A stretch of 39,993 nt of DNA from Gammaproteobacteria bacterium (GTDB lineage Bacteria > Pseudomonadota > Gammaproteobacteria > Thiohalobacterales > Thiohalobacteraceae): NCBI GenBank assembly GCA_016218375.1, contig JACREG010000056.1, positions 1-39,993 of the forward strand. The letters run 5' to 3'. Below the pieces are notes generated by a model that saw nothing but the letters and a program-made list of their open reading frames with translations, was not told the origin of the DNA and made no database searches. Of this stretch, positions 1-39,993 are shown piece after piece. Position numbers and translations under genes: made by a program. The stretch's first letter is position 1. Every line of letters begins with the position of its first letter.

Positions 1-42
1 CAGAACGATCCCAAGGTCATCGAAGTCTATCTCGGTCATTGA
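1..42 (+). CDS. urtD: C-terminal end of an ABC transporter ATP-binding protein, probably UrtD (truncated by window start)
   Basis: Frame 1 reads QNDPKVIEVYLGH*, a typical C-terminus of LivG/UrtD-type ATPases, immediately upstream of urtE. Confidence 0.65.
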   Translation, partial: QNDPKVIEVYLGH

Positions 43-58
43 GCACTGGAGAAATTGT

Positions 59-748
59 ATGTTGCAAGTTTCCGATCTGACGGTGAGCTATGGCCAGAGT
101 GAAGTCATTCATGGCATAAATTTCACGGCCAACAAAAACGAAACCCTGGCGATCATGGGTCGTAACGGCATGGGCAAGACCACGCTGTTCAAATCGCTGA
201 TGGGCATCCTGCCGCTGGGCAAGGGCAGTATCAGCCTCGACGGCGATGAAGTGGGCGGTAAAGAGAGTTATCAGCGCGTGCACAGCGGCATCGCCTATGT
301 GCCGCAGGGACGCATGATCTTTCCGACCCTGACTGTGCAAGAGAACATCGAGACCGGTCTGGAGAAATCCAAGGACAAGCGCATCGATGACGACATCTTC
401 GCGCTGTTCCCGGTGCTGTGGGATATGCGCCGACGCAAGGGCGGAAACCTCTCCGGCGGCCAGCAGCAACAGCTCGCCATCGCGCGCGCGTTGGTTACCG
501 AACCGAAGGTGTTGCTGCTGGACGAGCCCACCGAGGGCATTCAGCCGTCCATCATCAAGGACATCGCCAATGTGCTGAACGAAATCCGCAAGCTGCGCGA
601 GATCACCATCATCGTGTCCGAGCAGGTGCTGTCGTTCACGCTGGCCATCGCCGACCGGCTGATCGTCATCGACAAGGGCCGCTTCATCCACGAGGACCTG
701 CGCGCGAACGTCGATACGGCGAAGATCAGCAAATATCTGTCGGTGTGA
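59..748 (+). CDS. urtE: Urea/short-chain amide ABC transporter ATP-binding protein UrtE (LivF-like)
   Basis: 229 aa; Walker A GRNGMGKTT, signature NLSGGQQQQLAIARAL, Walker B VLLLDEPTEGIQPSI; the GIQPSI motif and context fit UrtE. Confidence 0.88.
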   Translation: MLQVSDLTVSYGQSEVIHGINFTANKNETLAIMGRNGMGKTTLFKSLMGILPLGKGSISLDGDEVGGKESYQRVHSGIAYVPQGRMIFPTLTVQENIETGLEKSKDKRIDDDIFALFPVLWDMRRRKGGNLSGGQQQQLAIARALVTEPKVLLLDEPTEGIQPSIIKDIANVLNEIRKLREITIIVSEQVLSFTLAIADRLIVIDKGRFIHEDLRANVDTAKISKYLSV

Positions 749-810
749 CGCGCATCCTTAATTTGTGCAACCCAGGCTACATCAGAAATCGTTAAGAGGT
801 ATATCGAACA

Positions 811-1851
811 ATGAGACACGGTGATATTTCATCCAGCAAAGACTGCGTCGGCGTCGCGGTGGTCAACTACAAGATGCCGCGCCTGCACACCCAGGCCGAG
901 GTGCTGGACAACGCACGCAAGATCGCCGACATGATCGTCGGTATGAAGCAGTGTCTTCCGGGTATGGATCTGGTGATCTTTCCCGAATACAGCACCCACG
1001 GGATCATGTACGACGCCAAGGAGATGTACGAAACCGCGTCGACCGTGCCCGGCGACGAGACCGCGATTTTCGCCGAGGCCTGCCGCACGGCCAAGACTTG
1101 GGGCGTGTTTTCACTGACCGGCGAACGTCATGAGGAACATCCGCACAAGGCGCCGTACAACACGCTGATCCTGATGAACGACCAGGGCGAGATCGTGCAG
1201 AAGTACCGCAAGATAATGCCCTGGTGTCCGATCGAGGGTTGGTATCCGGGCGACAAGACCTATGTCAGCGACGGCCCGAAGGGTCTGAAGATAAGTCTTA
1301 TCATTTGCGACGACGGTAACTATCCGGAGATCTGGCGCGACTGTGCGATGCGCGGCGCGGAGTTGATCGTGCGTTGCCAGGGCTATATGTATCCGTCCAA
1401 GGATCAACAGGTGCTGGTCGCCAAGGCGATGGCCTTCATGAATAATTCCTACGTCGCGGTGGCCAATGCCTCCGGCTTCGATGGTGTGTATTCCTATTTC
1501 GGCCACTCGGCCATCATCGGCTTCGATGGCCGCACCTTCGGCGAGTGTGGCGAGGAGGACTACGGGATTCAGTACGCGGAGCTTTCGGTGTCCGCGATTC
1601 GCGATGCGCGCCGCAACGGTCAGTCGCAGAATCACTTGTTCAAGCTACTGCATCGGGGTTATACGGGCCTGATAAATTCCGGCGATGGCGAGCGTGGCGT
1701 GGCGGAATGCCCCTATGAGTTCTATCGCACCTGGATTGCCGATCCGGCACAGGCGCGCGCCAATGTCGAGGCGATCACGCGCCCGACCATTGGCACGGAT
1801 GAATGTCCTATCGAGGGGATTCCGAATCAGAAAACCGGCACGCATCGCTGA
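811..1851 (+). CDS. amiE: Aliphatic amidase (nitrilase superfamily)
   Basis: [32 protein letters not shown]-terminus is characteristic of AmiE; catalytic Glu (FPEYS), Lys (YRKIMPW) and Cys ([10 protein letters not shown]) are present. Confidence 0.93.
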
Positions 1852-1879
1852 AACACGCGTACCGGTGATTGCGCTGCGA

Positions 1880-2116
1880 TCAGGCGAGTACGTCGAGCAG
1901 TGTGCCGATGGTTTCGTTGGCTTGATCGATGACCTTGGCGGATATTTCCACTTGTATCGCGTGCTGCTTGAGCGCCACCAGCGCTTCGGTCGCGGAGTTC
2001 GGATCGGACGATGATGCTTGTTCGGCGCTGGCGATGCTGGCGGCGCTTTCGCGCATGCCCTGCATGCCTTTCTGCACACCGAGCAGACCCAGGGCGGCGA
2101 CGGAATCGATTTTCAT
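1880..2116 (-). CDS. Small protein resembling fused N- and C-terminal helices of flagellar rod/hook proteins
   Basis: 78 aa MKIDSVAALGLLGVQKGMQGMRESAASIASAEQ...SATEALVALKQHAIQVEISAKVIDQANETIGTLLDVLA; the C-term resembles FlgE/F/G-type E-V-L-x-AKVI-x-A-E-x-x-x-TLL. Confidence 0.6.
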   Translation of the reverse strand: MKIDSVAALGLLGVQKGMQGMRESAASIASAEQASSSDPNSATEALVALKQHAIQVEISAKVIDQANETIGTLLDVLA

Positions 2117-2134
2117 GGGGTCTGGTTTCCTCTT

Positions 2135-2461
2135 TTAGACAAAGACGTCGAGCAATACGCCGACCATGAGATCCGCCGCCTTTGGGGGCGCTTCGGTCGG
2201 TGTTGCGGATTCGGTTGCGGTGGAACTTGCGGCAGCCTTGTGTCGGGTGTGCTGGCTGGCTGCGTGCGGATCGTGTTCGGTATTTCGCGCCACATGACGC
2301 TCGGCGCGGTGCTCGTCGTTATGGTGCGATTCCTGGGCCATGGCCTCGGACGGGTTGGGGGCGATGACGGGACGGCTGGATTCATGCGCCGGCGCGTGCG
2401 CGGGGTGCGGGGCTTCGTGGGTCGGTGCGACCATCGCCAATGGGCTGGGTGCAATGTTCAT
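2135..2461 (-). CDS. Hypothetical His/Ala/Pro-rich low-complexity protein
   Basis: 108 aa ORF, same strand as and directly upstream of the 78 aa ORF; ends GVLLDVFV, similar to GTLLDVLA of its neighbour. Confidence 0.45.
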   Translation of the reverse strand: MNIAPSPLAMVAPTHEAPHPAHAPAHESSRPVIAPNPSEAMAQESHHNDEHRAERHVARNTEHDPHAASQHTRHKAAASSTATESATPTEAPPKAADLMVGVLLDVFV

Positions 2462-2728
2462 GGACAGTTAACCTGCTGTAACTATTGCTAGTTTCAGTGC
2501 GCTGCCGGGGTCCGTCGCCGGCCGTGAACGTTCCAGTGTGCGCAAATCAGGTTCCCTCACCTTATATAACGGCGCTGCGGCGCCTGGTCTTGAGCGCCCG
2601 GCCTCCTCGGCCCGGGCGCGGAAGCCGTCCGCCGTTTCCGTGAACGGGCTTTGCCGCTATACTCCCCGCCCGATACGCAGGCCGAGGGTCTGCGCCATTC
2701 AGACCCAATGCACCGGAGATTTTCTACC

Positions 2729-3196
2729 GTGAGTCAGCAAGATAAATCCATGTTTACCACTTTCGCAGCCGTGCTGGGCTTCCTGGTTGTCCTGGCGGTC
2801 GTGTTCTATTTCATTGCGCATGCCGTGAGCGGTCGGGGCGGCGCCGGCGAGAATACCCAGGCGACCCAGGCCGCCGACGAGAACATCAAGCCGGTCGGCA
2901 GCGTCGAGGTGGCGGGTGCATCCAGTGCAGCGGGTGGTGCCGCGAGTGCTAGCCCGCGTTCGGGCGCCGATGTGTTCAACGGTGCCTGCATGGCCTGCCA
3001 TGCCACCGGTGCTGCCGGCGCGCCGAAGGTTGGCGACAAGGCCGCTTGGGCGCCGCGCATCGCGCAGGGCATGGACACGCTGGCGCAGCATGCGGTCGCC
3101 GGTATCCGCGCCATGCCGCCGCGCGGCACCTGCGCCGACTGTTCGGATGACGAACTGAAGGCCGCCGTGGAATATATGGTCGGCGAGAGCAAGTAA
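2729..3196 (+). CDS. Cytochrome c5-family class I c-type cytochrome, N-terminally membrane anchored
   Basis: N-terminal TM segment (FAAVLGFLVVLAVVFYFIAHAV), CMACH heme motif, distal RAMPPRGTCADCSDDELKAAVEYMV; GTG start at 2729. Confidence 0.85.
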   Translation: MSQQDKSMFTTFAAVLGFLVVLAVVFYFIAHAVSGRGGAGENTQATQAADENIKPVGSVEVAGASSAAGGAASASPRSGADVFNGACMACHATGAAGAPKVGDKAAWAPRIAQGMDTLAQHAVAGIRAMPPRGTCADCSDDELKAAVEYMVGESK

Positions 3197-3215
3197 ACCG
3201 TTTATTGTTACAACA

Positions 3216-3252
3216 GGCCGCGCCCCGTATCCAATCGGGGCGCGGCCTTTTT
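3216..3252 (+). terminator. Intrinsic terminator after the cytochrome gene
   Basis: Perfect 12-bp stem GGCCGCGCCCCG/CGGGGCGCGGCC, 8-nt loop, followed by TTTTT. Confidence 0.9.
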
Positions 3253-3255
3253 GTG

Positions 3256-5256
3256 TCAGGTCAGCATGCCGCGCAGATTCGCCAAGTGTGCGCGACCGCG
3301 TTGCTGACGTTCCTCGGGATCGGTCGGGCCGCTGCGGTTTTCCCAGTGCAGATCGTCGAGCGGTAATTCGTTGAGAAAGCGGCTGGGTTCGCAGGACTCC
3401 CACTCGCGCGCGCGTTTGCGCCGGTTGCAATAACTGAAACTCAGCGTCTTCTGCGCGCGGGTGATGCCGACATAGGCGAGCCGGCGTTCTTCGTCGAAGT
3501 TGTCCGCTTCCACGCTGGAACGGTGCGGCAGAATGCCTTCTTCCACGCCGACCAGGAATACATGCGGGAACTCCAAGCCCTTGGCAGCGTGTAAGGTCAT
3601 CAAGTGCACGCAATTGCCGCCGGCCTCGTCCTTGTCGCGATCCAAGATGTCCATCAGGCTCATGCGCGTGACCAGATCGCTCAAGCCCACGTCGCCGCCG
3701 ATCTGTTCGGCCATCTGTTCCAGCCAGCCGAGGAGATCGTCGACGTTTTGCATGCGTCGCGCCGCTTCGTCGGGATCGCGAGTACTGTTCTCCAGCCACG
3801 GCATGTAGTCGATGTCGTTGAGCAGTTCCTTGAACAGCGCGACCGGATTGCCGCGTTTGGCGCGGTCGGCGAAATCTACTACCCATTGCCCGAACTCCTG
3901 CACGCGCGACAGTGCACGGCCGCTCAGGTGTTGTTCCAATCCCAGTTCGAACGTGGCAGCCAGCAGGCTGACACCGCGCTCGCCGGCATAGGCGCCGAGT
4001 TTTTCCAGCGTGCCCGGGCCGATCTCGCGGCGCGGCGTGTTGACCACGCGCAGGAAGGCGCGGTCGTCGTCTTCGTTGACCAGCAGGCGCAGATAGGCGA
4101 CCAGATCCTTGATCTCGGCGTAGTCGAAGAACGACATGCCGCCCGAGAGATGATAAGGAATACGGTGTTCGCGCAGGATTTTCTCGAACGGACGCGATTG
4201 ATGATTGCCGCGGTAGAGAATGGCGAAATCGCCGTCGGGGCTGCTGTGGGTGAATTTGTGATGCAGCAATTCCGAGACAACGCGCTCCGCCTCGTGCTCG
4301 GGGTCGCGGCAAGGTAACACGCGCAAGGCGGTGCCGTAACCGAGTTCGCTCCAGAGTTTTTTCTCGAATGCGTGCGGGTTGTTGGCGATGAGTTGGTTGG
4401 CGCATTTGAGAATGCAGCCGGTGGAGCGGTAATTCTGTTCCAGCTTGACGACCTTGAGGCGCGGATAGTCTTCCTGCAAGCGTTGCAGGTTTTCCGGGCG
4501 CGCGCCGCGCCAAGTGTAGATGGACTGATCGTCGTCGCCCACGGCGGTGAACATACCGAGTCGGCCAACCAGCAATTTCACCAGTTCGTATTGAGCGCCG
4601 TTGGTGTCCTGGTATTCGTCGACCAATAAATGTCGGATGCGTTCCTGCCAACGCTCGCGGACCTCGACGTCGTTGGCGAGCAGCGTGACCGGCGCGAGGA
4701 TCAGATCGTCGAAGTCGAAGGCATTATAGGCCTTGAGATGGCGCTGGTATTCCTCGTAGATGCGCGCAATGGCGACGTCGATATCGTTGTCGGCCGAAGT
4801 CAGCGCGTTCGCCGGTAGCAGCAGATCGTTCTTCCATTCCGAAATGCGCCAGCGCGCCTTGTCCGGGTCCAGGCCGATGCGCGCCTTGGCGATGAGCTCG
4901 TTGACGAGATGGCCGCTGTCCTGGCTGTCGAAAATGGAAAAGCCGGCCTTGAAGCCCAGGTGCTTGTGTTCGCGGCGCAGAATGTTCAGGCCGAGCGTGT
5001 GAAACGTGGAAACGCTGAGACCTTTGCTTTGATCGCGCGGCAACAGCGCGGAGACGCGCTCGCGCATTTCGCGCGCGGCCTTGTTGGTGAACGTCACCGC
5101 GGTGATGTGCGCGGCATTCATGCCCAGCGTGCGCACCAAGTGTGCGATTTTCTGCGTGATGACGCGCGTCTTGCCGCTGCCGGCGCCGGCTAACACCAAC
5201 AACGGACCGTCGACGTGCTGGACTGCCGCACGCTGGCGGGGATTGAGATCGGACAC
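3256..5256 (-). CDS. rep: ATP-dependent DNA helicase Rep (UvrD/Rep superfamily 1)
   Basis: VSDLNPRQRAAVQHVDGPLLVLAGAGSGKTRVITQKIAHLV; Rep-like motifs AVGDDDQSIYTWRGARPENLQRL, TLHAAKGLEFPHVFLVG. GTG start at 5256. Confidence 0.92.
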   Translation of the reverse strand: MSDLNPRQRAAVQHVDGPLLVLAGAGSGKTRVITQKIAHLVRTLGMNAAHITAVTFTNKAAREMRERVSALLPRDQSKGLSVSTFHTLGLNILRREHKHLGFKAGFSIFDSQDSGHLVNELIAKARIGLDPDKARWRISEWKNDLLLPANALTSADNDIDVAIARIYEEYQRHLKAYNAFDFDDLILAPVTLLANDVEVRERWQERIRHLLVDEYQDTNGAQYELVKLLVGRLGMFTAVGDDDQSIYTWRGARPENLQRLQEDYPRLKVVKLEQNYRSTGCILKCANQLIANNPHAFEKKLWSELGYGTALRVLPCRDPEHEAERVVSELLHHKFTHSSPDGDFAILYRGNHQSRPFEKILREHRIPYHLSGGMSFFDYAEIKDLVAYLRLLVNEDDDRAFLRVVNTPRREIGPGTLEKLGAYAGERGVSLLAATFELGLEQHLSGRALSRVQEFGQWVVDFADRAKRGNPVALFKELLNDIDYMPWLENSTRDPDEAARRMQNVDDLLGWLEQMAEQIGGDVGLSDLVTRMSLMDILDRDKDEAGGNCVHLMTLHAAKGLEFPHVFLVGVEEGILPHRSSVEADNFDEERRLAYVGITRAQKTLSFSYCNRRKRAREWESCEPSRFLNELPLDDLHWENRSGPTDPEERQQRGRAHLANLRGMLT

Positions 5257-5406
5257 GCTGATAACCGCTCGCGGTGGATGGATACGTCGCGAGGATTCTA
5301 CTCGGCCTGGGCCGAAGCGGATATCTTGACCGGCGCGCAAATTGGCGATAGCGGGGATGGGCGGAAGAAGGGCCTGTTCCGCACCTGCGTGTTGAAGCCA
5401 TTGTTT

Positions 5407-6909
5407 CTACTGCACTGGCCGATCCAGGTTGCGATAGCCCATGGCCTCGCCGAGGTGTTGTGCGCCGATACATTCCGCGGCGTCGAGATCGGCGATGGTC
5501 CGCGCCACGCGCAAGATGCGGTGATAGGCGCGCGCCGACAGGTTCAGGCGTTCCAGGGCATGGCGCAGCAACGTCTGTTCGCTGGGTTGCAGATAACAGT
5601 TGCGATCGAGATCGACGCCGCTCAAACGGGCATTGCACATGCCCTGGCGTTGCTGCTGCACGCTGCGCGCGACACATACGCGCGCACGCACCGCGGCACT
5701 GGTTTCGCCCGGCGCGCCTTGCAGTTCGCGCGGCGGCAGACGCGGCACTTCGACTTGCAGATCGATGCGATCCAGCAGCGGCCCGGAGATGCGCTGGCGA
5801 TAGCGCTGAATCTGATCGGGTGAGCAGCGGCAGCGTCCCGAAGAATCGCCGAGATAACCGCAGGGGCAGGGATTCATCGCCGCGATCAATTGAAAACGCG
5901 CGGGGAATTCCGCCTGACGCGCGGCGCGCGAAATGGTGATCTGCCCGGTCTCCAAGGGTTCGCGCAGCACTTCCAGCACTTTGCGGTCGAATTCCGGCAG
6001 TTCGTCCAGGAACAACACGCCGTGATGCGCGAGCGAGATTTCGCCGGGACGCGGATGCGAACCGCCGCCGACCAGTGCGACCGCCGAGGCGGTGTGATGC
6101 GGTGCGCGATAGGGGCGTCGTCGCCAGTGTTCGGGTTTGAAACCCTGCGCGCTGATCGAGGCGATGGCGGCGGCTTCCAAGGCCTCGCTGTCGTTCATCG
6201 GCGGCAAGATGCCCGGCAGGCGACTGGCCAATAGACTTTTGCCGGTGCCGGGCGGACCGGCGAACAACAGGCTGTGGCCGCCGGCCGCGGCGATTTCCAA
6301 GGCGCGTCGCGCGCGCGTTTGACCGCGTACTTCGGTGAGATCGCGGGCCTCGGGTGTTGCGTGAGACGAATCGAAACGCTGCGCCGTCGGCAGGGGTGCG
6401 CGGGTGTTCAAATGCAGCGCGACTTCGAGCAGATGTCCGGCGGCGAGCGCTTGTTGGGTGTCGAGCAAAGCCGCTTCGGCGAGATTGGCTAGCGGCACGA
6501 TCAGGCGTCGCCCGGCCGTGGCGGCGGCGATACCGGCCGGCAATGCGCCGCTGATTGGTCGTAGATCGCCGGACAAGGCGAGTTCGCCGATGAATTCATA
6601 GTCGGCGAGATGATCCAGCGCGACTTGTCCCGAGGCGGCGAGAATGCCGAGCGCAATCGGCAAATCGAAACGCCCGCCGTCCTTGGGCAGATCGGCGGGG
6701 GCGAGGTTGATGGTGATGCGTCGGGCGGGGAATTCGAAACGGCTGTTGAGCAGCGCACCGCGCACGCGGTCTTTGCTTTCTTTGACCGCGGTTTCCGGCA
6801 AGCCGACGATGGACAGTCCGGGCAGACCGTTGCCGAGATGCACTTCGACGGTGACGAGCGGTGCCGCGATGCCCAGTTGAGCGCGGCTATAGACGACGGC
6901 GAGACTCAT
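5407..6909 (-). CDS. comM: YifB/ComM-family Mg-chelatase-like AAA ATPase
   Basis: [53 protein letters not shown]...; [33 protein letters not shown]. Confidence 0.92.
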
Positions 6910-6970
6910 CGTTCCGATCCTTGGAGGCAATAAAATGCGGACCATCCCGGTCCGCCCGACTCGCGGCTTG

Positions 6971-7273
6971 CTAGCCGCCGTTCATGTCCTGATCGTCGCC
7001 GTATTGCGCATCGGGCGACGCTGCCTTGCCGAGAATCCGCGCTTCGAGTTGGGCGACCCGCTGGTTCAGCGCATCGACCTGGGCACGCGTGCGCGCAAGC
7101 ACCTTGGCCTGCACCTCGAATTCTTCGCGCGTCACCAAATCCAACCGATTCAACGCGGCCTGCACGGCGGCACGCACATTCCGGTCGACATCCTGCTGTA
7201 GCACGCGCGCGCCCTCCGGCAGGGCGGCGTGCAGGCGTTGGGCGAGGTCATCGAAGAATTTTGGATCGAGCAT
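6971..7273 (-). CDS. ubiK: Ubiquinone biosynthesis accessory factor UbiK (YqiC family)
   Basis: [63 protein letters not shown] is typical of UbiK/BMFP proteins. Confidence 0.88.
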
Positions 7274-7367
7274 GCCGCGCACTCTAACGCAGGGGTGGCG
7301 TTACGGTCCAGCCACGGCGGGTGGCGCACCAAGACAGCGCAGAATCGCAGGGCATGCACCATGGAGT

Positions 7368-7384
7368 TTCACCGTTCTGGTGCG
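7368..7384 (+). promoter_or_regulatory. Candidate NtrC binding site
   Basis: TTCACC-GTTCT-GGTGCG matches TGCACC-N5-GGTGCA with two mismatches; upstream of glnK. Confidence 0.55.
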
Positions 7385-7446
7385 CAAAACCGGAACAGCG
7401 CGGAGTGAAATCGCATAACGATATGTTTTAAGTGAATAAACCAATC

Positions 7447-7462
7447 TGGCATAGGAACTGCT
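7447..7462 (+). promoter_or_regulatory. Candidate sigma54 (-24/-12) promoter for glnK-amtB
   Basis: TGGCATAGGAACTGCT has invariant GG and GC separated by 10 nt, about 180 bp upstream of the glnK ATG. Confidence 0.6.
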
Positions 7463-7552
7463 ATGAGGCATACACGGTCTGGAACTGTCGCGCGGGCGTG
7501 TGTGCGGCAAGACTGGATTTCCCGTTTATCGATAACAGTGGATGTTGAGTGA

Positions 7553-7981
<429 letters not shown>

Positions 7982-8003
7982 GAGAAAGAGAGGAGAGATC
8001 GTC

Positions 8004-9416
8004 ATGAGATTTTTTCCGCTGTTCATGCTGATTCTGGCCCTGTTCGGCTTCACCGGCGGGGTGTCTGCCGAGGAAGTCGCTGCGGCGGTGCCGACGCCAG
8101 ACAAAGGCGACACGAGCTGGTTGCTGATCTGTACCGTGCTCGTGATTATGATGAGCCTGCCGGGTCTGGCATTGTTCTATGGCGGTCTGGTCCGCAGCAA
8201 AAACATGTTGTCGGTGTTGATGCAGGTGTTCTCGATCTTCGCCCTGATCGTGGTGTTGTGGGCGATCTACGGTTACTCGATCGCGTTCACCGGCGGTAAT
8301 GCCTTCTTCGGTGGTTTCGATCGGGTACTGCTGGCGGGTATTTTCGATTCGCCGACCAATGCAGTCGCCAATGCCGCGACCTTCACCAAGGGCGTGGTGG
8401 TTCCCGAGTTCGCCTTCGTTGCCTTCCAGGCTACGTTCGCGGCTATCACGGTTGCGCTGATCGTCGGTGCCTTCGCCGAACGCATCAAGTTCTCCGCGCT
8501 GCTGCTGTTCTCGGTGCTGTGGTTCACCTTCTCCTACCTGCCGATGGCACACATGGTGTGGTTCTGGCCGGGCCCGGATGCCTTCACCGATGCGGATGCC
8601 GCAACGGCGGCCATCGCGGCTTCCGGTTGGCTGTTCCAGAAAGGCGCGTTGGATTTCGCCGGCGGCACGGTCGTGCACATCAACGCCGGTATCGCCGGTC
8701 TGGTGGGCGCCTATGTGATCGGCAAGCGTGTCGGCTACGGTAAAGAGGCCTTCACCCCGCACTCGCTGACCATGACCATGATCGGTGCCTCGCTGTTGTG
8801 GGTGGGCTGGTTCGGTTTCAACGCGGGTTCCGCGCTGGAAGCGGGCGGTACCGCGTCCTTGGCCTTCGTCAACACGCTGTTCGCCACGGCGGCCGCGACA
8901 CTCACCTGGATGTTCGCCGAATGGCTGATTAAGGGTCGTCCCTCCATGTTGGGTGCGGCGTCGGGTGCGGTGGCCGGTCTGGTCGCGATCACCCCAGCCT
9001 GCGGTTGGGTCGGCGTGGGTGGCGGTCTCATCATCGGCGCACTGGCGGGTGTGGTGTGCTTCTGGGGTGTTACCGGCCTGAAGAAACTGCTGGGTGCGGA
9101 CGACGCGCTGGACGTGTTCGGCGTGCACGGTATCGGCGGTATCCTCGGCGCGCTGCTCACCGGTGTGTTCAACACCTGGAGCATGGGTGGCACGGGTATC
9201 ATCGACTACGTGAACAACACTATTGTCGACACCACCATCAGCGGCCAGTTGTGGATTCAGGCCCAGGCGGTGGGAACCGCGGTGCTGTGGTCGGGTGTGG
9301 TCGCCTTCGTCTGCTTCAAAGTCGTCGACCTGACCCTCGGTCTGCGCGTCCCCGAAGACGAGGAACGCGAAGGTCTGGATACCACGACTCACGGCGAGCG
9401 CGCTTACAACCTCTGA
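8004..9416 (+). CDS. amtB: Ammonium transporter
   Basis: Signal peptide then DKGDTSWLLICTVLVIMMSLPGLALFYGGLVRSKNMLSVLMQVF...; DVFGVHGIGGILGALLTGVF; follows glnK; RBS GAGGAGAG. Confidence 0.96.
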   Translation: MRFFPLFMLILALFGFTGGVSAEEVAAAVPTPDKGDTSWLLICTVLVIMMSLPGLALFYGGLVRSKNMLSVLMQVFSIFALIVVLWAIYGYSIAFTGGNAFFGGFDRVLLAGIFDSPTNAVANAATFTKGVVVPEFAFVAFQATFAAITVALIVGAFAERIKFSALLLFSVLWFTFSYLPMAHMVWFWPGPDAFTDADAATAAIAASGWLFQKGALDFAGGTVVHINAGIAGLVGAYVIGKRVGYGKEAFTPHSLTMTMIGASLLWVGWFGFNAGSALEAGGTASLAFVNTLFATAAATLTWMFAEWLIKGRPSMLGAASGAVAGLVAITPACGWVGVGGGLIIGALAGVVCFWGVTGLKKLLGADDALDVFGVHGIGGILGALLTGVFNTWSMGGTGIIDYVNNTIVDTTISGQLWIQAQAVGTAVLWSGVVAFVCFKVVDLTLGLRVPEDEEREGLDTTTHGERAYNL

Positions 9417-9452
9417 GTTGCAACGAGCCCCTTATCCACGGATGGACATGCA

Positions 9453-9479
9453 ACGGGCGCCGCAAGGCGCCCGTTTTTT
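9453..9479 (+). terminator. Intrinsic terminator after amtB
   Basis: Stem ACGGGCGCC/GGCGCCCGT, loop GCAA, followed by a T-run. Confidence 0.9.
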
Positions 9480-9561
9480 ATGCGCGCCATCATACACCCA
9501 AGTTGCCGATCCCCGCGTCCGTAGGCATCATCGCTGCCATACATAACAAAGGGGGAAGGGA

Positions 9562-11400
9562 ATGGCAGTATCGCAGCGTTATCTCCATCTGGTTCTGATC
9601 GGGCTGGTGCAGGGGCTGGTCCTGTACGGTCTGTACCGCGGCTACGAACACAATTTGGTGCCGCCCGAGGCGGCGACGGCGTTCAATGCGCTGCTGATGC
9701 CGGCACTGTTCCTGCCGCTGGTCGTGTTCTGGACACAGGACCTCCTGACAGGGAAACTGCGTGGTCTTTTCTGTCTGCTGATTGCAGTGATCGCAGCGGC
9801 ATTCGGCATTTATCACGCCACGACCGCCTTCCCGGTGCTGAGCGGGAACCGCATCGTCCTGGTCGGGTTCCCGGTGATGTTCGCCTTTGCCGTAGCGGCA
9901 TTCATCAGTGTGCCGCTGATGAGCGGCCGCGCGCAGGATGCCGTGACGCTGCCGGTACTGCGCTACTGGGACTATGCGCGGCTGTTCGACGATGCCTGGC
10001 GCAATGCCGTACTCAGCCTGCAGGCGCTGGTGCTGACCTGTCTGTTCTGGGGCATTCTCGAGATCGGTGCGCAACTGTTCGCGCTGATCGGCGTGGAATG
10101 GATACGCGACGAGCTGCTGCACAAATCCTGGTTCGCCATTCCGTTGACCACCACCAGCTTTGCCTTTGGCTTCCGCGCCGGCCTGCGCCGCGCGGACTTC
10201 ACGCGCGCCCTGCGCAATCATTGGCTGACCATTACGGCTTGGCTGCTTGTGGTGGTGAGCGTGATCGGCAGCGGCTTCATCCTGACCGCACTCGGCGGTG
10301 TCGGTACGCTGTTCGAGCGCGGCGTGTCGGCGGTCTTCCTGCTGTGGTTCGTGGCCTTCTGGGTCAAGTTCTACAATTGTGCGTTCCAGACCGGCGCTTC
10401 GGTCAGCACGATCTTCGGTCGCGCGCTGCGTGCGTTCCTGGGTTTCGCCACAGTGCCGATGCTGGTGATGGCCGGCTTCGCGGCCTATGCAATGTATCTG
10501 CGCATCGCGCAACATGGCCTGACGCCTGACCGCATATGGGGTCTCCTGGTCGTGGCGGCCGCGCTTATCTATGGCGGTGGCTATGCGCTCGGCCTGCGTC
10601 CGCGTCTGGGCGCGCCTTGGTTGAAGACGTTGCCGGCGACCAATGTGCTCGCGGCGCTGGCGATCCTGCTGAGTATCCTGCTGCTGCTCTCGCCGGTACT
10701 CGATCCGCGACGTCTGGCGGTCGACGACCAGCTCGCGCGGCTCGCCGCAGGAAAGATCGCGCCGGAGGCCTTCGATGCGCAGATGTTCGTCGACGCGGGG
10801 CGTTACGGTTACGATGTTCTGCAGCGCCACGCCGCCGAGCGCGATGCACAGGGCGAGGTTACAGCGCTGGCTGGCCGCGCGCAGGAGGCTTTGCAGGCTG
10901 CGCGCAATCAAAGCGTGTACAGCGAGGCGGAAAGGCAAGTGAGTCTGGCGGATGATTTTGCGGCGCGGCTGGAGGTCTTCCCGCACGGTACCGAGGTTCC
11001 CGCAGGCTTGATCGAGGCGATCACACGCGAAGTCGATAGCTGGGAAAAATGGCAACAGGACAAAAGCTGCTTTGCCGAGCACGCGTTGATCCGCTGCCCG
11101 TTGCTGCGGGTGGATCTCAACGGGGACGGCGCGGAAGAGGCGGTGTTATGGGAAGATCGCGATCTCAATAGCGGGCGCGTATATCAAATGCGGCAGGGAA
11201 AGTGGCTCGCGGTGGGCGAGATCCGTGGTGAGAGTTATGCGGATCGGGCCGAAGTGTGGAGTGCCTTGCGGAAAGGCGATATCAGCGCGCGCCCAAGCGC
11301 CTGGCAAGATCTGCATATCGGCAAGCAACGGCTGGATGTGAACGAATGGGAAACAAGCGAGTCGCAATCAGACGAGGCATGCACGGAAACGGCCAAGTGA
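9562..11400 (+). CDS. DUF4153-type multi-pass membrane protein
   Basis: 612 aa, many TM segments in the first ~350 aa, soluble C-terminal region; overall resembles DUF4153 proteins. Confidence 0.75.
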   Translation: MAVSQRYLHLVLIGLVQGLVLYGLYRGYEHNLVPPEAATAFNALLMPALFLPLVVFWTQDLLTGKLRGLFCLLIAVIAAAFGIYHATTAFPVLSGNRIVLVGFPVMFAFAVAAFISVPLMSGRAQDAVTLPVLRYWDYARLFDDAWRNAVLSLQALVLTCLFWGILEIGAQLFALIGVEWIRDELLHKSWFAIPLTTTSFAFGFRAGLRRADFTRALRNHWLTITAWLLVVVSVIGSGFILTALGGVGTLFERGVSAVFLLWFVAFWVKFYNCAFQTGASVSTIFGRALRAFLGFATVPMLVMAGFAAYAMYLRIAQHGLTPDRIWGLLVVAAALIYGGGYALGLRPRLGAPWLKTLPATNVLAALAILLSILLLLSPVLDPRRLAVDDQLARLAAGKIAPEAFDAQMFVDAGRYGYDVLQRHAAERDAQGEVTALAGRAQEALQAARNQSVYSEAERQVSLADDFAARLEVFPHGTEVPAGLIEAITREVDSWEKWQQDKSCFAEHALIRCPLLRVDLNGDGAEEAVLWEDRDLNSGRVYQMRQGKWLAVGEIRGESYADRAEVWSALRKGDISARPSAWQDLHIGKQRLDVNEWETSESQSDEACTETAK

Positions 11401-11440
11401 TGTGAGCAGTCGGGCGGTTTGTGGCGCGGGGTTTTAGAGC

Positions 11441-11474
11441 GGTCCGTGGCGCGTTCGCTTCTGCGCCACGGACC
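11441..11474. terminator. Possible bidirectional terminator or structured element between convergent genes
   Basis: Perfect 12-bp inverted repeat GGTCCGTGGCGC/GCGCCACGGACC, 10-nt loop; no clear U-tract. Confidence 0.4.
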
Positions 11475-11479
11475 TGCGG

Positions 11480-11716
11480 TCACAGTTTCTTATGCGCGCC
11501 GTCGCAAAAGGGTTTCTTGGCGCTGTGCTTGCAACCGCACAGCCACACCTTGGTTTTTTCCGCGAGTTCGAATTTCTGTGGCGCGAAGTCGCTGCCCTTG
11601 TGCGAACCGTCGCAGAACGGCTGAGTCTTGGATTTGCCGCAGGCGCACCACCAATAAGTGCCGGCCTCCAGTTCCAGAACATACGGGGCCTTCTGTGCGA
11701 TATCCGGTTCTGCCAT
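11480..11716 (-). CDS. CDGSH iron-sulfur domain protein with two CDGSH motifs
   Basis: CACGKSKTQPFCDGSHKG and CGCKHSAKKPFCDGAHKK motifs; start at MAEPDIA. Confidence 0.92.
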   Translation of the reverse strand: MAEPDIAQKAPYVLELEAGTYWWCACGKSKTQPFCDGSHKGSDFAPQKFELAEKTKVWLCGCKHSAKKPFCDGAHKKL

Positions 11717-11850
11717 GCTGCCTCCAAAAAATGGTCGCGATGAAATTGCCGGCACGATACCCTGGGGGGCTGGGCGCGTAAAGCCCGCGGGATTTGCGGT
11801 TATTGCCGTGCGCCGACTTGTCTAGCCACATCACCAAGGGCATAGTCTGC

Positions 11851-12330
11851 ATGGGGGAAATCATGCGCCATTCATCGTCGTCCAATTCGCGTTTGTGCCT
11901 GCTGCTACTGCTGTGCATCGGCGGCATGTCCGCGTCGGCCGAGGTCTATCGATGGACCGACGCCGAGGGACGTGCGCACTTCGGCGATCGTCCGCCGTTG
12001 TCCGGTGCCCGCAGCGTGGATGTGCCGGCAAACACCGGTTCGCCGGCGCCCACGCCGGCAGAACGTCTGGAAAAGCAGCGCGCGTTGCTGCGCGCCTTCG
12101 AGGAAGAACGTCGCCAGCATCGCGATGTTCGGGAAAAGACACAACACGACAAGGCCGAGCGCCAGCGCAACTGTGTCCAGGCCCGCGACCGTTTACAGTC
12201 CTACGAACATTCCTCCGGCATCTACGATCTGGATGCGCAGGGCGAACGCGTCTTTCTGGACGACACGCAACGCGAGCAGTTCATGGCGGAACGACGCCAG
12301 GATGTGGAGACGTGGTGCGGTAAGCCGTAA
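11851..12330 (+). CDS. DUF4124 domain-containing exported protein
   Basis: Signal peptide followed by AEVYRWTDAEGRAHFGDRPP, then a charged coiled region. Alternative start 11863. Confidence 0.78.
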   Translation: MGEIMRHSSSSNSRLCLLLLLCIGGMSASAEVYRWTDAEGRAHFGDRPPLSGARSVDVPANTGSPAPTPAERLEKQRALLRAFEEERRQHRDVREKTQHDKAERQRNCVQARDRLQSYEHSSGIYDLDAQGERVFLDDTQREQFMAERRQDVETWCGKP

Positions 12331-12385
12331 CGTCGCGTGCGACGCATGCGACGGCGATTCCAAAGAAGACCGCCGTTATGCGCTT

Positions 12386-13240
12386 TCAGCCTTCCAGCAG
12401 ACGCTTGAAGAACTCCGGCATCGCCCACGCCGCGCGGTGAATGTCGGCGTTGTAGTACACGGTCTCGAAGGCTTTGTTGCGCGCATCGGTCTCGCGGAAG
12501 GTTTTCAGATCGAGATTCTTGCCGGCCATGGTGCAACTCCACCAGCCGGACGGATACACCGGTTGCGGAAAGAACAGCGTTTGCGTCTGACCGAAGCCGG
12601 CGGCGCGCATCGCTGCATGCAGCGCCTTGAGAATCTTGCCGTGATACAGCGGCGATTCGCTCTGCTGCACGATCACGCCTTTATCGCCCAACGCGCGGAA
12701 ACAAGCGCGGAAGAACGCCTCGGTGAACAGACCCTCGGCCGGACCGACCGGGTCGGTACTGTCGACAATCACCACGTCGATGCTGCCGGGCGCGGCGTCC
12801 TTCATGAACTTGATGCCGTCGTCGAACAACAGGTGCGCGCGCGGGTCGTTGTTACGCTCGCACAGCTCCGGGAAGAATTGCTCCGACACGCGCGTGACGC
12901 GCTCGTCGATCTCCACCTGCCAGGCCGCTTCGACGCCGGGGTGCTTGAGCACTTCGCGCAGCGTGCCGCAATCGCCGCCGCCGATGATGACCACCTTCTT
13001 CGGCGCCGGATGGGTGAACAACACCGGATGCGTCATCATTTCGTGATACAGGAAGTTATCGCGGCCCGAAACCATGTACAGCCCGTCGATGGTCATCAGA
13101 TTGCCGTAGTCTTCGGTGGCGAACACCTCGATGCGCTGGAACGCGCTCTGCTCCTCGTGCAGCTTTTTCGTCAGCTTGAGCGAGAAGGCCGAGCCGGCGT
13201 CCGCGTGAATTTCCGTGAACCAATCATTGCCGAGAGTCAT
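12386..13240 (-). CDS. speE: Spermidine synthase (polyamine aminopropyltransferase)
   Basis: MTLGNDWFTEIHADAGSAFSLKLTKKLHEEQSAFQRIEVFATEDYGNLMTIDG...; VVIIGGGDCGTLREVLKH; VDVVIVDSTDPVGPAEGLF. Confidence 0.95.
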   Translation of the reverse strand: MTLGNDWFTEIHADAGSAFSLKLTKKLHEEQSAFQRIEVFATEDYGNLMTIDGLYMVSGRDNFLYHEMMTHPVLFTHPAPKKVVIIGGGDCGTLREVLKHPGVEAAWQVEIDERVTRVSEQFFPELCERNNDPRAHLLFDDGIKFMKDAAPGSIDVVIVDSTDPVGPAEGLFTEAFFRACFRALGDKGVIVQQSESPLYHGKILKALHAAMRAAGFGQTQTLFFPQPVYPSGWWSCTMAGKNLDLKTFRETDARNKAFETVYYNADIHRAAWAMPEFFKRLLEG

Positions 13241-13361
13241 AGCTGCGCCCTGTGTCGAACGGGGAAATTTGGGGGAGGCAAAGATACCGGATTCGTGCCC
13301 GATCTGTATACGGGGGATAGATGAATCCCGTAGCCGAGCCTGTGGGGCGCAGCGTAGAACC

Positions 13362-13446
13362 TGTAGCCCGGATGCAGCGCAGCGTAATCCGGGAGTGCGC
13401 CCCACCATCCCGGATTACGGTCCTTCAGACCTCCATCCGGGCTACG
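13362..13446. repeat. Dispersed palindromic repeat, GTAGCCCGGATGxAGCGCAGCGTAATCCGGG family
   Basis: GTAGCCCGGATGCAGCGCAGCGTAATCCGGGAG with inverted TCCCGGATTACGG...CATCCGGGCTAC; same family at 26967-27143. Confidence 0.85.
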
Positions 13447-13503
13447 GATTCCAGCGGATAATGCCTTTCGCCGGCGGCGGCTATCGAGTATCTTTCCGGG
13501 CCT

Positions 13504-15384
13504 ATGTGGAGCCTCGACCAAACCCGTAACACCTACAGCCTCGACCATTGGGGCGGCGGCTATTTCGACGTCAACGAACAGGGCCATCTGCTGGCGCGGC
13601 CGCGCCGCGGGGTGGACACGCCGGGCGTCGATCTCTACGCGCTCGCCGCCGCCTGCCGCGACCAGGGGCTGACCCTGCCGGTGCTGGTGCGCTTCACCGA
13701 TATCTTGCGCGATCGCGTCGATACGCTGTGCAACGCCTTTGCCGCCGCGCGCGCCGCCGACGATTATCAAGGCCGCTACACCGCCGTCTATCCGATCAAG
13801 GTCAATCAGCAGCAGAGCGTGGTCGCCGAAATCCTCGGTCACGGCGCCGGCCGCGTCGGCCTGGAGGCCGGCAGCAAACCGGAGTTGATGGCGGTGTTGG
13901 CGCTGTCGCGTCCCGGCGGCACGATTATCTGCAACGGTTACAAGGACCGCGAATACATCCGCCTGGCGCTGATCGGCAAACGCCTCGGTCATCGCGTGTT
14001 TATCGTCGTGGAAAAACTTTCCGAGCTGGATCTGGTGATTCAGGAATCGCGCGCGCTCGGCATCGAGCCGCTGCTCGGTCTGCGCGTGCGGCTGGCCTCC
14101 ATCGGCGCCGGCAAATGGCAGAACACCGGCGGCGAGAAGGCCAAGTTCGGTCTCAACGCCACGCAAGTGCTCGCGCTCGTCGAACACCTGCGCAGCGCCG
14201 GCATGCTCAATAGCCTGCAACTGCTGCACTGTCATCTTGGTTCGCAGATCGCCAACATCCGCGATATCCAACGCGGCATGCGCGAAGTCGCGCGCTACTT
14301 CGCCGAGTTGCATGCTTTGGGCGTGCCGCTGGCCAACGTCGACGTCGGCGGCGGACTCGGCATCGACTACGAAGGCACGCATTCGCGCAGCTTCTGCTCC
14401 GTCAATTACTCGGTGGAGGAATACGCGCACAATGTCGTGCATGCGCTGTGGGAAGTCTGCACCGAACACGCCTTGCCCCATCCGGACATCGTCACCGAAT
14501 CCGGTCGCGCCATGACCGCGCACCACGCCATGCTCATCACCAACGTGATCGACAGCGAAGCGGCGCCGGGCGCGGGCGAGATCGAACCGCCGAGCGACGA
14601 CGACCCGCTCATCATCCAAGACCTGTGGCAGGTGCTGGAAAACCTCGAAGGCCGTTCGGTGCTGGAGGCCTACCACGACGCCGTGCACTGGCTGGGCGAG
14701 GCGCAGTCGATGTACCTGCACGGCATCATCGATCTCGGCCAGCGCGCGCGCATCGAAACCTTGTACGCGACTATCTGCCAGCGCGTGCGCGCCCTGCTCA
14801 AGAGCAGCCGCAGCGCGCACCGCGAAGTGTTGGACGAGCTCAACGAAAAACTTGCCGACAAATATTTCATCAACCTGTCGGTGTTCCAGTCCATGCCGGA
14901 CGTGTGGGCCATCGAACAGATCTTTCCCATCGTGCCGCTGCACCGCCTCGACGAAGCGCCCACGCGCCGCGCCGTGTTGCAGGATCTGACCTGCGATTCC
15001 GACGGCCGCATCGACCAGTACGTCGACAACGACGGTATAGAGAGCACGCTGCCGGTGCATCCGTATCGCCCCGGCGACGAATACCTGCTCGGCATCTTCC
15101 TGGTCGGCGCCTATCAGGAAATCCTCGGCGACATGCACAACCTGTTCGGCGATACCGACGCCGTGAACGTCACGCTGACCGGCGACGGTGGTTACGAACT
15201 GTCCCAACCCGAGCGCGGCGACACCATCGACGAACTGTTGCGCTATGTACACTTCGACACCAACGCCCTGCGCGCCGCCTATCACGACAAAATCGCTGCC
15301 GCCGCGCTGTCGGAACAGGAGCGTGCCTTCTTCACGACGGAACTCGAAGACGGCCTGACGGGCTATACCTATTTGGAAGATTGA
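13504..15384 (+). CDS. speA: Biosynthetic arginine decarboxylase
   Basis: 626 aa; YPIKVNQQQSVVAEIL PLP-Lys motif, GLEAGSKPELMAVLAL; divergent from speE. Confidence 0.96.
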   Translation: MWSLDQTRNTYSLDHWGGGYFDVNEQGHLLARPRRGVDTPGVDLYALAAACRDQGLTLPVLVRFTDILRDRVDTLCNAFAAARAADDYQGRYTAVYPIKVNQQQSVVAEILGHGAGRVGLEAGSKPELMAVLALSRPGGTIICNGYKDREYIRLALIGKRLGHRVFIVVEKLSELDLVIQESRALGIEPLLGLRVRLASIGAGKWQNTGGEKAKFGLNATQVLALVEHLRSAGMLNSLQLLHCHLGSQIANIRDIQRGMREVARYFAELHALGVPLANVDVGGGLGIDYEGTHSRSFCSVNYSVEEYAHNVVHALWEVCTEHALPHPDIVTESGRAMTAHHAMLITNVIDSEAAPGAGEIEPPSDDDPLIIQDLWQVLENLEGRSVLEAYHDAVHWLGEAQSMYLHGIIDLGQRARIETLYATICQRVRALLKSSRSAHREVLDELNEKLADKYFINLSVFQSMPDVWAIEQIFPIVPLHRLDEAPTRRAVLQDLTCDSDGRIDQYVDNDGIESTLPVHPYRPGDEYLLGIFLVGAYQEILGDMHNLFGDTDAVNVTLTGDGGYELSQPERGDTIDELLRYVHFDTNALRAAYHDKIAAAALSEQERAFFTTELEDGLTGYTYLED

Positions 15385-15394
15385 GGGTGACGAT

Positions 15395-15495
15395 GGGAAC
15401 CGCCAAGACGCCAAGATCGCCAAGTACACTTAATGAAAAAACTTGTTTGGTTTCTCGCCTCGTTATTCTTGGCGTTCTTGGCGCCTTGGCGGTTC
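15395..15495. repeat. Inverted repeat cluster of CGCCAAG units
   Basis: GGGAACCGCCAAGACGCCAAGATCGCCAAG ... CTTGGCGTTCTTGGCGCCTTGGCGGTTC; second cluster at 38930-39068. Confidence 0.85.
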
Positions 15496-15505
15496 AAAAA
15501 TAGAT

Positions 15506-16408
15506 ATGTCGGATGAAGCAACCAAAGTCGGTGTGATTGGTCTCGGCGCCATGGGTGCGCCGATGGCGCGCAATCTCGCGCGTGCCGGATTGCTTGCGGC
15601 GGTGTGGAATCGCACGGCCAGCAAGTCCGATGAATTGGTTGCGGAGTTGGGCGTCGTGCGTGCGCACGATCCCGCCGATCTCGCGCGCCGCTGCGACCTC
15701 ATCCTCACCTGTGTGTCCGCGGACGGCGATCTGCTGGCGGTGATCGACGCGTTGCTGCCGGGTTTGAGCGCCGGCAAGATCATCGTCGATACCTCCACCG
15801 TGCAGCCGGTGACCGCCATCGAGATCGCGCAGCGTCTGGAAAAGACCGGCTGCGCATTCCTGGATGCGCCGGTGTCCGGCGGTGTCGAAGGCGCGCGCCA
15901 AGGCTCGTTGGCGATCATGGTCGGCGGTAGCACGGCTACGCTGGAACGCGCGCGCCCCGTATTGAACGCCATCGGCAACCGCATTGCGCACATGGGGCCG
16001 GTCGGCAATGGGCAGGCCACCAAGGCGGTGAATCAGATCATGTGCGCCGGCATCAATCACGCCGTCACCGAAGCACTGGCCTTCGCCGAGGATCAGGGTC
16101 TGCCGCTCGACAAAGTGATCGAAGTGGTCAGCGGCGGCGCGGCCGGCAACTGGTTCCTGGAAAAGCGCGGACCGACTATGGTGCGCTGCACCTTCGCGCC
16201 TGGTTTCAAAGTCGCGCTGCATTACAAGGATCTCGCCATCTGCAAGGCCATCGCCGAACAGCGCGGCGTCATGTTGCCGGTGGTGGAGTTGACGCTGACG
16301 CAATACCGGCGACTGCTGGATGCGGGGTACGGCGACGAAGATATCTCGGCGCTGTACCGCGAGAAGCGCAAGTTATTCGATAAGGAATGCGAATCGGAGG
16401 CGCAATAG
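15506..16408 (+). CDS. NAD(P)-dependent oxidoreductase, 3-hydroxyisobutyrate dehydrogenase family
   Basis: VGVIGLGAMGAPMARNLARAG; FLDAPVSGGVEGARQGSLAIMVGG; NQIMCAGINHAVTEAL. Confidence 0.9.
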   Translation: MSDEATKVGVIGLGAMGAPMARNLARAGLLAAVWNRTASKSDELVAELGVVRAHDPADLARRCDLILTCVSADGDLLAVIDALLPGLSAGKIIVDTSTVQPVTAIEIAQRLEKTGCAFLDAPVSGGVEGARQGSLAIMVGGSTATLERARPVLNAIGNRIAHMGPVGNGQATKAVNQIMCAGINHAVTEALAFAEDQGLPLDKVIEVVSGGAAGNWFLEKRGPTMVRCTFAPGFKVALHYKDLAICKAIAEQRGVMLPVVELTLTQYRRLLDAGYGDEDISALYREKRKLFDKECESEAQ

Positions 16409-16448
16409 CGCGTAATCCATCGTCTGCGTGCCGAACGTCGGACGTTAC

Positions 16449-16556
16449 ATTCCCCTTTCCCCTCGCGGGAGAGGGGCCAGGGGAGAGGGGCAGCGGGCAA
16501 TCAACTTCATCACCCTCTCCCCAACCCTCACCTGTCAAGGGGGAGGGAGCAACCAT
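16449..16556. repeat. C/G-tract repeat (CCCCTTTCCCCTCGCGGGAGAGGGG ... CACCCTCTCCCC ... GGGGGAGGGAG)
   Basis: Internally palindromic C-rich/G-rich intergenic block between the dehydrogenase gene and ppnP. Confidence 0.6.
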
Positions 16557-16583
16557 GCTCAATCATCACTGGGATGCAAACAC

Positions 16584-16892
16584 ATGAGCTACAAGAACGT
16601 CGAAATCCGCAAGAAGGCCAACGTCTATCACGACGGCAAGGTCACCAGCCGCACCGTCATCACCAGCAGCGGCGAGATGAAAACCCTCGGCGTGATGCTG
16701 CCTGGTCTTTATCGCTTCAGCACCGAGGCGGCGGAAGTGATGGAACTGACGCAAGGCAAGTGCCGCGTGAAACTCGCCGGCGAAGATCATTGGAGCGATT
16801 ACGCCGGCGGCGAGAGCTTCAACGTGCCCGGCAATTCGCACTTCGAAATCGAAGTCGCCGAACTGCTCGACTACGTCTGTCACTTCGGCTAA
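16584..16892 (+). CDS. ppnP: Pyrimidine/purine nucleoside phosphorylase (PpnP/YaiE family)
   Basis: MSYKNVEIRKKANVYHDGKVTSRTVITSSGEMKTLGVMLPGLYRFSTEAAEVMELTQGKCRVKL; FNVPGNSHFEI. Confidence 0.92.
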   Translation: MSYKNVEIRKKANVYHDGKVTSRTVITSSGEMKTLGVMLPGLYRFSTEAAEVMELTQGKCRVKLAGEDHWSDYAGGESFNVPGNSHFEIEVAELLDYVCHFG

Positions 16893-16909
16893 TTCCGAGG
16901 ATCATCAGA

Positions 16910-18385
16910 GTGGCCAAACGTCGCGCAGCCGAGACACCGAACCGCGAACACGTCGCGCTGCGCTGGCGGCGTACCAAAATCGTCGCCACGCTCGGACCGG
17001 CCTCGGCGGTGTCCGAGGTGCTCGAACGGCTGGTGACGGCGGGTGTGGACGTGATCCGCCTCAACATGTCGCACGGCGATCACGCGAGTCATCGCGACAA
17101 CGTGCGGCGCATCCGCGCCAGTGCCGAACGCAACGGCAAGCACATCGCGATCCTGATGGACTTGTGCGGGCCTAAAATCCGCGTCGGACATTTCGCCGAC
17201 GGCGGCATCGAGCTGCGCGAGGACGCGACGGTCACCGTGACCACCGCCGCCGTTACCGGGCGCGACGGATTGATTCCCTCGCAGTACAAACATCTCGCCC
17301 GCGACGTGACCAAGGGCGAACGCATCCTGCTCGACGACGGCAAGTTGGAACTGCGTGTGCTGGCGGTGTCCGGCAACGAAGTGCGTTGTCGTGTCGTACA
17401 CGGCGGACGGCTCACCGACAACAAGGGCATGAACCTGCCCGACTCGAAACTGTCGACGCCGGCACTCACCGATAAAGACAAGCGCGACGCGCAACTGGCC
17501 GTCGAACTCGGTGTGGATTTTCTTGCGCTAAGCTTCGTGCGCGCGGCGGCGGATGTCACACAGTTACAGCGCTTTCTCGCGCGGCACAAGGCCGACATCC
17601 CGATCATCAGCAAAATCGAACGCCCCGAGGCGGTCGAGGCCATCGATGAAATTCTCGATGTGTCCTACGGCATCATGGTGGCGCGCGGCGATCTCGGCAT
17701 CGAACTGCCCGCCGAGCGCGTGCCGCTGATTCAACGCGATCTGATCGAGCGCGCGCGCCAGCATGCCGTGCCGGTGATCGTCGCCACGCAAATGCTGGAA
17801 TCCATGCTCACCTCCGCGCGACCCACGCGTGCCGAGGTCGGCGACGTCGCCGGTGCCGCCTTGACCTCCGCCGACGCGGTGATGCTCTCGGCGGAAACCG
17901 CCAGCGGAAAATTTCCGGTCGAAGCGGTGCTGACCATGGACCGCATCCTGCGCGAGATCGAACGCCATCAATGGCACAACGGCCGCTTCGTCGCCGATGC
18001 CGCCGTAGTCGGTAACGAAAAACACTTCAGCGACCGCGAGGCCGTCGCGCACGCCGCCGTGGACCTCGCGCACGATCTCAAACTCGCCGCGCTGGTAATC
18101 CCGACCATGAGCGGCACTACCGCGCGCATCATGGCCGCGCACCGCGTCACCGCGCCGCTGATCGGCGTGTGCGCCCGCGACGCCATCAGCCGTCGCCTCG
18201 CATTGCATTGGGGTGTCGTCCCCGTGCAAGTGCAGGAATCGGACACCCACGACTGGCGCCACCTCTGCGAACTCGTCGCCCCGCGCGTCGGCCTGAACGG
18301 CAAAGGCCATCAGTTGCTGGTGCTCGCCGGCTTCAGCGACGAGCCCGGACACAACGAACCGGTGATGAAGTTGTTGCGCTTGTGA
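16910..18385 (+). CDS. pyk: Pyruvate kinase
   Basis: RRTKIVATLGPAS; IRLNMSHGDH; ILMDLCGPKIRVG; GIMVARGDLGIELPAERVPLIQRDLI; SADAVMLSAETASGKFPVEAV. GTG start. Confidence 0.95.
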   Translation: MAKRRAAETPNREHVALRWRRTKIVATLGPASAVSEVLERLVTAGVDVIRLNMSHGDHASHRDNVRRIRASAERNGKHIAILMDLCGPKIRVGHFADGGIELREDATVTVTTAAVTGRDGLIPSQYKHLARDVTKGERILLDDGKLELRVLAVSGNEVRCRVVHGGRLTDNKGMNLPDSKLSTPALTDKDKRDAQLAVELGVDFLALSFVRAAADVTQLQRFLARHKADIPIISKIERPEAVEAIDEILDVSYGIMVARGDLGIELPAERVPLIQRDLIERARQHAVPVIVATQMLESMLTSARPTRAEVGDVAGAALTSADAVMLSAETASGKFPVEAVLTMDRILREIERHQWHNGRFVADAAVVGNEKHFSDREAVAHAAVDLAHDLKLAALVIPTMSGTTARIMAAHRVTAPLIGVCARDAISRRLALHWGVVPVQVQESDTHDWRHLCELVAPRVGLNGKGHQLLVLAGFSDEPGHNEPVMKLLRL

Positions 18386-18390
18386 GGGTT

Positions 18391-18412
18391 GCCGATATGC
18401 GATCGGCTTTTC
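18391..18412 (+). terminator. Intrinsic terminator after pyk
   Basis: GCCGAT-loop-ATCGGC followed by TTTTCTT. Confidence 0.65.
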
Positions 18413-18413
18413 T

Positions 18414-19202
18414 TCACCCCAGCGACGGTTCGATCAGATCGCGATAGGCACGCCAGGTGGCGTGACCGAGCAGCGGGAAGAAAAACACCAAGCCGACGCA
18501 ATAGGTCAGATAGCCGACCGCGATCAGTGCCACGATGATGGCCGCCCACAGCAACATGACCTGCGGATTTTCCCGCACCGCCCAGAGACTGGTCATCAGT
18601 GCCGTGGCGACATTCACCTTGCGGTCGAGCAGCATCGGCAGCGACACCACGCTCAGCGCGAATACCACCGCGGCCAACACCGCACCGAACACGGTATAGG
18701 CCACCACGAAGGCCATATGCCCGCCGGAGGTCATGACCTCACCGACCAGACTTTCCACGGCGAGGGTGTTGTCGGTCAGGAACAGCGCAACCAGAATCGC
18801 CGACATGCGTTCCCAAGCGATCAGCAAAATTATCAACAACGCGGCATACAAACCGATGGACGAGGCATTCCCGCGCCACGCTATCAGACTGTGGCGAATG
18901 CTCGGCCGCATGCCGGCGTCGATCTGTCGGCTGAGGTCATAGAAGCCAATCGCCAAGAACGGTGCCAGCAACAAAAATCCCGTGGTCATCGCCATTGCCA
19001 AATGCACCTGCGACCACGCGTATCCGGCCAACAGAGAGCCCAAGCCGGCAAACACCACGCCGTAACCGAGACTGATGGGCCAACTGCGTCGCAAGTCGGT
19101 CGCGCCGTCTCTAAGCCAACACAACGGACTGTCGATCGGCACGATGCGAATTCCCGGGTATTCCATATGCCGCGAATGCGGTCTGAAAATAGTTCTTTCC
19201 AT
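18414..19202 (-). CDS. DUF2189 domain-containing integral membrane protein
   Basis: Multi-TM; DLRRSWPISLGYGVVFAGLGSLL...LLAPFLAIGFYDLSRQIDAG; NPQVMLLWAAIIVALIAVGY. Confidence 0.8.
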   Translation of the reverse strand: MERTIFRPHSRHMEYPGIRIVPIDSPLCWLRDGATDLRRSWPISLGYGVVFAGLGSLLAGYAWSQVHLAMAMTTGFLLLAPFLAIGFYDLSRQIDAGMRPSIRHSLIAWRGNASSIGLYAALLIILLIAWERMSAILVALFLTDNTLAVESLVGEVMTSGGHMAFVVAYTVFGAVLAAVVFALSVVSLPMLLDRKVNVATALMTSLWAVRENPQVMLLWAAIIVALIAVGYLTYCVGLVFFFPLLGHATWRAYRDLIEPSLG

Positions 19203-19384
19203 GATGGCAGCCTCCTCTGGTACGAACCGGACAGAGGAAGTGTAGTGCGCCCGCGAGGACGTGTGAGGCGAGTATGGGGTCGATTCAAACACACTTCATG
19301 GTGAAAATAGGCGGCATAACGGCGCGTGTTAACCGAACTCACCGATTCGTGGTTGAGTCGCCGTCATTCGGTTTGAGATACCTG

Positions 19385-19771
19385 CTACTCGACCGAAGCG
19401 CCCTTTTCTTGCAGGAGGGCGCGCAGTACCGAGCGATGGCAGTGGTCCTCATCCTCGCAGTAGCACCCAACGGAGAAGTTCGTCTGGCGCGATAGCGTGG
19501 CGAGCAGCTCAAGTGCGTGGCTGCTTTCCGGTGTTCCCATTTCAGCGCGGTACTTTTTCTTGAAGGATGTCCACTCCGCGTCCGTCTTGGCCTGTTGACC
19601 GAGCTTTATGGTCTCAACACTCGGTGCCAAGTTGGGGAACCATACGTCGTACCAATTATGAGAAGCGAACTCCGTTTTCGGAACACCGCGTGGGGGACGG
19701 CGCACAGTGCCGATGCGGACGCCTTCGTTCTTGGCTCTCGGAGTCCCGAGTCTGACGACACGAACGACCAT
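19385..19771 (-). CDS. DUF488 family protein; ORF sits like a terminal integron cassette
   Basis: MVVRVVRLGTPRAKNEGVRIGTVRRPPRGV...VGCYCEDEDHCHRSVLRALLQEKG; start lies 20 bp past attC site 1. Confidence 0.8.
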   Translation of the reverse strand: MVVRVVRLGTPRAKNEGVRIGTVRRPPRGVPKTEFASHNWYDVWFPNLAPSVETIKLGQQAKTDAEWTSFKKKYRAEMGTPESSHALELLATLSRQTNFSVGCYCEDEDHCHRSVLRALLQEKGASVE

Positions 19772-19790
19772 GCGACCTCCGGGCTATGAT

Positions 19791-19857
19791 GCATAACGGC
19801 CCGCTTCACGGGCGGCGGCGCGTTAGCGACGCCGTCCCGTGGAAGCGGTGGTTATGT
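19791..19857 (-). repeat. Integron attC site 1 (67 bp)
   Basis: GCATAAC-GGCCCGCTTCACGGGCGGC...GCCGTCCCGTGGAAGCGGTG-GTTATGT; long imperfect palindrome at the 3' end of ORF 19862-20368. Confidence 0.85.
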
Positions 19858-19861
19858 GTGT

Positions 19862-20368
19862 TTATTTCTTCTTGATGCATTCGCAGCCTTGTTGTGGACA
19901 GCTTTCTTTGAATTGAAAGTAGGCCATGCCACCATCAGTGACTGTTTCGGCGTATACGATTTTTTCTTTTTCAACATCATAAATGATGTCAGTGCCTACA
20001 ATCTTTCCCCACCACGGCCGCATAAGCAGAAGTTTTTCGTTAATCCATTTTGTTTCAGATAACCCGAAAAGGTCAGTGAATTTAATTTGAATAAGATGAT
20101 CCTTCTCGGCATAGATGGTTATCTTTGCTTCAGGCCGCCCCGGACCCTCAAACACAAAGAAATAGCCCTTATTGGGTGAATACACACCCGGCTTCGGTTT
20201 CTCTGCCTTTACTGACGTAATAGCAACATTCTTTTGCCAACGGTCGGATTTGTTCTCGCCGTGAAAAAAACGGGGCTCGGACCAGCAGTCGGGCGCAAGC
20301 CCAGGCCAGCCTTCTGCGTAGACTGCGACAGACAGAGTTGCTGCGAGCAAACTAAAGACAATTCTCAT
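19862..20368 (-). CDS. Hypothetical exported cassette protein
   Basis: MRIVFSLLAATLSVAVYAEGWPG signal peptide; Cys-rich tail CPQQGCECIKKK; lies between attC sites 2 and 1. Confidence 0.7.
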   Translation of the reverse strand: MRIVFSLLAATLSVAVYAEGWPGLAPDCWSEPRFFHGENKSDRWQKNVAITSVKAEKPKPGVYSPNKGYFFVFEGPGRPEAKITIYAEKDHLIQIKFTDLFGLSETKWINEKLLLMRPWWGKIVGTDIIYDVEKEKIVYAETVTDGGMAYFQFKESCPQQGCECIKKK

Positions 20369-20379
20369 GGTGTGAACGC

Positions 20380-20457
20380 ACATAACGTTTGACTTAAGCG
20401 GACCGTGGAGGACGGCGAAGCCGGCCGGAACGGGTCCGCTTGAAGGAAGGGTTAGGC
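20380..20457 (-). repeat. Integron attC site 2 (78 bp)
   Basis: ACATAAC-GTTTGACTTAAGCGGACC...GGGTCCGCTTGAAGGAAGG-GTTAGGC. Confidence 0.9.
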
Positions 20458-20475
20458 AGCAACGCGATTGGCATG

Positions 20476-20904
20476 CTATTGACTCCTGACTGCAGGCGAA
20501 CAGTAAAACTGCCTGCTACCTAGCTTAATGGCGTGGGATAGATCGCATTTGATCTCAAGCTTGTTGGGAGCGTAGCCGACACCCGCCTCCGAGTAGCCTG
20601 TGTACTCTTTTCCATCAACGGTAATCTGAACTGAGTAGGCATAAAGAGGATCGCCAATGAGTGTGGCCGTGAACAGAAGCTTTCGGATGGCCTCTGTAGC
20701 AAAGCGGCCATCTCGGCCTGTTGCGGCGGAGTGAACTGCCTCTGCGAACTGGCCCGATACGCGCACCTCTGCTCTTTCGACTGGCACACCTTCTTGCGTG
20801 ACCACTCCGGAAACAGCCGGGGCGTAGTAGCGATAGTTCGGGAACGGAACGCAACCACTTAGCGAAGCCGAGACAAGCAGTAGAAGTGGGAATCGCATTG
20901 CCAT
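20476..20904 (-). CDS. Hypothetical cassette lipoprotein
   Basis: MAMRFPLLLLVSASLSGCVPF lipobox LSGC; SGVVTQEGVPVERAEVRV resembles a carboxypeptidase-regulatory-like beta domain. Confidence 0.7.
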   Translation of the reverse strand: MAMRFPLLLLVSASLSGCVPFPNYRYYAPAVSGVVTQEGVPVERAEVRVSGQFAEAVHSAATGRDGRFATEAIRKLLFTATLIGDPLYAYSVQITVDGKEYTGYSEAGVGYAPNKLEIKCDLSHAIKLGSRQFYCSPAVRSQ

Positions 20905-20914
20905 GATTCTTGCT

Positions 20915-20995
20915 GCCTAACGTTCAAGGTAAGGGGCTGGCTGGAGGCGGGCAAAGCCCGCTGTAAGCCAGTCCCGCTTGACCGTAGTGTTAGGG
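20915..20995 (-). repeat. Integron attC site 3 (81 bp)
   Basis: GCCTAAC-GTTCAAGGTAAGGGGCTGGCT...AAGCCAGTCCCGCTTGACCGTAGT-GTTAGGG. Confidence 0.9.
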
Positions 20996-21277
20996 CTATA
21001 GGGTGCCATGCTCGATTTCTTGCAGATAGATGAACTCTGGCGCTTTTACCCCCGCTTTTTTTCTGATTTCTACCAACTCGGGTGACTCGAAAAAACGGCG
21101 CGCATTGTCCAGTGACGACCAAGCTGAAAAATGGACTATGTTGTTTGCGTCATTGTCGTAGCGCAGCAATTGATAGCTGATTTCACCGGCAGATTTTCTG
21201 ATAGCGGACGCTTGGTCGAAAACTGACTTCCATGCGGGGTAGGATTCGACCTCATGAATGATTAAGACGTGTTGCAT
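20996..21277 (-). CDS. Small cassette protein, probable ABM-like ferredoxin-fold (antibiotic biosynthesis monooxygenase-type)
   Basis: MQHVLIIHEVESYPAWKSVFDQASAIRKSAGEISYQLLRYDNDANNIVHFSAWSSLDNARRFFESPELVEIRKKAGV; stop codon abuts attC3. Confidence 0.7.
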   Translation of the reverse strand: MQHVLIIHEVESYPAWKSVFDQASAIRKSAGEISYQLLRYDNDANNIVHFSAWSSLDNARRFFESPELVEIRKKAGVKAPEFIYLQEIEHGTL

Positions 21278-21298
21278 ATTTCCCCTTTGGTTGAATGG

Positions 21299-21376
21299 CC
21301 CTAACGTGGAGCTAAGGGGCGCGCCGTAGGCGCGTCCCAGCGACCGAAGGGAGCGACCTTGAGCGAATGGTTAGGC
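21299..21376 (-). repeat. Integron attC site 4 (78 bp)
   Basis: CCCTAAC-GTGGAGCTAAGGGGCGCGCC...GGGAGCGACCTTGAGCGAATG-GTTAGGC. Confidence 0.85.
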
Positions 21377-21919
21377 CGCACGCAGTCCTCTAATAAGAGG
21401 GCTACGGTAATCTGGGTCTTTCTCATTCCACCACACAAACCCATTTGCAAGATCAACATTAAAGAAGCTCTCGTAGTAATCATCTTCATTGAACGGTTCC
21501 TGATCCCTTCCAAAGAGCTTTAGCTTTACCGTGTGACACGCAAGATCCGTATCTTGCTGATGTAACGCGATGGCAGTAAATGTCTCCTCAGGGATCATCC
21601 TGAGTCCCACATCGCCTATTTCGTAAAGTTTGGCAATGACACTGATCAGGCGATCGCTGATCGCACCAAGCGATCGGAAACTAACGCCATACGGGTACAC
21701 ATGTTTCTTAATGAGGTTCATATCGCCGTCAAATCCTGGCTCCACTTGCTTAACTAGCTTAACCGCAACACCGACACGCTCTTCCTCATGAGAAGCAAGA
21801 ATGTTGAAGTAATAGTATTCGCGGTCCGACTTTAGGCCATCAATTTTGAAGACGCAGTCAACGAATCCATCTTCGCTATATTGGGTCAGAACAGGTAAAT
21901 TATTCTTGTCGACTAGCAC
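21371..21919 (-). CDS. Hypothetical cassette protein
   Basis: 182 aa MLVDKNNLPVLTQYSEDGFVDCVFKIDGLKSDREYYYFNILASHEEERVGVAVKLVKQ...; its stop region overlaps the end of attC4. Confidence 0.7.
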   Translation of the reverse strand: MLVDKNNLPVLTQYSEDGFVDCVFKIDGLKSDREYYYFNILASHEEERVGVAVKLVKQVEPGFDGDMNLIKKHVYPYGVSFRSLGAISDRLISVIAKLYEIGDVGLRMIPEETFTAIALHQQDTDLACHTVKLKLFGRDQEPFNEDDYYESFFNVDLANGFVWWNEKDPDYRSPLIRGLRAA

Positions 21920-21935
21920 GATGTGCTCCCCTGCG

Positions 21936-22005
21936 GCCTAACGTAGAAGTCACCGGCGCTGCGCGGCTTTATCGCGCAGCGTCCGTGTGGACTGCCGGGT
22001 TGGGC
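21936..22005 (-). repeat. Integron attC site 5 (70 bp)
   Basis: GCCTAAC-GTAGAAGTCACCGGCGCTGCGCGGC...GCGCAGCGTCCGTGTGGACTGCCGG-GTTGGGC. Confidence 0.85.
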
Positions 22006-22016
22006 ACCAGCGGCCG

Positions 22017-22520
22017 CTAAATTTTGAAAGCATCGGCGTTTGCCACCTTTCCACGAAGCATTTTCTTCCACAAATCAGCACGCCGTTTCTCGGGAAGCTT
22101 TTTCCATGGAATGAGTACGATGCCAGCCTCGCGATAATTTCCTTTGGCGCGCATGGCGGCATAGTTCTCTGCGCGGGTAACTATGTGAACGTGCTCGAAC
22201 TCGACAAGTGTTTTAATGAATGCATCGGGAGCACTCAGTCGTTCGGTACGATGTTTCTCGACAAGCGCGGTGAGCGTAGTTTGAATGCGTTTGAAGTGCT
22301 CAAGCATTAGCGGGCCATCGCTTTCTGCCGCTGCGGCCTCCGAAACCTTGCCGGTAAAGCGCCGAAGTTTGCGCTTCACGGCCTCGGCCATGATGTGCGT
22401 GTACCAAGCGCGCGCACGCCCAGGAGTGACATTGGGGCGCTTAGAAAGCCACATTACTTCCTCGTAGATCGACTTCAACGCCGCGTGCAGTTGAGGATCA
22501 AGGTCAGGTGGCGAACTCAT
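22017..22520 (-). CDS. Hypothetical cassette protein, basic and helical
   Basis: MSSPPDLDPQLHAALKSIYEEVMWLSKRPNVTPGRARAWYTHIMAEAVKRKLRRFTGKVSEAAAAESD... Confidence 0.65.
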   Translation of the reverse strand: MSSPPDLDPQLHAALKSIYEEVMWLSKRPNVTPGRARAWYTHIMAEAVKRKLRRFTGKVSEAAAAESDGPLMLEHFKRIQTTLTALVEKHRTERLSAPDAFIKTLVEFEHVHIVTRAENYAAMRAKGNYREAGIVLIPWKKLPEKRRADLWKKMLRGKVANADAFKI

Positions 22521-22526
22521 TCTGGT

Positions 22527-22596
22527 GCCCAACATGTGAGTAGACCGCCGCAGCGGTATTTAATTACGGCCGCCGCGGTCTAAGTCTGGGTTAATG
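22527..22596 (-). repeat. Candidate integron attC site 6 (70 bp, less canonical right core)
   Basis: GCCCAAC-ATGTGAGTAGACCGCCGC...GCGGTCTAAGTCTGG-GTTAATG; TAGACCGC arms equidistant from both cores. Confidence 0.65.
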
Positions 22597-22800
22597 AAAA
22601 ATGCTTTCCAGGTCTTCTGCTTATCCGACCTGAGAAATCCGTATTAGACCGCAGCAGCAGTCTAATGCCATAAATCCCTGCATATGCCGCTGGAGCGGCT
22701 TTTGTCGCCCACCGGAGCGGTCTAAATCAGCGTTGCTGCAAATTTTGGTTGTCTCCATGCTTTGGCAATACCGGAAAAAGAGATCGGGTCCGCATTAAGT

Positions 22801-23109
22801 TCAGTCCATAATCCTTCCTGAAATGTCTTCCAGAAGTCGTTTACCGTGAATAACTGCAACGACAAGAATCCGCGTGGCTTCGATTCGATATACTAGGCGG
22901 TAACTGTATATGAACCGCTCTCTGATTTTTTCGTCCCCGATCTCCGGCACAATGCGCCCGATCAACGGGAAGCCAGGGATGCTCCGGGCTGTCGTCAGAA
23001 TTTCAGTGACGACTGCTATAGCGTAGAACTCGGAATCCCGGGCGATATAGTCTGCGATCGATACCAAGTCTTCTGTAGCTTCAGGCGACCACTCTATTTC
23101 GATATCCAC
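22801..23109 (-). CDS. Type II toxin, RelE/ParE superfamily
   Basis: VDIEIEWSPEATEDLVSIADYIARDSEFYAIAVVTEILTTARSIPGFPLIGRIVPEIGDEKIRERFIYSYRLVYRIEATRILVVAVIHGKRLL; GTG start 23109 overlaps the antitoxin end. Confidence 0.88.
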   Translation of the reverse strand: MDIEIEWSPEATEDLVSIADYIARDSEFYAIAVVTEILTTARSIPGFPLIGRIVPEIGDEKIRERFIYSYRLVYRIEATRILVVAVIHGKRLLEDISGRIMD

Positions 23110-23282
23110 TTGGAAAGCTTCCTTTCTACTTCGTCCTGACTCAGCGTACCTTCCTGGCTGGCGCGCTCGATTCCTTTGTTGATCTTCTCGACAACATACA
23201 GGTGGTACTGGATGTCTTCCAGGGAGCAATCATCTGGAAGTTTGTCCAGAAGTGCTTTCACGTCGTCTTTCGCGGTGCTCAT
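23094..23282 (-). CDS. Cognate antitoxin of the RelE/ParE-type module
   Basis: 62 aa MSTAKDDVKALLDKLPDDCSLEDIQYHLYVVEKINKGIERASQEGTLSQDEVERKLSKWISK; translationally overlapping with the toxin. Confidence 0.85.
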   Translation of the reverse strand: MSTAKDDVKALLDKLPDDCSLEDIQYHLYVVEKINKGIERASQEGTLSQDEVERKLSKWISK

Positions 23283-23451
23283 TACTTGTGGCCCTGGGCA
23301 GATATCGATGGTGGCTGTGTTGGTCGGGATGTTGAAAATCTGGACTAGATCGCCTGGCTTGGCAAGTGTTTTTCGAAGGGGTTTGTATTCGGGGGGCGGG
23401 GGAGACTCGCCTAGTCAAGGTCGCACCAGTTCCTCTTGATAAGGCTTTTTC

Positions 23452-23470
23452 AAAGCCCGACCGGGCTTTT
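23452..23470 (-). terminator. Probable intrinsic terminator downstream of the YkgJ-family gene
   Basis: AAAGCCC-GACC-GGGCTTT stem flanked by A/T tracts. Confidence 0.5.
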
Positions 23471-23533
23471 AAAGTATTAGCGGTATTTTTAAAAAGCGCC
23501 GACTGTCGTGAGTCTCGGAACGCATCGGCAAGC

Positions 23534-23788
23534 CTACGGACGCGTCGCAATCTCCAGCTCTGCTATCCACGCCAACGCATACTCGCGATCCTCGCCGCAC
23601 ATTTCCAGATCGGGTTTGAGTCCGGCGCAACACTTCGGCCTCTCCGGTTGATCGAAGATCGCGCAGCGCAGGTCGTCGGTGAGTTGTACGCAGCGCACGC
23701 CGGCGGGTTTGCCGTTGGGCATGCCGGGGATGGGTGTGGTGATGGACAAGGCGATGCAGCAGGCACCGCAGTGGGGGCGGCAGTTCAT
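23534..23788 (-). CDS. YkgJ family cysteine cluster protein
   Basis: MNCRPHCGACCIALSITTPIPGMPNGKPAGVRCVQLTDDLRCAIFDQPERPKCC. Confidence 0.88.
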   Translation of the reverse strand: MNCRPHCGACCIALSITTPIPGMPNGKPAGVRCVQLTDDLRCAIFDQPERPKCCAGLKPDLEMCGEDREYALAWIAELEIATRP

Positions 23789-23795
23789 GGTGATA

Positions 23796-24173
23796 TCACG
23801 TACTCAGTTTGGCCAGGACTTCGCTATCGGAAAGTGCGTGCCCGACCCAGACGACGACTTTTCTCGCGCCTGCGCCGGCGGCCAGTTCGTGGAGTGCGCG
23901 TTCTTCAACTTCCGATAAACCGTCTTCGCACTTCTCCAGGGGATGAATGACTGCCACGGGGCTCGGCGCGAAGAGTTGTCCTGCGTAGAGTGACTTTATG
24001 GCCGCCTTGAGTGTCTCGTGCGCGGCGAGAAATTGTCCGACGAGAAGGCGCGATGTCGTGAAGGGTGTCGGCGAGACCGCGCTCAGGGACTTTCCGCTTT
24101 CAATGTGTTTGAGGTCGAACCGGTTGGGGTGGACTTTAATGTAGAGGGTGTTCTTGAATGGATTTCTAAACAT
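23796..24173 (-). CDS. Conserved hypothetical protein
   Basis: 126 aa MFRNPFKNTLYIKVHPNRFDLKHIESGKSLSAVSPTPFTTSRLLVGQFLAAHETLKAAIKSLYAGQLFAPSPVAVIHPLEKCEDGLSEVEERALHELAAGAGARKVVVWVG. Confidence 0.7.
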   Translation of the reverse strand: MFRNPFKNTLYIKVHPNRFDLKHIESGKSLSAVSPTPFTTSRLLVGQFLAAHETLKAAIKSLYAGQLFAPSPVAVIHPLEKCEDGLSEVEERALHELAAGAGARKVVVWVGHALSDSEVLAKLST

Positions 24174-24287
24174 GATCGTTTGCGAGCGGGTCTGGCGCAT
24201 CGGGCGCGGGGCATTGCGCCGTAGGATGTCAGGCCGAACCTTTCGGCGCAAGCGCCTCACCTTCAGGCCGCGCCTACAGATACGCAC

Positions 24288-24312
24288 GGGGACAGATTTG
24301 AAATCTGTCCCC
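24288..24312. repeat. Perfect palindrome GGGGACAGATTT-G-AAATCTGTCCCC
   Basis: 12-bp arms around a central G, intergenic. Confidence 0.9.
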
Positions 24313-24323
24313 TCGGCTGACTC

Positions 24324-24944
24324 TTAACCGCCGACGCGCAACAGAATGGCGTCGAGCTGGTTTTCCTTGAGACGCGCGCGCGCGGTGTTCAGTGCATTGA
24401 GATCGCTGAACGGGCCGACGCGGACGCGGTGCCAGGTCTCTTTGTTATTGATGGTGACGGTCTGGATGTCGGATTGCAGGCCGAGCAGGGCGAGTTTGGC
24501 TTTCAGTTGGTCGGCCTGTTGCCGGGTGCGGAACGAGCCGGCTTGCAATAAATAGGTGCCGGGCGCTTCGACTTGGGGAACGCCTTCGCGCGGTTGCCCG
24601 GTGATTTCCTGCTCCGGCACTGGTACTTCCATCTCGGGGAGGATGGTGTAGAAATCGAAGCGCGGTTTGGCCGGCGGGGGCAGCGCCTTCGCGGGCTCGG
24701 TTTTGCGTACCGCGCGCGCGTCTTGCTGCGCGGTCGGTACGTTCAGGGACTGGCTGGTCTGCGCCGGTGTCGCGGGTGTGCTCGCCGCGGTCGGTTGTGC
24801 GGCGGGACGCTGTTGCAGATAAAACAGGAAGGCGACGAACAGGCCGATGGCCAGTCCGGCGAGCAGCCACAGCCAACCGGGCGGGCTCTGCTGTTTGCGT
24901 CGGCGGCGGGGTGTGCTGGTTCTGTGTTTGTAATCGCGTGGCAT
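24324..24944 (-). CDS. SPOR domain-containing membrane protein
   Basis: Basic N-term, TM WLWLLAGLAIGLFVAFLFYL, Pro-rich linker, C-terminal YLLQAGSFRTRQQADQLKAKLALLGLQSDIQTV SPOR domain; adjacent to argS. Confidence 0.9.
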   Translation of the reverse strand: MPRDYKHRTSTPRRRRKQQSPPGWLWLLAGLAIGLFVAFLFYLQQRPAAQPTAASTPATPAQTSQSLNVPTAQQDARAVRKTEPAKALPPPAKPRFDFYTILPEMEVPVPEQEITGQPREGVPQVEAPGTYLLQAGSFRTRQQADQLKAKLALLGLQSDIQTVTINNKETWHRVRVGPFSDLNALNTARARLKENQLDAILLRVGG

Positions 24945-24987
24945 CGTTCAACTGCGGGGAACCGCTGCCGGTTCCGCCGGATCTCGT

Positions 24988-26760
24988 CTACATGCTGTCC
25001 GGCGCGGAAACGCCCAACAGGCCCAAGCCGTTGGCCAGAACCTGGCGGGTGGCCTGAATCAGATTCAAGCGCGCGTTGCGCAGCGCGCTGTCCTCGACCA
25101 GGAACTGATGGGCGTTGTAATAGGTGTGAAAATCGTTGGCCAGTTCGCGCAGGTAATGGGCGATCTGATGCGGTTCGTGATTGACGGCCGCGTTCTCGAT
25201 CACTTCCGGATAGCGCGACAGGCTGACCAGCAGGTCGATCTCGTGCGATTCGGTGAGGCGCTGCAAGTTCGCGGCGCCTTCGAGCGCGTTCCAGGCGATG
25301 CCTTTGTCGGCCATCTGCCGCATCACGCTCATCACGCGCGCGTGCGCGTACTGGATGTAATACACCGGATTGTCGGCCGACTGCGATTTGGCCAGATCGA
25401 GATCGAAGTCCAGATGCTGTTCGCATTTGCGCATTACATAGAAGAAGCGGCAGGCATCTTTGCCCACTTCCTGACGCAGTTCGCGCAGGGTGACGAATTC
25501 GCCGGAGCGCGTCGACATTTGCGCCTTCTCGCCGCCGCGATACAGGATCGCGAACTGCACCAGCAGCACGTCGAGCTTGGCCGGGTCGTCGCCGATGGCG
25601 GCCAGCGCGGCCTTCACACGCGGCACATAGCCGTGATGATCGGCGCCCCACACGTCGATGACGCGCGTATAGCCGCGTTCCATCTTGTTCATGTGATAGG
25701 CGATGTCGGAGGCGAAATAGGTGGTCTGACCGTTGTCGCGCACCACCACGCGGTCCTTCTCGTCGCCGTAGTCGGTGGAGCGGAACCACAACGCGCCGTC
25801 TTTTTCGTAGACGTGGCCGCTGGTCTTCAGGCGTTCAAGGGTGCGCGCAACGGTACCGTTATCGGTGAGCGAGCGTTCGGAGAACCACTCGGCGTATTCC
25901 ACGCCGAACTCGGACAAATCGTGGCGGATGTCGTCGAGGATGGTGTTGAGACCGAGATCGAACACTTCGCGGTAGCGTTCCGGGCCGAGCAGTTCGCGTG
26001 CGCGCGCGATCAGCGCGTCGATGTGCTGTTCCTTGTCGCCGCTGCCATTGGGGCCTTTGCCTTCGTCGGCGGGGATATCCTTGAAGACTTTGGCGGCACT
26101 GTGGCGCAATGCGCCGGCATGCGTGCGATGCAAGGTCGCGGCGATGTCCCAGACGTAATCGCCTTTGTAGCCGTTGCTCGGAAAGTCGAAGATCTCGCCG
26201 CACAGATCCAGATAACGCAAGTAGACGCTCGTGCCGAGGATGTCCATCTGCCGGCCAGCGTCGTTCACATAATATTCGCGATGCACGCGATAGCCGACCG
26301 CTTCCAATAAATCGGCGACGGCTGCGCCATACGCGGCGCCGCGACCGTGACCGACGTGCAGTGGGCCGGTCGGATTGGCGGATACGAATTCGACTTGGAT
26401 GGAGCGCTCGGCGCCGAGGTCGCTGCGACCGAATTGCGCGCCCCGTTCCAGCACGTCGCCGATCACGCTGTGATAGGCGGAGGGACTCAGATAAAAATTG
26501 ATGAAGCCTGGTCCGGCGATCTCGACCTTCGCGACCTGCGCGGAGGACGGCAGCGCGGCGACGATCTTCTCGGCGATGTCGCGCGGTTTGGCGCGCGCGG
26601 CCTTGGCCAGGGTCATCGCCACATTGCTGGCGAAGTCGCCGTGGGCGCGGTCGCGGGTACGCTCGATCTGGATGACGATGTCGATATCGTCCGGGAGACC
26701 GCCGCCCGCTTGCAGGCCGTGCACGGCATCGGTCAGGAGCTGTTCGAGGTGTCGCTTCAT
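24988..26760 (-). CDS. argS: Arginine--tRNA ligase
   Basis: [54 protein letters not shown]-term [38 protein letters not shown]. Confidence 0.97.
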
Positions 26761-26886
26761 GGTGAATGAATGCCGGGATTTGCCGCGATCAAAGGGTGTG
26801 CGGGAAGGCGGCTATTATCCCGGCTCACCGGATTTGTGCAATGGATGGATTCCGCCCTGCTCGAACAAGTTCTGCGCGGGCTAACT

Positions 26887-26917
26887 GCGAGGGGGAGATT
26901 CCTGCTCTCCCCCTCGC
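26887..26917. repeat. Perfect 12-bp hairpin between priA and argS
   Basis: GCGAGGGGGAGA-TTCCTGC-TCTCCCCCTCGC. Confidence 0.75.
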
Positions 26918-26966
26918 AACCTCCATCGGTAAGGAAAGGCGCTCTGCCGGGGCGGTGCGGTACGCC

Positions 26967-27143
26967 GTAGCCCGATGGAGCGTCGTAGCCCGGATGGAGC
27001 GCAGCGTAATCCGGGGCATCGCCAGGCAGTCCCCGGATTCCGGCCCCGAAAAGCGTGGGGCCTGCATCCGGGCTACACCAGCCCCTCAAACAGATCGGTC
27101 ATCCAGGGCCGTAGCCCGGATGGAGCGCAGCGCAATCCGGGGA
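26967..27143. repeat. Cluster of GTAGCCCGGATGGAGCGCAGCG(T/C)AATCCGGGG repeats, direct and inverted
   Basis: Copies at 26967 (partial), 26985-27016, inverted 27030-27076, and 27111-27143. Confidence 0.88.
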
Positions 27144-27149
27144 ATCCCC

Positions 27150-29351
27150 TCAAAACAGGTCGATCGGGTCCACATCCAGCGACCAGCGGACTTTGCGCGC
27201 GGCTTTGAGTTCGCCCAGTCGCGGCACCCAGTCCGCCAGCAGCCGGTGCAGGCGTTTGCGGTCGCGTGCGACCAACAGCAGTTGGGCGCGGAAACGGCCG
27301 GCGCGGCGTTCCATGGGCGAGGGCACCGGACCCCAGAATTCCAAGCCGTTGGTTAGACGGGTATCCGTGGCGTCGCGGGCCGCGCTGAGGAAGTGCTCCG
27401 GCGCGCGCGCATCGGTGGCCTCGGCGCGCAGCAGGGCGAGATTGCTGAAGGGCGGCAGGCCGGCGGCTTGGCGTTCGGCCAGCGCGGCGGCGGCGAAGGC
27501 TGGGTAGCCGGCCGCCACCAGTTGTTGCAACAAAGGGTGTTCCGGGTGATGGGTTTGGACCAGCACCTCGCCGGGGCGTTCGGCGCGCCCGGCCCGGCCG
27601 GCGACCTGGATCACCTGTTGGGCCAAACGCTCGCCGGCGCGGAAGTCGGCGCTGAACAGGCCTTGATCGGCTTCCAGAATGCCGACCAGGGTCACGCCGG
27701 GAAAGTGATGGCCCTTGGCCAGCATCTGCGTGCCGAGCAGGATGCGTGCGTCCCCGCTGGCGGCCTGCGCCAGCAGATCTTCCAGCCGGCCCTTGCGCCG
27801 GGTGTTGTCGCGGTCGATGCGGACGAACGGCACATCGGGGAACTGCCGTTCCAGCGCGCGTTCGACGCGTTCGGTGCCGGCGCCCAGCGGGCGCAGATCG
27901 GCGCAGCCGCACTGCGGGCATTGCACCGGGATCGGCTGCTGACTGCCGCAGTGATGACAACGCAGATGCTTGTGCTGTTGATGCAGCGTGAGGTGCGCAT
28001 CGCACCGCCGGCATTCGGCCACCCAGCCGCAGGCATGACACAACAGCGTCGGCGCGAAGCCGCGCCGGTTGAGGAACAGCAGCACTTGGCCGTCGCGACC
28101 GAGATGCGCGCGCATCTGTGCGAGCAAGGCCGGCGCCAGGCCTTCGTCGAGCGTCTGATTGCGGATATCGAGCAGATACAGTCGCGGTGCGCAGGCCACG
28201 CCCGCGCGTTCGGGCAAGGACAGATGCTGATACCGTCCTTGCTGTGCGTTGTGCAGGGATTCCAGCGCCGGTGTCGCCGAGCCGAGCACAATCGGTACAC
28301 CATCGCGGTGCGCGCGCCACACCAACAGATCGCGCGCCGAATAACGAAAACCCTCTTGCTGTTTCAGCGAAGGATCGTGTTCCTCATCGACGATGAACAG
28401 GCCCGGCCGCGCCAACGGCACCCACGCCGCCGAGCGCGTACCGATGACGACCGCCGCCTCGCCCGCGCGTGCGGCCAACCAGGCATTGAGGCGTTCGCCC
28501 TCGCTCAGGCCCGAGTGCAGCAGGGTCGGCGCGTGGCCCAGCCGCTGTTGAAAACGCTCGACAAGTTGCGGTGTCAGGCCGATTTCCGGCACCACCACCA
28601 GCGCCTGTTTGCCCTGCGCAATGCACTCGGCGATGGCTTGCAGATACACCTCGGTCTTGCCGCTGCCGGTCACGCCGTCGAGCAGAAAGGCTTGATAACG
28701 GTCGCGCGCGGACTGGATGGCGGCGACGGCCTCGGCCTGCGCGGGATTCAGCGGATGGGCGGATGTTGCTGTCGGGATAGCAGCGCGCGGCGCGGGCGCG
28801 CGCACTGTGCTCTCGATCCAGTCGCGCGCGGTCAAGGCGCGCAGGATATGCGCACCAAGGCCCGCGGCGTCGAGTTGCGCGCGGCTCGCGCCGTCGCTGT
28901 GTTCGGCGAGGAATGTCAGCGCCCGCTCCTGCTGCGGTGCCCGCGCACGTTCGGCGGGACTTGCCGCATGTCCCGCATCGGTGAGCCGCCAGACCGTTTC
29001 GCCCTGCGGCTGCAACGCCTGACCGCGCCGCAACACCACCGGCAGACAGCCGGCCAATACCTCGCCGAGCGGATGGTGATAGTAATCCGCCGCCCAGCGC
29101 GCCATGGCGAGGATGTCGTCGGGCAACACCGGCGCCGCATCCAACACCGCCTGCACACGCTTGAGCCGTGCCGGATCGAAGTCCGTGGTGCGCGCAATGT
29201 CGACCAACATCCCAACGGCGCGGCCACGGCCGAATGGAATCTGCACGCGCATGCCCGGCGCGAGAGCAACCGCCTCTGCGCGCGGCGGCAGGTAATCGAA
29301 CAACCGATGCAACGGCGAAGGCACCGCCACGCGCAGGATCGATTCAGTCAT
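27150..29351 (-). CDS. priA: Primosomal protein N' (replication restart helicase)
   Basis: FLLDGVTGSGKTEVYLQAI; VIGTRSAAWVPLARPGLFIVDEEHD; zinc-binding CHACGWVAECRRCDAHLTLHQQHKHLRCHHCGSQQPIPVQCPQCG. Confidence 0.96.
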   Translation of the reverse strand: MTESILRVAVPSPLHRLFDYLPPRAEAVALAPGMRVQIPFGRGRAVGMLVDIARTTDFDPARLKRVQAVLDAAPVLPDDILAMARWAADYYHHPLGEVLAGCLPVVLRRGQALQPQGETVWRLTDAGHAASPAERARAPQQERALTFLAEHSDGASRAQLDAAGLGAHILRALTARDWIESTVRAPAPRAAIPTATSAHPLNPAQAEAVAAIQSARDRYQAFLLDGVTGSGKTEVYLQAIAECIAQGKQALVVVPEIGLTPQLVERFQQRLGHAPTLLHSGLSEGERLNAWLAARAGEAAVVIGTRSAAWVPLARPGLFIVDEEHDPSLKQQEGFRYSARDLLVWRAHRDGVPIVLGSATPALESLHNAQQGRYQHLSLPERAGVACAPRLYLLDIRNQTLDEGLAPALLAQMRAHLGRDGQVLLFLNRRGFAPTLLCHACGWVAECRRCDAHLTLHQQHKHLRCHHCGSQQPIPVQCPQCGCADLRPLGAGTERVERALERQFPDVPFVRIDRDNTRRKGRLEDLLAQAASGDARILLGTQMLAKGHHFPGVTLVGILEADQGLFSADFRAGERLAQQVIQVAGRAGRAERPGEVLVQTHHPEHPLLQQLVAAGYPAFAAAALAERQAAGLPPFSNLALLRAEATDARAPEHFLSAARDATDTRLTNGLEFWGPVPSPMERRAGRFRAQLLLVARDRKRLHRLLADWVPRLGELKAARKVRWSLDVDPIDLF

Positions 29352-29472
29352 GCGCCGCCCCACTTAAATCGAGTGGCGTTGGCAGGCTCGGTGAAGTCCG
29401 GTTTAGTGGCCATGATTGATGCGTAATCTCACCATGCGAAGCTAACTTGTTATTGCCATTAGGGCTCGGCGG

Positions 29473-29507
29473 TTATCCACAAAAACTGTGGATAAGTGTG
29501 TGGATGC
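29473..29507. promoter_or_regulatory. DnaA-box cluster upstream of priA
   Basis: TTATCCACA (29473-29481), inverted TGTGGATAA (29487-29495), weaker TGTGGATGC (29499-29507); another weak TTATCCATT at 29581. Confidence 0.6.
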
Positions 29508-29812
29508 ATTGGGGTCAAAGTGCCTCAAACCGCGTCATTGTTGCATTTGTGTTAAATCGTCTAAATCCTCGCCGCACATTTTATCCATTTTGAATCAATT
29601 AGATAGAATTTCTCACGGCCGGTGGTTGACAAGTGACGGGGGCTTGTCGCCACCCCTGCCGGAGATGCTGCCACTCTGTGTATAAAACCCAAATCGGCGC
29701 TTGAAAACGACTCTTGGCTATGGTGGGGCGGACACCTGTGGAGCGTTCGAATCGCCGCGCCAAGGCCTTCCCCAGCCCTTTCCCAAGCCCCGGATCGGTG
29801 CCCGGCCCCGCC

Positions 29813-30070
29813 TCAGGTATCCGTTGTTTTGCTCTTTTCCGCGATTTTCACCCGAATGACGTTGCCGCCGACCTCCCGGGCATTGAGCTGTTTGATGGCC
29901 GCTTTGGCCTCGCCCGCACGGGGCATTTCAACGAAGCCAAAGCCTTTGGATATGCGGGTCGCTTTATCCATCACCACCTTGCAGTACTGCACATCCCCGT
30001 ATTCCTTGAACAGGGCCAGCAACTCTTCTTCGGTCGTTTGCCGCGACAAATTGCGCACCAAGATTTTCAT
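29813..30070 (-). CDS. RNA-recognition-motif (RRM) RNA-binding protein
   Basis: KILVRNLSRQTTEEELLALFKEYGDV...KGFGFVEM: RNP2 ILVRNL and RNP1 KGFGFVEM. Confidence 0.93.
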   Translation of the reverse strand: MKILVRNLSRQTTEEELLALFKEYGDVQYCKVVMDKATRISKGFGFVEMPRAGEAKAAIKQLNAREVGGNVIRVKIAEKSKTTDT

Positions 30071-30140
30071 GTTCGCACCCTGAAATGTTTTAAGCAGTCG
30101 AAGTAGCCACTCGCAAATGGCCCTCGCCCCTGGCGTGTGC

Positions 30141-31523
30141 TTACTGGAGTTTTCGCGCCTTGAAATACCGCCCTTTGATTTTCCCGGTCGTCAGTTGATG
30201 CAACGCCTTGTCCACCGCGGAACGTTTGATGGCCACGTAGGCGTGGTGATCGAAGATGTCGATCTTGCCGACCTGATCGCCGGCAATGCCGGATTCGTTG
30301 GTCAACGCGCCCAGTATATCGCCGGGACGGACTTTGAGCTTGCGTCCGCCGTCGATGCGCAACGTGACCATGGGCGGCTTGAGGTCGGGCTTGAGGTTGA
30401 CATGCAAAGTGCCGAGCGTGGAAAGATCGATGGGACTCTTTTGATATTCCTCGATCGCATTCACCCGATACGATTCGGCGGCGATATACAGACTTAAGGC
30501 CAGCCCCGCGTTTCCCGCGCGACCGGTGCGGCCGATGCGATGGATGTGTACTTCCGGGTCTTGGCTCAACTCGAAGTTGATTACCGTGTTCAGATCCTTG
30601 ATATCGAGACCGCGCGCCGCGACGTCGGTCGCCACCAGGATGGAACAACTCTTGTTGGAAAACCGTACCAGAACTTCATCGCGATCACGCTGCTCCAGAT
30701 CGCCGTGCAGGGCAAGGGCGCTGAAACCCTTTGCGTGCAGTGTATCGGCGATGTCCTGGCATTGCAGTTTGGTATTGCAGAAGATCGCGCACGACGCAGG
30801 AGTGTAATGCCCCAACAGCGTCACCAGCGCAGCGAGGCGCTCGGCGTTATTGGCTACTTCATAGAATACTTGCTTGATGTTGGTTTGGGTGTGTGTCGCC
30901 GCAACGCTGACCCGGCTGGGATTTTTCTGCATCGATGCGCTGATGTTTTGAATCGCTTCGGGATAGGTTGCGGAGAACAACAAGGTCTGCCGGCTATCGG
31001 GTGTTGCGGCAACGATTTCGGCAATGTCGTCGTAAAAGCCCATGTCGAGCATACGATCCGCCTCGTCCAACACCAGGGTTTTCACCTGATCCAGCTTGAG
31101 CGAACCTTTACGCAGATGCTTCAACACCCGTCCGGGCGTGCCCACGATGATATGCGCGCCATGTTCCAACGAACCCGTCTGCGGTCCGGTGGGCATGCCA
31201 CCGCACAGCGTGAGCAATTTAACGTTGGGGATACAGGTCGCCATGCGACGTATCTCTTTGCTCACCTGATCGGCGAGTTCCCGCGTCGGGCAGAGCACCA
31301 ACGCCTGCACATTGAAGTCGCGCGCGTTCAGTCGAGTCAGCAGGCCAATGCCGAAGGCCGCCGTCTTGCCGCTCCCCGTCTCGGCCTGCGCAATGAGATC
31401 GTGGCCTTGCAAGACCACAGGTAGACTTTCTGCCTGCACCGGCGTCATGTTCTGGTAGCCCATGGATTCGAGATTGGCCAGCAAAGCGGCGTCCAATCCC
31501 AGAACAGAAAAAGCAGTGGTCAT
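30141..31523 (-). CDS. dbpA: ATP-dependent RNA helicase DbpA (DEAD-box)
   Basis: AQAETGSGKTAAFG; VLDEADRMLDMGF; HRIGRTGRAG; C-term TLRIDGGRKLKVRPGDILGALTNESGIAGDQVGKIDIFDHHAYVAI is a DbpA RNA-binding domain. Confidence 0.93.
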   Translation of the reverse strand: MTTAFSVLGLDAALLANLESMGYQNMTPVQAESLPVVLQGHDLIAQAETGSGKTAAFGIGLLTRLNARDFNVQALVLCPTRELADQVSKEIRRMATCIPNVKLLTLCGGMPTGPQTGSLEHGAHIIVGTPGRVLKHLRKGSLKLDQVKTLVLDEADRMLDMGFYDDIAEIVAATPDSRQTLLFSATYPEAIQNISASMQKNPSRVSVAATHTQTNIKQVFYEVANNAERLAALVTLLGHYTPASCAIFCNTKLQCQDIADTLHAKGFSALALHGDLEQRDRDEVLVRFSNKSCSILVATDVAARGLDIKDLNTVINFELSQDPEVHIHRIGRTGRAGNAGLALSLYIAAESYRVNAIEEYQKSPIDLSTLGTLHVNLKPDLKPPMVTLRIDGGRKLKVRPGDILGALTNESGIAGDQVGKIDIFDHHAYVAIKRSAVDKALHQLTTGKIKGRYFKARKLQ

Positions 31524-31564
31524 TGTTATAGCACCTGCGGGAAACGGAAATTGTGTGTTGGGAC

Positions 31565-31592
31565 AAAAAAGGCGCCCATGGGCGCCTTTTTT
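31565..31592. terminator. Perfectly palindromic bidirectional intrinsic terminator after pntB
   Basis: AAAAAAGGCGCCCATGGGCGCCTTTTTT, 28-nt perfect palindrome. Confidence 0.85.
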
Positions 31593-31614
31593 ATGCGCGA
31601 ACAACGATGCGCTG

Positions 31615-32973
31615 TCACAGCTGCTTCACTTCCTGAATCAGCTTGTTCGCCACTTCCTGTCCGTCGCCATAGAGCATGCGCGTGTTGTCGAGGAAGAACA
31701 ATGCGTTCTCGATGCCGGAGAAGCCGGTGCCGCGGCCGCGTTTGACGACGATGACGTTCTTGGCTTTGTCGGCGTCGAGGATGGGCATGCCGTAGATCGG
31801 GCTGTTGGGATCGGTGCGCGCGACGGGGTTGACCACGTCGTTGGCGCCGATGATGAGGGCGACGTCGGCCTGCGGGAATTCGCCGTTGATCTCTTCGAGG
31901 TCGTAGATCTTGTCATAGGGCACGCCGGCTTCGGCGAGCAGCACGTTCATGTGGCCGGGCATGCGGCCGGCAACCGGGTGGATGGCGAACTTTACCGTCA
32001 CGCCTTTGTCTTCGAGCAGTTTGCAGAATTCCCAGATCTTGTGCTGCGCCTGGGCGACGGCCATGCCGTAACCGGGCACGACGATGACTTTGCTGGCAAA
32101 CGCCATCATCACCGCCGCATCGCTGGCGTCGACTTCCTTCATGGTGCCGCCGGTCTCGGCCGCCGCTTCGCCGCCGCTGGCGCCGAAGCCGGAGAACAAC
32201 ACGTTGCTGATCGGGCGGTTCATGGCCTTGGCCATCAACTGGGTGAGCAGCGTACCGGCCGAACCCACCACCGTGCCGGCGATAATCATCGCGGCGTTGC
32301 CGAGCACGAAGCCTTCGAAGGCGACGGCGAGACCGGTGAGCGCGTTGTACAGCGAGATCACCACCGGCATGTCGGCGCCGCCGATGGGCAGGGTCATCAT
32401 GATGCCGAAGGCGAGCGCCAGCGCGAAGAAGATGAACAGTGCGAAGCCGCCGGTCGTATCCGAGGTCATCAGCAACACGCCGTAGACAATGGCCGCGGCG
32501 AACACGATGAGATTCATTTTTTGCTGGCCGGGGAAGATGAAGGACTTCTTCATCAGACCTTGCAGCTTGGCGAACGCGACCATGGAACCGGAGAACGCCA
32601 CCGAGCCGATCAGCGCGCCGATCACCGCGAGCACCAGGAAGCTCTGGCTGTGGAAGTCGCCCTTGAGCAATTCCACGGCGGCAATCGCGGCCGCGGCGCC
32701 GCCGCCCATACCGTTATAGATGGCGATCATCTGCGGCATGTCGGTCATGGCGACCTTCTTGCCGGTGTACCAGGCTGCGCCGCCGCCGATGGCGATGGCG
32801 ATAATCATCAGCCCATAGTTGTGCATGCCCGGCCAGAAGAAGGTGGCGATGGTCGCCACCAGCATGCCGGCGCCGGCCCAGACGATGCCGCCGCGCGCGG
32901 TGACCGGCGAACTCATGCGTTTGAGGCCGAGGATGAACAGCATGGCCGCGGCGAAATAACTCAACTGAATCAT
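31615..32973 (-). CDS. pntB: NAD(P) transhydrogenase subunit beta
   Basis: [40 protein letters not shown]...; [53 protein letters not shown]. Confidence 0.95.
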   Translation of the reverse strand: [452 protein letters not shown]

Positions 32974-33259
32974 TTGCCGGCTCCCTTGCTGCTCTTGAAC
33001 ATTTCCAGCATGCGCTCGGTGACGACATAACCGCCGACCGCATTGCCCGCCGCGAGCATCACGCCGAGAAAGCCGATGAAGCGTTCCATGTCGGTGTCGG
33101 CGCTGCCCATGGCGACCATCGCGCCGACCAGCACGATGCCATGCACGAAGTTCGAGCCAGACATCAGCGGCGTGTGCAGGATGACCGGCACGCGCGCGAT
33201 CACCTCGTAGCCGGTGAACGCGGCCAGCATGAAGATATCGAGGGCGGTAAAACCTTCGA

Positions 33260-33263
<4 letters not shown>
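32970..33263 (-). CDS. pntAb: NAD(P) transhydrogenase subunit alpha part 2 (membrane part)
   Basis: FMLAAFTGYEVIARVPVILHTPLMSGSNFVHGIVLVGAMVAMG; overlaps pntB start. Confidence 0.93.
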
Positions 33264-34393
<1,130 letters not shown>

Positions 34394-34689
34394 GCTTTGA
34401 ATCTCCATGTCCGGCAGGGTTTCCGCCGGGGATGGTGGCGCTGCGGATGGGGGTTCGCAGGGCAATAAAATCGAGCGCGGCGCACACAGCCGCTGGCGGC
34501 CGGAAAAACACGCCAAACCGCGCATGAAAAGTGCGCCATGATACCGGAATCCCTGCGGTGATTGAATACGGATGCCGGCTGCGCGTGGCGCCGCGACCGG
34601 AACGCTCAAATGGCAAAAGTGACTGATTTATTAAAGTTTACATTTGCCGGCGTTTCTGACATAAAGGCAGGCAGCCGCGGGAGGTTGTT

Positions 34690-35289
34690 GTGTTCAGTCT
34701 GAAGCATCAGATTCTGCGCACCGACGCCGCCGGTATGCCGCTGGAGTGGGTCAATTACCGGGACGCCGTGCGCCTCTATCATTTAGGGCAGGTGGCTTAT
34801 GCCTGCGGGAGCACTTTGGTCCGCGTGCGCGGCGGCACCAACGCCCTCACCGGCCTGCGCAGCCAGATCGATCTCAATTCCATCATCGCCACCCACGGCA
34901 GCAATCACGCACTCAACCGCGACCGCGACAGCTACATGCCGCCGCTCAACAACCCCGCGCTGTTCAAACGCGATGCCTATCTGTGCCTGTATTGCGGCGA
35001 ACATTTCCGCGACAGCGATCTCTCCCGCGATCATGTCACGCCGCTGAGCCAGGACGGCGCCGACGCCTGGAACAACGTCGTCACCGCCTGCAAACGCTGC
35101 AACAACCACAAAGCTGGCCGTCGCCCGGAACAGGCGCGCATGGAACTGCTCGCCGTGCCCTTCACCCCGACGCATGCCGAATACATCTATCTGCAAGGTA
35201 AGCGTGTACTCGCCGACCAGATGGAATTCCTACGCGCGCACTTCCCGCGGCACAGTCCGCTGCATCAGCGCTTGGCGGTCAGGCCCTGA
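34690..35289 (+). CDS. HNH endonuclease
   Basis: YLCLYCGEHFRDSDLSRDHVTPLSQDGADAWNNVVTACKRCNNHKAGRRPEQA; GTG start. Confidence 0.88.
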   Translation: MFSLKHQILRTDAAGMPLEWVNYRDAVRLYHLGQVAYACGSTLVRVRGGTNALTGLRSQIDLNSIIATHGSNHALNRDRDSYMPPLNNPALFKRDAYLCLYCGEHFRDSDLSRDHVTPLSQDGADAWNNVVTACKRCNNHKAGRRPEQARMELLAVPFTPTHAEYIYLQGKRVLADQMEFLRAHFPRHSPLHQRLAVRP

Positions 35290-35467
35290 CGCAATCCCTT
35301 CGTGAGCTGGTGCCAAGTATCGGCCGGTTATTCCATATTCGCGCCGGCCGTGGATAACCCCGCCTGCGGGTTTTCTCCGGCTTTGATACTTTGCAGGCCA
35401 GCAGTATCCTGCGCTACCGGGACGTTGGAGATGAGGCGTACTCACATCCAAGGCAGATTGTTATTGG

Positions 35468-35518
35468 AAGGTGGTAACCAGGGGATCAAGGTGGTAAGCA
35501 GGCCATGCAAGGTGGTAA
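35468..35518. repeat. Three AAGGTGGTAA direct repeats spaced 20-21 bp
   Basis: AAGGTGGTAA at 35468-35477, 35488-35497, 35509-35518. Confidence 0.85.
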
Positions 35519-35688
35519 GCGCCCCGCTGGACTTCCCTCGAGCTGGCATCGTACTTCCAAGTTACGGAGGTGCGGTATTTATACACGGCTGACCGAATAA
35601 GCTGTAGACACCGTGCGACAACACTATACGCGTAGCGTGAATCATCCAAAGTCAGGGAGAAGACATCTTATGAACAGGGAGAGCAATC

Positions 35689-36621
35689 ATGGGTAAGAAA
35701 ATTCAGAAGCAGGACGCCCCGACGAACCGCATCGTCGTCTTCCAGGAGAAGGCTATCCGTCGGGCTTGGCACAATGATGAATGGTGGTTTTCCATTGTCG
35801 ATGTCTGCGGAATTCTGACCGAAAGCCCCGACCCCGGCGCCTATTGGCGTAAGTTGAAACAGCGACTTAGCGAGGAAGGTAGTCAAGTCGTGACGTTTTG
35901 TCACGGTTTGAAACTCGAAGCGCCGGACGGGAAACGGCGTGAGACAGATTGCGCCAATACCGAAGGCCTGTTTCGCATCATCCAGTCAATTCCCTCGCCC
36001 AAGGCAGAGCCTTTCAAGCGCTGGTTGGCGCAGGTGGGTTATGAACGGGTGAAGGAAATCGAGAACCCGGAACTGGCCAGTGCCCGCGCCCGCGAGTTGT
36101 ATCAGGCCAAAGGTTATCCGCAGGCGTGGATCGAAAAGCGGCTGCGCTCGATTGCCGTGCGCGGTGAGTTGACGGAGGAATGGAAGACGAGGGGTGTTAA
36201 GGAAGGCAAAGAGTATTCGATTCTGACCGCCGAAATCGCGCGCGCCACCTTCGGGCTCACGCCGGGTGCGCATGGTCGCCTCAAGGGGTTGGATAAAACC
36301 AAAACCGGCAACGCGCTACGCGATCATATGACTGACCTGGAGTTGATTTTCACCATGCTGGGCGAAGCGAGCACAACGGAGATCGCGCGGCGCAAAGATG
36401 CCCAAGGTTTTCCCGAGAATCGAACCGCCGCCAAAGCGGGCGGTGCTATTGCCGGTAATGCCCGCAAGGCGCTGGAGGCGAAGACCGGTAAACCGGTGGT
36501 GAGCGAGACAAACTATCTGGGGCAGTCTGAAGCGCATGGGGCGTTGGACGATGCCGCTACGCTACCCGTCAAAAGCAATCCTGTGGCCCGCACGAAGAAA
36601 CCAAAGACCGGCAAGGCGTAG
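35689..36621 (+). CDS. BRO-N domain / DinD-like (damage-inducible protein D family) protein
   Basis: NRIVVFQEKAIRRAWHNDEWWFSIVDVCGILTESPDPGAYWRKLKQRLSEEGSQVVTFCHGLKLEAPDGKRRETDCANTEGLFRIIQSIPSPKAEPFKRWLAQVGYERVKEIENPE. Confidence 0.88.
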   Translation: MGKKIQKQDAPTNRIVVFQEKAIRRAWHNDEWWFSIVDVCGILTESPDPGAYWRKLKQRLSEEGSQVVTFCHGLKLEAPDGKRRETDCANTEGLFRIIQSIPSPKAEPFKRWLAQVGYERVKEIENPELASARARELYQAKGYPQAWIEKRLRSIAVRGELTEEWKTRGVKEGKEYSILTAEIARATFGLTPGAHGRLKGLDKTKTGNALRDHMTDLELIFTMLGEASTTEIARRKDAQGFPENRTAAKAGGAIAGNARKALEAKTGKPVVSETNYLGQSEAHGALDDAATLPVKSNPVARTKKPKTGKA

Positions 36622-36671
36622 TCTGCTGCGTATGCACCATTTGGTATCCATTGATTTCTCGGCGGGTCGTT

Positions 36672-37547
36672 GTGAATCACTGGCAACACATTAACGAACA
36701 CATCTGCCGCGTGACCGGCGTGCAGGTGCGCGGCGGGCGCGATGCCATCGGCGGCGGCTGTATCAACCAAGCGTCGCACCTGCGCGGTGAAGGGCGCGAT
36801 TTCTTCGTCAAGTTCAATACCGCGGCACAGGCCGAAATGTTCGTCGCCGAGGCGGAAGGCTTGCGCGAAGTCGCCGCCACTAAAACCGTGCGTGTACCGG
36901 AGCCGGTGTGTTGGGGCGTGGCCGGCGATACGGCGTATCTGGTGTTGGAATATCTGGAGTTCGGCCGTGGCGGCAAGGGCGCGCTGCTCGGTGCGCACGT
37001 GGCGGCGCTGCATCGCGTCACGCGCGCGGAGTTCGGTTGGCGGCGCGACAACACCATCGGTGCTACGCCGCAGATCAATACGCCGTGCGCGGATTGGATT
37101 GTCTTCTGGCGCGAGCACCGGCTGGGGTTTCAACTGAAATTGGCGCAACGCAACGGCTGGGGCGGTGAAGTACAGCGTCTGGGCGAGCAATTGCTGGTGC
37201 GGTTGGACGGTTTGTTCGACGGCTATCGACCGCGACCGTCGTTGCTGCATGGCGATCTCTGGTCGGGCAATCACGGGTATCTTGCGGACGGTACACCGGT
37301 AGTGTTCGATCCGGCGGTGTATTTCGGCGACCGCGAGGCCGATCTGGCGATGACGGAATTATTCGGCGGCTTTGGTACGGAATTCTACGCGGCTTATTGC
37401 GCGGCGTGGCCGTTGGATGCGGGTTATGCGACGCGCAAGACCTTGTACAACCTCTACCACATCCTCAATCACGCCAATCTGTTCGGTGGCGGTTACGCGC
37501 AACAGGCGCTGCGCATGATCCGGCAATTGTTGAGTGAGTTGCGTTAG
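36672..37547 (+). CDS. Fructosamine kinase family protein
   Basis: GGCINQASHLRGEGRDFFVKFNTAAQAEMFVAEAEGL; PSLLHGDLWSGNHGYLADGTPVVFDPAVYFGDREADLAMTELFGGF; GTG start 36672. Confidence 0.92.
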   Translation: MNHWQHINEHICRVTGVQVRGGRDAIGGGCINQASHLRGEGRDFFVKFNTAAQAEMFVAEAEGLREVAATKTVRVPEPVCWGVAGDTAYLVLEYLEFGRGGKGALLGAHVAALHRVTRAEFGWRRDNTIGATPQINTPCADWIVFWREHRLGFQLKLAQRNGWGGEVQRLGEQLLVRLDGLFDGYRPRPSLLHGDLWSGNHGYLADGTPVVFDPAVYFGDREADLAMTELFGGFGTEFYAAYCAAWPLDAGYATRKTLYNLYHILNHANLFGGGYAQQALRMIRQLLSELR

Positions 37548-37551
37548 TCGA

Positions 37552-37752
37552 TCAATGCGCGGGCAGATTATTCCGGCCCACCCAGCGTTGCGCCGGTTGA
37601 TAGCCGAAACAGCGCTCGAACACGCCCTCGGTAATCCACAAGGCACCCAGGCCGGCGAACACGGCGAGCAACCACAGGGACGATACGACGTAGGCTAGGC
37701 CGGTGACTGCGCCGGCAATGAGAACCGCGAGGAAAAATAGCAGAACATTCAT
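37552..37752 (-). CDS. Small hypothetical membrane protein
   Basis: MNVLLFFLAVLIAGAVTGLAYVVSSLWLLAVFAGLGALWITEGVFERCFGYQPAQRWVGRNNLPAH; two TM segments. Confidence 0.6.
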   Translation of the reverse strand: MNVLLFFLAVLIAGAVTGLAYVVSSLWLLAVFAGLGALWITEGVFERCFGYQPAQRWVGRNNLPAH

Positions 37753-37852
37753 GGGCAACCTCCCGCCATAGGGCCTGTGTGCCGCCTCGCGAATTATAGC
37801 GGCCGGCTTGGCTGGCGGCTTGAGGTGCTGCCCAGTGGATGAATCGGGAGGA

Positions 37853-38920
37853 TCAGCCCGCGTGATAGGGCCGGCTGAGTTCATGCACCGCTGCAATCAT
37901 GGCGGCGGCGTGTTCGGGGTCGACCTGCGGATGGATGCCGTGGCCGAGGTTGAACACATGGCCGTTGCCGTGGCCGTAACTGGCCAGCACGCGGGCGACT
38001 TCGGTGCGGATATGTTCGGGTTGCGCGTACAGCACCGATGGATCGAGATTGCCCTGTAGCGCGACGCGCGCACCGACGCGCACACGCGCCGCGCCGATGT
38101 CGGTGGTCCAGTCGAGTCCCAGCGCATCGGCGCCGCTGTCGGCCATCGCCTCCAACCATTGACCGCCACCTTTGGTGAACAGAATCACCGGCACTTGCCT
38201 ACCGTCGTGTTCGCGGGTGAGTTGACCGACGATGCGCGTCATATAGGCCAGCGAGAATTCCCGATACTCGCGCGGACCGAGCGCACCGCCCCAGGTATCG
38301 AACAGCATGACGGCCTGCGCACCGGCAGCGATTTGCGCATTCAGATAAACGCTGACGGCGCGGGCGACGGTGTCGAGCAATTGGTGCAAAAGTTCGGGGC
38401 GGTCGTAGAGCATCGCTTTGATGGTGGCGAAGTCTTTGCTCGATCCGCCCTCGACCATGTAGGTCGCCAGCGTCCACGGGCTGCCGGAGAAACCGATCAG
38501 CGGTACGCGGCCATCGAGTTCGCGGCGAATCAGACGCACGGCATCCATCACATAGCGCAACTCGCCTTCCGGATCGGGCACGCCGAGCGCGCGTACATCG
38601 GCCTCAGTGCGCACCGGTTTGCGGAAGCGCGGACCTTCGCCATCCTCGAAATACAGACCGAGTCCCATCGCGTCCGGCACGGTGAGAATGTCCGAAAACA
38701 GAATGGCGGCATCCAGCGGAAAACGGTCGAGCGGTTGCAGCGTGACTTCGCAGGCGAGTTCCGGCGTCTGGCACAGACCCATGAAGTCGCCGGCCTTCTC
38801 GCGCGTGGCGCGGTACTCGGGCAGATAACGCCCGGCCTGACGCATCATCCACACCGGCGTGACATCGACGGGTTGGCGCAGCAGGGCGCGCAGAAAGCGG
38901 TCGTTCTTCAGTTCTGCCAT
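37853..38920 (-). CDS. hemE: Uroporphyrinogen decarboxylase
   Basis: [74 protein letters not shown]. Confidence 0.97.
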
Positions 38921-38929
38921 GAGTTTTAT

Positions 38930-39068
38930 GAACCGCCAAGACGCCAAGAAGGATTTGGGAACCGCCAAGGCGCCAAGACGCCAAGGGGTTTTTTATGGAA
39001 AATGATTTTCTTGGCGTCTTGGCGCCTTGGCGGTTCCATTCCGGGCTTCTCCGCGTTTTGGCGGTTCA
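38930..39068. repeat. CGCCAAG(A/G) inverted repeat cluster
   Basis: AACCGCCAAGACGCCAAG...GGAACCGCCAAGGCGCCAAGACGCCAAG and reverse complement CTTGGCGTCTTGGCGCCTTGGCGGTTCC...TTTTGGCGGTTC. Confidence 0.88.
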
Positions 39069-39078
39069 ACGTATGGGT

Positions 39079-39993
39079 TTAACGCGGCAGGTCGGAACTG
39101 CCCATCAAATACTCGTCGACGGCGCGCGCGCATTGGCGGCCTTCGCGGATCGCCCAGACGATGAGCGATTGGCCGCGGCGCATGTCGCCGGCGGCAAACA
39201 CTTTGTCGAGCGAAGTCTTGTAGGCGTTCGCGCCGTCGGTGCTGCCGTGCACATTGCCGCGTCCGTCGAGTGCCACACCGAGTTCTTTCAGCATGCCTTC
39301 GTGCACCGGATGCACGAAGCCCATCGCCAACAGAATCAGATCGGCCTTGAGTTCGAATTCGGAGCCGGCGACTTCGGACATCTTCCACGCGCCGTTGGCG
39401 TCCTTGGTCCATTCGACTTTGGCGCACTGGATCGCCGTGGCCTGACCGTTCGCACCGACGATGGCTTTGGTCGTCACCGACCACATGCGCTCGCAACCTT
39501 CCTGGTGCGAAGACGAGGTGCGCAGTTTGTTCGGCCAGTCCGGCCAGGTCAGTGCCTTGTCTTCTTTCTCCGGCGGCTTGGGCAGGATTTCCAATTGCGT
39601 GACCGAAGCGGCGCCGTGACGATTCGAGGTGCCGATGCAATCGGAACCGGTGTCGCCGCCGCCGATGACCACGACATGCTTGCCGGTGGCCAGGATGGAT
39701 TGCGCATCCGGGACACTGTCGCCGGCGACGCGCTTGTTCTGCTGCGGCAGGAACTCCATGGCGAAGTGCACGCCCTTGAGTTCGCGGCCGGGGATCGGCA
39801 GATCGCGCGGGTGTTCGGAACCGCCGGTGAGCGCGACGGCATCGAAGTCTTTCAATAACTGTTGCGCGGGAAGATTCACGCCGACATGCACGCCGGTCTT
39901 GAACACCACACCCTCGGCGCTGAGTTGCGCGGTGCGGCGGTCGATGATGTTCTTTTGCATTTTGAAATCGGGAATGCCGTAGCGCAGCAGGCC
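39079..39993 (-). CDS. gltD: Glutamate synthase small subunit, partial (start beyond window)
   Basis: ...[20 protein letters not shown]...[35 protein letters not shown]...[33 protein letters not shown]. Confidence 0.92.

Follow-up and report, generated by a model that had tools for sequence, protein, structure and literature searches.

A row of integron gene cassettes with a candidate attI and no adjacent integrase gene in an environmental gammaproteobacterium

The window analyzed here, a 39,993-bp stretch corresponding to contig C6 (positions 1-39993) of a draft MAG (2.79 Mb, 198 contigs, 86% complete), carries a genuine row of integron gene cassettes from an environmental gammaproteobacterium, in which the attI site is kept and the adjacent integrase gene (intI) is missing. 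The array is composed of attI and five cassettes and closes with a DUF488 gene that has no attC, and it is probably the remainder of a decayed sedentary chromosomal integron from which intI and its leader have disappeared. Two further genomes of the same genus were used for comparison, namely G002 and the sister genome G001, which is the closest relative compared, a groundwater Gammaproteobacteria MAG whose integron contig (JACRMO010000152.1) shares the attI motif.

Identification of attC sites

An attC site is defined by R'' (RYYYAAC) and R' (GTTRRRY) boxes, an L''/L' inner helix with an extrahelical base, and a hairpin formed by the bottom strand. A covariance model (R1) encoding the R''/R' and L''/L' helices plus the extrahelical base was built from 29 aligned attC sites of integrons in relatives, most of them picked by linked cassette ends on the array side of intI, and the sites of the window were excluded from training. 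Applied to the 40-kb window with filters off, R1 identified five sites, at 19791-19857 (52.4 bits), 20380-20457 (52.1 bits), 21936-22005 (43.5 bits), 20915-20995 (42.0 bits) and 21299-21376 (32.9 bits). All five matches are on the minus strand, the same sites score at most 12.3 bits on the opposite strand, and no other position in the window exceeds 11.2 bits. With 29 training sites R1 is a small model, and the E-values it gives (2e-9 to 3e-5) are rough; the case for attC rests jointly on bit scores, strand specificity and the cassette complementarity described below. The six palindromes adjoining minus-strand ORFs that the initial annotation had described were all located, and five of them scored above background; the sixth, at 22527-22596, gave no R1 match, even when 4.4 kb was searched alone at E up to 10.

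The defining features of attC are present in all five sites, including 21299-21376, which folds weakly. Folding as single-stranded DNA placed four of the five ahead of every one of 200 shuffled sequences, with z-scores of -6.47 (19791-19857), -4.43 (20380-20457), -4.22 (21936-22005) and -3.95 (20915-20995); the exception was 21299-21376 (z -1.81). The fold of 22527-22596 is unexceptional (z -1.96, 9 of 200 shuffles not beaten). A Rfam scan of 18000-24500 gave no match. In addition, a possible seventh attC at 19315-19385, 3' of the DUF488 gene, was ruled out, with R1 scores of at most 6.2 bits downstream of that gene and with the R'' box predicted from the gene start absent by eye.

Cassette structure and gene content

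A cassette is a circle before insertion, and base pairing is therefore expected between its start and the R'' of the attC that it carries. Such complementarity was found in all five cassettes, extending over 12, 11, 8, 12 and 8 nt in order from attI, and the observed pairing of starts with ends totals 51 nt, the best of 120 pairings (runner-up 44, mean 27.4). This supports the identity of the cassettes independently of the covariance model, and the two lines of evidence agree with the integron cassette array that had been proposed initially. Multi-copy repeats do occur in this genome, yet an explanation of the sites as chance palindromes or REP-like repeats has a negligible probability when set against strand-specific scores, 33-52 bits from an independently trained model, complementarity that holds cassette by cassette, and an attI stretch that is single-copy in the genome.

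The cassettes are 384-637 bp long, and the gaps between stop codon and attC range from -6 to +18 nt. Cassette 1 (21942-22532), beside attI, contains a listed minus-strand ORF of 172 aa (22017-22535) without a Pfam family above the cut-off. It probably starts at an internal ATG at 22520, because the upstream ATG falls in attI. Relatives of its protein are found on Pandoraea and Dyella plasmids (64% and 48% identity, respectively); no attC was detected near them, so a cassette-borne status of these plasmid relatives is not supported. Cassette 2 (21305-21941) contains a listed minus-strand ORF of 182 aa with a GTG start (21371-21919), the product of which matched no family in Pfam, NCBIfam, PHROGs or PADLOC and was absent from the other genomes among the 369 searched in the class. 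Cassette 3 (20921-21304) encodes a 93-aa protein resembling antibiotic biosynthesis monooxygenase (ABM; 20996-21277, minus strand), which scores 22.9 bits against PF03992, slightly under the cut-off of 23.1, and is 66-68% identical to plasmid proteins annotated as ABM.

Cassette 4 (20386-20920) encodes a 142-aa DUF6795 protein (20476-20904, minus strand; PF20598, 30.8 bits against a cut-off of 27.4) with a lipoprotein-like N-terminus. Cassette 5 (19797-20385) encodes a 173-aa protein (19862-20383, minus strand) without a family and with a signal-peptide-like N-terminus, for which no relatives were found in the plasmid or viral-contig collections. The terminal DUF488-N3a gene (19385-19771, minus strand; PF22751, 154.5 bits) starts directly after the last R' core. 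Pfam matches across the five cassettes therefore amount to one above the cut-off (DUF6795), one just under it (ABM) and none for the other three, and the cassette proteins are mostly uncharacterized. No convincing defense family was detected among them, the PADLOC matches being weak and partial, and single-sequence structure predictions for two cassette proteins (mean pLDDT 48.5 and 41.1) were too uncertain for use.

The sixth palindrome and attI

On the minus strand, window positions 22735-22531 are 81% identical over 205 bp to positions 11281-11485 of the integron locus in G001 (L089), a stretch that sits there between the start of intI (11138) and the first cassette. Identity is divided unevenly, with 61 of the final 64 bp identical (window 22531-22594, the most conserved part) and 106 of the preceding 141 bp. 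The same region (22531-22728) was recovered when the window's own genome was searched with the G001 integron contig. Homology extends precisely up to the G^TT crossover (ACATGTT; core at 22533-22531), after which G001 continues with AGAAGTC and the window with GGGCACC. What follows the shared G^TT is in each genome a first cassette of its own, and the one in G001 likewise has a match between its start and R''.

On the basis of its position and of homology in one related genome, 22527-22596 is assigned as the end of a putative attI region (22531-22735), not as an attC. The initial annotation had read all six palindromes as attC sites of a plain CALIN, and five of them stand as such; for the whole array this reading is very unlikely, for although all six palindromes end in GTT and abut ORFs, the sixth fails the attC model at E=10 and has its homolog beside intI in G001. 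The attI stretch occurs once in its own assembly, and a search of 11 genomes of the family found it elsewhere only in G001; a pattern search of the genome collection likewise matched only the G001 contig. It contains repeated TTAGACCGC motifs, and all three exact copies of this motif in the window are inside it. A search for a Pc promoter at attI found no sigma-70 consensus match in 22400-23600.

The missing integrase gene

The window encodes no IntI, as had been noted from its ORFs, and a search of the rest of the assembled genome also found none, the top TIGR02249 match being a Xer-type recombinase on contig C141 that scores 79 bits where the cut-off is 265. The genome's own tyrosine recombinases, on C141, C56 and C4, were rejected as IntI by model score. 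A tblastn search for intI remnants in 18000-26000, including the interval from attI to the flank, gave no significant match. The assembly from which intI is absent is 86% complete, and the gene may lie in an assembly gap.

The place expected for intI is occupied by a parD-parE-like toxin-antitoxin pair (22801-23282, minus strand; ORFs 22801-23229 and 23094-23282), followed by the native CxxCxxCC gene. The ParE ORF matches PF05016 with 61.8 bits, and the 62-aa ORF upstream of it, without a family match, is called an antitoxin by position. R1 detected no attC between this pair and attI, and the pair is not a cassette. Since the MAG is a draft, the attI-parDE junction may be an artefact of assembly.

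Decay is supported by the relatives, in which intI is widespread (23 of 56 genomes over the cut-off) and broken in both congeners. The intI of G001 (L089, 10158-11138) is full length but has one in-frame stop, and in G002 only residues 1-103 were found. The leader of the G001 gene contains a LexA-box-like motif (CTGN10CAG) at 11186, beyond the part that aligns with the window.

Alternatively, an active integron might exist elsewhere in the species, with its intI at the glyoxalase locus, as in G001, in a part missing from the assembly, and the present array as a second platform served in trans, a rather unlikely reading that is compatible with loss of intI at this locus. Contig C116, which is syntenic to the neighborhood of the G001 integron, stops some 1.1 kb before the intI position, at a repeat present in multiple copies, the assembly yielded no ortholog of the glyoxalase, and further attC sites are scattered on C3, C37, C146, C96 and C66, those on C96 and C66 near contig ends. 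Against this reading, attI is single-copy in the assembly, and the intI genes of both G001 and G002 are broken. Less likely still is that an orphan attI has been conserved under selection after the loss of intI and is served in trans from another locus, such that a cell would hold several cassette platforms.

Locus in related genomes and origin of the array

The gene order adc-pyk-x-CxxCxxCC-SPOR-argS is common to the window and G001, and the interval from pyk to CxxCxxCC measures 1.3 kb in G001 versus 5.2 kb here. The G001 interval contains other genes and none of the cassettes of the window, and the array was found in the window genome alone. Relatives had been proposed as a source of evidence for cassette-wise change; the array as a whole is indeed absent from the syntenic locus of G001, and the comparison bears on the array as a unit, since no other genome carries it. 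The different genes of G001 (L031, 7628-8912) in the same interval suggest that it may be an insertion hot spot. A DUF2189 membrane protein gene (18414-19292) lies between pyk and the array, and it may have arrived with an inserted block, since it was not found in G001 and its product is at most 43% identical to family relatives.

The integron of G001 is located at another chromosomal place, adjoining a glyoxalase-like gene, which argues against decay in place, and the array at pyk-argS may be a block arrival. A move of attI and cassettes to this site as a block, through another element or recombination, is accordingly a minority explanation, drawing on this difference in position, on the lack of a G001 counterpart for the whole of 18388-23543, including the DUF2189 gene and parDE, and on G002, where pyk was not found between adc and SPOR. 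Speaking against it, no mobilizing element was recognized in a non-exhaustive search for transposases, terminal repeats and target duplications.

We infer, under the preferred reading of a decayed integron, that intI formerly lay at this spot, as well as the order of events and the mechanism of recombination, which follows general knowledge of integrons. The cassettes would have been captured singly by an IntI of a type still found in a congener, each capture joining the folded bottom strand of an attC to the G^TT of attI. Since insertion takes place at this point, the 172-aa gene beside attI would be the latest arrival. Afterwards, the intI side would have disappeared up to a breakpoint some 205 bp from the crossover, and the former place of intI would now be taken by the parDE module. 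The cassettes would be fixed here unless an IntI acts on them in trans.

Relation to known integrons

CALINs, defined here as at least two attC sites without a neighboring integron integrase, have been proposed to be degraded integrons (PMC9024848). The present locus shares with them two or more attC sites with cassettes and no intI nearby, and it differs in that attI is kept. The label CALIN given in the initial annotation therefore holds operationally (five attC sites, no neighboring intI), but the retained attI would mark the proximal end of an integron and not a free-floating attC cluster. As for the components of a complete integron, intI is missing from the assembly, and an attI with insertion at G^TT is indicated by homology.

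Pseudogenes of intI are common (PMC2426708), and in Xanthomonas intI has been repeatedly inactivated, leaving arrays behind and more attC clusters elsewhere (PMC12444791). The present case likewise involves a gammaproteobacterial platform with intI lost or broken, remaining arrays and attC clusters elsewhere; it differs in lineage and in locus, the retained intI of Xanthomonas being consistently beside ilvD, and, unlike in Xanthomonas, the array here and the integron of G001 are at different places. The G001 integron shares a homologous attI, the same crossover point and attC sites of the same kind, whereas it has an intI with an in-frame stop, the LexA-box-like leader motif, other cassettes and a glyoxalase-like neighbor.

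The locus is thus probably another case of integron decay with loss of intI, of the ordinary kind, and its specific point is the retained attI. Sites of this type outside class 1 escape standard tools (PMC9024848), and the locus supplies a candidate attI for this environmental lineage of Gammaproteobacteria. An attI hidden in a supposed CALIN can be recognized by comparing first-cassette junctions across related genomes for homology that ends at G^TT, and this comparison separates integrons without intI from scattered attC clusters.

Other attC sites in the genome

A second cluster, on C3 (12323-14267; L081, 8324-10268), comprises three attC sites, in the surroundings of which there are two ORFs with weak HEPN-like matches and an ABM-like protein; an HI1420-type antidote with a Gp49-like partner adjoins the cluster. 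On C37 (17745-18651; L082, 9746-10652), two attC sites each lie directly 3' of an ORF (of 201 and 258 aa) that matches no Pfam family. The attC on C96 (L084, 5229-5291), beside an acetyltransferase-like ORF near the contig end, shares 83% identity across 64 bp with one of the attC sites in the G001 integron and may represent the distal end of an array that was not assembled. Separately, window positions 26983-27147 hold a short REP-like sequence with many genomic copies, and contig C116 ends in a repeat related to it.
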